The position numbers and the translations under genes are program-made. Positions 1 through 64,000 of a DNA stretch of 64,000 bases are shown in pieces. The notes under the pieces are model-generated. The model was not told where the DNA came from. It searched no databases and worked only from the letters and a program-made list of their open reading frames with translations. Origin of the DNA: Burkholderiales bacterium RIFCSPLOWO2_12_FULL_65_40 (GTDB lineage: Bacteria; Pseudomonadota; Gammaproteobacteria; Burkholderiales; Burkholderiaceae_C); the NCBI GenBank assembly GCA_001770955.1, contig MESL01000023.1, positions 1 through 64,000 on the forward strand. The letters run 5' to 3'. Every line of letters begins with the position of its first letter. Within the stretch, counting starts at the first letter, position 1.

Positions 1-1093
1 CAAACTTCTCTTCGTATTCCTCGTACGCCCGGTAAATCTCCTCCGCACTCTTGTCCGGGTGGTAGTTCAGCGTGAACAACAGGTTGTCGAAAGCCGTGCA
101 GTAATCCGGCTTCAGTGTGATGGCTCGGCGCAAGGCCGCAATTCCATCGTCCAGCAAGCCCAGCACGTTATAGACGCCGCTGATGTAATTCCATGCCACC
201 TCGAAATCAGGGCGCAATGCCAGTGCCCGCTCAAAAGCAGCCTTGGATTCCCGCAGTTGCCCCCCCTGTGCCAGCGCCAAACCCAGATTGCTGTATGCCT
301 CCGCGTGCTGGGGGTTCAGCTTCACCACGCGCGAGAGCACCTCGACGGCTTCATAAATCAGCCCGTATTCATACAAGGCATTGCCCAGATTGCTCTGCGC
401 CTCTAGATCGGAGGGCAGCAACTGTGCGGCCCTGCGCTTCGCGTGCAGCGCCTCGTCAATCCGGCCCAGAGGTTGCAGCATGGCGCCCAGCGCTTTCCAG
501 GCGAAGCCATTGTCTGGAAATTCCTCCACCATCGAGCGCGCGATTGCCGCCCCCTCGGCATAGGCCTTTCGCTGGAACAGGTCGACCAGCGCCTGCATCG
601 CCTGGCGGGTGGGCTCGGCCGTGGGCCCTGACTTGGGAGCCGCTGAATTCTGCCCCCCCCCCTCCTGTACCGAAGCAGAATGGTCGGGCAGTGCCACGGC
701 GATGCGCTCCAGCAAGGCATTGGCCATGGCACGCTGCAGACCGGAGGCCTGGGCCATGGGCAGAAGCTGCTGCACCAGATCGGCATGGCCGGCACGCAGC
801 AATGCATCCAGATAACTGAACCAATACTGGACATTGGCTGCATCCGTATTGAGCGCCGCCTCCAGGTGTGGCAGCGCTTCCTGCGGGCGCATCAGCTGCA
901 CAGCCAGCAGAACTCCCAGATTGTGGTGGGCATCCGGATGCTCGGGCAACCGCACCAGAAGCTCCCGATAGCAGCGTTCGGCCTCGACGTACTCCCAGGC
1001 CTTGTGGTGTGCAATGGCACGCGCCAGTATTGCATCGGGTGCAGGGGTTTCACCCGGTTCTCCGGAGACTGGCGGCAAGGAAAATTCAGTCAT
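1..1093 (-). CDS. TPR-repeat protein, N-terminal part of a probable SPINDLY-type O-GlcNAc transferase-like protein (truncated by left window edge)
   Basis: Open minus-strand frame from ATG at 1093 (MTEFSLPPVSGEPGETPAPDAILARAIAHH...) to the window edge, with TPR-like repeats (AWKALGAMLQPLGRIDEALHAKRRAAQLLP; AYSNLGLALAQGGQLRESKAAFERALALRP) and the motif LLFTLNYHPDKSAEEIYRAYEEYEEKF typical of the TPR-SPY junction. Not in the ORF track because it has no stop inside the window. Confidence 0.75.
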   Translation of the reverse strand, partial: MTEFSLPPVSGEPGETPAPDAILARAIAHHKAWEYVEAERCYRELLVRLPEHPDAHHNLGVLLAVQLMRPQEALPHLEAALNTDAANVQYWFSYLDALLRAGHADLVQQLLPMAQASGLQRAMANALLERIAVALPDHSASVQEGGGQNSAAPKSGPTAEPTRQAMQALVDLFQRKAYAEGAAIARSMVEEFPDNGFAWKALGAMLQPLGRIDEALHAKRRAAQLLPSDLEAQSNLGNALYEYGLIYEAVEVLSRVVKLNPQHAEAYSNLGLALAQGGQLRESKAAFERALALRPDFEVAWNYISGVYNVLGLLDDGIAALRRAITLKPDYCTAFDNLLFTLNYHPDKSAEEIYRAYEEYEEKF

Positions 1094-1366
1094 CAGCGTG
1101 GCGGCGGCATAGTGGCGTATTTCTTGAGAATATGCACTCTGCGTTGCCCAAAGAACCGGAGTTGTGGTCTTTTTCCCACTTACCTTGCGCCATCACCCCG
1201 CTTGCACTTCTCCAGAATCGACACAGCTTGATGCTGTTTTAACCAGAATTCCTGTCAATCCGATACATTGTGAGCAAAGATGTTGCCCCACGAAATCCCA
1301 ATCAGGCGGTTTTGAACGACGCTAGTTGACGCTTATCACCATTGCAGACTCTGCCAAAATCACCCC

Positions 1367-2227
1367 ATGTTTGTCATCATTGGTTACATCGTCGTTTTCG
1401 GGTGTATTTTCGGGGTCTACATCCTGCATGGCGGCAACATTGCCGTGATCCTGAAAGCGCTGCCCTTTGAAATCGTCACGATTCTGGGTGGTGCGCTCGG
1501 CGCTTTTGTGGTGAACAACCAGCCCAAGGTGCTCAAGGCCACCATGGCGGCCATTCCCATGGCCCTGAAAAGCTCCAAGTACACCAAGGCACGGTACATG
1601 GAGCTGATGGCCATGCTGTACGACATCCTGCAAAAAGCCCGTAAGGAAGGGCTGATGGCTATTGAAAAGGATGTGGAAACCCCCCACGAGTCGGAAATAT
1701 TCAACAAGTACCCCACTGTCGGGTCAGACCACCACGTGGTGGAATTCATGACCGACTACCTGCGCATGATGGTGTCGGGCAATCTGAACGCCCACGAAAT
1801 TGAAGCCCTGATGGATAACGAGATCGAAACCCATCACCAGGAGGCTCACGCCCCTGTAGCGGCTCTGGCGCGGCTGGCAGGTGCGTTGCCTGCGTTCGGC
1901 ATCATTGCGGCGGTGCTGGGGGTGGTCAACACCATGGGCTCCGTCGGGCAACCGCCCTCCGTGCTGGGGGGCATGATTGGCTCTGCTCTGGTGGGAACAT
2001 TCCTGGGCATCCTTCTGGCGTATGGAGTGGTGGAACCCCTGGGCGGGCTGGTGGAGCAAAAATCCGAGGACGCAGCCAAAGAGCTGCAGTGCATCAAGTC
2101 CACCCTGCTAGCCAGCATGCAGGGCTACAACCCGGCTACTGCCATTGAATTTGGCCGCAAGGTCTTGTTCTCGATAGACCGGCCAAGCTTCATCGAGCTC
2201 GAAAGCCATGTGAAAGGCAAGAAATAG
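1367..2227 (+). CDS. motA: Flagellar motor stator protein MotA
   Basis: 286 aa, MFVIIGYIVVFGCIFGVYILHGGN...; followed by motB. Confidence 0.97.
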   Translation: MFVIIGYIVVFGCIFGVYILHGGNIAVILKALPFEIVTILGGALGAFVVNNQPKVLKATMAAIPMALKSSKYTKARYMELMAMLYDILQKARKEGLMAIEKDVETPHESEIFNKYPTVGSDHHVVEFMTDYLRMMVSGNLNAHEIEALMDNEIETHHQEAHAPVAALARLAGALPAFGIIAAVLGVVNTMGSVGQPPSVLGGMIGSALVGTFLGILLAYGVVEPLGGLVEQKSEDAAKELQCIKSTLLASMQGYNPATAIEFGRKVLFSIDRPSFIELESHVKGKK

Positions 2228-2246
2228 GCCTTTACCCCACTAAAAC

Positions 2247-3188
2247 ATGGCAGAAAAGAAACTCCAGCCCATCATCGTCAAGCGCATCAAGAAAGGCGGC
2301 CACGCAGTGCATGGCGGCGCCTGGAAGATTGCCTATGCCGACTTCGTGACGGCGATGATGGCTTTCTTTCTACTGATGTGGCTGCTGGGCTCCACGGCCA
2401 AAGGAGAACTGCAGGGCATTGCGGACTACTTCAATGCCCCCCTCAAGGTGGCCATGGTAGGCGGCGATGGAGCGGGCAACAGCTCCAGCATCATCCCGGG
2501 CGGTGGCAATGACCTGAGCAAGGTGCACGGGCAGGTGCGGCGATCGGACTCCGACGTGGACAAACAGCGCCGCATGACGCCGGAGCAGATGCGCGCTGAC
2601 ATGGCGCGACAGGATGCGGCGCGCATCAAGGCCCTGCAGGCCAAGATCGACTCGATCATCACGGCCAGCCCGATACTGAACGAATACCGCTCGCAAATCC
2701 GCATGGACGTGACGCCCGATGGGCTGCAGATCCAGATTGTGGATGAACAGAACCGCCCCATGTTCGATAGCGGCAGCGCTTTGGTCAAACCGTACATGCG
2801 CGATATTTTGCGGGGCATCGGTGCGTCGCTGACCGAGGTGGAAAACCGCGTCAGCCTGGCGGGCCATACCGACGCCGTGCCCTACGGCAACAGCGACCGT
2901 GGCTACAGCAATTGGGAACTCTCCGCCGACCGCGCCAACGCCTCACGGCGCGAACTGGTGGCGGCTGGTATGCCCGACGCCAAACTGGCGCGGGTCGTGG
3001 GTCTGGCCGCCAGCGATTTGCTGGATGCACAGAACCCGCGGGCGCCCAGCAATCGACGCATTACGATCACCGTTTTGACACGGGAAGCCGAAGAAAGGCT
3101 CTTGGGCACCAACATCCCTGGTGTCCCTGCGGCACAATCAGTCGAAGAAAAGAGCGAAAATCCTCCCCCTGTCGATGGAAAGAGGTAA
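2247..3188 (+). CDS. motB: Flagellar motor protein MotB
   Basis: Plug/TM segment WKIAYADFVTAMMAFFLLMWLL and OmpA-like domain (LAGHTDAVPYGN). Confidence 0.97.
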   Translation: MAEKKLQPIIVKRIKKGGHAVHGGAWKIAYADFVTAMMAFFLLMWLLGSTAKGELQGIADYFNAPLKVAMVGGDGAGNSSSIIPGGGNDLSKVHGQVRRSDSDVDKQRRMTPEQMRADMARQDAARIKALQAKIDSIITASPILNEYRSQIRMDVTPDGLQIQIVDEQNRPMFDSGSALVKPYMRDILRGIGASLTEVENRVSLAGHTDAVPYGNSDRGYSNWELSADRANASRRELVAAGMPDAKLARVVGLAASDLLDAQNPRAPSNRRITITVLTREAEERLLGTNIPGVPAAQSVEEKSENPPPVDGKR

Positions 3189-3254
3189 CAACTTGTCACC
3201 CGCTCGTCCATCCATGACAATTCACACAGTAATTTCCGACCGAAAGGGTCCCAA

Positions 3255-3641
3255 GTGACCACTGCCCTTCGCTTCCTGATCGTTGACGACTTCTCCACGA
3301 TGCGACGCATTGTCCGTAACCTGCTCAAGGAAAGCGGGTTCACCGAGGCCGACGAGGCCGAGGACGGCGTTGCCGCCCTCAACAAATTGCGCAACAGCAA
3401 ATTTGATTTCGTTGTCACCGACATCAACATGCCCAACATGAACGGCTTTCAGCTGTTGGCGGAAATCAAGGGTGACGAGAAGCTCAAGCACCTGCCGGTG
3501 TTGATGGTCACAGCCGAGGCCCGCAAGGAAGACATCGTGGCCGCCGCCCAAGGGGGCGCCGCAGGCTACATCGTCAAGCCATTCACCAAGGCCACGCTGG
3601 AAGAGAAAGTGACGTTGATCATCAAAAAAGCAGGGCTGTAG
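3255..3641 (+). CDS. cheY: Chemotaxis response regulator CheY (GTG start)
   Basis: 128 aa receiver, [23 protein letters not shown]..., [12 protein letters not shown]. Confidence 0.96.
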
Positions 3642-3646
3642 ACGCC

Positions 3647-4273
3647 ATGGACACCGACAACACCCTGCCCGAGCCCCTGCCGGATGGCGAAGTCCATCAA
3701 AAAATCGGGGCTCTCACGCGCCAGCTTCACGATGCCCTGAAGGAATTGGGCTACGCAGACCAATTACGCGGAACCATGGGTGAGCTGCCCGATGCGCAGA
3801 GCCGTCTGTCCTACATCGCACGCCTCACCGGCGAGGCAGCAGAGAAGGTCTTGACTCGCGTCGAGCACGCCAAGACCCAGAATGACCACCTTGCGGCCGA
3901 ATCGCGCCGGATGATCGCTTCCCTTGTCAAGGACCCGGTGGCTGCCGTCGCCAAGGGGGAGATCATGAATTTCCTCACCGATGTGGAGCAGGTCACCAAG
4001 GTGTCCGACGAGCACCTGACGGAAATCATGATGGCCCAGGATTTTCACGATCTGACAGGCCAGGTGATCGCCCGGGTGGTGGCCCTGGCCGCCACCATTG
4101 AGCAGCAACTGGTGCAACTGGTCATTCAGACCGCGCCGCCCCATGCGGTGACCGCCCCCATAGAACCCCTGCGTGAGCACCTCGCCGGCCCGGTTGTCGA
4201 CCCCGACAAGACACCAGACGTCGTAACGGACCAGTCGCAAGTAGACGACCTGCTCGCCAGCCTCGGCTTCTGA
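3647..4273 (+). CDS. cheZ: Protein phosphatase CheZ
   Basis: AQDFHDLTGQVI motif, C-terminal CheY-binding tail DDLLASLGF, directly after cheY. Confidence 0.95.
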   Translation: MDTDNTLPEPLPDGEVHQKIGALTRQLHDALKELGYADQLRGTMGELPDAQSRLSYIARLTGEAAEKVLTRVEHAKTQNDHLAAESRRMIASLVKDPVAAVAKGEIMNFLTDVEQVTKVSDEHLTEIMMAQDFHDLTGQVIARVVALAATIEQQLVQLVIQTAPPHAVTAPIEPLREHLAGPVVDPDKTPDVVTDQSQVDDLLASLGF

Positions 4274-4375
4274 GCCGGCTCCAGCGCAGAATAAGAGCGG
4301 GCGGATCCCGCCTTATCGGGCTTTAGATTTCGGCCCCCCTCACGACAATGGCATGACACCTCAGGTCATGCCACC

Positions 4376-5530
4376 ATGGAATCCAGCCAAGATCGCAGTC
4401 TTCCCGCCACAGAGCGCAAGCTTCAAAAAGCACGCACTGACGGCCAGGCCGCGCGTTCGCGTGATCTGTCCCATCTCGCCATTCTGGGCACCGGGGCGGC
4501 TTGCCTGCTGGTATTCACCCCTCAGATGTTCGATCAGTTGCTGCGCGCCATGGAGCAGCAGCTCGTGTTTGATGCAACCACCGTTCAGGCCACGGGCAGC
4601 ATGCTCGCGCGGCTGCAAGGCATGTCGGTGGTGGGCCTTGTGGCCAGTGCTGTTTTCTCGATAGTGATCAGTGCCGCAGCCCTGCTCAGCGCCATCGGCG
4701 CGGGCGGCTGGGTTTTCAGCTTCAAGCCCATCACTCCGCAGTTCAACCGCCTCAACCCCATTTCAGGTACCGCCAACCTGTTCTCCAAACAGCAAATGGC
4801 GAATGTGCTCAAGATGGTGCTGATGACCGCCATCCTGTCCGCCGTTGCCTGGAAGTACATGAACGGCAGCATCGAGAAGGTTGCCATGCTGGTGCTGCAA
4901 CCCTCGCCGGTGGCCATTCGCCATGTCGCCAACTGGCTGACCGCAGGCATGGGCCTGCTGCTTCTGGTGGTGTTCCTCGTGGCCATGGTGGACGTGCCCT
5001 TGCAGGCCTTCTTTTTCAAAGACCGCCTGAAGATGTCGCACCAGGAAGTGAAGCAGGAGCACAAGGAATCAGAGGGCAGCCCGGAGGTCAAGGGGCGGAT
5101 GCGCCAGCGCCAGCGCGAGATTGCAGACCGGGCCAGCATCACGGCCGTGCCCAAAGCCGATTTTGTGGTAATGAACCCCACCCACTACGCCGTGGCGCTC
5201 AAATACGACGAGCAGACCATGAGCGCCCCCCAGGTGATCTCGAAGGGCACCGACCTGATTGCACTGAAGATTCGCGAGCTTGCCAAAAGCCACGATGTTC
5301 CAGTTCTTGAATCGCCCGTGCTGGCACGTGCGCTCTATGCCCATGCCGAACTGGATCAGGCCATTCCCGCCCAGCTCTACACCGCCGTGGCCCAGGTGCT
5401 GGCCTATGTGTACCGCCTCAAGGCCGCCATGCGGGGCCAGGGCCGCATGCCGGAAGACCTGCCCGAGCCCTTTGTTCCACCCGAGCTGGATCCTTTGAAC
5501 AAGACCGCCCAACAAGGTAAGCAGCCATGA
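4376..5530 (+). CDS. flhB: Flagellar biosynthesis protein FlhB
   Basis: 384 aa; NPTH autocleavage motif (VVMNPTHYAVALKYD). Confidence 0.97.
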   Translation: MESSQDRSLPATERKLQKARTDGQAARSRDLSHLAILGTGAACLLVFTPQMFDQLLRAMEQQLVFDATTVQATGSMLARLQGMSVVGLVASAVFSIVISAAALLSAIGAGGWVFSFKPITPQFNRLNPISGTANLFSKQQMANVLKMVLMTAILSAVAWKYMNGSIEKVAMLVLQPSPVAIRHVANWLTAGMGLLLLVVFLVAMVDVPLQAFFFKDRLKMSHQEVKQEHKESEGSPEVKGRMRQRQREIADRASITAVPKADFVVMNPTHYAVALKYDEQTMSAPQVISKGTDLIALKIRELAKSHDVPVLESPVLARALYAHAELDQAIPAQLYTAVAQVLAYVYRLKAAMRGQGRMPEDLPEPFVPPELDPLNKTAQQGKQP

Positions 5531-7608
5531 ACATCACTCTGAAATCTGCACAGCAATGGGCCGGCTCGAACAAGGCCGCGGCCCAGGGCCTGTCTGCCCC
5601 GCTGCTGGTGGTCGCCATTCTGGCCCTGATGGTGTTGCCCATTCCCGCCTGGATGCTCGACACTTTCTTCACCATCAATATTGCAGTGGCGCTGATGGTG
5701 ATGATGGTCGCGGCCTACATGCTCAAGCCGCTGGACTTTGCGGCATTCCCCTCCGTGCTGCTGCTGACGACGCTGATGCGCCTGTCGCTCAACGTAGCGT
5801 CCACCCGTGTGGTGCTGCTGGAAGGCCATACCGGCCCGGGCGCTGCGGGCGCCGTGATCGAGGCCTTCGGCCACTTTCTGATTGGCGGTAATTTCGCCGT
5901 CGGTCTGATCGTGTTCGCCATCCTGGTGGTGATCAACTTCATCGTGATCACCAAGGGCGCCGAACGCATCGCCGAAGTGTCGGCACGCTTCACCCTCGAC
6001 GCCATGCCGGGCAAGCAGATGGCGGTGGACGCCGATCTGAACGCCGGCCTCATCGATGAAGCGGAAGCCAAGCGGCGCCGTGCCGAGGTGGGCGAAGAAG
6101 CCAACTTTTTCGGCTCAATGGATGGCGCCTCCAAATTCGTGCGGGGCGATGCCGTCGCCGGCATTCTGATTCTGCTGATCAATATCGTGGGCGGCTTCGC
6201 CATCGGCATGCTGCAGCACGGCCTGTCGGCTTCGAAGGCGGCAGACACCTATATTTTGATGGCCGTGGGCGATGCCCTGGTTGCCCAGATTCCAGGGCTG
6301 CTGATCTCGGTGGCAGCCGCCATGGTGATCTCCCGCGTGGGCAAAGACACCGACATGGGGCACCAGATCGTGCACCAGCTGTTCACCTCGCCGCGTGTGC
6401 TGGGTGTCACGGCCGGTATCCTGATCTTCCTGGGCCTCATTCCGGGCATGCCGCATATCGTGTTCCTGGGCATTGGCAGCCTGCTGGGCTACATGGCCTG
6501 GGTGCTGATGCAGCGCGCCAAGGCACCCGCCCCGGTAGAGGCACCCTCTGCTCCCGTGGGCGATGGCGAAGCGACCTGGGACGACCTGCAACCGGTGGAC
6601 CTTCTGGGCCTGGAACTGGGCTACCGCCTGATTGCACTGGTGGACAAGTCCCGCCAAGGCGACCTGCTTACCCGCATCAAGGGCGTACGCCGCAAGTTTG
6701 CCCAGGAAGTGGGCTTTCTGCCCCCGCCCGTGCATGTGCGCGACAACCTGGAACTCAAGCCCAGTGGCTACCGCATCACCCTGCGCGGCGTGGTGGTGGG
6801 CGAAGGTGAGGCTTTCCCGGGCATGCACCTGGCTATCAACCCGGGCGGCATCACCACCCCGCTGATCGGCACCCCCACCACCGATCCGGCCTTCGGTTTG
6901 CCCGCGCACTGGATCGACGAACGCCAGAAGGAAGCGGCGCAAATGGCCGGTTTTACCGTGGTTGATTCGGAAACCGTGATGGCGACACATTTGTCACACT
7001 TGATGCAAGTGCAAGCCGCCAAGCTGCTCAGCCGGACAGAGACCCAGCAACTGGTGGAGCACGTGGCCAAACTGGCCCCCAGACTCATCGAAGAAGTGGT
7101 TCCCAAAATGGTTTCGATCGCAACGTTCCAGAAGGTTCTGCAGCTGCTGCTGGAGGAATCGGTGCACATCCGCGATATCCGCACCATCATCGAGACGCTG
7201 GCCGAATTCGCTGGCAGCATCACCGACCCGGTGGAACTGGCCCGGCGCGTACGCATCGCTCTTTCGCCTGCCATCGTGCAGCAGATCTATGGCCCCACCC
7301 GCGAACTCAATGTGATCGCCATCGAGCCTGGCCTGGAGCGCCTGCTGGTGCAAGCCCTGAGCAATGCGGCAGGGCCGGCACTGGACCCCGGTGTCGCAGA
7401 CATCCTCACTCAGAAAGCCGCTGAAGTGGCGCTCAAGCAGGAAGAAATGGGCCTGCCGGCCTGCCTGCTGGTGCCCGACCAGATCCGCGGTGCCATCTCC
7501 CGCCTGGTGCGCCGCGTGGCGCCCCGGCTACAGGTTCTCGCTCACAGCGAGATTCCTGAAACCCACACCATCCGCATTGGCCCCATCCTCAAAGGAGCAT
7601 CGGCATGA
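5527..7608 (+). CDS. flhA: Flagellar biosynthesis protein FlhA
   Basis: 693 aa; typical FlhA N-terminal membrane region and FHIPEP-like segment; 4-nt overlap with flhB. Confidence 0.97.
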   Translation: MNITLKSAQQWAGSNKAAAQGLSAPLLVVAILALMVLPIPAWMLDTFFTINIAVALMVMMVAAYMLKPLDFAAFPSVLLLTTLMRLSLNVASTRVVLLEGHTGPGAAGAVIEAFGHFLIGGNFAVGLIVFAILVVINFIVITKGAERIAEVSARFTLDAMPGKQMAVDADLNAGLIDEAEAKRRRAEVGEEANFFGSMDGASKFVRGDAVAGILILLINIVGGFAIGMLQHGLSASKAADTYILMAVGDALVAQIPGLLISVAAAMVISRVGKDTDMGHQIVHQLFTSPRVLGVTAGILIFLGLIPGMPHIVFLGIGSLLGYMAWVLMQRAKAPAPVEAPSAPVGDGEATWDDLQPVDLLGLELGYRLIALVDKSRQGDLLTRIKGVRRKFAQEVGFLPPPVHVRDNLELKPSGYRITLRGVVVGEGEAFPGMHLAINPGGITTPLIGTPTTDPAFGLPAHWIDERQKEAAQMAGFTVVDSETVMATHLSHLMQVQAAKLLSRTETQQLVEHVAKLAPRLIEEVVPKMVSIATFQKVLQLLLEESVHIRDIRTIIETLAEFAGSITDPVELARRVRIALSPAIVQQIYGPTRELNVIAIEPGLERLLVQALSNAAGPALDPGVADILTQKAAEVALKQEEMGLPACLLVPDQIRGAISRLVRRVAPRLQVLAHSEIPETHTIRIGPILKGASA

Positions 7609-9098
7609 ACATCAAACGCTTCCACGCTGCCACATCCCGCGAGGCCCTGGCGAAAGCACGCATGGCTTTCGGGGAAGGCACGCTGATCCTGTCCAACCGG
7701 CCCACAGCCAACGGAGTCGAAGTGGTCGCGACAGCCGAGGACGCGCTGGGCTCTATCGATCAGGCCCACGAGGGCTTTCAGGCAGAGCGCCGGCTGGACG
7801 TGGCGCACACGCCCACACCGTCCCGCAAGCCGTTGCAGGAGCGTGCGGCCCTCGAAGTGCGCAACCCGGTGAAGGAAGACACCGAGCAGCTGGCCATGAG
7901 CACCCTGTCCTTCCAGGACTACGTGCGCGAACGCATGCTGCGTCGGCGCCATGAAGCGCTGCAGGACAACCGTCCACTGGATGCAGCCATGCTCGAACGC
8001 GGGCCTGAACCCGCACGCGAGCGACCAGCCCCCGCTCAGGTGGTGCGGCACAACCCCTTGCGTCCGGTTCAGCCCATGCCAGAAGCGCCGATGCGCAATC
8101 CGGTTCGGCGTGAGCACGCAGCGCCCTCCCTCGCAGCACCAGCCGTGGACCCACAAGGCCTGATGCATGAACTGCAAAGCATGAAAGAGTTGATCGAAGA
8201 TCGCTTCAACACGCTCTCCTGGCTGGGCCAGGCGCGGCAGAACCCGATCCATTCGAACCTGATGCTCAAGATGATCCGGGCGGGCTACTCGCCCTCGCTG
8301 GCACGCGCCATTCTGGAGCGTATGCCCGAAGACATGGATGCCGCCGAGTCGGTACGCTGGCTCATGGACGTCCTGGAACGCAATCTGCGTACCGATGCGG
8401 GGGGACGTCCGCTGTACGAAGAGGGCGGCATTTTTGCCCTGGTGGGCTCCACCGGCGTGGGAAAGACAACCACGACGGCCAAGCTCGCCGCGATGTGCGC
8501 ACGCATCCACGGCCCGGGCAGTGTCGGCCTGATCACGCTGGACACCTACCGCGTCGGCGCGCATGACCAATTGCGCAGCTATGGCCGTATGCTGGGCATC
8601 GTTGCCCATCTGGCCCACGACCGCGCCGCCTTACAGGATCTGCTGGGTCTGCTCAGCAGCAAGAAGATGGTGCTCATCGACACCACGGGCATCGCGCCAC
8701 GCGACCCCCGCAAGCGCGACATGCTCGAAGTGCTTGACCTGCCCCATGTCAACCGCTTGCTGGTACTCAATGCCAGCTGCCATGGCGACACGCTCGACGA
8801 TACCCTGACAGCCTTCAAGACCGACGGATCCCAGCAGGCCATCCTGTCCAAGGTGGACGAGGCCGTAAAGCTCGGGCCGGCCATCGACGCCCTGATCCGG
8901 CACCAGATGGTGCTGCGCGGCGTAACCAATGGCCAGCGTGTTCCGGAAGACTGGGAGGCCGCCGATGCGCACAAACTGGTGGGCGCCTCCATGCGCTCGC
9001 CCGTGCGCTCAGCCTTCGACCCCAAGGCGTCAGACCTGAACTTCTTTTTCTCGCACGCTCCGGACCATGTCCGTGAAAAGGGGATGATCGATGCTTGA
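7605..9098 (+). CDS. flhF: Flagellar SRP-like GTPase FlhF
   Basis: P-loop VGSTGVGKTTTTAKLAA; N-terminal MNIKRFHAATSREALAKARMAFG. Confidence 0.96.
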   Translation: MNIKRFHAATSREALAKARMAFGEGTLILSNRPTANGVEVVATAEDALGSIDQAHEGFQAERRLDVAHTPTPSRKPLQERAALEVRNPVKEDTEQLAMSTLSFQDYVRERMLRRRHEALQDNRPLDAAMLERGPEPARERPAPAQVVRHNPLRPVQPMPEAPMRNPVRREHAAPSLAAPAVDPQGLMHELQSMKELIEDRFNTLSWLGQARQNPIHSNLMLKMIRAGYSPSLARAILERMPEDMDAAESVRWLMDVLERNLRTDAGGRPLYEEGGIFALVGSTGVGKTTTTAKLAAMCARIHGPGSVGLITLDTYRVGAHDQLRSYGRMLGIVAHLAHDRAALQDLLGLLSSKKMVLIDTTGIAPRDPRKRDMLEVLDLPHVNRLLVLNASCHGDTLDDTLTAFKTDGSQQAILSKVDEAVKLGPAIDALIRHQMVLRGVTNGQRVPEDWEAADAHKLVGASMRSPVRSAFDPKASDLNFFFSHAPDHVREKGMIDA

Positions 9099-9894
9099 CA
9101 TCGGCTTTCACCAAGGCGCCAGCCTGTACAGCCACACTCCCCAGGATGAACTCCGGCTGGTGGCCGTCGCCAGCTCGCACGCGGATGCCTACGGACTGGA
9201 AACGCTCTGGCAGGTCTGCCTGCATCTGCAGCGCCTGGGTTACCCCGTGGTGGTGCTCGATGGCACCGCCCATGAGAACGAATCCAGCCCCGGCCTGCAG
9301 GACTTGCTCGCCAACGCCCCCTGGAGCGACAGCATCGGGCCCGGAAGTCGCATGGATGCTTCTGCCCTGGCGGTCCTGCCGGCAGCGCTCGGGCTGCAGA
9401 GCCTTTCTGCGAACCCCAGGAATCTGCAACAGCCACTGCAACCACTGGAGCCGCTGTTCCGGCGGTATGCACTGGTGGTTCTTTACGCACCCGTCAGCAC
9501 ATTGGCATCTCCCCTGCTGGCGGGCACGATGACGACCCCGCTGCTGATCATGACGCCGGGGAAATCCGGGGTGGTCAACAGCTACCGGCAACTCAAGCAC
9601 CTTGCACTGCATGCAGGACTGACGGGCACGGTGGCCTGCATGACACGCTCCAACCAGACGGACCAGCACTCCCAGGGCGAGAGCGCATTGCAGTCCCTGC
9701 GCCAGTGTGCAGCACGCCACCTCGGGCAGCGGATCCGGACCACCCTGATCCGCACGGAAAGCCCGCAGGATCTGCAACGATTGGCCTTGCAACTGATCGA
9801 AAACGCATGCACCATCAGTGCGCAAGGCACAGCAACTGCGCTACCATCCTCCTTGGCAGCAAGCACTCCCGCGCATATTGTTCAGAGCCATTGA
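9091..9894 (+). CDS. FlhG/FleN-position protein, divergent (no recognisable Walker A)
   Basis: 267 aa between flhF and fliA, with RLVAVASSHADAYGLETLWQVCLHLQRLGYPVVVLDG; overlaps flhF. Confidence 0.7.
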   Translation: MLDIGFHQGASLYSHTPQDELRLVAVASSHADAYGLETLWQVCLHLQRLGYPVVVLDGTAHENESSPGLQDLLANAPWSDSIGPGSRMDASALAVLPAALGLQSLSANPRNLQQPLQPLEPLFRRYALVVLYAPVSTLASPLLAGTMTTPLLIMTPGKSGVVNSYRQLKHLALHAGLTGTVACMTRSNQTDQHSQGESALQSLRQCAARHLGQRIRTTLIRTESPQDLQRLALQLIENACTISAQGTATALPSSLAASTPAHIVQSH

Positions 9895-9895
9895 A

Positions 9896-10621
9896 GTGAC
9901 ATACACAGCCAAGGGCCAGCTTGATCGTGATGCGATGATTCGCCAGTATGTTCCGCTGGTTCGTCGCCTCGCGCACCACATGATCGCCAAGTTGCCGGCG
10001 AATGTGGAGCTGGACGACCTGATCCAGGTCGGAATGATCGGGCTGACCGACGCGCTCACCCGCTACGAAGTGACCCAGGGCGTGCAATTCGAGACCTTTG
10101 CCACCCAACGCATTCGCGGCGCGATGCTTGACGAGTTGCGCGACACCGACTGGATGTCCCGCAGCTCGCGCAAAAGCCAGAAAGACATCGAGAAAGCCGT
10201 GCAGCGCCTGGAACAAAAACTGGGACGCAGCCCCCTCGAATCAGAGATTGCCATGGAACTCGACATGACATTGCCCGACTACCAGAGTCTGCTTGGAAAA
10301 GTGCGGGGCACCCAGCTGGTCTATCTGGAAGACATGTCGCGCGGAGCGGGTGATGACGATGAAGGTTTTCTAGAGCGCCACGAGGTGGCCGATGGTGAGA
10401 CCGATCCGATGGCCCTGTTGCGCGACCAGCGCCTGCGAACATCCCTGGTCAGCGCCATCCAGTCGCTACCCGAACGCGAGCAGTACATCATGGGCATGTA
10501 CTACGAGCACGACATGAATCTCAAGGAAATTGCGGCAGTCCTCGGCGTGACCGAATCGCGGGTCTGCCAATTACACAGCCAGTCCATCGCGCGGTTGCGC
10601 GCCAAAATGCGCAGCCACTGA
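9896..10621 (+). CDS. fliA: RNA polymerase sigma factor FliA (sigma-28)
   Basis: VTYTAKGQLDRDAMIRQYVPLVRRLAHHMIAKLP...; likely GTG start at 9896, ORF open from 9818. Confidence 0.95.
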   Translation: MTYTAKGQLDRDAMIRQYVPLVRRLAHHMIAKLPANVELDDLIQVGMIGLTDALTRYEVTQGVQFETFATQRIRGAMLDELRDTDWMSRSSRKSQKDIEKAVQRLEQKLGRSPLESEIAMELDMTLPDYQSLLGKVRGTQLVYLEDMSRGAGDDDEGFLERHEVADGETDPMALLRDQRLRTSLVSAIQSLPEREQYIMGMYYEHDMNLKEIAAVLGVTESRVCQLHSQSIARLRAKMRSH

Positions 10622-10694
10622 GCGCAACCCACCGCAAAACCAGCTAGAAAACGAATGGATGAAGCCGGACTGCTGTCCGGTCAACGCTCAGGGC

Positions 10695-11087
10695 TCAGCC
10701 CGCAGAGCGGTAAATGCGCGCAACCCCACCCGGCCCGTTGCCAGCTCCCGACGCTTTGCCGTAGGTGGAGGCGTTGTCTGACGGGGGGAGCACACTGGCC
10801 GCCTGCCGGTCAGCGACGGCGGAGAGGCGCGCAAGATTGTCACGCTGCACGGCCAGCAAATCACTGATCTTTCGGATACGCCGCAGAGCGTCTGCAGGCA
10901 GAGCCTTGCCTTGCACGCCCTCCAGGGCCTGGGCCAACTGCACAGACACCTGCCTCAACTGCATGCTTGACTGCTCGAGTGTGGCTGGATCCATGGCCAC
11001 CATCGCCGCAGAAACGGCAGCAAGCTGCTCCTCAACCCCATCCAGCATCTGGTTCAGTGGCATGGCGGTGGAGCGCGCGAAGTTCAT
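10695..11087 (-). CDS. flgN: Flagellar chaperone FlgN
   Basis: 130 aa, position downstream of flgM; C-terminal YGKAS/IYRSAG-type tail. Confidence 0.8.
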   Translation of the reverse strand: MNFARSTAMPLNQMLDGVEEQLAAVSAAMVAMDPATLEQSSMQLRQVSVQLAQALEGVQGKALPADALRRIRKISDLLAVQRDNLARLSAVADRQAASVLPPSDNASTYGKASGAGNGPGGVARIYRSAG

Positions 11088-11110
11088 TCAATGCTTCAGG
11101 GCGATACGGC

Positions 11111-11431
11111 TCACCCGTTGGCCCGGGACAAAAACTCCTGGGTGTTGGCGAGCATCTTGTCGGCGATGACTTCCGCATCGACCTTGAAGGTGCCGTTTTC
11201 GATGGCCGTACGCACCGCCTTCACCTTGCCCGCATCGAAATCCCCTTGATTTCGACCGGTCTGCTCCAGGGCTCGCGCTGCCGTCGAGAACGTGACGGGC
11301 ACACCGGCGGCAGCGGCTGACGATACGTCCGCAGCAACCCCGCCAGCCGCCGGGGCGGCTGCTTTTGCCTGCTTCGCAGGCGCCGACTGGGCCAATGCGC
11401 CAGGCAGTTCCGGTTTTTGTCCAATTTTCAT
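11111..11431 (-). CDS. flgM: Anti-sigma-28 factor FlgM
   Basis: MKIGQKPELPG...; IENGTFKVDAEVIADKMLANTQEFL; ORF open from 11509 but start at 11431 fits FlgM and the upstream promoter. Confidence 0.9.
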   Translation of the reverse strand: MKIGQKPELPGALAQSAPAKQAKAAAPAAGGVAADVSSAAAAGVPVTFSTAARALEQTGRNQGDFDAGKVKAVRTAIENGTFKVDAEVIADKMLANTQEFLSRANG

Positions 11432-11475
11432 CGCTCTCTCCACCACCCCTTGCAATACGGGGATAGGTAGCAATG

Positions 11476-11502
11476 TTTTCGACCAATTGAACGCAGACTT
11501 TA
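11476..11502 (-). promoter_or_regulatory. Candidate sigma-28 (FliA) promoter upstream of flgM
   Basis: Minus strand TAAAGTCT-N11-GTCGAAAA, close to TAAAGTTT-N11-GCCGATAA with exact 11-nt spacer. Confidence 0.6.
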
Positions 11503-11523
11503 GCGGCAACCGACAAATAAAAC

Positions 11524-12282
11524 CTACAAATTCACGCTTATTGTCCCATTTTCAAGAACAATACCACTGATGATTTTTCCATTGTCCATTCTGATGCGTA
11601 TAGTTTGACCGATGGAGCCTGCCGTCATGGCCTGGCCAGCAGCGCTGATCGCATAGCCATTGCCCTGGGCACTGACCCGCACCTGAGCGCCTGCCTGAAG
11701 CACCTGGGGTGCGCGCAACATGGGCTGTCGCAGCGCCTGTCCCGCCTTCAAGGGGCGCGATGCCACCTGGCCCACCCACACAGCAGGGTCCGCGACAATG
11801 GCTGCATTCTCGGCCGCCCAGTCGACCTCCATTTCGGTGGCATCGGCCTCGGAGAGTACCGCGCCTGCCTTGACGTCACCCGTCAATACCCAGGCAGGCC
11901 CAAATGCCTTGACCGTGACCGGCAAAAACACACTCCAGCGGGTAGCCCCTTCCAGGCAGCGCAAACCCAGCCGGGTGCGGCCCCACAAGCGGGCGCCCGC
12001 AGGCAGATAGGGTTCGATCCGTGCGCAGGGCGAGAGGCGCAGGCGCTCGTCCAGCTGCCCCACGCTGACTTCCATGCGCAAAGGTGACTGGGTGGGCATA
12101 TTGCGCTGCAAGGTCTCGTCAAGCCACTTCTGCGTGAACTGCCCCAGATCCGTCTGGGCCTGCACGACCGTCGCCATGCCCAGCAACACCACCATGGCGC
12201 AGACCGTTCTGGCGGCCCGTGGCCGCAAGGAGCCATGAACGGACCGTTCGGCTGGAATCTGAAGAGAACGATTGGTGTGCAT
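11524..12282 (-). CDS. flgA: Flagellar P-ring assembly chaperone FlgA
   Basis: SAF-like C-terminal domain, GSIGQTIRIRMDNGKIISGIVLENGTISV. Confidence 0.93.
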   Translation of the reverse strand: MHTNRSLQIPAERSVHGSLRPRAARTVCAMVVLLGMATVVQAQTDLGQFTQKWLDETLQRNMPTQSPLRMEVSVGQLDERLRLSPCARIEPYLPAGARLWGRTRLGLRCLEGATRWSVFLPVTVKAFGPAWVLTGDVKAGAVLSEADATEMEVDWAAENAAIVADPAVWVGQVASRPLKAGQALRQPMLRAPQVLQAGAQVRVSAQGNGYAISAAGQAMTAGSIGQTIRIRMDNGKIISGIVLENGTISVNL

Positions 12283-12400
12283 GGCAAGACTCCCGGAGCG
12301 AAAAGCAAGGCCTGCATAGGGTCATCAGGCCATTGAACTATACGGATCCGGTGCGCGCCCGAAGCAGCGAACTGCGCGCGATTTCCAGCGTTCTTCAGCC

Positions 12401-12428
12401 TTTAGAAAAACCGGGGCATTTTCATAAT
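12401..12428 (+). promoter_or_regulatory. Possible sigma-70-like promoter upstream of flgB
   Basis: TTTAGA-N16-CATAAT in the flgA/flgB divergent region. Confidence 0.25.
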
Positions 12429-12491
12429 CGAGGCACGCCAGAAGTCCATCCAGGATCCATGGCCCCTGCAACCCACGGCGTGAGGCACCCC

Positions 12492-12932
12492 ATGCTTGAC
12501 AAGATGACCAACCGACTGGACTTTCACGGCAGCGCACTGGTGCTGCGCGCTGAACGCCAGCGCACCATCGCCAGCAACATCGCCAACGCGGACACGCCTG
12601 GCTACGTGGGCCGGGACATCAACTTCACTCAGGCACTGCGTGCGGCCACGGGCATGGGCTCAGGCGACCGACTGCCCGCCCAGAACAGCACCGGATCCTC
12701 CCGCACCACGACCGATCAGCGCCACATGGGCATTTCCACCACGCTCCCCAGCAGCAGCCACCCAGGCAAGCTGGGCTACACCGTCCAGACGCAACCCTCG
12801 CTGGACAACAACACCGTGGACCTGGACCGGGAGCGTGCCAATTTTGTCGACAACACGGTGCGCTACGAAGCCACGCTGCGTTTCATCAACGGAAACGCCA
12901 AAACCATGCTGAGCGCCATCCAGGGCCAGTAA
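12492..12932 (+). CDS. flgB: Flagellar basal-body rod protein FlgB
   Basis: MLDKMTNRLDFHGSALVLRAERQRTIASNIANADTPGYVGRD. Confidence 0.96.
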   Translation: MLDKMTNRLDFHGSALVLRAERQRTIASNIANADTPGYVGRDINFTQALRAATGMGSGDRLPAQNSTGSSRTTTDQRHMGISTTLPSSSHPGKLGYTVQTQPSLDNNTVDLDRERANFVDNTVRYEATLRFINGNAKTMLSAIQGQ

Positions 12933-12956
12933 GCACCATTCAAAGCGAGCATTGCC

Positions 12957-13361
12957 ATGTCGATGTTTTCCATTTTCAACGTCTCGGGAAGCGCGGTCAG
13001 CGCGCAGTCCCAGCGCCTGAACACCGTCGCCAGCAACCTGGCCAACGTGGACGCGGTCGCCGGCCCCGACGGCAAAGCCTACAAGGCGCGCCAGGTCGTT
13101 TTCCAGACAGAAAAGATGGGCGCCGAACATACCGCCGGCGTGCGTGTGAGCGCCATCAAGGAGAGCGACGTGCCCGGACGCCGTGTGCACGATCCCAACC
13201 ACCCGTCCGCCGACGAACAGGGCTATGTGACGCACTCGAACGTCAACGCCGTCGAGGAGATGGTCAACATGATCTCCGCCTCGCGCTCGTACCAGAACAA
13301 CATCGAGGTGATGAACACGGCCAAGACGCTGCTGCTCAAGACCCTGCAGATGGGACAGTAA
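12957..13361 (+). CDS. flgC: Flagellar basal-body rod protein FlgC
   Basis: FNVSGSAVSAQSQRLNTVASNLANVD; YQNNIEVMNTAKTLLLKTLQMGQ. Confidence 0.96.
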   Translation: MSMFSIFNVSGSAVSAQSQRLNTVASNLANVDAVAGPDGKAYKARQVVFQTEKMGAEHTAGVRVSAIKESDVPGRRVHDPNHPSADEQGYVTHSNVNAVEEMVNMISASRSYQNNIEVMNTAKTLLLKTLQMGQ

Positions 13362-13376
13362 CACCAGGACACCGAC

Positions 13377-14036
13377 ATGATCTCCAACGTCACCTCCTCC
13401 ACGGCCACAGGCGGCACCAGCGCCAGTGCCAAAACGGATTCGGCCACCGATCCGGCTGCGGCCCAGGACCGGTTCCTGAAGCTGCTGGTCGCCCAGCTCA
13501 ACAACCAGGACCCGATGAACCCGCTGGACAACGCCCAGATGACTTCGCAGATCGCACAGATCAACACCGTCACTGGCATCCAGCAGCTCAATGAAACCGT
13601 CAAGGGACTCGCCGGCCAGTTCGCCGCGCAACAACTGATGCAGGGCAGCGCCATGGTAGGCCGCCAGGTGCTGGTGGAAGGCAACAGCCTGGCGCTGGAC
13701 AGCGAAACCCAGCAGGCCACCGGTGCCTTCGACCTCGCGGGCTCTGCCGCCAGTGTGAAAGTGCAGGTGCTTGACCCCACCGGCAAAGAGGTGGGCACGG
13801 TCGATATGGGCGCCCTGCCTGCCGGCCGCTACAACTTTGCTTGGAACGCCTCCCAGTACCAGGGCGACAGCGCGCTGCGCTTCAAGGTTCTGGCCGCCAA
13901 TGGCGAAGCCGCGGTGGGATCTACCGCGCTGATGATCGACAACATCGTTGCCGTCAGCATGGACAACGGAAGCCTGCAAATGCAACTGTCGCGCGGCGGC
14001 ATGACCACCCAATCCGGCATCAAGGCCATTCTGTAA
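13377..14036 (+). CDS. flgD: Flagellar hook capping protein FlgD
   Basis: DRFLKLLVAQLNNQDPMNPLDNAQMTSQIAQI. Confidence 0.96.
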   Translation: MISNVTSSTATGGTSASAKTDSATDPAAAQDRFLKLLVAQLNNQDPMNPLDNAQMTSQIAQINTVTGIQQLNETVKGLAGQFAAQQLMQGSAMVGRQVLVEGNSLALDSETQQATGAFDLAGSAASVKVQVLDPTGKEVGTVDMGALPAGRYNFAWNASQYQGDSALRFKVLAANGEAAVGSTALMIDNIVAVSMDNGSLQMQLSRGGMTTQSGIKAIL

Positions 14037-14063
14037 TTTCGATTTTTCTCAGGAGCACGCACC

Positions 14064-15299
14064 ATGGCTTTCCAACACGGTCTCTCGGGCCTGAACGCTT
14101 CCAGCAAGAACCTGGACGTCATTGGCCACAACATCGCCAATGCCAACACCACCGGCTTCAAGGCGTCGCGCGCCGAATTCGCGGAGATGGTCGCCGCCTC
14201 CATGGGCGCGGGTGGCGGCAACAACTACGGCATTGGTGTCGAAGTGGCGGCTGTGGCTCAGCAGTTCTCGCAGGGCAATGTCACGGTCACGGGCAATAAC
14301 CTGGACGTGGCTATCAATGGCAACGGCTTCTTCAAGGTGCAGCAGCCCGATGGGTCGGCTGCCTATACCCGCGCCGGCAATTTCAAACTCGACAAAGACG
14401 GCGATCTGGTGACCAACGGCGGCGCGCAGGTGATGGGTTTCAAGGTCGACCCCACCACCGGCACCAGCACCTCCGAGGCACAGCCGTTGAGCTTTCCCAC
14501 GGGTGCACCCATTCAGGCCAAGCAAACGCTGGGCATCACCGCCGCCCTCAATCTGGACGCACGTGTCGTTGATGCCACGTCGGTGACACCCAATACACCG
14601 CGCTCAACCTATGGCACATCGATCAATGTGTACGACACCCAGGGGGTGGCCGTTCCCGTCAACCTCTATTTTGTGAAAAACGGGTCGAACACCTGGGACG
14701 TATACACCACATTGGACGAAACCATTGAACCCACGGGTAGCCCAGGAGCGGGAACGATTGCGTTCGACGGCAACGGTGTGTACGACCCCGCCGGCAGCGC
14801 GCTGATACCCATCATGGTCGATCCCTTATCCACCAACCCCAACAACCCGCCAATCCCTTGGGCGGTGGATCTTGATTTGTCCAAGAGCACCCAGTTCGGC
14901 AGCAAATTCGCCGTCGCCGACCTCACGCAGGACGGCTACGCCTCCGGCGACCTCACGAGCATCAACATTTCCAACGACGGCATGGTCATGGCCAGCTATT
15001 CCAATGGCGTGACCCGTGCCGAGGCGCAGGTGGCGTTGGCCAACTTCCGCAACCCTCAGGGCCTGCTGGCCGTGGGTGGCAACAACTGGGTGGAATCGTT
15101 CGACTCGGGCCCGGCCGTCATGGGCAAGCCCGGCGACGGCAACTTTGGTGCGTTGCGCTCGGGGGCACTGGAAGACTCGAACGTCGATCTCACCGCCGAA
15201 CTGGTCAACATGATGACCGCCCAGCGCGCCTACCAGGCCAACGCCCAGACCATCAAGACGCAGGACCAGGTGATGTCGACCCTGGTCAACCTGCGCTGA
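14064..15299 (+). CDS. flgE: Flagellar hook protein FlgE
   Basis: MAFQHGLSGLNASSKNLDVIGHNIANANTTGFK. Confidence 0.96.
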   Translation: MAFQHGLSGLNASSKNLDVIGHNIANANTTGFKASRAEFAEMVAASMGAGGGNNYGIGVEVAAVAQQFSQGNVTVTGNNLDVAINGNGFFKVQQPDGSAAYTRAGNFKLDKDGDLVTNGGAQVMGFKVDPTTGTSTSEAQPLSFPTGAPIQAKQTLGITAALNLDARVVDATSVTPNTPRSTYGTSINVYDTQGVAVPVNLYFVKNGSNTWDVYTTLDETIEPTGSPGAGTIAFDGNGVYDPAGSALIPIMVDPLSTNPNNPPIPWAVDLDLSKSTQFGSKFAVADLTQDGYASGDLTSINISNDGMVMASYSNGVTRAEAQVALANFRNPQGLLAVGGNNWVESFDSGPAVMGKPGDGNFGALRSGALEDSNVDLTAELVNMMTAQRAYQANAQTIKTQDQVMSTLVNLR

Positions 15300-15330
15300 T
15301 CCTTCTCCACCCTGAACGCTCGGAACTGCC

Positions 15331-16071
15331 ATGGACCGCATCATCTACACCTCCATGACCGGCGCCAACGCTGCCGCGCACCGGCAGGCGGTGCTGTCCA
15401 ACAACCTGGCCAACATCTCGACCCACGGCTTCCGCGCCGAGATGTCCACCTTCCGCTCCGTGCCCATCCAGGGAGAAGGTTCGACCACGCGGGTCTTTGC
15501 GCTGGAGGCCACCTCCGGCCACCGTGACACCCCCGGCCCAGTGCAGCGCACGGGCCGCAGTCTCGATGCCATGGCCGTGGGCAACGCCTGGTTTGCCGTA
15601 CAGGGGCTGGACGGCACCGAGGCCTACACCCGCAACGGAGGTTTCGAGGTGTCGGCCACGGGCCAGCTGCTCACATCCACCGGGCTGCCCGTGCTGTCGG
15701 ACGGTGGCGCGCCCATCGACATTCCGCCGGGCGCTGAGGTCACGCTGGGCTCGGATGGCACCATTACTGCCAAGACGGCGGGCCAGCCCGCCGCCGCCGT
15801 GGGGCGCATCAAGCTCGCCACGCCCACCCCGGAAGACCCGCTCAAGCGCGGCGACGACGGACTGTTTCGCGCCGCCTCGGGCGACCCGATACCGAACGAC
15901 GCCAATGCCCGCATGCTGACCGGCGCCATCGAAGGCTCCAACGTCAACGCGGTCGAGAGCATGGTCGGCATGATCGCCGCCTCGCGCCAGTTCGAGCAGC
16001 AGATGCGGCTGATCCAGACCGCCGAAACCAACGACAAGACCGCCAGCCAGTTGCTGGGCATGAACGGCTGA
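15331..16071 (+). CDS. flgF: Flagellar basal-body rod protein FlgF
   Basis: MDRIIYTSMTGANAAAHRQAVLSNNLANISTHGFRAEM. Confidence 0.95.
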   Translation: MDRIIYTSMTGANAAAHRQAVLSNNLANISTHGFRAEMSTFRSVPIQGEGSTTRVFALEATSGHRDTPGPVQRTGRSLDAMAVGNAWFAVQGLDGTEAYTRNGGFEVSATGQLLTSTGLPVLSDGGAPIDIPPGAEVTLGSDGTITAKTAGQPAAAVGRIKLATPTPEDPLKRGDDGLFRAASGDPIPNDANARMLTGAIEGSNVNAVESMVGMIAASRQFEQQMRLIQTAETNDKTASQLLGMNG

Positions 16072-16102
16072 AGCCCCCGGGCCAACGCCAGAAGGAGCCA
16101 CC

Positions 16103-16885
16103 ATGATCAATTCCCTGTGGATCGCCAAGACCGGCATGTCTGCCCAGCAGACCCAGCTCGACGTCATTTCGCACAACCTCGCCAACGTCTCGACCACGGG
16201 CTTCAAGCGCAACAACGCGGTGTTCGAAGACCTGATCTACCAGAACCTGCGCCAGGTGGGCGCCAACACCACCGAGCAGAACCAGCTGCCCACGGGCCTG
16301 CACCTGGGTCTGGGCGTGCGCACGGTGGCCACCAGCCGCAACTTCACCCAGGGCACGCACCAGGAAACCAAGAACAACCTGGACGTGGCCATCAATGGCA
16401 ACGGCTTCTTCGAGGTGAACATGCCCGACGGCACCATCGGCTACACGCGCGATGGTTCCTTCCAGGTGGACGCCCAGGGCCGGCTGGTGACTTCCAGCGG
16501 CCTGCCCGTGGCCAATGGCATCACCATTCCGCAAGGCACCACCAGCGTGAACATCAGTGCGGATGGCGCGGTGTCGGCCATCGTCGCGGGCAACACACAG
16601 CCCCAGCCCCTGGGCAATCTGGCCATGTCCAGCTTCATCAATGCGGCAGGGTTGGAGCCCGTGGGGCAGAACCTGTACAAGGAATCGGCCGCATCGGGCC
16701 AGCCGCAGCAGGGCACGCCAGGCACCAACGGTCTGGGCTACATCCGCCAGGGCTTCCTGGAAGCGTCGAACGTGAACGTGGTGGAGGAGCTGGTCACCAT
16801 GATCCAGACCCAGCGCGCCTACGAGATGAATTCCAAGGCCATCCAGACCTCCGACCAGATGCTGGCCAAGCTCAGCCAGCTCTGA
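16103..16885 (+). CDS. flgG: Flagellar distal rod protein FlgG
   Basis: MINSLWIAKTGMSAQQTQLDVISHNLANVSTTGFKR. Confidence 0.96.
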   Translation: MINSLWIAKTGMSAQQTQLDVISHNLANVSTTGFKRNNAVFEDLIYQNLRQVGANTTEQNQLPTGLHLGLGVRTVATSRNFTQGTHQETKNNLDVAINGNGFFEVNMPDGTIGYTRDGSFQVDAQGRLVTSSGLPVANGITIPQGTTSVNISADGAVSAIVAGNTQPQPLGNLAMSSFINAAGLEPVGQNLYKESAASGQPQQGTPGTNGLGYIRQGFLEASNVNVVEELVTMIQTQRAYEMNSKAIQTSDQMLAKLSQL

Positions 16886-16916
16886 GCCCGGCACCTGCCC
16901 CACAAGGACCCTTGCC

Positions 16917-17621
16917 ATGACCCTCTTTTTCACCCCCCTTTGTGCCCTGCGGACATGCGGCATCGCCCTGGCTGCGGCTCTGCTGCTGCCGGGCTGCGCC
17001 AGCCTCTCGCCCGCCCCGCCCGTGGATATTCTGCCCACCACCCCCCCGGTGTTGACGACTACCCCCCGTGCGGCGGCTCCCGTCACTGGAAGCCTGTTTC
17101 ACCAGGCCAGCTACCGCCCCGCCTTCGAAGACCGACGCGCCCGCATGGTGGGCGACACCGTCACCATCCAGATTGTGGAAAACGTGACGGCGAGCCAGAA
17201 ATCCTCGTCCACCGTGGATCGCAACGCAGAAATCTCAGCGGGCATCAGCGCCCTGCCCTTTGTCAACAAGGCCTTCACCGACAAGACCGCTCTGGGTGCC
17301 GATTCAAGCAACACCTTTGCGGGCAAGGGCGGCACCGAGAGCGCCAACAAGTTCGCCGGCTCGATCACGGCCACCGTCATCGACATCCTGCCCAACGGCC
17401 ACCTCGTGGTGGCGGGAGAAAAGCAGATCGGCGTGAACCAGAACGTGGACATCCTGCGCTTCTCGGGCACGGTGGACCCCCGGACCCTGCAACCGGGCAG
17501 CATCGTCAATTCCACCCAGGTGGCGAATGTGCGGGTGGAATCGCGCGGGCGCGGCGCCCAGAACGAAGCCCAGATCATGGGATGGCTGGCCCGGTTCTTC
17601 CTGACTTTCCTTCCGTTCTGA
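16917..17621 (+). CDS. flgH: Flagellar L-ring lipoprotein FlgH
   Basis: Lipobox LLPGC; SLFHQASYRPAFEDRRARMVGDTVTIQI. Confidence 0.95.
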   Translation: MTLFFTPLCALRTCGIALAAALLLPGCASLSPAPPVDILPTTPPVLTTTPRAAAPVTGSLFHQASYRPAFEDRRARMVGDTVTIQIVENVTASQKSSSTVDRNAEISAGISALPFVNKAFTDKTALGADSSNTFAGKGGTESANKFAGSITATVIDILPNGHLVVAGEKQIGVNQNVDILRFSGTVDPRTLQPGSIVNSTQVANVRVESRGRGAQNEAQIMGWLARFFLTFLPF

Positions 17622-17655
17622 ACTTGGCAGGCCTTTCCGGGCCTGCTCATTTCAC

Positions 17656-17710
17656 TTCCAAAAGAATAGCTAATAGCGCTTGCTGGACGGGCGCTATAGC
17701 CGTTTTTTAT
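17656..17710 (+). repeat. Dispersed ATAGC...GCGCT repeat, family 1 (copy a)
   Basis: AGAATAGCTAATAGCGCTTGCTGGACGGGCGCTATAGCCGTTTTTTAT between flgH and flgI. Confidence 0.6.
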
Positions 17711-17828
17711 CCCTATTTTCACACCCTCTCCCCCGTTCCACCGCAGCCCGCAGGCCCCATCGGACGCAGGCAAATAACGGGTGAACCCGCTTCTTTTTGG
17801 GTTTTAGTTTTTGCGGACGCCTCCCACA

Positions 17829-18980
17829 ATGGAGGCCATGAAAGCCTCGTCCCACTCCCTCACGCCGCGCTCCCTGCGCATCCTGTGGCCGCTGCTGGTC
17901 ATGGCGATGCTGTCCGTTGCCTGGCCGGCCCACGCCCTGCGCGTCAAGGAAGTGGCCGCAGTGCAAGGCGTGCGCAGCAACCAGTTGACAGGCTATGGCC
18001 TGGTGGTGGGGCTGGACGGCACGGGCGACCAGACCACGCAGATGCCCTACACCACGCAGGCCATGCAGAACTACCTGCAGAACATGGGCATCAGCCTGCC
18101 CCCCGGAGCCGCAGGGCAATTGCAGATGAAGAACGTTGCGGCCGTCATCGTCACGGCGCAGCTCCCGGCGTTTGCGCAGCCGGGCCAGATGATCGATGTG
18201 AACGTCTCGTCCATGGGCAACTCCAAGTCGCTCAAGGGCGGCATGCTCATGGTCACCCCGCTGCGCGGCGCCGATGGCGAGATCTACGCCCTGGCCCAGG
18301 GCAACCTGGTGGTGGGCGGCGCGGGAGCGGCGGCAGGCGGCAGCAAGGTGCAGATCAACCACCTGAGTGCCGGCCGCATTCCGCAGGGAGCGCAGGTGGA
18401 GCGCTCTGTGCCCACGCCGCTGCACGAAGGCGACTCGATCACCCTCGGGCTCAATGCCTCCGACTTCCAGACCGCACGCCGCGTCGCCGAAGCCATCAAT
18501 GCACGCATGGGCGCAGGCCGCGCCACCGCGCTCGATGGCCGCACCGTGCAGGTGCAGGCGCCCACCGCGCCGGGCGCCCGCGTGAACTTCATCGCCGAAC
18601 TGGAAGAACTCCCTCTCGAAAGCATGAGCCCATCGGCCAAGGTGGTCATCAACGCCCGCACGGGTTCGGTGGTGCTGAACCAGGCTGTGACGCTGGGGCC
18701 CTGTGCCGTGGCGCACGGCAACCTGTCGATCACCATCAACAGCACGCCCGTGATCAGCCAGCCCAACCCGCTGTCTCAGGGGCAGACGGTGGTCACGCAA
18801 AAGAGCGACATCACCATCAACCAGGAGCCGGGCAACATCATCCAGATGCCTCCTTCCACCCAGCTGGCCGACGTGGTGCGCGCACTCAATGCCCTGGGTG
18901 CCACGCCACAGGACCTGCTGGCCATTCTGCAGGCCATCAAGGCGGCCGGCGCGCTCAACGCCGAGCTGGAGGTCATCTGA
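17829..18980 (+). CDS. flgI: Flagellar P-ring protein FlgI
   Basis: LRVKEVAAVQGVRSNQLTGYGLVVGLDGTGDQT; exact start uncertain (ORF open from 17811). Confidence 0.96.
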   Translation: MEAMKASSHSLTPRSLRILWPLLVMAMLSVAWPAHALRVKEVAAVQGVRSNQLTGYGLVVGLDGTGDQTTQMPYTTQAMQNYLQNMGISLPPGAAGQLQMKNVAAVIVTAQLPAFAQPGQMIDVNVSSMGNSKSLKGGMLMVTPLRGADGEIYALAQGNLVVGGAGAAAGGSKVQINHLSAGRIPQGAQVERSVPTPLHEGDSITLGLNASDFQTARRVAEAINARMGAGRATALDGRTVQVQAPTAPGARVNFIAELEELPLESMSPSAKVVINARTGSVVLNQAVTLGPCAVAHGNLSITINSTPVISQPNPLSQGQTVVTQKSDITINQEPGNIIQMPPSTQLADVVRALNALGATPQDLLAILQAIKAAGALNAELEVI

Positions 18981-19036
18981 TGCTGCGCACGCAAGCCCCT
19001 GCCGGGGCACCCCCTCTGCCCAAGGAGTGCTGAACC

Positions 19037-19939
19037 ATGGCTCTCTCCCTCACCAGCTCCAGCAGTCTCGACACCTCCAATGCACTGGCAGTGGACACCC
19101 GCTCGCTCAACCGCCTGAAGGTGGGCGCGGGCAACAACAACCCGCAGGCGGCGCGTGAGGCGGCCAAGCAGTTCGAGTCGCTGTTCATGCGCGAGATGAT
19201 CAAGAGCATGCGCGAAGCCACCATGAAATCCGGCCTGCTCGACAGCGCGCAGGGCGACCTGGGCACCGACCTGCTGGACCAGCAGCTGTCGGTGCAAATG
19301 TCGGGCCAGCCCGGCGGTCTGTCCGAGGCGATTGCGCGCCAGCTCTCGCAATTGATGGGGGGCGGCGACGTGAACCTTACCCCCCCTTCCACGCTGAGCC
19401 TGGGCCAGGGTGGCACGCGTCCGGCCCCCAGTGCACCCACCACAGCATCCCCCGCCGGCCCTGCCCCCAAAGGCCGGGACGGGTTCGTGCAGCACCTGAG
19501 CGATATGGCCGAGCGCGTATCGCAGGCCAGCGGCATTCCTGCCAGCTTCATGCTGGGCCAGGCTGGGCACGAAACCGGCTGGGGCAAGAGCGAAATCAAG
19601 AACGCAGACGGCACCAACTCGTTCAACCTGTTCGGCATCAAGGCCGGCAAGGGCTGGACGGGCAAGGTGGCCGAAGTGACCACCACCGAATACGTGGATG
19701 GCGTACCGCGCAAAATGGTGGCGAAGTTCCGCGCCTACGACTCCTACGAAGATTCGTTCCGCGACTATGCCCGCCTGATCACCGAAAGCCCACGCTACGA
19801 AAAAGCCCAGGCCACCGCCAAAACCGGCTCGGCCGTGGCTTACGCTGCAGCGCTGCAGAAAGCCGGTTACGCCACCGATCCGCAGTATGCCCGCAAGCTC
19901 AGTGGCGCCATCCAGAGCGCGCTGCGCGCCATGGCCTGA
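19037..19939 (+). CDS. flgJ: Flagellar rod assembly protein/muramidase FlgJ
   Basis: N-terminal rod-binding QFESLFMREMIKSMREA and C-terminal glucosaminidase GQAGHETGWGKSEI. Confidence 0.95.
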   Translation: MALSLTSSSSLDTSNALAVDTRSLNRLKVGAGNNNPQAAREAAKQFESLFMREMIKSMREATMKSGLLDSAQGDLGTDLLDQQLSVQMSGQPGGLSEAIARQLSQLMGGGDVNLTPPSTLSLGQGGTRPAPSAPTTASPAGPAPKGRDGFVQHLSDMAERVSQASGIPASFMLGQAGHETGWGKSEIKNADGTNSFNLFGIKAGKGWTGKVAEVTTTEYVDGVPRKMVAKFRAYDSYEDSFRDYARLITESPRYEKAQATAKTGSAVAYAAALQKAGYATDPQYARKLSGAIQSALRAMA

Positions 19940-19955
19940 AGCAGAAAGCTGAACC

Positions 19956-21974
19956 ATGAGCCTACTCAACGTCGGAGCCCGCGCCCTGCTGGCCAACCAG
20001 GTGGCCCTGCAGACGGCCGGCCACAACATTGCCAACGTCAGCACGGCGGGCTACTCGCGCCAGAGCGTGGTGCTGCAGACCGTGCAGGGCCAGTTCACGG
20101 GCGGGGGCTACATCGGCAAGGGCGTCGATGTGCAGACCATTCTGCGCAACCACAGCGAACTGCTCACACGCCAGGCCACGGCCGCGTCGTCGGTGGACGC
20201 GGGCGACACCGTGCGCATGCAACGCCTGCGCCAGTTGCAGGACGTCTTCAGCGGCGGCCCCAGCGGCATTGGCGCCTCCGTCAACGAGATGATGAACGCG
20301 CTCTCCGACGTGGTCAGCAGCCCCATGGACCTTACGGCCCGCAGCGTAGCCCTGACACGCATGGACGAAACGGCCGCGCGCATGCGCGACGCCTCCCAGC
20401 GGCTTGACGAGATCGGCTACACCGTGGCCGAACAACTCAAGGGCAGCATGATTGCGGTCAACAGCCTGGCCAAGAGCATTGCCGCCGTGAACGAGCAGAT
20501 TGCCCGGGCCAAGGGCAACGGCCAGCCCGCCAACGACCTGCTCGACCAGCGCGACCAGCTGATCCGCGACCTCAACCAGCACATCCAGACCTCGCAAGTG
20601 GCCGCCGACGACGGATCGGTGAGTGTTTTCGTGGCTGGCAGCCAGCCGCTGGTGCTGGGCAACAAGGCCGCCACGCTGTCCATCGACGACCCGGCCGATT
20701 TTGGCGCAGGCAGCGGCAAGAAAGTGCTGAACTTCCAGCAGCCAGGCTCAGCCACCAAGGTGGAACTGAACGAGAACATGCTGGGTGGCGGCCAGGTGGC
20801 GGGGCTGCTGCGCTTCCAGAACAACGACCTGGCCGAGGGGCGCAATCTGCTGGGGCGCATGGCCATCGCCATTAGCGAATCGATGAACACGCAGAACCGG
20901 CTGGGACTGACGCTCGACGGCAACCCCGGGGAAAACCTGTTTGCGCCGATCAGCCTGGGCAATGCCGTGCGCAACAGTTTCAACACAACGCCTGCCACCA
21001 CCAACATGGCGCTGTCGGTCACCAACCCGGCGGTGCTGCATGCCTCCAGCTATACGATCAGCTTCACCTCTGCCGACGCGGGCTCAATCACACGGCACTC
21101 CGATGGCAAAGTGTTCAGCTTCGACAACTTGGCACCACCTCCGGCTACGACCATGGCGGCTGTATTCTCGGCCCAGGGCTTGAGCGTCGTCCCTACGGCC
21201 CCACCCGCCGCTGGCGACCAGTTCATGATCAACTCGCTGCAGGGCGCTGCAGCGGAACTGAAGGCGCTGCAGTACTCGCCAGTGGACCTGGCGGCGGCCA
21301 ACCCGATCAACGCCGCAATGGGCGCGAACAACACCGGCACACTGCAACTGGCAAGCCTCAAAGCAACGGGTTTACCCAACCCACCCGGTCTGGTGCTCCC
21401 GCCCAATGCCAACCCGGCGGCCTTGCCGCCCATCGCAGGCGGCATCCAGTTGCAATTCAACGCGGGGTCGCCGTCGACTTACGACTTACTTGATCGGGGC
21501 ACCAACCCGCCTACTCTCGTGGCGGCAGCACAACCTTTTGTTTCGGGCCAGGCCATCAGCTACAACGGCTGGGAAATCACGCTCAACGGCGCCCCAAAAC
21601 CAGGCGACACCGTGACGATAGGCAATGCCACCGACCCCCAATACGGCGACTGGTACCAACGCGACGCCGGCAATGCCAGCGCCCTGATGGGCCTGCGCGA
21701 TGTACCGATGTTCGACGGCGCCACAATGGCCGACGGCTTTGCCAGCGCCATGGCGCAGATCGGAACGCGCACGCAGAGCGCGCAGTTTGCGGCCGAGTTG
21801 TCGTCCGCCATCGCCACCAACCTGGAGCGCGACCGCACGGCCGTCTCCGGCGTCAACCTTGACGAAGAAGCAGCGCGCCTGATCCAGTTCCAGCAGGCTT
21901 ACCAGGCATCTGCCAAGATGCTGCAGATCGCGCAGAGTATTTTTGACACCCTGATCCAGGGCCTGGGCCGCTGA
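19956..21974 (+). CDS. flgK: Flagellar hook-associated protein FlgK
   Basis: MSLLNVGARALLANQVALQTAGHNIANVSTAGYSRQ. Confidence 0.95.
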   Translation: MSLLNVGARALLANQVALQTAGHNIANVSTAGYSRQSVVLQTVQGQFTGGGYIGKGVDVQTILRNHSELLTRQATAASSVDAGDTVRMQRLRQLQDVFSGGPSGIGASVNEMMNALSDVVSSPMDLTARSVALTRMDETAARMRDASQRLDEIGYTVAEQLKGSMIAVNSLAKSIAAVNEQIARAKGNGQPANDLLDQRDQLIRDLNQHIQTSQVAADDGSVSVFVAGSQPLVLGNKAATLSIDDPADFGAGSGKKVLNFQQPGSATKVELNENMLGGGQVAGLLRFQNNDLAEGRNLLGRMAIAISESMNTQNRLGLTLDGNPGENLFAPISLGNAVRNSFNTTPATTNMALSVTNPAVLHASSYTISFTSADAGSITRHSDGKVFSFDNLAPPPATTMAAVFSAQGLSVVPTAPPAAGDQFMINSLQGAAAELKALQYSPVDLAAANPINAAMGANNTGTLQLASLKATGLPNPPGLVLPPNANPAALPPIAGGIQLQFNAGSPSTYDLLDRGTNPPTLVAAAQPFVSGQAISYNGWEITLNGAPKPGDTVTIGNATDPQYGDWYQRDAGNASALMGLRDVPMFDGATMADGFASAMAQIGTRTQSAQFAAELSSAIATNLERDRTAVSGVNLDEEAARLIQFQQAYQASAKMLQIAQSIFDTLIQGLGR

Positions 21975-21994
21975 AGGCCTGAACGGAGTCCGCA

Positions 21995-23230
21995 ATGAGC
22001 AACTCTCTCTATCGGGTGAGCACCGCCAACCAGTACGACATTGCGCTGCGCAACATCGGCCAGCGCCAGACATCCCTGTCCAATCTGCAGGAAAACCTGA
22101 CCTCCGGCAAGCGCGTGGTGCGCCCCAGCGACGACCCGGTGGCCGCCGCGCAGGCCGAGCGCGCTCTCACGCGTCTGTCGCGCAACGAGACCGACCTGCG
22201 CGCGCTGGACATGCAGCGCAACACCATGGCACTGGCCGAATCGACCCTGGGCCAGACCGCAGACGCCATGCAGGCCTTCCGCGAACTGGTGGTGAGTGCC
22301 GGCAACGGTACGCACACCCAGACCGAGCGCGACGCCATCGTGCAGCAGCTCGTGGGCCTGCGCGACCAGATTCTGAGCTATGCCAACCGCAAGGACGCCA
22401 ACGGACTGCCGCTGTTCCAGGCATTGGGCAGCGCGCAGACGCCCTTTCCGGGTACAGCGGCATCGGTCAGCTTTGCCGGCCTGCCGGGGCAGCACGCCAG
22501 CGGCAACACGCAGATTGCCAAGGTGCTCGATGGCGACGCAGCCTGGATGAGCGTGCCCACCGGGAACGGGGTGTTTGAGGTGTCGATCGGTGCCGGCAAC
22601 ACCGGCAAGGCCTGGGCCGACCTGGGGCAGGTCACCGATCCTTCGGCGCTTAGTGGCCGCAATTACAGCATCACCTTCTCTGTTGTTGGCGGGGTCACCA
22701 CCTACGACGTCATAGACACTTCCCCTCCGCCTGCCCCCGCCCTTCCTCCCTTACCGACCGGCGTGCCCTACACCTCCCCTGCCACCATTGCCTTCCACGG
22801 GTTGTCGTTGCAAATCACTGGTGCGCCGAACAATACCGACAGCTTTGCCGTGACGCCCAGCCAGCCATCGAATGTCTTCGAAGTGCTGGAAAACGCCATC
22901 GGCACCATCCGGGATGCCGGCAACCCTGACGGCAGCACCGACTTCGGCAGCCTGACCCACGGCATCACCCGGGGCCTGACCGAGATCGACTCCGCCATGA
23001 ACCGGCTGCAGGCCTCGCGCGGCCTGGCGGGCGACCTGCTCAATCGCGCCGACCGCATTGAAGGCGAGCTGGACACCCGGGCCGTGCAGCTGGAGGACGA
23101 CCGCTCGCGCGCCGAAGATCTCGATATGATCAAGGGCATTTCCGACTTTCAGAACCAGCAGGTCGGTTATGAAGCCGCCCTGAAGTCCTACGCACAGGTG
23201 CAGCAGTTATCCCTGTTCAAATTCATCTAG
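21995..23230 (+). CDS. flgL: Flagellar hook-associated protein FlgL
   Basis: MSNSLYRVSTANQYDIALRNIGQRQTSLSNLQENLTSGKRVVRPSDDP. Confidence 0.94.
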   Translation: MSNSLYRVSTANQYDIALRNIGQRQTSLSNLQENLTSGKRVVRPSDDPVAAAQAERALTRLSRNETDLRALDMQRNTMALAESTLGQTADAMQAFRELVVSAGNGTHTQTERDAIVQQLVGLRDQILSYANRKDANGLPLFQALGSAQTPFPGTAASVSFAGLPGQHASGNTQIAKVLDGDAAWMSVPTGNGVFEVSIGAGNTGKAWADLGQVTDPSALSGRNYSITFSVVGGVTTYDVIDTSPPPAPALPPLPTGVPYTSPATIAFHGLSLQITGAPNNTDSFAVTPSQPSNVFEVLENAIGTIRDAGNPDGSTDFGSLTHGITRGLTEIDSAMNRLQASRGLAGDLLNRADRIEGELDTRAVQLEDDRSRAEDLDMIKGISDFQNQQVGYEAALKSYAQVQQLSLFKFI

Positions 23231-23243
23231 TTTTTAGCGCGCC

Positions 23244-24485
23244 ATGGTTCAATCCGTCCTGGGCAGTCTGATATTGGGCTACCGCCCGCTCTGGGGCCGT
23301 TCGCGCTCGATGGTCGGCATCCAGCTGTATGTCCGGGAAGAAGGTACGGCCCAGGTCGATGCACCTCACCTGCTGCGCACGCTGCAGGAAATGTGGTCGG
23401 CCAGTTCACCGCCGCTGCTGATTTCGCCCCAGACCCGGCAATTGCTGTGCGACATGCTCGAACATGCACCGCGCGGCACGCCCTGGATCGATGTGCCGGG
23501 CGACTGGCTCACCGACTCCGCCATCTACACCCGTGTGCAGGCGGCCCACCAGCGTGGCCTGCGCCTGATCTGGCGCGGCGAGCTGGGCCGGCTGCCCGAA
23601 CCCGAGATCGCGCGCTGCTTCGACAACAGCCTGCTGAGCCTGCGCCCCGAGGACGCGATGACCGCCCTGCAGTCGGCGCCCCCGGCACGGCCCGGCACCC
23701 CGCCCCTGCCCGCGCACGGCACCAGCCCGGTGCTCGACGGACAGATGTATGAGAACATCGCCAGCCGTGCCCTGATGTCGCACTGTCTGGACCAGCACAA
23801 CGCCATGGTGCTGGCCGGCTGGCCCCAGGAGGACGTGCTTTACAGCCTGCGCCACCAACAGGTGCAGCCCGCACACGCCACTTTGCTCAAACTCCTCAAG
23901 GCCATCGAGGCCGAGCAGTCGCTCGAAACCTTCGAGGGCATCATGGGCGAAGATCCTCTGCTGGCGTACCGCTTCATGGTCTATACCAACTCGGCGTCGC
24001 TGGGGCTGCGCACCGGCATCGATTCGCTGCGCCGGGGCCTGGTGATGATGGGCTACGGCTCGATCAAGCGCTGGCTGTCCGACCAGCTGCCGCACGCCAG
24101 CACCGAGATAGACCTGCGCCCGGTGCGCGAAGCCATGGTGCTGCGCGCCCGGCTGACCGAGCACCTGCTCGAATCAGGCCTGCAGAAGGATCTGCGCAGC
24201 GAGGTCTACATGTGCGGCCTGTTCTCGCAGCTCGACGAGCTCATGGGCGAACCCATCGGCAACATCCTGCACCGCATCCCGCTGTCCGAGCGGGTCTACG
24301 ATGCCATCGTCACGCGCACGGGCCCCTATGCGCCCAGCCTGGAAATGGCCTGCGCACTCGAAACCAGCGACGCCAGCGCGATCCGTCAGCTGTGCGAGGA
24401 CAACACGCTGGAGCTGGAAGAAATCAACCGCGCCCTGTTGCGGGTGCTCTCCAACCTCGAAGTCGTCCGCCACCCCGGGCACTGA
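23244..24485 (+). CDS. HDOD-domain signal transduction protein with atypical N-terminal (EAL-like?) region
   Basis: 413 aa; VLKLLKAIEAEQSLETFEGIMGEDPLLAYRFMVYTNSASLGLRTGIDSLRRGLVMMGYGSIKRWLS is HDOD-like. Confidence 0.75.
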   Translation: MVQSVLGSLILGYRPLWGRSRSMVGIQLYVREEGTAQVDAPHLLRTLQEMWSASSPPLLISPQTRQLLCDMLEHAPRGTPWIDVPGDWLTDSAIYTRVQAAHQRGLRLIWRGELGRLPEPEIARCFDNSLLSLRPEDAMTALQSAPPARPGTPPLPAHGTSPVLDGQMYENIASRALMSHCLDQHNAMVLAGWPQEDVLYSLRHQQVQPAHATLLKLLKAIEAEQSLETFEGIMGEDPLLAYRFMVYTNSASLGLRTGIDSLRRGLVMMGYGSIKRWLSDQLPHASTEIDLRPVREAMVLRARLTEHLLESGLQKDLRSEVYMCGLFSQLDELMGEPIGNILHRIPLSERVYDAIVTRTGPYAPSLEMACALETSDASAIRQLCEDNTLELEEINRALLRVLSNLEVVRHPGH

Positions 24486-24529
24486 GCAACGGTCGGCGGC
24501 CCGCCATTCAACCGGCAGCCGAAACCAGC

Positions 24530-24646
24530 GCGGCCCAGGCCAGCGGCCGCCGCGCAAGGGCCGCCCCGCCGCGCTGGCGGTGTCCCCCTTCCGCATCGCA
24601 TAGCGATGCCACAGAAGGGGGAAGCGGCGCAGCCGCACAGGGGGTT
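24530..24646. repeat. Hairpin-forming dispersed repeat, family 2 (copy 1)
   Basis: CCCCCTTC-C-GCATCGC-ATA-GCGATGC-CACA-GAAGGGGG then GCGGC-GCA-GCCGC, in a convergent intergenic gap. Confidence 0.7.
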
Positions 24647-24647
24647 G

Positions 24648-26111
24648 CTACTTTATCTGCTCGCGCACGCGCTCGAAAACGCGCCAGAAAGCCGCGTCCT
24701 GCGTGGTCGTGAAATTGATGCGCATGAGCGTGCTGGGCTGGCGGCTGGCATGGAACAGCGCGCCCGGTGCCAGAAGATAACCCTCGTCCAGCATCCGCTG
24801 GGCCAGCATATCGGTATCCGCCCCCACATCCACCCAGCCGAACAGCCCTGCCGGCTCGGCCACGAAGCGGCAACCGGCCTCCAGCGCCAGCTGCACGCTG
24901 CGCGCGCGGGCTTGCGCCAGGCGCAGGCGCATGCGTTCGGCATGGCGGCGCAACTGCCCCTGGTCGATGCACAGCGCCATGGCCTTCTCCAGCACCGAGG
25001 GCGTAGTCAGCGTGGACAGCAGCTTGGTGTCGAGCAGGCGCTCCACCAGCTCGGGCGGCGCCGCGAGATAGCCCACGCGCCAGCTCGGCGCCAGGATCTT
25101 GGCAAAGCCCCCCACATAGATCGTGCGGCGCAGACCGTCGAGCGCCGTCAGGCGTGTGGCGTGGTCGGGCGCGATGTGGCTGTAGGTGTCGTCCTCGACG
25201 ATATGAAAGTCGTGCTGCTGCGCCAGTTGCAGCACCTGGTGCGCGCTGCCCGGCGACAGGCAGTAGCCCGTGGGGTTGTGCAGCACGCTCACGCTGACAA
25301 ACAGCTTGGGGGCATGCACTTCGCAGTAACGCGCCATCACCTCCAGGTCGGGGCCTTCGGCGCGGCGCGGCACCGGCAGCACGCGCATGCCCAGGGCGTC
25401 GAGCCGGGCAAACTCCACCGACCAGCCCGGCTCCTCGACCATCACCGGATCGCCCGCCTTGAGCAGCGTGCGGCTCACGATATCCAGCGCGTGCGTGGCC
25501 CCCACCGTGGTCATGATCTGCCCCGCACGCACGGGCACGTTCAGGTCGGCCAGACGCCGCGCCAGCGCCTGGCGCAGGCCGGCGTCGCCCATGGGCTCAC
25601 CGTAGTTGAGCGCGCCGTCCTGCAGCGCGCGGCTGCCCACAACCTTGCGCAGCGCCGCCGGCATGAAGCGCGCCTCCTCCAGCCACGTGGCCGGCATCAC
25701 CCCCGCACCGGGCTGCGGCTGGCTGGAAGCCTGGTGGAACATGCCCCGGATCAGTGCTGTGGCGTTGATGTGCGAACCCGAGGGCAGCGGGCCGTCCAGC
25801 GGCCCTGCCAGACGCTCTTCGTTTGCTGCGTTTTTTATAGCTGCCTGCGCTCGACCATAGGGCTCTGAAGCCTCTTTTTGTGTCAAATCCCGCACATAGA
25901 AGCCGCGCTGCCGACGCGACTCCACCAGCCCCTGGGCGAGCAACTGGTCGTAGGCGGCCACCACGGTATAGGGGCTCACCCCCTGCTGGCGTGCGCAATC
26001 GCGCACCGAGGGAAGCCGAGCCCCGGCGGGCAGCAGGCGCGAGCGAATGCGTTCGGCAAAGCGTTCGGCCAGTTGTTCGGTCAGGGTGCTGTGGGCGGTG
26101 CGGATGAGCAT
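24648..26111 (-). CDS. MocR-family (GntR wHTH + aminotransferase fold) transcriptional regulator
   Basis: N-terminal wHTH LAERFAERIRSRLLPAGARLPSVRDCARQQGVSPYTVVAAYDQL fused to class-I aminotransferase fold. Confidence 0.93.
   Translation of the reverse strand: MLIRTAHSTLTEQLAERFAERIRSRLLPAGARLPSVRDCARQQGVSPYTVVAAYDQLLAQGLVESRRQRGFYVRDLTQKEASEPYGRAQAAIKNAANEERLAGPLDGPLPSGSHINATALIRGMFHQASSQPQPGAGVMPATWLEEARFMPAALRKVVGSRALQDGALNYGEPMGDAGLRQALARRLADLNVPVRAGQIMTTVGATHALDIVSRTLLKAGDPVMVEEPGWSVEFARLDALGMRVLPVPRRAEGPDLEVMARYCEVHAPKLFVSVSVLHNPTGYCLSPGSAHQVLQLAQQHDFHIVEDDTYSHIAPDHATRLTALDGLRRTIYVGGFAKILAPSWRVGYLAAPPELVERLLDTKLLSTLTTPSVLEKAMALCIDQGQLRRHAERMRLRLAQARARSVQLALEAGCRFVAEPAGLFGWVDVGADTDMLAQRMLDEGYLLAPGALFHASRQPSTLMRINFTTTQDAAFWRVFERVREQIK
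25829..25889 (+). repeat. Dispersed ATAGC repeat, family 1 (copy b), inside MocR CDS
   Basis: TTTTTTATAGCTGCCTGCGCTCGACCATAGGGCTCTGAAGCCTCTTTTTG. Confidence 0.55.
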
Positions 26112-26173
26112 GGCGCGGTGTCCCGGTCGTGTGCCGATGCCTGCACCAGCACAGTTTGTGTGTTTGTCGGATC

Positions 26174-26212
26174 AACTGTACTGGCACTGTAGCGGAAATC
26201 GCCCGTACAGTT
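26174..26212. promoter_or_regulatory. Candidate MocR operator
   Basis: Perfect inverted repeat AACTGTAC...GTACAGTT with internal CACTGTAG, between divergent mocR and lysE-like genes. Confidence 0.5.
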
Positions 26213-26248
26213 CCACCACCGCTTCCCCAAAGCCCGCTCCCCAACACC

Positions 26249-26848
26249 ATGCCCTTCGCCGAATTCACCGCCCTTCTGGCACTGGCCACGGCCATGAGCT
26301 TCACGCCCGGCCCGAACACCACGCTATCGACCGCGCTGGCCGCCAACCGGGGGTTGCCGCACGCGATGCGCTTCGTCTGCGCCGTACCCGTGGGCTGGTC
26401 GGCGCTGCTGCTGCTGTGCGCCGGCGGCGTGGGCGCCATGGTGGTGGCAGCGCCGCTGCTGCGCCTGGCGATCAAGGCCGTCGGCATTGGCTACCTGCTG
26501 TGGCTGGCCTGGAAGCTCAGCCAAAGCGCACAACTGGCCGAGGCCGACGCCACCCGGCTGAACGTGGGCTTCTGGCAGGGCACGCTGCTGCAGTTCGTCA
26601 ACATCAAGGCCTGGCTGCTCGCACTGACCATCGTGGCGGGCTGGATCGCCGGACGCGGCGATGCCCTGCAGCGCCTGGCCATCGTGCTGCCGGTGATGCT
26701 GCTGTTCGCGTTTTTCAGCAACTTGGCCTATGCCGCCACCGGCGCCCTGCTGCGCCAGTGGTTGGCCCAGGACCGGCGCCTGCTCTGGTTCAACCGCTCC
26801 ATGGCGCTGGTGCTCGTCGCCACCGCCGCCTGGATGACCACGGCATGA
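26249..26848 (+). CDS. LysE/RhtB-family amino-acid exporter
   Basis: MPFAEFTALLALATAMSFTPGPNTTLSTALAANRG. Confidence 0.9.
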   Translation: MPFAEFTALLALATAMSFTPGPNTTLSTALAANRGLPHAMRFVCAVPVGWSALLLLCAGGVGAMVVAAPLLRLAIKAVGIGYLLWLAWKLSQSAQLAEADATRLNVGFWQGTLLQFVNIKAWLLALTIVAGWIAGRGDALQRLAIVLPVMLLFAFFSNLAYAATGALLRQWLAQDRRLLWFNRSMALVLVATAAWMTTA

Positions 26849-26879
26849 CCCGCTCCACCCCACCGCACGGAACCCTCCC

Positions 26880-27830
26880 ATGAGCACCTCTCCGCCCGCC
26901 ATCGCCCCCCGCCCCCCCGGCCACCCCACCGCCGAGCACGGTACCGAAACGCGCGGCCTGGCCCTTGGACTGCTGGGCGTGGTGATCTTCGCCCTCACGC
27001 TGCCCATGACGCGCCTGGCCGTGGGCACACCCGAGGCACCGCTGATGTCGGGCCTGTTCATCGCCATGGGCCGCGCGACCGTGGCCGGCGTCCTCTCCGC
27101 CCTGCTGCTGCTTGCGCTGCGCGCCCCCTGGCCCCGGCGCGCAGACTGGGGGCCGCTGGCGTTGACGGCGCTGGGCGTGGTGTTCGGCTTTCCGCTGCTG
27201 ACCTCGATCGCCATGCGCCACGTGGGAGCGGTGCACGCCAGCGTGATCGTGGGCGTGCTGCCGCTGGCCACGGCGGCCGTGGGCGCGATCCTGCACCGCC
27301 AGCGCCCCTCGGGCGCCTTCTGGGCGTGCGCGCTGCTGGGCACGGCGCTGGTCGTCACCTTCGCCCTGCTGCATTCGGGCACGGCGGGCCTGGCGCTGCA
27401 CCCAGCCGACCTGCTGCTGCTAGGCGCCATGCTCTGCGCCGCCGTGGGCTATGGCTACGGCGCGCGCCTGTCGCAGCACATGCGCGCCGACGCCGTGATC
27501 TGCTGGGCCCTGGTGCTCTCACTGCCGGCCACGCTGCCGCTGGCGTGGCTCTCCTGGCCCACGGCACCGCTGCCGGGCACGGCCTGGGCCGCCTTTGGCT
27601 ATGTGTCCGTGTTCTCGATGTGGCTGGGCTTCTTCGCCTGGTACCAGGGCTTGGCCCTGGGCGGCACGGTGCGCGTGAGCCAGGTGCAGCTCATCCAGCC
27701 CTTCCTGGGCATGCTGTTCGCCGTGCCGCTGCTGGGCGAGCGCCTGGACGCGGTCAGCCTGGGCTTCGGTCTGGCAGTGATGGCAACCGTTTTGGCAGGA
27801 AGGCGCATGCCTGTGCGTGGCAAACCCTGA
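26880..27830 (+). CDS. EamA/DMT-family transporter
   Basis: 316 aa, multi-TM EamA-like repeats. Confidence 0.88.
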   Translation: MSTSPPAIAPRPPGHPTAEHGTETRGLALGLLGVVIFALTLPMTRLAVGTPEAPLMSGLFIAMGRATVAGVLSALLLLALRAPWPRRADWGPLALTALGVVFGFPLLTSIAMRHVGAVHASVIVGVLPLATAAVGAILHRQRPSGAFWACALLGTALVVTFALLHSGTAGLALHPADLLLLGAMLCAAVGYGYGARLSQHMRADAVICWALVLSLPATLPLAWLSWPTAPLPGTAWAAFGYVSVFSMWLGFFAWYQGLALGGTVRVSQVQLIQPFLGMLFAVPLLGERLDAVSLGFGLAVMATVLAGRRMPVRGKP

Positions 27831-27964
27831 CAAGACTGACTAGGCCCTGCGGTTAAGCTATTGGCCCGGTGCCCGACCCCGGGTCGCCGCCCGGCCGCAC
27901 AATGGCTTTATCGACTGAAAACGCTGCGCCCCACCCCTTGCGCACCCACTGGAGAAGACTGGAA

Positions 27965-29152
27965 ATGACGAACTGGACCCTGGCCGCACGTGCCGCGAAG
28001 ATGAATCCCTCGGTGATCCGCGAGATCCTCAAGGTCACCGAGAAGCCGGGCATCATCAGCCTGGCTGGCGGCCTGCCCTCGCCCAAGACCTTTCCGGTCG
28101 AGGCCTTCGCCAAGGCCTGCGAAGTGGTGCTCGGCCACGACGGCGCCGCCGCCCTGCAGTACGCCGCCAGCGAGGGCTATGCGCCGCTGCGCCAGGCCAT
28201 CGCCGACCACCTTCCCTGGAACGTGGAACCCGACCAGGTGCTCATCACCACGGGCTCGCAGCAGGCACTGGACCTGATCGCCAAGGTGCTGATCGACGCC
28301 GACAGCCACGTGCTGGTTGAGACCCCCACCTACCTTGGCGCACTGCAGGCCTTCACGCCCATGGAGCCCAACGTGGTGGCAGTGGCCAGCGACGATGAAG
28401 GCGTTCTCATCGACGACCTGGTGGCCAAGACCGGCAGTGGCGCCAGCAAGGCACGCTTCCTGTATGTGCTGCCCAACTTCCAGAACCCCACGGGCCGCAC
28501 CATGAGCGATGCGCGCCGCACCGCGCTGGTGGAAAAGGCTGCGCAGCTGGGCCTGCCGCTGGTCGAAGACAACCCCTACGGCGACCTGTGGTTCGACAAT
28601 CCGCCACCCGCGCCCCTGACCGCGCGCAACCCCGAAGGCTGCATCTACATGGGGAGCTTTTCCAAGGTACTGGCTCCGGGCCTGCGCCTGGGTTACCTTG
28701 TCGCGCCCAAGGCCGTGTACCCCAAGCTGCTGCAGGCCAAGCAGGCCGCCGACCTGCACACCCCCGGCTTCAACCAGCGCATGGTGGCCGAGGTCATCAA
28801 GGGTGGCTTCCTCGACCGCCATGTGCCCACCATCCGAGCTCTCTACAAGCACCAGCGCGACGCCATGCTCGAAGCCCTGGAGCGCGAGATGGCCGGCCTG
28901 GGCGTGGAGTGGAACAGCCCGCAGGGCGGCATGTTCCTGTGGCTGCGCCTGCCCAAAGGCATGAACGCCATCGAGCTGCTGCCGGAGGCCGTGGAGCGCA
29001 ACGTGGCCTTCGTGCCCGGCGCGGCCTTCTACGCCGACAACGCCGACACGCGCACGCTGCGCCTGTCGTTCGTGACCGCCAGCGCCGCGCAGATCAACAC
29101 CGGCATCGCCGCGCTCGCCGCCGCCATCCGCGCGCACCAACCCAAGGCCTGA
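27965..29152 (+). CDS. PLP-dependent class I/II aminotransferase (2-aminoadipate transaminase-like)
   Basis: PGIISLAGGLPSPKTFPVEAF; PLP-lysine motif GSFSKVLAPGLRLGY; ORF open from 27869. Confidence 0.9.
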   Translation: MTNWTLAARAAKMNPSVIREILKVTEKPGIISLAGGLPSPKTFPVEAFAKACEVVLGHDGAAALQYAASEGYAPLRQAIADHLPWNVEPDQVLITTGSQQALDLIAKVLIDADSHVLVETPTYLGALQAFTPMEPNVVAVASDDEGVLIDDLVAKTGSGASKARFLYVLPNFQNPTGRTMSDARRTALVEKAAQLGLPLVEDNPYGDLWFDNPPPAPLTARNPEGCIYMGSFSKVLAPGLRLGYLVAPKAVYPKLLQAKQAADLHTPGFNQRMVAEVIKGGFLDRHVPTIRALYKHQRDAMLEALEREMAGLGVEWNSPQGGMFLWLRLPKGMNAIELLPEAVERNVAFVPGAAFYADNADTRTLRLSFVTASAAQINTGIAALAAAIRAHQPKA

Positions 29153-29209
29153 GCCTGCGGGCAGGCCGCCGGGCCTGCCCCCTCCTTCCGCCAGAAAACG
29201 AGGTCCGCC

Positions 29210-30073
29210 ATGCGACAGCGCTCTTTCCAGCAGATCGACGTCTTCAGCCAGCGCCCGGGCGACGGCAACCCGCTGGCCGTGGTGATGCAGGCCGAGGACC
29301 TGTCCGACGCCGAGATGCAGCGCTTCGCCTCCTGGACCAACCTGTCGGAAACCACCTTCCTGCTGCCGCCCACCGAGGCCGGCCGCCAGGGCGGCGCTGA
29401 CTACCGCGTGCGCATCTTCACGCCCGGCGGCGAGCTGCCCTTCGCCGGCCATCCGACGCTGGGCACCTGCCATGCCTGGCTGCAGGCGGGCCACCTGCCA
29501 CGCGACCCAGACACCATCGTGCAGGAGTCCGGCATGGGCCTGGTGCGCATCCGGCGCCAGGGTGACACGCTGGCCTTCGCCGCCCCAACCCTGCAGCGCA
29601 GCGTGCCCAACCCGGCGCTGCTGGCGCTGGTGACCGGTGCGCTGGGTCTGCGACCGCAACAGATCCTGGCCGCGCAACTGCTCGACAACGGCCCGCGCTG
29701 GCTCGGCCTGCTGCTGCCAAGCGCCGACACGGTGCAAGGCTTGCAGCCCGACCATGCGCGCCTCAAGGACCTGGGCCAGGATGTGGGCGTGGTCCACGTC
29801 GCGCCTTCGGCCAGCGACACCCGCACCCCCGGCGTCGTGGTGCGCGCCTTCGCCGCGCCCATGGGCAACCCCGAAGACCCGGTCACAGGCAGCCTCAACG
29901 CCAGCCTGGCGCAGTGGCTCATCGCCGAGGGCCTCGCGCCGCGCCAGTACCTCGTGGCCCAGGGCGAATGCCTGGGCCGCGCGGGACGCGTGCACATCCG
30001 CCAGGACGACGACGGCCAGGTCTGGGTGGGCGGCCAGGCCGTGACCTGCATCCAGGGAACGGCGCTGCTTTAA
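29210..30073 (+). CDS. PhzF-family protein (paralog 1)
   Basis: FQQIDVFSQRPGDGNPLAVV...ELPFAGHPTLGTCHAWL...NPEDPVTGSLNASLAQWL. Confidence 0.93.
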   Translation: MRQRSFQQIDVFSQRPGDGNPLAVVMQAEDLSDAEMQRFASWTNLSETTFLLPPTEAGRQGGADYRVRIFTPGGELPFAGHPTLGTCHAWLQAGHLPRDPDTIVQESGMGLVRIRRQGDTLAFAAPTLQRSVPNPALLALVTGALGLRPQQILAAQLLDNGPRWLGLLLPSADTVQGLQPDHARLKDLGQDVGVVHVAPSASDTRTPGVVVRAFAAPMGNPEDPVTGSLNASLAQWLIAEGLAPRQYLVAQGECLGRAGRVHIRQDDDGQVWVGGQAVTCIQGTALL

Positions 30074-30408
30074 ACCTCAATACCGCAGTTGACCGCTTGG
30101 ATTCGCTGGAAAAGCCTCATGAAATCTGATGATGCGAACATCGTGGCGACTCACCTTGGAGTGGGAGCGCTATGCGCCTGCCAGCGCCACGCTCGGCGCG
30201 CCATGCAGCGTTGCTCCTCCTTGCGCACACGAGTGCGCTGCGTCGTCCCGCCTTGCCTGACACACCGATCGCAACACTGTCAGACGCATCCAACTGCGGT
30301 TTTGGGGTTAAACGCCCGCGCCTCGCCTTGATCCCCCTTCACTGCCAGGCATGGCCCCAGGCCAGCCCCCGGCGTGCCCGTTGTTTTTTGCACCCACAGG
30401 AGTTTTTC

Positions 30409-31284
30409 ATGCGACAGCGCCCTTTCCAGCAAGTCGATGTGTTCACCGCCACGCCCTACCTCGGCAACCCGCTGGCCGTGGTGCTCGACGGCGAAGGCCT
30501 CTCCGCCGAGGCCATGCAGCAGTTCACGAACTGGACCAACCTCTCCGAGGCCACCTTCGTGCTGCCGCCCACGCCCGAGGGCCGCGCCGCCGGGGCCGAC
30601 TATCGCGTGCGCATCTTCTGCCCCGGGCGCGAACTGCCCTTTGCCGGCCACCCCACGCTGGGCAGCTGCCACGCCTGGCTCGCCGCGGGCGGCCAGCCCC
30701 GGGTGCCGGGCAAGGTGGTGCAGGAATGCGGCGTGGGCCTGGTCACGCTGCGCCAGGATGGCGAGCGCCTCGCCTTCGCCGCGCCGCCGCTGATCAAGAG
30801 CGGCCCACTCGCCGAGGACGATGTGCAGCGCATCGCGCGCGGCCTGGGCGTGGCGCGCGAGGACATCCTGCACCACTCCTGGTGCGACAACGGCCCGAAC
30901 TGGCGCGGCGTGATGCTGCGTTCGGCCCCGCAGGTGCTGGGGCTGAAGCCCGACGCCACCGTGCTGGCCGGCCTGGACGTGGGCGTGGTGGGGCCGCGCG
31001 GCAAGGTCGGCGTGGTGGGCGCGAGCGACACCGAGGGCATCGCCTTCGAGGTGCGTGCCTTCTTCCCCGGCAACAACGGCCTGGCCGAAGACCCGGTCAC
31101 CGGCAGCCTGAACGCCGCGCTGGCGCAATGGCTCATCGGCGCGGGCCTGGCGCCCACGCACTACGTGGCCAGCCAGGGCACGGCCCTGGGCCGCGCCGGG
31201 CGCGTGCACGTCGATCAGGACGGTGAAGCCCTCTGGATCGGCGGCCATTGCGTCACCTGCATGAGCGGCCAGGTGCTGCTGTGA
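30409..31284 (+). CDS. PhzF-family protein (paralog 2)
   Basis: FQQVDVFTATPYLGNPLAVV...ELPFAGHPTLGSCHAWL...AEDPVTGSLNAALAQWL; ATG at 30409. Confidence 0.93.
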   Translation: MRQRPFQQVDVFTATPYLGNPLAVVLDGEGLSAEAMQQFTNWTNLSEATFVLPPTPEGRAAGADYRVRIFCPGRELPFAGHPTLGSCHAWLAAGGQPRVPGKVVQECGVGLVTLRQDGERLAFAAPPLIKSGPLAEDDVQRIARGLGVAREDILHHSWCDNGPNWRGVMLRSAPQVLGLKPDATVLAGLDVGVVGPRGKVGVVGASDTEGIAFEVRAFFPGNNGLAEDPVTGSLNAALAQWLIGAGLAPTHYVASQGTALGRAGRVHVDQDGEALWIGGHCVTCMSGQVLL

Positions 31285-31316
31285 ACCCATCGCTCGCCAC
31301 CCGACACCTCCCCGCC

Positions 31317-32294
31317 ATGAACACCTCCACCCACCTGCCCAGCCTGCAAGACATCGAAGCCGCCGCCGAGGTGGTGTACCGCGACTTCGCGCCCACGCCC
31401 CAGTACCGCTGGGGCCTGCTGAGCGAGCGCCTGGGCACCGACTGCTGGCTCAAGCATGAGAACCACACCCCCGTGGGCGCGTTCAAGATCCGCGGCGGGC
31501 TGACCTACTTCGACCAGCTGGCGCGGCGCGGCGCACTGCCGCGCGAAGTCGTCAGCGCCACGCGCGGCAACCACGGCCAGAGCATGGGCTGGGCCGCGCG
31601 CCGCCACGCCGTAGCCTGCACCATCGTCGTGCCGCGCGGTAACTCGGTGGAAAAGAACGCCGCCATGCGCGCCCTGGGCGTCACCCTCATCGAACACGGC
31701 GAAGACTTCCAGGAGGCGCGCGAGCACGCCATGGACCTGGCCCGCGAGCGCAGCGCGCACATGGTGCCCAGCTTCCACCCCGACCTGCTGCGCGGCGTGG
31801 CCACCTACTGGTGGGAATTCCTGCGCGCCGTGCCGCAGCTCCAGTTGGCCTACGTGCCCATCGGCCAGGGTTCGGGCGCGTGCTCGGCCATTGCCGCCAA
31901 GCAGGCGCTCGGCCACGGCGTGCGCATCGTCGGCGTGGTCAGCCGCCATGCCACCACCTATGCCGACTCCATCGCCGCAGGGCGCGTGGTGGAAGCCCCC
32001 GTAACTACGTTGCTGGCCGACGGCATGGCCTGCCGCGTGGCCGACCAGGGCGCACTCGACATCCTGGCCCCGCACCTCGACCATGTGGTGCAGGTGAGCG
32101 ACGACGAGGTGGCCGCCGCGATGCGCCACCTCTTCACCGACACGCACAACGTAGCCGAAGGTGCGGGCGCGGCGGCCTTTGCGGCGGCGCTGCAGGAAAA
32201 GGACCAGCTCGCGGGCCAGAACGTGGGCCTGGCCCTGACCGGCGGCAACGTGGATGCCCAGATGTTCGCCAGCGTTCTGGCAGCGGCACTGTAA
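31317..32294 (+). CDS. PLP-dependent threonine/serine dehydratase-like lyase
   Basis: HENHTPVGAFKIRGGLTYF (PLP-lysine motif); SATRGNHGQSMGWAARRH. Confidence 0.88.
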   Translation: MNTSTHLPSLQDIEAAAEVVYRDFAPTPQYRWGLLSERLGTDCWLKHENHTPVGAFKIRGGLTYFDQLARRGALPREVVSATRGNHGQSMGWAARRHAVACTIVVPRGNSVEKNAAMRALGVTLIEHGEDFQEAREHAMDLARERSAHMVPSFHPDLLRGVATYWWEFLRAVPQLQLAYVPIGQGSGACSAIAAKQALGHGVRIVGVVSRHATTYADSIAAGRVVEAPVTTLLADGMACRVADQGALDILAPHLDHVVQVSDDEVAAAMRHLFTDTHNVAEGAGAAAFAAALQEKDQLAGQNVGLALTGGNVDAQMFASVLAAAL

Positions 32295-32302
32295 GCTACG
32301 AT

Positions 32303-32352
32303 TTTCATAGCACGCGTCGCCCGCGTGACAAGCGCCATTGCTTCTTTCTGGC
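32303..32352 (+). repeat. Degenerate ATAGC repeat, family 1 (copy c)
   Basis: ATTTTCATAGCACGCGTCGCCCGCGTGACAAGCGCCATTGCTTCTTT. Confidence 0.3.
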
Positions 32353-32365
32353 CACAATCGCGCCC

Positions 32366-33037
32366 ATGGGAACCCTTTACCTTGTGCGCCATGGCCAGGC
32401 CTCGTTTGGCGCGGACGACTACGACCAGCTCAGCCCCCTGGGCCGCCAGCAGGCGGTGCGCCTGGGCGAATACTGGCGCGAACGCGGCCAGCGCTTCGAC
32501 GCCGTGCTGCTGGGCTCGCTGCGCCGCCATGTGCAAACGCTTGAAGGCATCTCCGAGGGCCTGCCGGGCCTGCCCGAACCCCTCACCCTGCCGAGCCTGA
32601 ACGAGTACGACAGCCACGCGCTGATCCGCGCCATCCACACCGAGCCGCTGCAAAAGCCTGACACCCCCGAGCTGTACCGCCACCATTTCCGCCTGCTGTG
32701 CGACGCCATCGCACAGTGGATGGCCGGTGTCATCAGCCCGCAGGGCATGCCGAGCTGGGACGAATTTGCCGGTGGCGTGCGCACCGTGCTCGACAAGGTG
32801 CGCCACGACCACGCGGGCCAGAACGTGCTGCTGGTGAGCAGCGGCGGCCCCATCTCCACGGCGGTAGGCGAGGTGCTGGGCACAGCGCCCGAGGTGACCA
32901 TTGCGCTGAACATGCGCATCCGCAACAGCGCGGTGACGGAGTTCAGCGTGTCGCCCAAGCGGTTGATGCTGCAGACCTTCAACACCTTGCCGCATCTGAA
33001 CGAGACGTCACATGCCGGGTTGGTAACGCATGCTTAA
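32366..33037 (+). CDS. Histidine phosphatase family (phosphoglycerate mutase-like) protein
   Basis: MGTLYLVRHGQASFGADDYDQLSPLGRQQA; ATG at 32366. Confidence 0.92.
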   Translation: MGTLYLVRHGQASFGADDYDQLSPLGRQQAVRLGEYWRERGQRFDAVLLGSLRRHVQTLEGISEGLPGLPEPLTLPSLNEYDSHALIRAIHTEPLQKPDTPELYRHHFRLLCDAIAQWMAGVISPQGMPSWDEFAGGVRTVLDKVRHDHAGQNVLLVSSGGPISTAVGEVLGTAPEVTIALNMRIRNSAVTEFSVSPKRLMLQTFNTLPHLNETSHAGLVTHA

Positions 33038-33078
33038 TTTCGGGGACTAGTACTTACTGGTATTGCGCTAACAGCTTT

Positions 33079-33172
33079 CTTTTTGATAGCTGCTGGTGTG
33101 CCTTGATGGATGCTGTCGGCCGGGATGTGCGCCCTTAGCCAAGGCATACCGCAAGCTATAAAAACAATAGCT
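33079..33172. repeat. Inverted pair of family-1 repeats (copy d)
   Basis: TTTTTGATAGCTGCTGGTGTGCCTTGATGG ... CCAAGGCATACCGCAAGCTATAAAAACAATAGC between convergent genes. Confidence 0.6.
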
Positions 33173-33209
33173 TATGCCGCAATTTCCACATAGCCAAGCC
33201 CCGAAAAAT

Positions 33210-34067
33210 CTAGGAAAAACTCCCCTTCTCCACCATCGTCCCCACCGGCAGCGCACACAGCTCCTGCAACAGCAGCGCCAGCTGCGCACCGGCCGCCTCC
33301 ACCACCGCCCGCCCCTTCTCCGCCGTTGCACCGGCGGCATTCCCCACGGCGCCCGCCGGGTGGTAGTCCTGCATGGCCCAGCCCATCTTGGCGCTCTTGC
33401 CGTCGCCCAGAAGGGCGTAGCGCTTGGCACGGTCCTGCGAGCTGGAGCGGAAATCACGCGCCTGGTCCATGTGCACCGTGGCGGGCGACAGGTGCAGCAT
33501 CATCGATGTCTCGATCTCGCCCGCATGGATGCCGAAGCGGTGCTCCTGCGCATTGAACAGCGCCTGCACGTCACCGGGCAGCGGCAGGCTGAACCAGCTG
33601 CTGCTGTAGACCAGCAGGCCGTGGTGCTGGCGCAGCTCGCGCGCCACGATGTCCATCACGCTGACCTGGCCGCCGTGTCCGTTGAGCAACAGCAGCTTTT
33701 TCACCCCGGCGCGCGCCACGCAGGCGCCGATCTCGGTCCACAGCGCGATCACCGTGGCGGGCGCCAGCGACAGCGTGCCGGGGTAGGCCAGGTGCTCGGT
33801 GCTCAGGCCCACCACCTGCGGCGGCAGGAACAGCGCAGGCAGACCGGCGGGCAGCCGCGGCAGCGCGGCATCGACCACGCCCTGCAGGAGTGTGGCGTCC
33901 ACGCTGAGCGGCAGGTGCGGCCCGTGCTGCTCGATCGCCGCCACGGGCAGCACGGCCACGGCCTGCGCGGCCAGGGGGCTGGCCTGCAGGTGCGCAAAGT
34001 CGCGCGTGGTGAGTTCGGCCCAGAAGCGCGAGGGCAGTGAGAAGGCGGCTGCGGTCATGCCCGCCAT
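33210..34067 (-). CDS. Creatininase family protein
   Basis: VAVLPVAAIEQHGPHLPLSVDATLLQGV; LLLNGHGGQ. Confidence 0.92.
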   Translation of the reverse strand: MAGMTAAAFSLPSRFWAELTTRDFAHLQASPLAAQAVAVLPVAAIEQHGPHLPLSVDATLLQGVVDAALPRLPAGLPALFLPPQVVGLSTEHLAYPGTLSLAPATVIALWTEIGACVARAGVKKLLLLNGHGGQVSVMDIVARELRQHHGLLVYSSSWFSLPLPGDVQALFNAQEHRFGIHAGEIETSMMLHLSPATVHMDQARDFRSSSQDRAKRYALLGDGKSAKMGWAMQDYHPAGAVGNAAGATAEKGRAVVEAAGAQLALLLQELCALPVGTMVEKGSFS

Positions 34068-34079
34068 GGTAGTGCAGGC

Positions 34080-34427
34080 TCAGCGCAGCTGCCAGTAAAG
34101 CAGATGCCCCACGCCCAGCGCCAGCAGCAGCCCCAGCGCCCAGGCGCTGGAGCGCGTGCCCATGCCACGGCGCCGCTGGAGTGCCGCCAACACCAACCCC
34201 AGGAGCAGCACCCCGGCCCACAGGGCGGCCAGCGCCACCCAGACCACGCCCACGAAGGTGCAGCCGAAGCTCTCGCAGCGCAGCTGCCAGGTGCTCCAGG
34301 CCAGCATGGCCAGCACCGCGACAAGAGCCAGCAGCCCGGCGCCGGCATGGCGCAACACCCCGGCCCAGACCCGCTGCGCCCGGGACGCCGGGGGCTCTGC
34401 AAGGGAGGGATCGGGCGTTGTGTCCAT
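34080..34427 (-). CDS. Small hypothetical membrane protein
   Basis: 115 aa, three predicted TM stretches, ATG at 34427. Confidence 0.6.
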   Translation of the reverse strand: MDTTPDPSLAEPPASRAQRVWAGVLRHAGAGLLALVAVLAMLAWSTWQLRCESFGCTFVGVVWVALAALWAGVLLLGLVLAALQRRRGMGTRSSAWALGLLLALGVGHLLYWQLR

Positions 34428-34438
34428 GCTTCCGCGTG

Positions 34439-34945
34439 TCAGAGCACGATTTCGTCCTGGTGGTTGGCGATGTGCAAGGTATGCGCCCGGGCGTACTGCG
34501 CCTTGTCCAGCCGCCCGTAGGCGAAATGCGGCGCCAGTGCGCCGCCATGCTGCTCGAAGCGCGCGATGGCCGTGTGCAGCCGGGCCACCGAAGTCGCCAG
34601 GTCGCCCGGCCGGGCCAGCGCGGGCGCACCGGGGATGGGCTCGTCCAGCCCATGGCTCATACGGCCGCGCCACTGGAAGACAGCGAAGGCCGCCGCACCT
34701 GCGGTGTTCTGGAACAAAGCGCTGCGCGGCTGCGGGTAACCGTCCAGGCTCATCTCGATGCTCTGCGCCAGGTGCTCCAGCACGGCCGGCAGGGGCCAGG
34801 CGCCGGTGGACTGTGCACCGCGCGCAGCGGCCAGGCGGTCGAGCCAGCGGCGGGCGTCCGGCAGGCTGCCGACCATGGGGCTATCGGCCCAGCCCGCCAG
34901 CGGAGCCAGCAGCAACGGAGCCTGCAAGAGGGTGCGTCGTTTCAT
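34439..34945 (-). CDS. DUF1569-like secreted/Tat-like protein
   Basis: MKRRTLLQAPLLLAPLAGWA...; ATG at 34945. Confidence 0.6.
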   Translation of the reverse strand: MKRRTLLQAPLLLAPLAGWADSPMVGSLPDARRWLDRLAAARGAQSTGAWPLPAVLEHLAQSIEMSLDGYPQPRSALFQNTAGAAAFAVFQWRGRMSHGLDEPIPGAPALARPGDLATSVARLHTAIARFEQHGGALAPHFAYGRLDKAQYARAHTLHIANHQDEIVL

Positions 34946-35092
34946 GCCACAGATGGTAGGGCCTCTGAGCGGCCCATGCACGCCGGCCCGGCACAATACC
35001 GCCATGCCGCCGCATCGGCCACCCCGCAGGGCGGCCGCCCGATGCCTTGCCCCCGGAACCAAAGCGCCCCGCCACGCTCCCACAGGACGACC

Positions 35093-37312
35093 ATGTCCCG
35101 CAACCGCCTCCATCGCTTTCTGAGTGCTCTCGTTTTCATAGCTGCAACCGCAGGATGGACGGGCGCCAAAGCCCAATTCAGTAACAACCCCGCTGCCGCC
35201 ACGGGTAGCGTGGTGACCACGCCCCAGGTGCGCGCCGAGCTACTGGCCCATGCCCCCGAGGGCGTGGCACCGGGCAAACCGGTGTGGCTGGGGCTGCAGC
35301 TCACGCACCAGAAAGACTGGCATACCTACTGGAAGAACCCCGGCGACTCCGGTCTGCCCACCGAGCTGACCTGGCAGTTGCCCGCCGGTCTGGACGTGGG
35401 CGAAACCGCCTGGCCCGTGCCCAGCCTGTTCCGCATCGGCAAACTGGCCAACTACGGCTACGGCGGCCAGGTGCTGCTGGCCGCACCGCTGCAGGTGCCC
35501 GCCGGCTTCACGCCGCCTGCGGGCACCAACGGCCAGATCGAAGTGCGCCTTCGCGCCACCTGGCTGGCGTGCCGCGTGGAATGCATCCCCGAGGAAGGCA
35601 GCTTCGTGCTGCAACTGCCCCTGCGCAGCTCGACCGGCATGCACAGCGCGGCCTTTGCGCAGGCCCAGGCCGCGCAGCCCGTGCCGCTGCAGGGCCAAAG
35701 CCATATCCAGGTCGAGGGCGAACGCCTGCAACTGCGCGTCAGCGGCCTGCCCAAGAGCGTGCACGGCCAGGAGCTGGAAGTGTTTGCCGAACCGGCGGCC
35801 GTGCTCATTCCGGCCGCCGTGCCCGGCAAGGACTGGACCCAGTCCTGGCAGGGCGACACCTGGACGGCCAACCTGCCGCTCTCGCCCGACCGGGGTGCCA
35901 GCCTGGCCCAGATGGCGCTGGTGCTGGCCCCGGCGCCCGGGCAGCGCCCGGCCGCCACGGGCGACGGCGCCCCCGGCTGGCACACCGTGGCCGCCATCGA
36001 AGGCGCCTGGGCACCTGCTGCGCCCCAGGCCGGCGTGTCGCCTGCACTGGCCGCCGCCCTCGAAGCCAACCGGGCCTCCAGCGAGGCCCCCGCAGGCGGT
36101 GCCCGGGGCACGCTGCTGGCGGCCCTGCTGGGCGGCCTGATCGGCGGGTTGCTGCTCAACCTGATGCCCTGCGTGTTCCCGGTGCTGGCCATCAAGGTGA
36201 TGGGTTTTGCACGGCACGGCAACCACCTGCGCGCGCAGCGCGTGGGCGGCGTGGCCTACACGGTGGGCGTGGTGCTGTCGTTCCTGGCGCTGGGCGGCCT
36301 GCTGCTGGCCCTGCGCGCGGCGGGCGAGCAGCTGGGCTGGGGCTTCCAGCTGCAGTCGCCCGCCGTGGTGGCCCTGCTGGCTTTGCTGTTTACCGTTATT
36401 GGGCTGAACCTGGCCGGCGTGTTCGAGTTCGGCCAGTTCGTGCCCGGCCGCCTGGCCACGCTGCAGGCGCGCCACCCGGCGGGCGACGCCTTCCTGACCG
36501 GCGTGCTGGCCGTGGCCATTGCCTCGCCCTGCACGGCCCCGTTCATGGGCGCGGCGCTGGGCTTTGCCATCGACCTGCCCGGGCCCCAGGCGCTGGCCGT
36601 GTTTGGCGCCCTGGGCGTGGGCATGGCCGTGCCCTACCTGCTGGCCGCCTGGGTGCCCGCCGTGGCGCGCGCCCTGCCGCGCCCCGGCGCCTGGATGGAC
36701 ACCTTCCGCCGTGCCATGGCCTTCCCCATGTTTGCCACCGTGGTGTGGCTGGTGTGGGTGCTGGGCCAGCAAAGCGGCATCGACGGCGCGGGTGCGCTGC
36801 TGGCGCTGCTGGTGGCGGCCAGCAGCGTGGTGTGGTCGCTCACGCTGCGCGGCCGCACGCGCATCGTCATGGCGTCTGTCCTGATCGCCTTCAGCGCTTG
36901 GCTGGCTGGCGCCATCGGCCCCAACATGCTGCAGCCCATGGAGGCACCCGCATCCGTGGCGGGCGCGGCCGGTGCCAGCTGGCAGCCCTGGTCGGCCCAG
37001 CGCGTGCAAGAGATCACGGCAGCGGGCCAGCCCGTGTTTGTCGACTTCACCGCCGCCTGGTGCGTGACCTGCCAGTACAACAAGCGCAACGCCCTGCAGG
37101 ATGCAGACGTGCTGGCCGACTTTGCCAGGCACGGCGTGACGCTGCTGCGCGCCGACTGGACCCGGCGCGACCCCGCCATCACCGCCGCCCTGGCCGACCT
37201 GGGGCGCAACGGCGTACCGGTGTACGTGCTCATGGCCCCCGGCCGCACGCCCGTGGTGATGAGCGAAATCCTCAGCGTGTCGGAGCTGCGGGCAGCACTG
37301 GCGTCGCTCTGA
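35093..37312 (+). CDS. DsbD/ScsB-family thiol:disulfide interchange protein
   Basis: Signal peptide, DsbD-like TM domain (LLNLMPCVFPVLAIKVMGF), C-terminal thioredoxin-like WCVTCQYNK; ATG at 35093. Confidence 0.92.
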   Translation: MSRNRLHRFLSALVFIAATAGWTGAKAQFSNNPAAATGSVVTTPQVRAELLAHAPEGVAPGKPVWLGLQLTHQKDWHTYWKNPGDSGLPTELTWQLPAGLDVGETAWPVPSLFRIGKLANYGYGGQVLLAAPLQVPAGFTPPAGTNGQIEVRLRATWLACRVECIPEEGSFVLQLPLRSSTGMHSAAFAQAQAAQPVPLQGQSHIQVEGERLQLRVSGLPKSVHGQELEVFAEPAAVLIPAAVPGKDWTQSWQGDTWTANLPLSPDRGASLAQMALVLAPAPGQRPAATGDGAPGWHTVAAIEGAWAPAAPQAGVSPALAAALEANRASSEAPAGGARGTLLAALLGGLIGGLLLNLMPCVFPVLAIKVMGFARHGNHLRAQRVGGVAYTVGVVLSFLALGGLLLALRAAGEQLGWGFQLQSPAVVALLALLFTVIGLNLAGVFEFGQFVPGRLATLQARHPAGDAFLTGVLAVAIASPCTAPFMGAALGFAIDLPGPQALAVFGALGVGMAVPYLLAAWVPAVARALPRPGAWMDTFRRAMAFPMFATVVWLVWVLGQQSGIDGAGALLALLVAASSVVWSLTLRGRTRIVMASVLIAFSAWLAGAIGPNMLQPMEAPASVAGAAGASWQPWSAQRVQEITAAGQPVFVDFTAAWCVTCQYNKRNALQDADVLADFARHGVTLLRADWTRRDPAITAALADLGRNGVPVYVLMAPGRTPVVMSEILSVSELRAALASL
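35131..35178 (+). repeat. ATAGC repeat, family 1 (copy e), inside dsbD signal-peptide coding region
   Basis: GTTTTCATAGCTGCAACCGCAGGATGGACGGGCGCCAAAGCC; shares TGGACGGGCGC and AGCC with copy a. Confidence 0.55.
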
Positions 37313-37392
37313 CTTTCGCCAACAAGCCCCCTGTGTTCTGCGGGGTCTTGTAGCCGGTCTGTCACATCGGGTTGTTGCAATAGCGGCAAGCC

Positions 37393-37419
37393 ATCGGGGC
37401 CTCCTTGTGAGGCCCCGAT
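37393..37419 (+). terminator. Strong hairpin between dsbD-like gene and porin
   Basis: ATCGGGGCCT-CCTTGTG-AGGCCCCGAT, perfect 10-bp stem; no clear T tract. Confidence 0.45.
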
Positions 37420-37454
37420 GCGCTTGTCTTGTCAACAACTACCGGAATGACTCC

Positions 37455-38447
37455 ATGAAAAAAACCCTGATCGCCCTGGCCGTTCTCAGCTCCGTGGCGG
37501 GCATCGCCTCGGCCCAATCCAACGTGACCCTGTACGGGCGCCTTGACGCCGGCCTGGGCAAGGCCTTCGGCGGCCAGTCGCAGATGATCGGCAACTACAA
37601 GGAAACCTCCATGTGGGGCGTGCGCGGCCAGGAAGACCTGGGCGGCGGCCTGAAGGCGTCGTTCAACTTTGAACAAGGCGTCAACATCGAAGACGGCGCC
37701 CTGACGGGTGGCGCTGCGGGCGCGTGGAATCGCGCGGCCTGGCTGGCCATTGGTGGCGGCTTCGGCGAGTTCGCCATGGGCCGCATGACCACGGCGCAGA
37801 ACCGCACCATGGGCACGTTCGACCTCAACGGCACGACCAACAACACCTCGGCGCTGAAGAACCTCGGCCTGGACGCCGACGGCTCCCTGGGCGGCAACCG
37901 CGCCAACAGCCAATTTCTTTACACCTCGCCCAAGCTGAGCGGCTTTCAGGCGCGCGCCGCCGTGGTCATGAAGCAGGACAAGGCGGCCCCTGCCGCAGGC
38001 GCCGCCGACACGCGCAAGGGCTCGTACCAGCTCGCCGCCAGCTACCAGAATGGCCCCCTGAGCCTGGGCGCCGTGGTGCAGAGCAAGATGGCCGAAGGCG
38101 CCAACAACCGCACCGGTTATGCCCTGGGCGCGCGCTACAGCTTCGAGTCGTTCGTGGTCAGCGCGCTGTACACGCAGGACGAATCCAAAACCACCGGCAA
38201 GGGCTTTGGCCTGGGCGTCTCTGTGCCGCTGGGCGCGTGGGTGGTGGGCGCACAAGTGGCCCGCATCACGGACAACCCCAACCCGGCTCGCGACGGCGCC
38301 ACCGCCTACGAGCTGTTCGCCAACTACCATCTGTCCAAGCGCACCATGATGTATGCAGGCTACGGCGGCCTCAACAGCGCCGGCAAGGTGGTCAAGGGCA
38401 CGACCGGCTCCAGCACCTTCGGCGTGGGCCTGGTGCACCGCTTCTGA
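37455..38447 (+). CDS. Gram-negative porin (betaproteobacterial OmpC/Omp32-like)
   Basis: MKKTLIALAVLSSVAGIASAQSNVTLYGRLDAGLGK; terminal F (GVGLVHRF). Confidence 0.95.
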   Translation: MKKTLIALAVLSSVAGIASAQSNVTLYGRLDAGLGKAFGGQSQMIGNYKETSMWGVRGQEDLGGGLKASFNFEQGVNIEDGALTGGAAGAWNRAAWLAIGGGFGEFAMGRMTTAQNRTMGTFDLNGTTNNTSALKNLGLDADGSLGGNRANSQFLYTSPKLSGFQARAAVVMKQDKAAPAAGAADTRKGSYQLAASYQNGPLSLGAVVQSKMAEGANNRTGYALGARYSFESFVVSALYTQDESKTTGKGFGLGVSVPLGAWVVGAQVARITDNPNPARDGATAYELFANYHLSKRTMMYAGYGGLNSAGKVVKGTTGSSTFGVGLVHRF

Positions 38448-38511
38448 ACGTGGGCGGCGCACGCCGCCTGCCCGGGCTGCCGTCGCCCGCCGGGGCAGCA
38501 GCCCCCCGTCC

Positions 38512-38534
38512 AACGCCGCGCCCTGCGCGGCGTT
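38512..38534 (+). terminator. Hairpin downstream of porin
   Basis: AACGCCGCG-CCCTG-CGCGGCGTT. Confidence 0.5.
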
Positions 38535-38598
38535 GTCGTTTCCGGCGTCCCCACGGCATCCCGAGGGGGCGTTTTGCGCCGGAAATGCGTGAAGAACC

Positions 38599-38631
38599 AA
38601 AAAAAAGCGGCCTATCAAGCCGCTCTTTTTC
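38599..38631. terminator. Rho-independent terminator, bidirectional
   Basis: AAAAAAAGCGGC-CTATCAA-GCCGCTCTTTTT. Confidence 0.75.
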
Positions 38632-38794
38632 TGGTCACTCGCTATGAAACCCCTGGCACACACTGCGCGGCCCCGTCGCCCTCCACAAAGGGTGTGCCGG
38701 GTGCGCATGGCGTGACTGCGGGAGCCATTGTGTGCCCGGCGCATGACATGGGCATGACCAGCGCAGCCTTGCGCGCTTGCGTACACTGGCACGC

Positions 38795-39310
38795 ATGAGC
38801 CGCACCCCCGACACCATCAGCACCCTGCGCGATGTGCTGGCGCGCTGCCGCACCATTGCGGTGGTGGGCCTGTCACCGCAATGGCACCGTCCGAGCTACT
38901 TCGCCGCCAAGTACATGCAGGCGCACGGTTACCGCATCGTGCCCGTGAACCCGGTGGTCGCGCAGGGCGGCGGCCACATTCTGGGCGAGCCCTGCCACGC
39001 AAGCCTGTACGAGGCCGAACAGGCCATCGCCCGCCAGGGCGGGCGCATCGACATGGTGGACTGCTTCCGCAAGAGCGGGGACATCCCGCCGCTGGCCGAG
39101 GAGGCCGTGGCCATCGGCGCGAGCTGCCTCTGGCTGCAGCTCGGTGTGCGGCATGAGGACGCCGCCCAGCGCGCCGAGGACGCGGGCATGCAGGTCATCC
39201 AGAACCGCTGCGTAAAAATTGAGCACGCGCGCCTGTTCGGCGGCCTGGGCTGGATGGGTGTGAACACCCAGGTAATCACGGCCAAGCGGCTGAGGCAGCT
39301 CCCCTATTGA
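38795..39310 (+). CDS. CoA-binding domain protein (YccU-like)
   Basis: TIAVVGLSPQWHRPSYFAAKYMQAHGYRIVPVNP. Confidence 0.9.
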   Translation: MSRTPDTISTLRDVLARCRTIAVVGLSPQWHRPSYFAAKYMQAHGYRIVPVNPVVAQGGGHILGEPCHASLYEAEQAIARQGGRIDMVDCFRKSGDIPPLAEEAVAIGASCLWLQLGVRHEDAAQRAEDAGMQVIQNRCVKIEHARLFGGLGWMGVNTQVITAKRLRQLPY

Positions 39311-39360
39311 TAGCTACCTGCGCTTGCTACACAAGCGCTGGGTGCACTTTTGATGCATAA
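39306..39360 (+). repeat. ATAGC repeat, family 1 (copy f)
   Basis: TTGATAGCTACCTGCGCTTGCTACACAAGCGCTGGGTGCACTTTTGATGCATAA. Confidence 0.6.
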
Positions 39361-39364
39361 AATC

Positions 39365-40687
39365 ATGGCAGACACACCCTCTTCCGGCGCCGACCATGCC
39401 TACGGCTTTGGCACCCGCGCCATCCACGCAGGCGCCCAGCCCGACCCGGTGACCGGCGCGCGCGCCACGCCCATCCACCAGACCACCAGCTTTGTCTTCG
39501 ACAGCGCCGAGCACGCCAGCAGCCTGTTCAACCTGCAGACCTTCGGCAATGTGTACAGCCGCATCAGCAACCCCACGGTGGCGGTGCTGGAGGAACGCAT
39601 CGCCAGCCTGGAAAACGGCCGCGCCGCGCTGGCCTGCGCCAGCGGCATGGCCGCGCAGATGGCGGCGCTGCTGGCCATCCTGAAAACCGGCGACCACATC
39701 GTGGCGGCCAGCACGCTGTATGGCGGCACGGTGGGGCAATTGGGCGTGGGGTTCAGCCGGCTCGGCATCGAGACCACCTTCGTGGACCCGGCCGACCCCG
39801 AGAACTTTGCGCGCGCCATGCGCCCGAACACGCGGGCCGTGTACGGCGAGACCATCGGCAACCCGCTGGTCAACGTGCTCGACATTGCGGCCATCGCGGA
39901 CGTGGCCCATGCCCACGGCGTGCCGCTGGTCATCGACAACACCGTGGCCAGCCCCTACCTGTGCAACCCGCTGCAGTTTGGCGCCGACATCGTGGTGCAC
40001 AGCGCCACCAAATACATCGGCGGCCACGGCACCACCATGGGCGGCGTGGTGGTCGAGGGCGGCAAGTTTCCGTGGGACAACGGCCAATTCCCCGAGATGG
40101 TGGAGCCCAGCCGCGCCTACCACGGCGTGAAGTTTTACGAGACCTTTGGCGACTTTGGCTACACCATGAAGGCGCGCATGGAGGTCAACCGCACCTTTGG
40201 CGGCGTGCTCTCGCCGCTCAACGCCTGGCTGCTGTTGCAGGGTGCCGAGACGCTGCACCTGCGCATGCGCGAGCACTGCCGCAACGCGCTGCGGGTGGCG
40301 CAGTTCCTGCAGGGCCACCCGAAGGTGCAGTGGGTCAACTACCCCGGATTGAGCGGCTCGCCCCACCACGCGCTGGCGCAAAAGCAGTTCCGCGCGGTGG
40401 ACGGCCACCCCGGCGCTTCGGGCATCCTCACCTTCGGCGTGAAGGGCGGGGCTGCCGCGGGCGAGAAGTTCATCGACGCCTGCGAGTTTCTGAGCCACCT
40501 GGCCAACATTGGCGACGCCAAGACGCTGGTGATCCACCCCGCCTCCACCACGCACCGGCAACTGAACGACGAAGAGCTGGCGCGGGCGGGCGTGGGCGCC
40601 GACATGGTGCGCCTGAGCGTCGGCATCGAGGACGTGGACGACATCCTCTGGGACATCGACCAGGCGCTGGAGCGCGCCACGGGATAG
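39365..40687 (+). CDS. metY: O-acetylhomoserine aminocarboxypropyltransferase (Cys/Met metabolism PLP enzyme)
   Basis: YGFGTRAIHAGAQPDPVTGARATPIHQTTSFVF; HSATKYIGGHGTTMGG; ORF open from 39350. Confidence 0.9.
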   Translation: MADTPSSGADHAYGFGTRAIHAGAQPDPVTGARATPIHQTTSFVFDSAEHASSLFNLQTFGNVYSRISNPTVAVLEERIASLENGRAALACASGMAAQMAALLAILKTGDHIVAASTLYGGTVGQLGVGFSRLGIETTFVDPADPENFARAMRPNTRAVYGETIGNPLVNVLDIAAIADVAHAHGVPLVIDNTVASPYLCNPLQFGADIVVHSATKYIGGHGTTMGGVVVEGGKFPWDNGQFPEMVEPSRAYHGVKFYETFGDFGYTMKARMEVNRTFGGVLSPLNAWLLLQGAETLHLRMREHCRNALRVAQFLQGHPKVQWVNYPGLSGSPHHALAQKQFRAVDGHPGASGILTFGVKGGAAAGEKFIDACEFLSHLANIGDAKTLVIHPASTTHRQLNDEELARAGVGADMVRLSVGIEDVDDILWDIDQALERATG

Positions 40688-40699
40688 GAGCCTGGGCTG

Positions 40700-41281
40700 T
40701 CAGGGCTCCTCTGGCGGCATGCGCTGGGCTGCCACGCGGCAGCGCTGCCAGCGCCGCCCCCGCTGCACGGCCGGCGCCAGCCACAGGATGTGCACCGTCA
40801 CATACCCCAGCGCTGCCAGCAGCAAGCCCAGCCCGGGCAGCCCCACCAGCAGTGGCACACCCAGGGCCTGCACCCACGCGGCCAGGGCCTGCAGGGTGAA
40901 GTCGCCCCCGGGCGCCACACTGCCCCAGGCGGGCATCACCTGCTCTCCCGGCATCACCAGCGCCCCCAGATAGAAGGCCAGGGCGTACAGCGGCACGATC
41001 GTCAGGGGGTTGGTATAGAACGTGGCGACACCACCCGCCACCACATTGCCGCGCAGCCAGGCACAGGCCAGCAGGGTGCCGGGCAGCTGCAGCGGCCCCG
41101 GGATCAGCCCGCAGAACATTCCGGCCGCCACGCCCCGGGCCAGGGGCTGGCGCTGAAAGCGGAACAGCGCGCGCTGCTCCAGCCAGGGCTGCAGACGCAG
41201 CAGCCAGGGCCGGTCCAGTTGGCCGCGCACACGGGGTTCGAGCCCCCGCAGCCAGCGGCGCAAGCTACACAGCATTTGCAT
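40700..41281 (-). CDS. DUF2062 membrane protein
   Basis: RFQRQPLARGVAAGMFCGLIPGPLQLPGTLLACAWLRGNVVAGGVATFYTNPLT. Confidence 0.8.
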   Translation of the reverse strand: MQMLCSLRRWLRGLEPRVRGQLDRPWLLRLQPWLEQRALFRFQRQPLARGVAAGMFCGLIPGPLQLPGTLLACAWLRGNVVAGGVATFYTNPLTIVPLYALAFYLGALVMPGEQVMPAWGSVAPGGDFTLQALAAWVQALGVPLLVGLPGLGLLLAALGYVTVHILWLAPAVQRGRRWQRCRVAAQRMPPEEP

Positions 41282-41297
41282 GGTGATGCTTACCTGG

Positions 41298-42260
41298 TCA
41301 GCCCTTGGGCGATACGCCCTGGCTGGAGCCGCGCAGCGACAGCAGAACCGAGCCGGCAATCAGCGTGGCCGTGACCAGCAGGGCATAGCCGATCGGGATC
41401 TTGTAGAAGTCGATCAGCAGCATCTTGGTGCCGATGAACACCAGCACCAGCGCCAGGCCATAGGCCAGCAGGTGGAAGCGGTTGGCCAGGTCGGCCAGCA
41501 AGAAGTACAGCGCGCGCAGGCCCAGGATGGCGAAGATGTTGGCCGTGAGCACGATGAACGGGTCGCTGGTGATGGCGAAGATGGCCGGAATGCTGTCCAC
41601 GGCAAAGATGATGTCGGTGGTGCCGATCAGCACCAGCACCACGAAGAGAGGGGTGTAGTGCTTCACGCCGTCGATCATGGTGCTGAGCTTCTCGCCGTCA
41701 AACCGGTCGGTGATGCGCATGCGCTTTTTCAGCAGCGTGAGCACCGGGTTGGTGGCGATGTCGGGCTCCTGCCCGGCGGCAAACCACATCTTCACGCCGG
41801 TGATGACCAGGAAAGCGCCGAACACGTACAGCAGCCAGTGGAAGGTGGCCAGCAGCCAGGCGCCCACCAGAATCAGCACGGTGCGCAGCACGATGGCGCC
41901 AATGATGCCGATGATGAGCGCGCGCTTCTGGTACTGCGGCGGTACGGCAAAGTAGCTGAACAGCATCAGAAAGACGAAGATGTTGTCCACCGACAGGCTC
42001 TTTTCGACCAGATAGCCGGTGATGAACTGCATCGACACCGTGTTGGCCACCTCGCGGCCCTGGCTGCCGTCCAGGTACCACCACAGCAGGGCCACAAACA
42101 CGAAGGCCAGCGAGAACCACAGCAGGCTCCAGCGCACGGCCTCCCCCATCGTGACCTTGTGCGCTCCCTGGCGCTCCATCACCAGCAGGTCGATGGCAAT
42201 GGCCACCACCACAAAGACGGCAAAGCCCGCCCACATCCACCAGGTTCCTATCGTTTCCAT
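41298..42260 (-). CDS. TerC-family integral membrane protein
   Basis: EKSLSVDNIFVFLMLFSYFAVPPQYQKRAL; likely start METIGTWWMW at 42260. Confidence 0.94.
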   Translation of the reverse strand: METIGTWWMWAGFAVFVVVAIAIDLLVMERQGAHKVTMGEAVRWSLLWFSLAFVFVALLWWYLDGSQGREVANTVSMQFITGYLVEKSLSVDNIFVFLMLFSYFAVPPQYQKRALIIGIIGAIVLRTVLILVGAWLLATFHWLLYVFGAFLVITGVKMWFAAGQEPDIATNPVLTLLKKRMRITDRFDGEKLSTMIDGVKHYTPLFVVLVLIGTTDIIFAVDSIPAIFAITSDPFIVLTANIFAILGLRALYFLLADLANRFHLLAYGLALVLVFIGTKMLLIDFYKIPIGYALLVTATLIAGSVLLSLRGSSQGVSPKG

Positions 42261-42416
42261 GCGTCGTTGCTCCGAAAGGGAAATTTGTCTTGCCGGGCAT
42301 TGCTGCCGGCCGAAGAGCTGCACTGTAGGGGCGGCATGGAACATTAAAAACCTGTCTTATCGATATGATTGGTGCGGTTTTTACGAACTAAACCCACTCC
42401 ACCGGCGAGGACACCC

Positions 42417-43322
42417 ATGAGCCAGAGCTTCAACTACCGCCATCTTTTCTACTTCTGGGTGGTGGCCAAGGAGGGCGGCATTGCCCGTGCCGCCGAGCGG
42501 CTGGACATGGCCGTGCAGACCATCAGCGCCCAGGTGCGCGCGCTGGAAAAGTCGCTCGGCGTGAGCCTGCTGCGCAACGAGGGCCGCACCCTGGTGCTGA
42601 CCGACGCGGGCGTCGCCGCACTGCACGAGGCCGACCACATCTTTGCGCTGGGTGAGCTGCTGCCCCTGCGCGTGCGCGAGGCGGCCAGCGGCCAGACGCT
42701 GCGTCTGAACCTGGGCATCTCCGACGGCATCGCCAAGCTGGCCGTGCACCGGTTGCTCAAACCCGTGCTGGACGAACCCCACCTGCGGCTGCTGTGCCAC
42801 GAGGGCGAGTTTCAGCCGCTGCTGGGCGAACTGGCACTGCACAAGCTGGATGCCGTGCTGGCCGACCGCGCGGCGTCGCCCAACCCCGCCCTGCGCACCA
42901 CCAGCCAGTTGCTGGGCAGCAGCGCCATCGCGTGGTTTGCACCGCCGCTGTGGGCCGAGGCGGCGGCAAAACAGTTCCCGCACAGCCTGGCCGTGGTGCC
43001 CGTGCTGCTGCCCACCGAGCACGCGGCCATGCGCGCGCGCATCGACCAGTGGCTGGAGCGCGAGCGCATCCGCCCGCGCATCGCCGGAGAATTTGAAGAC
43101 AGCGCACTCTTGAGCACCTTTGCGGCCACCGGCATGGGCATGATGCCCGCGCCCGTGTTGCTGGGCGAACACCTGACGCAAACGCATGGCCTGGTGCAGG
43201 TGGGCAGCACGCCCGATGTGCAGGAGCAGTTCCACCTGATCTACAGCGCGCGCAAGGTGATGCACCCGCTGCTGACGCGCCTGCTGGAGGCCGGGCAGAG
43301 CGAAATGCTATTAAATCAATAG
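42417..43322 (+). CDS. nhaR: NhaR-like LysR-family regulator
   Basis: MSQSFNYRHLFYFWVVAKEGGIARAAERLDMAVQTISAQVRALEKSLG. Confidence 0.85.
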   Translation: MSQSFNYRHLFYFWVVAKEGGIARAAERLDMAVQTISAQVRALEKSLGVSLLRNEGRTLVLTDAGVAALHEADHIFALGELLPLRVREAASGQTLRLNLGISDGIAKLAVHRLLKPVLDEPHLRLLCHEGEFQPLLGELALHKLDAVLADRAASPNPALRTTSQLLGSSAIAWFAPPLWAEAAAKQFPHSLAVVPVLLPTEHAAMRARIDQWLERERIRPRIAGEFEDSALLSTFAATGMGMMPAPVLLGEHLTQTHGLVQVGSTPDVQEQFHLIYSARKVMHPLLTRLLEAGQSEMLLNQ

Positions 43323-43345
43323 CTTTCAACGCTTATCCAGAAAAC
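43304..43345 (+). repeat. ATAGC repeat, family 1 (copy g), overlapping nhaR 3' end
   Basis: ATGCTATTAAATCAATAGCTTTCAACGCTTATCCAG. Confidence 0.5.
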
Positions 43346-43483
43346 GCAACAGCCCGAAAAAGCTTAAAGCTACGCCAACACCGACGGCCCCGCGGTGCGG
43401 GCATAACCGCTATCCTCTGTGCACGTAGCGTCCTCACCGTACACCCAGCCCACCATCCTCCTCGGCCCATCGACCCGCAACCC

Positions 43484-45064
43484 ATGTCGTCGCCCTCAAC
43501 CTCTTTGTGGAGCCCCCTGCGCCAACCGGCGTTCCGGGGCCTGTGGATTTGCGGCGGGGTGTTTTTTGTGGGCAGCGGCATGCAGACCATGGCGGCAGCG
43601 TGGCTCATGGTGGAGCTTACGGACTCGTCGTTTCTGGCGGCGCTGGTGCAGACCGCCGTGTTCATGCCCATGTTTCTGCTGGCGCTGCCCGCCGGCGTGC
43701 TGGCCGACACCACCGACCGGCGGCGCCTGATCTCGGGCGCGCTGCTGGCGCAGACCGGGGCCTGCGCGCTGCTGGCCCTGCTGACGCTGGGCGGCTGGAG
43801 CGGTCCGGCCTCGGTGCTTTTTCTGGTTTTTGTGTGCGGCTGCTGCATGGCCATGCTCACTCCCGCCTGGAACTCCTCGGTCATCGACCCGGTGCCGCGC
43901 GACGAGTGGCCCCAGGCCATCACCGCCGTCAGCATTGCCTACAACGCGGCGCGCGCCGTGGGGCCCACGCTGGCGGGGCTGCTGTTTGCGCAGCTGGGGG
44001 CGGGCTGGGTGTTTGCCGTCACGGTGGCGACCACGCTGGTGATGTGGGAGTCCATCCGCCGCTGGCCGCCCAAAGCGCACCCGCCGTCCAAACTGCCCGC
44101 CGAGCGCCTGTGGGGCGGCACGCTCAGCGGCCTGCGTTTTGCCTGGCATTCGCGCATCATTCTTGCGCAGCTGGTGCGCGTGATGGCGTTCGGTGCGGCG
44201 GGCTCGGCCCTGTGGGCACTGCTGCCGGTGATTGCGCAGCGCCTGGGCACGGGTGCGCAGGGCTTCGGCCTGCTGATGGGCTGCCTGGGCACGGGCGCCG
44301 TTCTGGTGGGGCTGATTCTGGGGCGCCTGCGGGCGCGCTTCGGGCTGGAAGTGATCGTGGGCACCGCCGGCGCCGTTTTTGCCGCCGCCATGCTGGTGGC
44401 CGCGCTCACGCAGGTGGCCTGGTTCGTCTATCTGTGGATGCTGCTGGCCGGCGCGGCCTGGATGTCGGCCATGTCCACCTTCAACACCGCCACCCAGGCC
44501 AGCGCACCGCAGTGGGTGCGCTCGCGCGCCGTGGCCATGCACATGGTGGCGGCGCTGGGCGCATTTGCCATGGGCTCGGCCTTCTGGGGCGCGTCGTCCG
44601 ACCTTTTCGGCCTGACGCCCACGCTGTGCGTGGCGGCCGCGCTGCTGGGCGCGGGCCTGCTGCTGGCGCGCCCCATGCCGCTGCGCATGGGTGCCCTGCA
44701 CGAGGTGACCCAGGCGACGCCTTGGGATGAGCTGTTCATCGAAGCCGAACCCCTGCCCGAGGCCGGCCCCGTGGCCGTGGAGGTGGGTTACCGCATCGCG
44801 CCAGGCACCGACGCGGCCTTTCTGGACACCATCAGCCGCATGAAGGCCCCGCGCCGGCGCGACGGCGCTACCTTCTGGCGCGTGTACAAGGACCTGGGCG
44901 AGCCCTCGCGCTATGTCGAGCGCTTCATCGTCGAGTCCTGGGCCGGCTACCTGCACCAGCGCGTCCGCGCCACCATGGCCGACCAGACGCTGGAAACGGA
45001 GGTGCGCGCCTTCCTCGCGCCCGGCGAAACGGCGCGCATGTCGCACTACATCGCTGAGAGGTGA
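43484..45064 (+). CDS. MFS transporter (MFS_3/EntS-like) with C-terminal soluble domain
   Basis: 526 aa; [36 protein letters not shown]. Confidence 0.9.
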
Positions 45065-45084
45065 AACCCCGCGCGTCAAAACCG

Positions 45085-45200
45085 CAGCGGCCCAGGCCAG
45101 TGCACCCGTGGAACTGGCTTTGCCAGGCCACCGGGTGCGTCCCCCTCCCGCGCGCAGCGCGAGAGAGGGGGAATACGCCGAAGGCGGCTCAAGGGGTGCC
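45085..45200. repeat. Hairpin-forming dispersed repeat, family 2 (copy 2)
   Basis: CGGCCCAGGCCAGTG...CCCCCTC-CCGCGCGCAGCGCGAGA-GAGGGGG. Confidence 0.55.
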
Positions 45201-45228
45201 CTCCCTTCCTCCTGCGACAATCGGGGGC

Positions 45229-46347
45229 ATGAGCACCACCTTCGCCCCCCTCACCAACGACACCTTCCTGCGCGCCTGCCGTCGCCAGGCCACCGACTAC
45301 ACCCCTCTGTGGCTGATGCGCCAGGCGGGCCGCTACCTGCCCGAATACAAGGCCACGCGCGCCCAGGCCGGCAGCTTCATGGGCCTGGCCACCAACGTGG
45401 ACTTCGCCACGGAAGTGACCCTGCAGCCACTCGAGCGCTTCCCGCTCGACGCCGCCATTCTGTTCAGCGACATCCTCACCGTGCCCGACGCCATGGGCCT
45501 GGGTTTGACCTTTGCCGAGGGCGAGGGCCCGCGCTTTGCCAAGTCGGTGCGCAATGAAGCCGGCGTGGCCGAGCTGGCCGTGCCCGACATGGACAAGCTG
45601 CGCTACGTGTTCGACGCCGTCACCAGCATCCGCAAGGCGCTCAATGGCCGCGTGCCGCTGATCGGCTTCTCGGGCAGCCCCTGGACGCTGGCCTGCTACA
45701 TGGTCGAGGGCAAGGGCAGTGACGACTACCGCCTCGTCAAGACGCTGATGTACAGCCGTCCCGACCTGATGCACCGCATCCTGGCCGTGAATGCCGACGC
45801 CGTGGCGCAGTACCTGAACGCCCAGATCGACGCGGGCGCCCAGGCCGTGATGGTGTTCGACAGCTGGGGCGGCGTGCTCGCCGACGGCTGCTTCCAGGAC
45901 TTCAGCCTGGAATACACCAAGCGCGTGCTCGCCCAACTCAAGCGCACCGGCGTGGACGGCCAGGACGTGCCGCGCATCGTCTTCACCAAGGGCGGCGGCA
46001 TCTGGCTCGACGACATGAAGGACATCGACTGCGAGGTGTTGGGCCTGGACTGGACGGCCAACCTGGGCAAGGCGCGCGCCATCGTCGGCGGCCAGGTGGG
46101 CGGCCCCGGCAAGGCGCTGCAGGGCAACATCGACCCCAACGTGCTGTTCGCCCCGCCCGCGCAGATCGTCACCCAGGTGCACGCCGTGCTCGACAGCTTC
46201 GGCACGCCGCACACCGACCGCAGCACCACCGGCCCTACGCACATCTTCAACCTGGGCCACGGCATCAGTCAGTTCACGCCGCCCGAGCATGTGGCCGCGT
46301 TGGTCGAAGCCGTGCACAGCCACTCGCGCGCGCAGCGCAGGGCTTGA
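45229..46347 (+). CDS. hemE: Uroporphyrinogen decarboxylase HemE
   Basis: [36 protein letters not shown] at 45229. Confidence 0.97.
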
Positions 46348-46387
46348 TTCCGGGCAACCCGGCTGTCTGACTTATGCACACCGGCAC

Positions 46388-46424
46388 GGTGGCACCTACC
46401 TGCCTTGCGCCAGTGGGTGCCACC
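46388..46424 (+). terminator. Hairpin downstream of hemE
   Basis: GGTGGCACC...GGTGCCACC, perfect 9-bp stem. Confidence 0.35.
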
Positions 46425-46559
46425 GCTCTGTAAAGTGCCACGCCCCCTCCACAGCGTCGCAAGTGCTTGATTTCATTCACCCGTCGTTATTGCTGCTTTG
46501 GCGGGCACCCTGTTGAAAGCCCGTGTTTTCAAGGCCTTGCAGCCCATGCCCAGGGGATA

Positions 46560-46580
46560 TCAACAAAGTTATCCACAGAA
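46560..46580 (+). repeat. 21-bp direct repeat containing DnaA box (unit 1)
   Basis: TCAACAAAGTTATCCACAGAA, identical to 46887-46907. Confidence 0.9.
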
Positions 46581-46886
46581 AATCGGGACGATTGCAAAAA
46601 TCCTTGTCATGACAAGCACTTGCAGTGAAAACCCAAAAAAGTGAGTGAACCGGCGCCGTGCATGACGCAGATCCGGTTTGCTGCCACAGGTTGACGTGAC
46701 CAAATGCAACGACTTGTGCACACTTCCCGCACTGTGGTATGCCCCCCGACACCGCGCCCCCTGCAAAAGCCCATGGACACGATGGACACCATTGATTCAT
46801 ATGAACTTTTTCAACAGCTCCCCTTTGAGAGGCTGCTTTTTGGCCAGGGTATCCCGTCAGCCCGGCCCCCCCCGGACGCGAGGATG

Positions 46887-46907
46887 TCAACAAAGTTATC
46901 CACAGAA
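46887..46907 (+). repeat. 21-bp direct repeat containing DnaA box (unit 2)
   Basis: TCAACAAAGTTATCCACAGAA. Confidence 0.9.
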
Positions 46908-46967
46908 GTGGACCTCCCCCGGCGCAAAGGCCTGAAAATCAAGCACTTAGCGCAACAAGCTGAAGCC

Positions 46968-49070
46968 GTGAATACGCCCCTCCCCACCGTGCAGGTCGCC
47001 GTGCACACGCCGTCGCACAGCGGCGTGGGGGATCTGCTCGACTACACCTGTGAGCGCCCACTAGCGCCGGGCGCATTGGTACGTGTGCCTCTGGGCGCCC
47101 GGGAGGTGCTGGGCGTGGTGTGGGACGGCCACAGCGCACCGCCGCCAGAGGGTCGCACGCTGCGCCCGGTGGCCGGCGTGCTGGAGGGCATCGCTCCGCT
47201 GGACGCGCACTGGCGCCGCCTGGTGGCCTTTGCGGCGCGCTACTACCAGCGCAGTCTGGGCGAAGTGGCGCTATCGGCCCTGCCACCGCAGTTGCGCGAC
47301 CTGGGCCCCGAGCAGCTGGCGCGCCGCCTGCGCCGCCCCGCACGCGAGGCCTCCCCCGCAATCGCTACACCTTTGATAGCGCTCAGCGCAGAGCAGGAAA
47401 GCGCTCGTGCCGAAATTTCTTCAAAAAATGGCCCCTTCCTGCTGTTCGGCAGCACCGGCAGCGGCAAGACCGAGGTGTACCTGCGCTGCGTGCAGGAGGT
47501 GCTGGAGCAGGACGAGCACGCCCAGGCGCTGGTGATGGTGCCCGAGATCAACCTCACGCCGCAGCTCGAGGAACGCTTCATCGCACGCTTTGGCGCCGGG
47601 GCGGTGGTGTCGCTGCACAGCGGCATGACGAACCCGCAGCGCCTCAAGGCCTGGCTGGCCGCGCACAGCGGGCAGGCGCGCATCGTGCTGGGCACGCGCA
47701 TGGCGGTGTTCGCGTCGCTGCCGGGCCTGCGCCTCATCGTGGTGGACGAGGAACACGACCCGAGCTACAAGCAGCAGGAAGGCGCACGCTACTCGGCGCG
47801 CGACCTGGCGTTGTGGCGCGGGCGCGAGCAGGGCGCCAAGGTCATCCTCGGTTCGGCCACGCCCTCGCTGGAGAGCTGGCACGCCAGCCGCCCGCCCAGC
47901 CCCGAAGACCCCGAGGGCGGGCGCTACCTGCGCCTGCACATGCCCAGCCGCGTCGGCGCGGGCGAGCTGCCGCGCGTGCGCCGCGTGGACATGAACCACC
48001 AGCCCCGGCGCACCGTGTTCTCGGCCCCGCTGCTGACCGCGCTGCAGGAGCGCGTGGAACGCGGCGAGCAGAGCATGATCCTGCTCAACCGCCGGGGCTA
48101 TGCCCCCGTGCTGCACTGTCAGGACTGCGGCTGGAAGAGCGACTGCCCGCACTGCAGTGCGCACCAGGTGTTCCACAAACTCGACCGCACGCTGCGCTGC
48201 CACCACTGCGGCTTCACGGTGCGCGTGCCGCGCGCCTGCCCCGGCTGCGGCAGCCCGGACATCGTGCCCATCGGCCGGGGTACCGAGCAGCTCGAAGAGC
48301 AGCTCGGCGAGCTGCTCGCCGCCGTGCGCCGCCCCGACGGCACGCCGGTGCGCATCGCGCGCATCGACGCCGACACCACGCGCCTCAAGGGCGCGCTGGA
48401 GAGCCAGCTGGCCCAGGTGCACACGGGCGAGGTGGACGTGCTCGTGGGCACGCAGATGATCGCCAAGGGCCACGACTTCCGCCGCATCACGCTGGTGGCC
48501 GCCGTGCAACCGGATGGCGCCCTGTTTTCCAGCGACTTCCGCGCGCCCGAGCGCCTGTTCGCCTTGCTGATGCAGGCCGGGGGCCGCGCCGGGCGCGACG
48601 CGGCCTACATGGCGGCGCAGGGCACGCGCTGCGAAATGTGGGTGCAAACCTTCCACCCGCAGCACGGCGTGTTCGAGGCGCTGCGCCTGCACGACTACCC
48701 GGCCTTTGCCGCCCAGCAACTGAAGGAGCGCGAAGAGGCCGCCATGCCGCCGTTCGCCTTCCAGGCCCTGGTGCGCGCCGACGCCCGCACGCAGGAGGTG
48801 GCCCAGGGCTTCCTCGCCGCAGCCAGCAGCGCCGCCCACGCCCACGGCCTGCCGGGGCTGGAGCAGGTCACGCTCTACCCACCGGTGCCGCTGACCATCC
48901 AGCGCGTGGCCAACGTGGAGCGCGCCCAGATGCTGCTCGAAAGCAGCAACCGCACGGCTTTGCAACGCTTTCTGGCCCACTGGCAACCCGTGATGCAGGC
49001 CACGCGCAGCCAGCCCGAGCACAAGGGGCTGATCCGCTGGCTGGTGGATGTGGACCCGCTGGCGATCTGA
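46968..49070 (+). CDS. priA: Primosomal protein/helicase PriA
   Basis: Walker A GSTGSGKTEVYL, DEEHD, Zn-binding CQDCGWKSDCPHCSAH...CHHCG...CPGCG; likely GTG start at 46968 (ORF open from 46704). Confidence 0.94.
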   Translation: MNTPLPTVQVAVHTPSHSGVGDLLDYTCERPLAPGALVRVPLGAREVLGVVWDGHSAPPPEGRTLRPVAGVLEGIAPLDAHWRRLVAFAARYYQRSLGEVALSALPPQLRDLGPEQLARRLRRPAREASPAIATPLIALSAEQESARAEISSKNGPFLLFGSTGSGKTEVYLRCVQEVLEQDEHAQALVMVPEINLTPQLEERFIARFGAGAVVSLHSGMTNPQRLKAWLAAHSGQARIVLGTRMAVFASLPGLRLIVVDEEHDPSYKQQEGARYSARDLALWRGREQGAKVILGSATPSLESWHASRPPSPEDPEGGRYLRLHMPSRVGAGELPRVRRVDMNHQPRRTVFSAPLLTALQERVERGEQSMILLNRRGYAPVLHCQDCGWKSDCPHCSAHQVFHKLDRTLRCHHCGFTVRVPRACPGCGSPDIVPIGRGTEQLEEQLGELLAAVRRPDGTPVRIARIDADTTRLKGALESQLAQVHTGEVDVLVGTQMIAKGHDFRRITLVAAVQPDGALFSSDFRAPERLFALLMQAGGRAGRDAAYMAAQGTRCEMWVQTFHPQHGVFEALRLHDYPAFAAQQLKEREEAAMPPFAFQALVRADARTQEVAQGFLAAASSAAHAHGLPGLEQVTLYPPVPLTIQRVANVERAQMLLESSNRTALQRFLAHWQPVMQATRSQPEHKGLIRWLVDVDPLAI
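47369..47428 (+). repeat. ATAGC repeat, family 1 (copy h), inside priA
   Basis: CCTTTGATAGCGCTCAGCGCAGAGCAGGAAAGCGCTCGTGCCGAAATTTCTTC. Confidence 0.55.
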
Positions 49071-49119
49071 TCCGAAGCCCGCGACGCCCGCCCCCTGCGC
49101 GTGCTACGCGCACAACCCA

Positions 49120-49228
49120 CGCCAGCGGCCACCGTGCAAGGGCCGCCCCGCCGCACCGGTGGCGTCACCCTGCCCGCAGCGCGTAGCGCTGCGAGAGCGG
49201 GGGGAAGTGGTGCAGCCACTCAGGGGGG
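49120..49228. repeat. Hairpin-forming dispersed repeat, family 2 (copy 3)
   Basis: CAAGGGCCGCCCCGCCG...GCAGCGC-GTA-GCGCTGC...GTGGT-GCA-GCCAC, between convergent priA and cheX-like genes. Confidence 0.65.
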
Positions 49229-49705
49229 CGTTCCCCCCTCCTTGTCCATTTGCACCACCAGGTGCGCCTCATAGCGCTCCCACTGCATGGGAATGACAAA
49301 AGGCACAGCGCCAGCCGGGTGAGAGGCCGCGCCCTCTTCAGGCGAGAGCACGCGCGGCGGCGAGATGTCCAGCGCCTCGCCGAAATGGCGGCGTGCCTGG
49401 CCCGACATCTGGTTGGCGATCTCGCCCACGATGTCGCGGTGGCTGGCGTCGGTGTAGTCACTCTCGCCGATGGACAGCAGCACATGCGTGAGCAGGCCGC
49501 GCGGCGCCGAGAAGGTGACGCTGCCCCGGTAACGCCCGGCCAGCTCGATGCGGCCCTGGAAGTCGTTCCAGACTATGGGCCCGGCGCCGTCGAGCAGGTA
49601 GGCAGTGCGCACGGAGGCCTTGTGCCCGGTGGTCTGGGCGAAAAAACCCAGTGCGGCGTCAGAGAATACCTTGACGTCTTCCACCTTGAGACGGTTTCCG
49701 CTCAT
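49220..49705 (-). CDS. CheX-like chemotaxis phosphatase family protein
   Basis: SDYTDASHRDIVGEIANQMSGQARRHFGEALDISPPRVL. Confidence 0.8.
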   Translation of the reverse strand: MSGNRLKVEDVKVFSDAALGFFAQTTGHKASVRTAYLLDGAGPIVWNDFQGRIELAGRYRGSVTFSAPRGLLTHVLLSIGESDYTDASHRDIVGEIANQMSGQARRHFGEALDISPPRVLSPEEGAASHPAGAVPFVIPMQWERYEAHLVVQMDKEGGTPP

Positions 49706-50073
49706 GCCATCAGCTCCTGCAGGGATTCGACCATTTGTTCATCGGAAAAGGGTTTGAGCAGAAAACCATGCGCGCCCCGGGCCATGGCCCGCAAGGCGGT
49801 GGAGCGGTCACTCAGGGCCGACACCACCAGGATGCGCGCACCGGGCAGCACCGTGCGCAAGGCCTCCAGGCAGGCGGGGCCGTCCATCTCGGGCATGGTC
49901 AGGTCCATGGTGACGAGATCGGGCCGGTGCTGGCGCGCCTGGTGGATGGCCTCCAGGCCGTTTTCGGCCTGGGCCACCACCTTGACGCCCAGCCGCGCAT
50001 CGCCGGCCAGACGGGCAATCCGGTTGCGAAACACCATGGAGTCGTCCACGACCATCAGCGTGACCGCGTTCAT
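49702..50073 (-). CDS. CheY-like response regulator
   Basis: VDDSMVFRNRIARL..., VTMDLTMPEMDG..., LLKPFSDEQM; 4-nt overlaps both sides. Confidence 0.93.
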   Translation of the reverse strand: MNAVTLMVVDDSMVFRNRIARLAGDARLGVKVVAQAENGLEAIHQARQHRPDLVTMDLTMPEMDGPACLEALRTVLPGARILVVSALSDRSTALRAMARGAHGFLLKPFSDEQMVESLQELMA

Positions 50074-52106
50074 GCCGACCCCGCCCCGAATCTGAGCACG
50101 AACTGCGTGGACACCTGGGGCTGCGTCAGCACCTTGAGCCGGGCGCCGGCCTTCTCGGCCACCTGGCGCACCAGCGACAGGCCCACGCCCCGGCCTGCGT
50201 GCTCGGTGACCTCGGTGGCCGTGGTGAAGTGGGGGTCGAAGATATGGCCTAGCACCTGCTGGTCGCTCAACTGGGCGGCGTCGCCCCGCAGTTGCGCGAT
50301 GCGTTCACGCAGATGGGGCACGACGATGCCACGCCCGTCGTCGCTCAGGCGCACCTCGATGCTGCCATCGGTGGCGTGGCCGATGTCCAGCCGCAAGGCC
50401 CCCGTGGGCGGCTTGCGCAGTTGCTCGCGCTCGTGCGGCAGCTCGATGCCATGCACCACGGCGTTGCGCACCAGTTGCGGCAGCGCTTCGCGCAGGGCGC
50501 GCTCCACCTCGGGGGGCAGCCCGCCCTCGGGCAGGCGGGCCGTCAGCGCCACCTGCTTGCCCAGCGACAGCGCCACGCGCTGCGCCAGGGCCTGCAGGTT
50601 GTTCACCATGGCGTCGAGGGTGCTGGTGGTTTCCCGGTCTGCCACGGGCTGGCCCACGCGCAGGAAGAAGCGGTGCAGCCGTTCGACCTGGTCCTGCAGG
50701 CGTGCGAGCTCGACCACGACGGGGATCAGGTCTTCGCCCTCCAGATGGGGGCGGCGCAGCAGCGGTGCCAGGGTGTTTTCCATCTCGTGGGCCTGGCGCG
50801 CGATACCGGTCGAGCCCAGCGCCCCGGCCTCGCCCTTGATGCCGTGCACCAGGCGCGCGGCATCTTCCACCAGCGCCTTGCAGGCCCCGGGCTCGCGCCC
50901 GACGGTGCGCAGGGCCTGGTTGAGGTCGGCCAGGCGCTCACGCGCGCCGAGCAAAAAGTCCTGCAGCAGCAGGGGCTCCTGCTCCAGCACCACGAGCAGG
51001 TCTTCCACATCATTGCGCGCGGCCTGCTGCGTGGCCGAGAGTTCGCGCTCCAGCTGCACCTTCTGCGTCACGTCGAACACCGTCACCAGCAGCTCCTTGA
51101 TGCGGCCTTCCTCACGCACCTGGCTGATCTGGAAGGTCAGAAAGCGTGGCTTGGCATGCGGGTCGCCCGGCGACTGGACGGGTACCTCCTGCAGCGGGTC
51201 GAGCTGGGTCAGCAGCGCGGGCTTGACCTTGGGGTCGAACAACAGATCCAGGTAGGTGTGCGCCTCCTCGGCGCGCTCGGCATCGAGCATGCCTGCCAGC
51301 AGGCGGCGAAAGTCGTCGCCCGGCTGTACCGGGCGCATGAACAGGCGCGGCGTGGCCGCCGAAATCTGCCCGCCAATGCGGCCATCGGCCCCCACCAGCA
51401 GCAGCCCCTCGGAGACAGTCTGCAGAATGTCGTCGGTTTCCTGCCGCGCGGCCTCGGCCACCTGGTCGGCGGCCTTGAGGCGGCGCACGAACTTGAAGAC
51501 GATGAAGACAAAATTGAGCAGCGCCAGCACGATGGCCGCCACCTGGATGCTGCGCATCAGGCCCGTCTTGTGGCGCGCTGCAGCTTCCACGCCCATGGCC
51601 AGGTCGTCGCTCTGCCCCATCAGGCGGATGTTGCGCGCCACGGCCTTGGTCGAAGCCATTTCGACATCTTCCAGGCGGGGCGCGGGCACCGTCAGCACCG
51701 GGGCAATGGCGTCATTGAGCGGGCGCCATTCATTCTCCAGGCGCCGCAGCATGCCGCGCAGCTCTTCGGGGTCCAGACCGAAAGCACGGAACTCGCTGCC
51801 CGACGCCATGGACGCCTTGAGCGTCGCCAGCCCCTGGTTGAACGCCGCCGTCCCCTGGCCCAGCTGCGCCATGCTGGTCTGCACGAGCAGGCCGTCGCGG
51901 GTTTCGATCTGCAGCGTCAGCAGCGACTTGGTGATCTGCTGCGTGAGCATGCGCAGTTCGCCTGCGGTGTTGATGCGGCTGGCATCACGTTCCAGCTGGA
52001 TGGAGGCAAAAAAGTTGAAGAACAGGATGCCCAGATCGAGCACGATGAAGAGCAGGATGGCCAACAGCAGGTCGCGGTACTTTCCCAGACCCAGAGATGC
52101 ATTCAT
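50070..52106 (-). CDS. Membrane-bound hybrid sensor: PilJ-like N-terminus, Hpt-like segment and CheA-type ATPase
   Basis: N-terminal TM + NTAGELRMLTQQITKSLLTLQ, HGIKGEAGALGS (Hpt motif), LVRNAVVHGIE and DDGRGI/GRGVGLSLVRQV (HATPase); ATG at 52106. Confidence 0.85.
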   Translation of the reverse strand: MNASLGLGKYRDLLLAILLFIVLDLGILFFNFFASIQLERDASRINTAGELRMLTQQITKSLLTLQIETRDGLLVQTSMAQLGQGTAAFNQGLATLKASMASGSEFRAFGLDPEELRGMLRRLENEWRPLNDAIAPVLTVPAPRLEDVEMASTKAVARNIRLMGQSDDLAMGVEAAARHKTGLMRSIQVAAIVLALLNFVFIVFKFVRRLKAADQVAEAARQETDDILQTVSEGLLLVGADGRIGGQISAATPRLFMRPVQPGDDFRRLLAGMLDAERAEEAHTYLDLLFDPKVKPALLTQLDPLQEVPVQSPGDPHAKPRFLTFQISQVREEGRIKELLVTVFDVTQKVQLERELSATQQAARNDVEDLLVVLEQEPLLLQDFLLGARERLADLNQALRTVGREPGACKALVEDAARLVHGIKGEAGALGSTGIARQAHEMENTLAPLLRRPHLEGEDLIPVVVELARLQDQVERLHRFFLRVGQPVADRETTSTLDAMVNNLQALAQRVALSLGKQVALTARLPEGGLPPEVERALREALPQLVRNAVVHGIELPHEREQLRKPPTGALRLDIGHATDGSIEVRLSDDGRGIVVPHLRERIAQLRGDAAQLSDQQVLGHIFDPHFTTATEVTEHAGRGVGLSLVRQVAEKAGARLKVLTQPQVSTQFVLRFGAGSA

Positions 52107-52415
52107 GGTGTAAGCGCAAGTGGCAATGGCGCCATGCTGCGGTGCAATAGTGACGGCCGCGTGACGCAACCCTGCTGCGGGCAGGGGCTCCGCGATGGCC
52201 GCCTTTTGGGGCACAAAACGATTCCCCGGTACGCGTCATCAAACGGTGGTGGCAGCCCGATTCACAGAAGACCGGAACCCGGCCAGAGGGGCCGTATCCC
52301 TTGGTGCATTCCATGACCACTCTGCGCATGCATCCGGCGCAGTCCCTTTGACCGCCGAATCGCGGCCGGCCCGCGCGCTCAGGCGCGGTGTGCGCCACGG
52401 GCGCAGCGTGCCCAG

Positions 52416-53348
52416 CTACAGGTGGAAATCGCCCGCAGCTTCCGGCTGGTAAAGCACTTTCTCGATCCGGATATGGCAGGTCCGGTTCGGAATCCGCCAG
52501 CTGAAGGCATCGCCCTCCCTGTAACCCAGGATCGCGGTGCCGATGCCGGAGCACACCGACAGCTTCCCCGCACGGTCGTCTGCATCTTCCGGGTAGACCA
52601 GTGCCACTTCCAGTTCCTCGTCATCCACCTGCAACAAGGCCTTGGAATTCATCGTGACGACATCCTCCGCCACATTCCATGGATCGACGACGATGGCCCG
52701 CTCGATCTCGTGCTCCAGCTCGAAAATTTCCGAGCCCCGTTCGACCTCGACCAGACTCCTGAGCCGTGCCTTGTCGATCTCGGTGATGTAGATGTCGGCG
52801 GCGTGCACCGCAGGGCTTTCACGCAGGAGCCGGAGATAGCGCTCCGAGCTCATGGCCAGCGACTTCATCGCGGGCGTTTCGCTTTGCAGCAGGAAGCCGC
52901 TGTGCAGGAAGGCCTTCAGCGATCGCGCATTGTCCGGGTGGATCTTGGCGATGAGCCTCTCGGCCCGCATGTCGAAGAAGGCGAGCTTCATGCCTTCACG
53001 GATGGCGCTGGCGCCGAGCTTGCGGCCCCAGTTGTCGCGGTTGCCGATGACCAGGACCATTTCGCAGTCCGGGCCTGCCTTGACGAGGCGCACAAAGCCG
53101 ACCGGCACATCATGAGCGTCGTAGGCCATGAAGAACCGGCCGCCCTGGTTGAACAGATGGGTGAGGATCGGCAACTGGACCCGGCCGATGACCTGCTCGA
53201 TGAACCGGGAGACATGGCGTGAATCGCTCAGGTAGCGGGTGACGTCTTCGTCTTCCAGCCAGTCCATCAGGGTCAGCGCGTTGGCCCGCGTGATCTCGGG
53301 GCACAGAGCAATAAAAGGCTTGTTCATCTTCACCACCTTTGGTTTCAA
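52416..53348 (-). CDS. GNAT N-acetyltransferase fused to Rnk-like (GreA C-terminal fold) nucleoside diphosphate kinase regulator
   Basis: N-terminal GNAT-like GNRDNWGRKLGASAIREGMKLAFF...HPDNARSLKAFLHSGF; C-terminal DVVTMNSKALLQVDDEELEVALVYP...YQPEAAGDFHL resembling Rnk. Confidence 0.85.
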   Translation of the reverse strand: MKPKVVKMNKPFIALCPEITRANALTLMDWLEDEDVTRYLSDSRHVSRFIEQVIGRVQLPILTHLFNQGGRFFMAYDAHDVPVGFVRLVKAGPDCEMVLVIGNRDNWGRKLGASAIREGMKLAFFDMRAERLIAKIHPDNARSLKAFLHSGFLLQSETPAMKSLAMSSERYLRLLRESPAVHAADIYITEIDKARLRSLVEVERGSEIFELEHEIERAIVVDPWNVAEDVVTMNSKALLQVDDEELEVALVYPEDADDRAGKLSVCSGIGTAILGYREGDAFSWRIPNRTCHIRIEKVLYQPEAAGDFHL

Positions 53349-53404
53349 GAATGAAAGCCTTCCATGGCTGCGGCCATGACGGTTCTTTCGGGGAAGCTCC
53401 TATT

Positions 53405-54358
53405 TTAGGTCAGCAGCGCCACCGCCCCCGAAAAGCTCAAAAACGCCAGCGCAGTCGACACCAGAATGATGCGCGCCACGCGCCCGTTGTTGGCGCCGAA
53501 CTTCTCGGCCAGCAGCGAGACGTTGCTCGCGCTGGGCAGCGCGGCCAGCAGCACCAGCACCGTGTGGGCGAACGGCGTCAGCGGCACGCCTGCGGCAATG
53601 GCGGCATGGCCTGCGCCCCACACCAGCAGCGGGTGCAGCAGCAGCTTGGCCAGCGCCACGGGTACGTAGTCGCGCGCGGGCACCCGCTCGTGCAGGTTCA
53701 TCTGCGAGCGTGCCAGCACCGCGCCGATGGTGAACAGCGCCACGGGCGAGGCGGCGTCGGCCAGCATGGCCACGGTTTTATCCACCGGGCCGGGCAGCTT
53801 GAACTGCAGGGCCGAGGCCAGCGCGCCCAGACCGATGGCCCAGGGCATGGGGTTGGTGGCCATGCCCTTGAAAGCGTTGCGCAGCGCCACGCCCACGCCA
53901 TGCGTGCCCGCGCCGTCGAGCCGCGAGAGCGCAATGCACAGCGAAGTGGTGATGACCATGTCCACCACGATGGTGACGATGACCGGGCCTGCGCTCTGCG
54001 CGCCCAGCAGCGCCACGAGCAGCGGCACGCCCATGAAGCCGGTGTTGGGGAAGGCGGCCACCAGGGCGCCAAAGGCAGCGTCGTTCCAGCCGATGCGCGC
54101 ATTGCGCGTGAGGGCCACCGTGCCGCCCACCATGACCAATGCGCACAGCAGATAGACACCGGCCACGGCTGGGTCAAGCAGTTGCGCGATGGGCGTGTTG
54201 GCGCCAAAGCGGTAGAGCATGCACGGCAGCGCGAAGTACAGCACAAAGGCATTGAGCCCCGGAATGGCCGGCTGCGGCAGCACGCCGCTGCGCGCGGCCA
54301 GGTAGCCACAGAGCACGAGCGCGAAGAAGGGGAAGGTGACGAGCAGGACGGACAGCAC
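53405..54358 (-). CDS. AEC-family auxin efflux-like transporter
   Basis: LVTFPFFALVLCGYLAARSGVLPQPAIPGLNAFVLYFALP; likely GTG start at 54358. Confidence 0.9.
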   Translation of the reverse strand: MLSVLLVTFPFFALVLCGYLAARSGVLPQPAIPGLNAFVLYFALPCMLYRFGANTPIAQLLDPAVAGVYLLCALVMVGGTVALTRNARIGWNDAAFGALVAAFPNTGFMGVPLLVALLGAQSAGPVIVTIVVDMVITTSLCIALSRLDGAGTHGVGVALRNAFKGMATNPMPWAIGLGALASALQFKLPGPVDKTVAMLADAASPVALFTIGAVLARSQMNLHERVPARDYVPVALAKLLLHPLLVWGAGHAAIAAGVPLTPFAHTVLVLLAALPSASNVSLLAEKFGANNGRVARIILVSTALAFLSFSGAVALLT

Positions 54359-54552
54359 GGACGCTATTGTGGCGCCCGCCGGTTCAGACTGGCTTGCAGG
54401 GTGCTGGCAGCGTGCTTCCACTGCGCATGGTGAGGGTGCCCGTGCATGCATTTCCGGCATCCGTGCGCCACCCCGCCGGGCCGCCCTGAGCGCGCTGGCG
54501 CCACGCTCTTGGCACAGTGCATACTGCGCGGGTTTTGCCCTGCTGCACACCC

Positions 54553-54936
54553 ATGATGTTTGCCGACGACTCCTCCCTGTCCCCGCCGTGGGGCACCGCC
54601 ACGGTCGCCGTGGCGGCCCTGCTGGCCAACTCCCTCTGGCAGTCGTGGTTCACCCAGGCCGACAGCATGACGGCCTTTGTGCTGATGTTCGTCTGCCTCC
54701 TCGGCTGGCCGCTGACCACGGGGCTGATCGCCATGCTGCTGGGCGGCGTCCTCGGGCTCTGCGAAGACCATCCCGTACTGCGCCTGGCAGTGCTCTCCGG
54801 CGTGGCCGGGGTGACCCTCGCCGTGTACGGCATGCCCCGCCTGTGGAACCTGCTGGTCTGCGCCGCCGTCGCCATCACCGTGGGGCTGCGCCTGCGGCGC
54901 GCCGCGCAGGATGAGGCCGACCTGGAGAGCCTTTGA
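54553..54936 (+). CDS. Hypothetical membrane protein
   Basis: 128 aa, hydrophobic segments; abuts the next CDS. Confidence 0.6.
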   Translation: MMFADDSSLSPPWGTATVAVAALLANSLWQSWFTQADSMTAFVLMFVCLLGWPLTTGLIAMLLGGVLGLCEDHPVLRLAVLSGVAGVTLAVYGMPRLWNLLVCAAVAITVGLRLRRAAQDEADLESL

Positions 54937-55740
54937 ATGGCCACCCGGGAAGCACCGCCGCCGGGGCTGCTCGAAGGCTTTTCCGCTCCGCTGTGGGAGC
55001 GCCTGAGGCTGGACCGGTTGCGGCCGCTGTCGATCGTGCGCGGCCAGCACCGCGGTCATGACTGGATGGCCATCGAACTGGAGCACGGCTCCACGGGTCT
55101 GTACTCTACCGGCGCACCGTCCACCGACACCACCACCGTGTTCGTGGTGCGCCTGCCGCGCAAGTCTTCCGGGTGGTATCTGCCGGACGACCGCATCACG
55201 GCCACGCAGCAGGTCTGCGTGGACGACGAACACGTCTACGCCGCAGCCCTGGGCCAGCGCCCGCGCGTGCGCGACTGGCGCCGCTGGCTGGACACCGCCA
55301 TCGACGCCGCCGAGGAGGTGGTGCGCACCGAAGGCCAGCGCCCGGCGGCGGACGCCGCCCAGGCCGCGCGCCCCTGGAACCCGCACGACCGCCGCTGGGT
55401 GCTGGTATGGGCGGTTCTGACGGTGCCCCTGGCTTTCATGCTGCTGGCGGTGCTGATGGACGCGTTCCAGGAATGGCGCAGCCTGGGCGCCATCGTCTGG
55501 TGCGACTCCCGCACGCACCTGGGCTCCACGCTGCGCGGCTGGAAGGCGACGGCCTGCTTCGGCTTGTTGCTGCTGCCGCTGGCGGGCCTGCTGCAGCTCG
55601 CGCGGACCAGCGTGGTGCACATCCATACACCCGGTTTCGCCCTGCGGCTGAACCTGCAGGGCGTGGCGCTGGCCGGTGTGTCGCTGCTGGCGCTCTACGC
55701 GATGCAAATGCTCATGGCATCGGCGCGCGGCCCCTGCTGA
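54937..55740 (+). CDS. Hypothetical membrane protein
   Basis: 267 aa, two C-terminal TM hairpins; stop/start adjacency with the upstream gene. Confidence 0.65.
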   Translation: MATREAPPPGLLEGFSAPLWERLRLDRLRPLSIVRGQHRGHDWMAIELEHGSTGLYSTGAPSTDTTTVFVVRLPRKSSGWYLPDDRITATQQVCVDDEHVYAAALGQRPRVRDWRRWLDTAIDAAEEVVRTEGQRPAADAAQAARPWNPHDRRWVLVWAVLTVPLAFMLLAVLMDAFQEWRSLGAIVWCDSRTHLGSTLRGWKATACFGLLLLPLAGLLQLARTSVVHIHTPGFALRLNLQGVALAGVSLLALYAMQMLMASARGPC

Positions 55741-55759
55741 GCGGTCGTGTTTTCCGGTT

Positions 55760-55820
55760 ATTTTTTGCCTTTTCATCCAAGGGGTATACGTCCAAAGCTA
55801 TTAAATAAATAGCATTTAGA
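55760..55820 (-). repeat. ATAGC repeat, family 1 (copy i)
   Basis: Minus strand GCTATTTATTTAATAGCTTTGGACGTATACCCCTTGGATGAAAAGGC. Confidence 0.5.
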
Positions 55821-56009
55821 CCAGCAATGCCAAAGGCAGCACCAAGCCAGCTCCGGCGGACAGCGGTTTCGAGAACATCCGGTCGGTGACAAGGCGCGCG
55901 CCCTTGCGGAGGTCCGCACGGGCTTTGCCACGATGCAAAAACAGCCGCCTGGGTCCGCCGGTATCATTGCGCGCTCCGCACCCCCTCCCTCCCGCCTCTC
56001 CCCTTCCCC

Positions 56010-58076
56010 ATGTCCGCAGGTCTCAACCTCGCCCAGCTCCAGGCCGTCCATTACACCGACGGCCCTTGCCTGGTGCTGGCCGGCGCAGGCTCGGGCAAGA
56101 CGCGGGTGATCACGCACAAGATTGCGCACATGATCGAGCGCGGGCTGGAGCCCCGGCGCATTGCCGCCATCACCTTCACCAACAAGGCCGCCGCCGAGAT
56201 GCGCGAGCGCGCCAAGGGCCTGATCGGCCGCGCCGCCAAGGACGTGCTGGTGTGCACCTTCCACGCGCTGGGGGTTCGCATGGTGCGCGAGGATGGCAAG
56301 GTGCTGGGCCTCAAGCCGCAGTTCAGCATCCTCGACCAGGATGACGTGACCAGTATCCTGAAAGACGCCGCCGGCGGCACCACCGACGCCGCCACCGCGC
56401 GCCAGTGGCAGTGGACCATCAGCCTGTGGAAGAACATGGGGCTGAACGCCGCGCAGGCGCTGGCCCAGGCCAAGGACGACCACGAACGCAGCATCGCGCT
56501 GATCATGCAGCGCTACGAGGAGCGGCTGGCGGCCTACCAGAGCGTGGATTTCGACGACCTGATCAGCCTGCCGCTGAAGCTGTTGCGCGACCACCCCGAG
56601 GTGCGCGCCAAGTGGCAGGCAGCGCTGGGCCATGTGCTGGTGGACGAGTACCAGGACACCAACGCCACGCAGTACGATCTGCTGAAGCTCCTGGTGGGCG
56701 AGCGCGGGCGCTTCACCGCCGTGGGCGACGACGACCAGTCCATCTACGGCTGGCGCGGCGCCACGCTGGACAACCTGAAAAAGCTGCCCATCGACTTTCC
56801 CCAGCTCAAAGTCATCAAGCTGGAGCAGAACTACCGATCCACCAGCGCCATCCTGCGCGCAGCCAACAATGTGATCGGGCCCAACCCCAAGCTGTTCCCC
56901 AAGACATTGTTCAGCGAACTCGGCGAGGGCGAACCCGTGCGCGTGGTCGATGCCGACAGCGAAGAGCACGAGGCCGAGCGCGCCGTGGCGCGCATCCAGG
57001 GCCTGCGCGCTGCCGCCAACCCACCACCGGACTGGCGCAGCTTTGCCATCCTGTACCGCGCCAACCACCAGGCCAAGCCGTTCGAGAAGGCCTTGCGCAA
57101 GGCGGGCATTCCCTACAAGGTTTCGGGCGGCACGAGCTTTTTTGACCGCGCGGAAATCCGCGACCTGTGCGCCTGGTTCCGGCTGTGGATCAATTCGGAC
57201 GACGATCCGGCCTTTCTGCGCGCCATCACCAGCCCCAAACGCGGCATCGGCCACACCACGCTGGGGCAGCTGGGCGAGTTTTCCACGCAGCACAAGACCA
57301 GCCTGTTCGCCGCACTGTTTTCCCCCATGCTGCCCGCCGCCCTGCCCCGGCGCGCGCTCGATGGCCTGCACGAGTTCGGCCGCTATGTGAACGACCTCGA
57401 ATACCGCGCCCGCCAGACCCTGGGCGCAGAGAACGCGCGCGCCTTCCTGGCGGACTGGCTCAAGGAAATCGACTACGAAAAGCACCTCTACGACGGCGAG
57501 GACAGTGAGAAAGTGGCCGCCGCACGCTGGAGCAATGTGCTGGAGTTTTGCGACTGGATGGCGCAGCGTGCCGGTGGCCAGATCCAGGATGCGGCCGGCG
57601 CCACCACGCAGATGGAAACCAAAAGCCTGCTGGAGGTGGCGCAGACCATCGCGCTGCTGTCCACCCTGTCGGACCGCGAAAAGGACCAGGACGTGGTGAC
57701 ACTCTCGACCCTGCACGCCTCCAAGGGACTGGAGTGGCCGCACGTCATCCTGGCGGGCGTGACCGAGGGCATGCTGCCCTTCAAGCTCGACGACGATGGC
57801 GGGCGGCAGCAAAAGGTGAGCGACGAAACACTCTCGCGCCTGCAGGAAGAGCGGCGCCTCATGTACGTGGGCATCACCCGCGCGCAGCGCTCACTGGCCG
57901 TGAGCTGGACGAAGAAGCGCAAGAAGGGCCGAGAGATGGTGGCCGCCCAGCCCAGCCGCTTCATCGCCGAAATGGCGCTCGACAAGACCACCGCGCGCGA
58001 AGACCCGCGCGAAAAACTCAAGGCCCTGCGCGCCGAGTTCGCGCTCAAGGCGCAGGCCGCCGCCAAAGCGGCCTGA
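56010..58076 (+). CDS. rep: ATP-dependent DNA helicase Rep (UvrD/REP family)
   Basis: LNLAQLQAVHYTDGPCLVLAGAGSGKTRVITHKIAHMIERG; DEYQDTN; TLHASKGLEWPHV. Confidence 0.95.
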   Translation: MSAGLNLAQLQAVHYTDGPCLVLAGAGSGKTRVITHKIAHMIERGLEPRRIAAITFTNKAAAEMRERAKGLIGRAAKDVLVCTFHALGVRMVREDGKVLGLKPQFSILDQDDVTSILKDAAGGTTDAATARQWQWTISLWKNMGLNAAQALAQAKDDHERSIALIMQRYEERLAAYQSVDFDDLISLPLKLLRDHPEVRAKWQAALGHVLVDEYQDTNATQYDLLKLLVGERGRFTAVGDDDQSIYGWRGATLDNLKKLPIDFPQLKVIKLEQNYRSTSAILRAANNVIGPNPKLFPKTLFSELGEGEPVRVVDADSEEHEAERAVARIQGLRAAANPPPDWRSFAILYRANHQAKPFEKALRKAGIPYKVSGGTSFFDRAEIRDLCAWFRLWINSDDDPAFLRAITSPKRGIGHTTLGQLGEFSTQHKTSLFAALFSPMLPAALPRRALDGLHEFGRYVNDLEYRARQTLGAENARAFLADWLKEIDYEKHLYDGEDSEKVAAARWSNVLEFCDWMAQRAGGQIQDAAGATTQMETKSLLEVAQTIALLSTLSDREKDQDVVTLSTLHASKGLEWPHVILAGVTEGMLPFKLDDDGGRQQKVSDETLSRLQEERRLMYVGITRAQRSLAVSWTKKRKKGREMVAAQPSRFIAEMALDKTTAREDPREKLKALRAEFALKAQAAAKAA

Positions 58077-58084
58077 TACCGTCA

Positions 58085-58150
58085 GTTGCTATTATTTAGA
58101 TAGCTTGCAGCGCTTATCAAAAAAGCGCTTAAACCCATTTTCATTCATAT
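58085..58150 (+). repeat. ATAGC repeat, family 1 (copy j)
   Basis: GTTGCTATTATTTAGATAGCTTGCAGCGCTTATCAAAAAAGCGCTTAAACCCATTTTCATTC. Confidence 0.65.
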
Positions 58151-58169
58151 TCTTACCCCGAGGCGATCC

Positions 58170-59339
58170 ATGCTCAACCTGCCCTTCCGTCCTCGTTACC
58201 CGACCCTTTTGGCCCTGGCGCTGCTGGCGCCTCTGGCGCCCGCCCAGGCGCCGGCCCCCGCCGCCACGGTACCCGACGACGCCTGGCGCCGCTGCGCTGC
58301 CCTGGGCCATGACGCCAGCGCACGGCTGGCCTGTTTCGACGCCTGGGCGGGCCAGCAGGCATGGCAGGCCCCTGCGACCACGCGCCCCGCGGCGTCCGAC
58401 ACCGGCGTGGCCCCAGTGGCGGTGGCGCAAGCACCCGCATCTGCCGCACCCATCAGCGATGGGGCACGGGGTGGCGGTTGCCGCAATCCGCAGTTCACCA
58501 GCCTCTCTCGGTTCTGGGAACTGGAGACGGGCAGCGACTGCGGCACGTTCAGCTTTCGGGGCTACCGGCCCATCACGGCCTCGGTGGTGGCAGCCAGCAG
58601 CGTGAACCGCCAGCCCACGTCGGACGCGCCCGACCATTCGGCACCCACGCCTGTGCCCTACCGCAGCACCGAGATGAGCTTGCAGCTTTCGGTGCGCACC
58701 AAGTTCGCCCAAGGTCTGCTCACGCACCATGACTCCCCCGGCAAAGACTCGCTGTGGTTCGGCTACACGCAAAAGTCGTACTGGCAGCTGTTCAACCCGG
58801 GGATTTCGCGGCCGTTCCGCACCACCGACCACGAGCCCGAAGTCATCTACGTCTACCCCACAGACGCCCAGCTGCCCTGGGGCTGGCGCTGGCGCTACAG
58901 CGGGGTGGGCATCGTGCACCAGTCCAACGGACAAAGCCTGCCGCTGTCGCGCAGCTGGAACCGGGCCTACCTCATGACCGGCATGGAACTGGACAACCGC
59001 TGGTCGGTCAACGCCCGCCTCTGGAAGCGCCTTCCCGAAGGCGCCGCCAGCGACGACAACCCGGGCATCAACGACTCCCTGGGCCGGGGCGAGCTGTCGG
59101 CGTTCTGGAACATGGACAAGGACAACACCCTGGGGCTGACGCTGCGCAGCTCGCTGAGCAGCAGCCGGCGTGGATCGGCACGGCTGGAATGGCTGCAGAC
59201 CCTGGGCACGGGCCTGGGTGGCGGCAAGAGCAATCTGCGCCTGCACACCCAACTCTTCAGCGGCTACGGCGACAGCATGGTGGACTTCAACCGCAAGCGC
59301 ACGGTGTTCTCCGTGGGCCTGAGCCTGGTCGATTTCTGA
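58170..59339 (+). CDS. pldA: Outer-membrane phospholipase A
   Basis: Catalytic-region motif GIVHQSNGQSLPLSRSWNRAYL; FGYTQKSYWQLFN. Confidence 0.93.
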   Translation: MLNLPFRPRYPTLLALALLAPLAPAQAPAPAATVPDDAWRRCAALGHDASARLACFDAWAGQQAWQAPATTRPAASDTGVAPVAVAQAPASAAPISDGARGGGCRNPQFTSLSRFWELETGSDCGTFSFRGYRPITASVVAASSVNRQPTSDAPDHSAPTPVPYRSTEMSLQLSVRTKFAQGLLTHHDSPGKDSLWFGYTQKSYWQLFNPGISRPFRTTDHEPEVIYVYPTDAQLPWGWRWRYSGVGIVHQSNGQSLPLSRSWNRAYLMTGMELDNRWSVNARLWKRLPEGAASDDNPGINDSLGRGELSAFWNMDKDNTLGLTLRSSLSSSRRGSARLEWLQTLGTGLGGGKSNLRLHTQLFSGYGDSMVDFNRKRTVFSVGLSLVDF

Positions 59340-59552
59340 CGGATTGGCTGACCAGGGACAACAATCGGTTACTTAATTCGCGCACCGATTCTTGAACTGG
59401 TCACAGGCAGCCGCCACAATGGCACCCGCACCCCGGTGCGGCGGGCACACGCCGTGTGAAACACCCTCCGAAAAGCGCCTGTTTCACGCCGTTTTCCCGG
59501 CCATTGCCGCTGCGGCATCACCTGGACAATGTCGTTCAAGAGGAAGACAACC

Positions 59553-59939
59553 ATGGACATGCAATACCAGCTCAAGGCCGGCAGCTACTATCTGTACGAC
59601 ATGCGCGAAGCGCCCAGCGTCGTCACCGGTGAGCGGCGCTTCAAGCTCAAGACCGATACGGTCGCCATTGCATTCGACCTGCACACCGGCGAGGTGCACC
59701 AGCACGGCAGCCCCACGCGCATCCAGTCGTGGGCAGCCAACACGCGCAGGCGCCTGCGCGCCGCCGGTGCGCAGGACGTGGCCAACGACATCGTCGTGGT
59801 GTCGGGCCCGCTACCCGTGGACGAACTGAACAAATGCCTGTGGATCAGCGGCTACGTGCGCCGCATGTTCAAGCGCCTGGCCACGCTGCCCCACGGCAAG
59901 CTGCAGGCCCCGCGGGAACCTTTCCGCAAGGCGGCCTGA
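59553..59939 (+). CDS. Hypothetical basic protein
   Basis: MDMQYQLKAGSYYLYDMREAPSVVTGERRFKLKTDTVAIAFDLHTGEVHQHGS...; followed by a terminator; start could be 59529. Confidence 0.65.
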   Translation: MDMQYQLKAGSYYLYDMREAPSVVTGERRFKLKTDTVAIAFDLHTGEVHQHGSPTRIQSWAANTRRRLRAAGAQDVANDIVVVSGPLPVDELNKCLWISGYVRRMFKRLATLPHGKLQAPREPFRKAA

Positions 59940-59961
59940 GCACTGCCACCCGCTTCTGCCA

Positions 59962-59995
59962 GCCGACACGTCTCGCGGCGTGTCGGCTTTCTTTT

Positions 59996-59997
<2 letters not shown>
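59962..59997 (+). terminator. Rho-independent terminator
   Basis: GCCGACACG-TCTCGCGG-CGTGTCGGC-TTTCTTTTT. Confidence 0.9.
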
Positions 59998-61744
<1,747 letters not shown>

Positions 61745-61754
61745 CGCAACGGCT

Positions 61755-62936
61755 GTGACCCGCACCCCGCAGCCTCCGGTCCCACGCCACGTGCTGCCCG
61801 TGCTGGTGGCCGCACAGTTTGCGGGCACCTCGCTGTGGTTTGCGGTCAATGCCGTCATGCCCGACCTGCAGCGCGAGCTGGGTTGGCCTGCCACCGCCGT
61901 GGGCACGCTAACTTCGGCGCTGCAGTTCGGCTTCATCCTGGGGACGCTGGTCTTTGCGCTGCTGGCCATTGCCGACCGGTTCTCGCCCCGGCGCGTGTTT
62001 CTGGTCTGCGCCTTGGCCGGTGCGGGCTGCACGGTGGGTGCCTGGGCCATGGTGACGAGTTTTCCGGCCCTCTTGGCGTGGCGCTTTGCTACGGGGTTTT
62101 TCCTGGCAGGCATCTATCCCGTGGGCATGAAGATCGCCTCGCAGTGGTACACGCGCGGGCTGGGCCCGGCCCTGGGGCTGCTGATCGGCGCGCTGATTCT
62201 GGGCTCGGCCAGTGCCCACGCGCTGCGCGCCCTGGGCGACGCCCTGCCCTGGCCCAGCCTGATGCTGGGTGTGGCGGGGCTGGCGGTCGCCGGCGGGGTG
62301 CTGCTGTACGGGTGGCTGCCCGATCCGCCCGGTGCGGTGGCCCGCGTCACCACACTGCAATGGCGTGCGCTGGCCAGCATTGCCACCGATACACGCGTGC
62401 GCAGTTCGGTGCTGGGTTATTTTGGCCACATGTGGGAGCTGTACACCCTGTGGGTGCTGATGCCCATCATTCTGGCCACGCGCCTGCAGGGCACGGCGCT
62501 GTCGTGGGCCGCATTCTGGGTGCTGGGCGCGGGCGCGCTGGGCTGCATTGTCGGCGGCTGGCTGGCACCGCGCTGGGGCAGCGCCCGCGTAGCGGCGGTG
62601 CAACTGGCCACCAGCGGCCTGTGTTGCCTGCTTGCCCCCTGGCTCATGCGGGCGCCCGATACGCTGTTCTATGCCTGGCTGCTGGTGTGGGGTATCACCG
62701 TTTCGGGCGATTCTCCCCAGTTTTCAGCGCTCACGGCGCGCAATGCGCCGCCCCAGGCCGTGGGCAGCGTGCTCACATTGACCAACAGCATCGGTTTTGG
62801 CATCTCCATTGTCAGCATTCTGTTGTTCGTCGAGCTTTCGGCCCATGTCGCGCTCGGCCCCCTGCTGACGGGGCTGGCGCTGGGCCCGGCACTGGGGCTG
62901 CTGGCGCTTCGCCCCCTGCTGCGCACCAGGGAATGA
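61755..62936 (+). CDS. MFS transporter (GTG start likely)
   Basis: 12-TM-like hydrophobic protein, VLPVLVAAQFAGTSLWFAVNAVMPDLQRELGW. Confidence 0.88.
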   Translation: MTRTPQPPVPRHVLPVLVAAQFAGTSLWFAVNAVMPDLQRELGWPATAVGTLTSALQFGFILGTLVFALLAIADRFSPRRVFLVCALAGAGCTVGAWAMVTSFPALLAWRFATGFFLAGIYPVGMKIASQWYTRGLGPALGLLIGALILGSASAHALRALGDALPWPSLMLGVAGLAVAGGVLLYGWLPDPPGAVARVTTLQWRALASIATDTRVRSSVLGYFGHMWELYTLWVLMPIILATRLQGTALSWAAFWVLGAGALGCIVGGWLAPRWGSARVAAVQLATSGLCCLLAPWLMRAPDTLFYAWLLVWGITVSGDSPQFSALTARNAPPQAVGSVLTLTNSIGFGISIVSILLFVELSAHVALGPLLTGLALGPALGLLALRPLLRTRE

Positions 62937-62991
62937 ACCGGCGATAAACCCTTCCCGGCGCCGACCGCCCATGCCCGCTACGATGGCGCGC

Positions 62992-63681
62992 ATGCTCACC
63001 CTGCACCACCTCGAAACCTCGCGCTCGCAGCGCATCCTCTGGCTGCTCGAAGAACTGGGGGTGCCATATGACATGCGGCGCTATCAGCGCGATCCGCGCA
63101 CCAAGCTGGCCCCGGCCACGCTGAAGGCAGTACACCCTCTGGGCAAGTCGCCTGTCATCACCGAAGGCGAGGATGTCATCGCTGAATCGGGTGCCATCAT
63201 CGAATACTTGGCCGAACGCTTTGCCAACAGCGCACCGGCAGACCTGGCCCACCTGGTGCCGCAGACCGGCACGCCAGAGCACCGCCAGTGCCGTTTCTGG
63301 ATGCACTATGCCGAGGGCTCGCTGATGAACTGGCTGGTGATGAAACTGGTGTTTCGCACCATCCCCACGCAGCCCATGCCCTTCTTTGTGCGGCCCATTG
63401 CGCGCACGCTGTGCGAACAGGTGCAGAAAAAGCTCATCGACCCGAACCTGGCCACGGCGCTGGCCTTCATGGATGCGCACCTGGCGCAGCACCGCTGGTT
63501 TGCGGGCGAGCACCTGAGCATCGCCGACTTCCAGATGAGCTTTGCCGTGGAGGCAGCCCTCGCGCGCGCCGACGAAGGCGCCCGCCATCCGCACCTGCTG
63601 GCCTATCGCGAGCGCATGCACCAGCGCCCGGCCTACCAGCGCGCACTGGCCCAGGGAGGGCCGGTGGTGATGGAGGGGTGA
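62992..63681 (+). CDS. Glutathione S-transferase
   Basis: MLTLHHLETSRSQRILWLLEELGVPYDMRRYQRDP; LGKSPVITEGEDVIAESGAIIEYL. Confidence 0.92.
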   Translation: MLTLHHLETSRSQRILWLLEELGVPYDMRRYQRDPRTKLAPATLKAVHPLGKSPVITEGEDVIAESGAIIEYLAERFANSAPADLAHLVPQTGTPEHRQCRFWMHYAEGSLMNWLVMKLVFRTIPTQPMPFFVRPIARTLCEQVQKKLIDPNLATALAFMDAHLAQHRWFAGEHLSIADFQMSFAVEAALARADEGARHPHLLAYRERMHQRPAYQRALAQGGPVVMEG

Positions 63682-63818
63682 CATACGGCAGCAGCTGCAT
63701 GGCACCCCATCGCGGGCACTGCCATGCAGCCCCCGCCCACGGCCTGCCCCGCCCCCTGCACAAGCAGGTAGTTTCCCCACCCCCCCACCCAGGGCACCCT
63801 GCGGCAGAATCACCCGCC

Positions 63819-64000
63819 ATGGACACCTCCTCCGACATGCAGCACACGCTGGAACTGGCCTTCAATCTGGCCCCGGTGGGCATGTGCGTTTCGCGCAACC
63901 GGACGATCGAGATCTGCAACGAGGCGTTTGCGCAGATGTTTGGCCATGCGCAAACCGACCTCATGGGCCATTCCATGGCCCAGCTCTACCCCTCGTTCGA
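63819..64000 (+). CDS. PAS-domain protein, N-terminal fragment (runs off right edge)
   Basis: MDTSSDMQHTLELAFNLAPVGMCVSRNRTIEICNEAFAQMFGHAQTDLMGHSM. Confidence 0.7.
   Translation, partial: MDTSSDMQHTLELAFNLAPVGMCVSRNRTIEICNEAFAQMFGHAQTDLMGHSMAQLYPSF

Follow-up and report, generated by a model that had tools for sequence, protein, structure and literature searches.

Among the closest described systems for the locus studied here are two elements of Escherichia coli, both DnaA-reactivating sequences (DARS), at which the replication initiator DnaA is recharged. DARS2 lies in the gap between rppH and mutH, and DARS1 lies upstream of uvrB. Boxes I and II of DARS are opposed, supporting a head-to-head arrangement of ADP-DnaA (PMC8682772). 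The IHF sites IBS1 and IBS2 of DARS2 are 3 bp apart, and their spacing to the core is important; IHF and Fis have been reported as activators for DARS2, not for DARS1 (PMC4245941). Gammaproteobacteria related to E. coli share a conserved DARS2 core (PMC4245941); conservation has also been described for E. coli-proximal beta- or gammaproteobacteria (PMC5742627), and a further comparison covers seven E. coli-proximal species (PMC8682772). The minimal form of datA requires boxes in the same direction and one IBS (PMC5742627). In the open-licence literature we found no paper that deals with DARS in betaproteobacteria or with DnaA or IHF sites upstream of priA.

Reading DARS2 along a single strand, with box CTATCCACA set at 0, we find TTCTTCACA at −12 and the inverted box TTATTCACC at +14. 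IHF-like sequences with 8/9 matches are located at −99 (minus strand) and −83 (plus strand), 3 bp apart, and an inverted TTATCCACA is found at −197. The core geometry of DARS1 is the same. The DARS2 region has another DARS-like core, GTTATCCACAGAAAGCTGGGATAA (L217, 2944–3087), which scores lower (21.6 bits) and lies to the right of the published one.

DnaA Boxes in the hemE-priA Gap

We have analyzed a stretch of 64 kb of DNA, termed the window. Positions 46348–46967 form the gap between hemE and priA, and contain four DnaA-box sites, all on the + strand. These sites had been picked out in the original prediction, and all four are where it had placed them. The sequence TTATNCACA occurs three times in the window, each time within the gap, compared with an expectation of 0.27; a count of three was reached in none of 100 shuffles. 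The pattern TTRTNCACA is found four times in the window, again exclusively in the gap, and the four boxes are its sole TTATNCACA or TTGTNCACA sites. The density of boxes in the gap is higher than elsewhere in the window.

Both copies of TTATCCACA lie inside a 26-nt direct repeat, GGATRTCAACAAAGTTATCCACAGAA (46555–46580 and 46882–46907), 327 bp apart. There are 15 exact copies of TTATCCACA in the assembly from which the window comes, and the extended repeat TCAACAAAGTTATCCACAGAA, allowing up to three mismatches, is found there only in these two places. Three of the 15 genomic copies of TTATCCACA (L002, L011 and L013 at position 1501) sit in a dispersed repeat, ATAGCTGCTNGCGCTTATCCACANNGCGCNAGA.

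The gap consists of two tandem copies of a single module, ~327 bp apart. The order of the module is an A box TTATGCACA, a minus-strand IHF site, and a core in which TTATCCACA is preceded at a distance of 3 bp by a weak box and followed at 5 bp by an inverted one. The four boxes are real, but the original prediction had missed the direct repeat and the tandem duplication of the larger module. The site at 46714, earlier listed with one mismatch, is present as a match to TTRTNCACA, and can be further identified as the A box of the second copy. The features are as follows; R1 is the profile described below.

45223–46347, + strand: hemE, uroporphyrinogen decarboxylase, upstream neighbor (Pfam PF01208, E = 9e-129)
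46372–46380, + strand: module 1 A box TTATGCACA, exact DnaA box, 197 bp upstream of the core box
46456–46601, + strand: module 1 stretch matching R1, from IHF site to core (57.9 bits, E = 2.5e-15 for the genome)
46460–46472, − strand: module 1 predicted IHF site CAAGTGCTTGATT, 9/9 to the reverse complement of WATCAANNNNTTR, 109 bp before the core box
46557–46565, + strand: module 1 box III-like ATATCAACA, 7/9, separated by 3 bp from the box II that follows
46569–46577, + strand: module 1 box II TTATCCACA, exact
46583–46591, − strand: module 1 box I position, eroded to TCGTCCCGA, 5/9, 5 bp after box II
46714–46722, + strand: module 2 A box, which has decayed to TTGTGCACA; most relatives with tandem copies have TTATGCACA here
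46785–46797, − strand: module 2 degraded predicted IHF site GACACCATTGATT, 7/9, aligned by R1 to the IHF position
46790–46909, + strand: module 2 stretch matching R1 (29 bits, E = 2.4e-6 for the genome)
46884–46892, + strand: module 2 box III-like ATGTCAACA, 6/9, at −12 as in module 1
46896–46904, + strand: module 2 box II TTATCCACA, exact; its inverted box I is lost (2/9)
46937–46949, + strand: predicted IHF site AATCAAGCACTTA, 9/9, ~40 bp after module 2 box II, mainly a Comamonadaceae feature
46968–49070, + strand: priA, likely GTG start, downstream gene in the same orientation (PF17764 PriA_3primeBD, PF18074 PriA_C, PF18319)

Module 1 has retained the A box, the IHF site and boxes III and II, and module 2 retains box II and the right-hand IHF site. 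The boundaries of the gap are right, because the GTG at 46968 is likely to be the start of priA, with the PriA 3′BD domain running from residue 9. An in-frame ATG at 46704 gives a mechanical priA ORF of 788 aa that swallows module 2, and an ORF caller using this ATG could hide module 2 inside priA.

Conservation of the Module in Related Genomes

Loci around hemE from 80 related genomes were compared for the anatomy of the gap. For 69 Comamonadaceae hemE-priA gaps the locus includes both genes. At least one TTATCCACA is found in 67 of these gaps and the A-core pair in 61; the boxes are conserved in relatives. The gaps of the relatives contain the module once or twice in tandem, or up to four copies of TTATCCACA. 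The distance from the A box TTATGCACA to TTATCCACA is most often 187–189 bp, with some first copies at 197–199 bp, and all are on the + strand. In the tandem gaps the TTATCCACA boxes are mostly 325–338 bp apart.

The spacing of the IHF site is also conserved. The IHF consensus YAANNNNTTGATW is found on the minus strand at a fixed −109/−110 from TTATCCACA in 77 of 83 Comamonadaceae modules, 18 of 20 modules from other Burkholderiales and 12 of 17 gammaproteobacterial modules. Shuffles gave expectations of 3.6, 1.3 and 1.6 for the three groups respectively, and the site occurs on the other strand at this position just 2, 1 and 0 times. A plus-strand IHF site at ~+40 is present in 60 of the 83 Comamonadaceae modules (2.2 expected).

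Within the core, a weak box NTNTCMACA in the same direction as box II exhibits a sharp peak at exactly −12, leaving a gap of 3 bp, and the inverted box I peaks sharply at exactly +14, leaving a gap of 5 bp; this is true for all three groups. Box I averages 6.8/9 in the gammaproteobacteria, near consensus, and is weak across the Comamonadaceae.

Distribution and Linkage to priA

A strict pattern, TTATGCACA-N165..194-TTATCCACA, was found in 176 of the 400 genomes searched in the order, compared with 1 of 400 for the reversed control. For the class the count is 138 out of 369 genomes, and the matches listed include none to the control. Among 61 oriented module loci, hemE precedes and priA follows the module in 40, and in nine priA follows without hemE. 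The remainder comprise three loci with rpmE downstream and nine without hemE, priA or rpmE in the flank. In 49 of the 61, then, priA is the gene that comes immediately after the module, in gammaproteobacteria without hemE there as well, and since priA is downstream with or without hemE, it is the constant neighbor. The distance from module to dnaA ranges from ~23 kb (G091) to hundreds of kb. Among 30 pattern-negative genomes, one per family, several carry variant pairs of boxes following hemE (e.g., L179, L183, L185 and L187).

Is the region then a promoter of priA controlled by DnaA and IHF, coupling the capacity for replication restart to the activity of DnaA? The position and orientation of priA in the 49 loci, which cover most of the betaproteobacterial and many of the gammaproteobacterial ones, would fit such a function, as would the arrangement in the window, where the last core ends ~65 bp before the priA start with an IHF site in between. 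Yet three modules are placed beside rpmE and nine elsewhere, with no priA in the flank, related elements occur at many other loci (beside xseA in two relatives, for example), and we found no sigma-70 promoter-like match in the gap. Moreover, several pattern-negative genomes (e.g., L170–L172) keep hemE and priA without boxes. We regard control of priA by DnaA, which was also an option of the original prediction, as possible but doubtful.

Comparison with E. coli DARS1 and DARS2

The module shares with DARS2 a core geometry of the form III-3-II-5-I, although its box I is well kept in the gammaproteobacteria and weak in the Comamonadaceae. Also shared are an IHF site in the same orientation, placed beyond box III at ~100 bp from box II, and a further DnaA box near −190/−197. 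In the window, boxes II and III are in tandem and 3 bp apart, and the predicted IHF site on the box III side matches at 9/9 positions at −109 in module 1 and at 7/9 in module 2. There are also differences from DARS2. The IHF site of the module is at −109/−110 rather than −99, a displacement of one helical turn. Beyond its IHF site DARS2 has the Fis site FBS2-3 and box V; at the comparable place the module has the A box, which is opposite in orientation to the DARS2 box at −197. The module is found upstream of priA, whereas DARS2 lies beside mutH. In the window species it is present in tandem copies, and box I, which in E. coli DARS pairs head-to-head with box II, is eroded. DARS1 has the same core geometry, but unlike the module it is a single short site.

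We constructed a sequence-only profile (R1, 156 positions) from 34 beta- and gammaproteobacterial modules, excluding E. coli, and searched it against selected regions of the E. coli genome. DARS1 was matched with 30.7 bits over model positions 7–148, and the DARS2 match, of 30.3 bits, covers positions 5–147; both are nearly full length. Using nhmmer, reversed-sequence decoys gave a maximum of 9.9 bits, compared with 24.2 for DARS1 and 20.6 for DARS2. The match to oriC was partial (17.9 bits), and that to datA comprised separate fragments only, with 21.6 bits at positions 78–138 and 9.6 bits elsewhere. A DARS-like locus was one option raised in the original prediction, and it is supported by the core geometry, the position of the IHF site and the matches of R1 to both E. 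coli elements.

Alternative Functions

Might the boxes serve as a passive site for titration of DnaA? They are predicted to be of high affinity and have been duplicated in the lineage to two, and up to four, copies of TTATCCACA, and the erosion of box I has spared the exact boxes. Titration, however, needs neither the fixed IHF spacing of 109–110 bp nor conserved positions for boxes III and I, and we consider it unlikely.

A second alternative is an element like datA, in which DnaA boxes flanking an IHF site promote the hydrolysis of ATP by DnaA. The DnaA boxes surrounding the IHF site in one direction, in the order box(+)-IHF(−)-box(+), and the orientation of that site are as in E. coli datA, and same-direction boxes with one IBS are its minimal requirement (PMC5742627). 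This was the first match made by eye, and was dropped since the core spacing and the profile search favored DARS. The spacings of the module are off by about one turn, two 9/9 IHF sites are present rather than a single one, and the inverted box takes the DARS position of +14 and not the +12 of datA. The datA-like option of the original prediction agrees in the order of the boxes, but not in their spacing, and has a fragmentary profile match; it is a weaker match than DARS and is distinctly improbable.

In Caulobacter and some other alphaproteobacteria hemE flanks oriC, which includes DnaA boxes and IHF. The present locus has the same three features, and an origin remnant was among the options of the original prediction. 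In contrast to the alphaproteobacterial origins, GC skew and gene neighborhood show that it is not an origin. In the relative G004 (3.97 Mb), the GC skew changes sign at ~2.9–3.1 Mb and dnaA is at 3.09 Mb, whereas the module is located at 2.41 Mb inside the negative skew arm, away from the switch; oriC was rejected on this basis. The gammaproteobacterial module loci lack hemE, which is an incidental neighbor, and in the window species an oriC-like cluster with a DnaA-trio-like run is found elsewhere in the genome (C35:104.7–105.2 kb). An origin or remnant beside hemE can be virtually discounted.

The oriC-like cluster (G000:C35:104702–105218; L007, 1501–2017) contains four exact copies of TTATCCACA, followed by CTACTACTACTGC, which is DnaA-trio-like, and AT-rich DNA. 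It lies ~42 kb from dnaA (C35:146680–148029), between genes that by eye are PagL-like and EAL-domain. From these motifs it is probably an oriC separated from dnaA.

A structured RNA in the priA leader, with the boxes coincidental, was suggested by the opposed arms AAGTGCTTGATTT and AAATCAAGCACTT and by local hairpins, but is scarcely credible and was rejected, given that there is no Rfam match, that the invariant positions are those of the DnaA boxes, and that the arms correspond to a pair of IHF consensus sites in opposed orientation with varying NNNN, so that covariation of the inverted repeat is not evidence for RNA.

Related Elements in the Pseudomonadota

Of 160 Pseudomonadota genomes, 114 have elements that match R1 with E up to 1e-4, frequently with several in the same genome; over 400 kb of a relative, R1 gave no match at E up to 10. 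A set of 29 loci from among the best R1 matches mostly have the core and an IHF site near −110, with box I at 7–9/9. These loci are at many positions, and only three have priA in the flank. Because the E-values are rough and R1 prescribes the core spacing, which by itself is not independent evidence in R1 matches, this breadth is a strong lead and not proof.

Two relatives carry, next to xseA, a second element of this type in which box I is good (L250, G004:C1:1062375–1062513; L249, G030:C1:1574929–1575064). Its other neighbor looks by eye like exbB/tolQ, and in G004 it is roughly opposite dnaA. An XseA query against the assembly of the window species gave no match, so that a second, xseA-side copy cannot be judged there. 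In family f240, genomes G855 and G845 have up to nine DARS-like profile matches spread over the contigs. A further core in the Comamonadaceae (L121, G033) has IHF-like sites on both sides, near a gene that is MinD-like by eye.

On balance we lean toward the view that DARS2-type elements form an ancient family found throughout the Pseudomonadota, often with several members per genome, and that an ancestral copy became fixed upstream of priA in the beta- and gammaproteobacteria.

Discussion

The hemE-priA gap is probably a tandem pair of DARS2-type elements, where an IHF-induced bend and the recharging of DnaA that we infer would tune a distant oriC. IHF would bend the DNA ~110 bp from the III-3-II-5-I core, bringing the distal A box toward it. 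By analogy with work on E. coli, where DARS2 with IHF and Fis promotes the release of ADP from DnaA, the DnaA of the window species, probably in its ADP form, would assemble on the core and there exchange nucleotide, losing ADP and forming ATP-DnaA. Initiation-competent DnaA would then leave, and the locus would in this way advance or tune initiation at the distant oriC. The genome of the window species encodes Hda, together with an IHF-β-like protein that scores 114.1 bits, below the cut-off of 119.95.

Erosion of the inverted box I in the window species means that DARS biochemistry can only be inferred for its two modules. Given that erosion, one or both copies may be weakened, they may act together, or they may mainly bind DnaA.

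A DARS role does not explain the persistent linkage to priA, and this raises the question of why the element stays beside the gene for the replication-restart helicase. If the elements are active, control of the nucleotide state of DnaA by dedicated chromosomal sites would be much older and wider, and the DNA preceding priA would offer a predictable place at which to test for it in many non-enteric bacteria. If the family is indeed as ancient as we suggest, the regulated reactivation of DnaA would be no speciality of the E. coli group, and the control of restart by PriA and of initiation by DnaA would share one locus.
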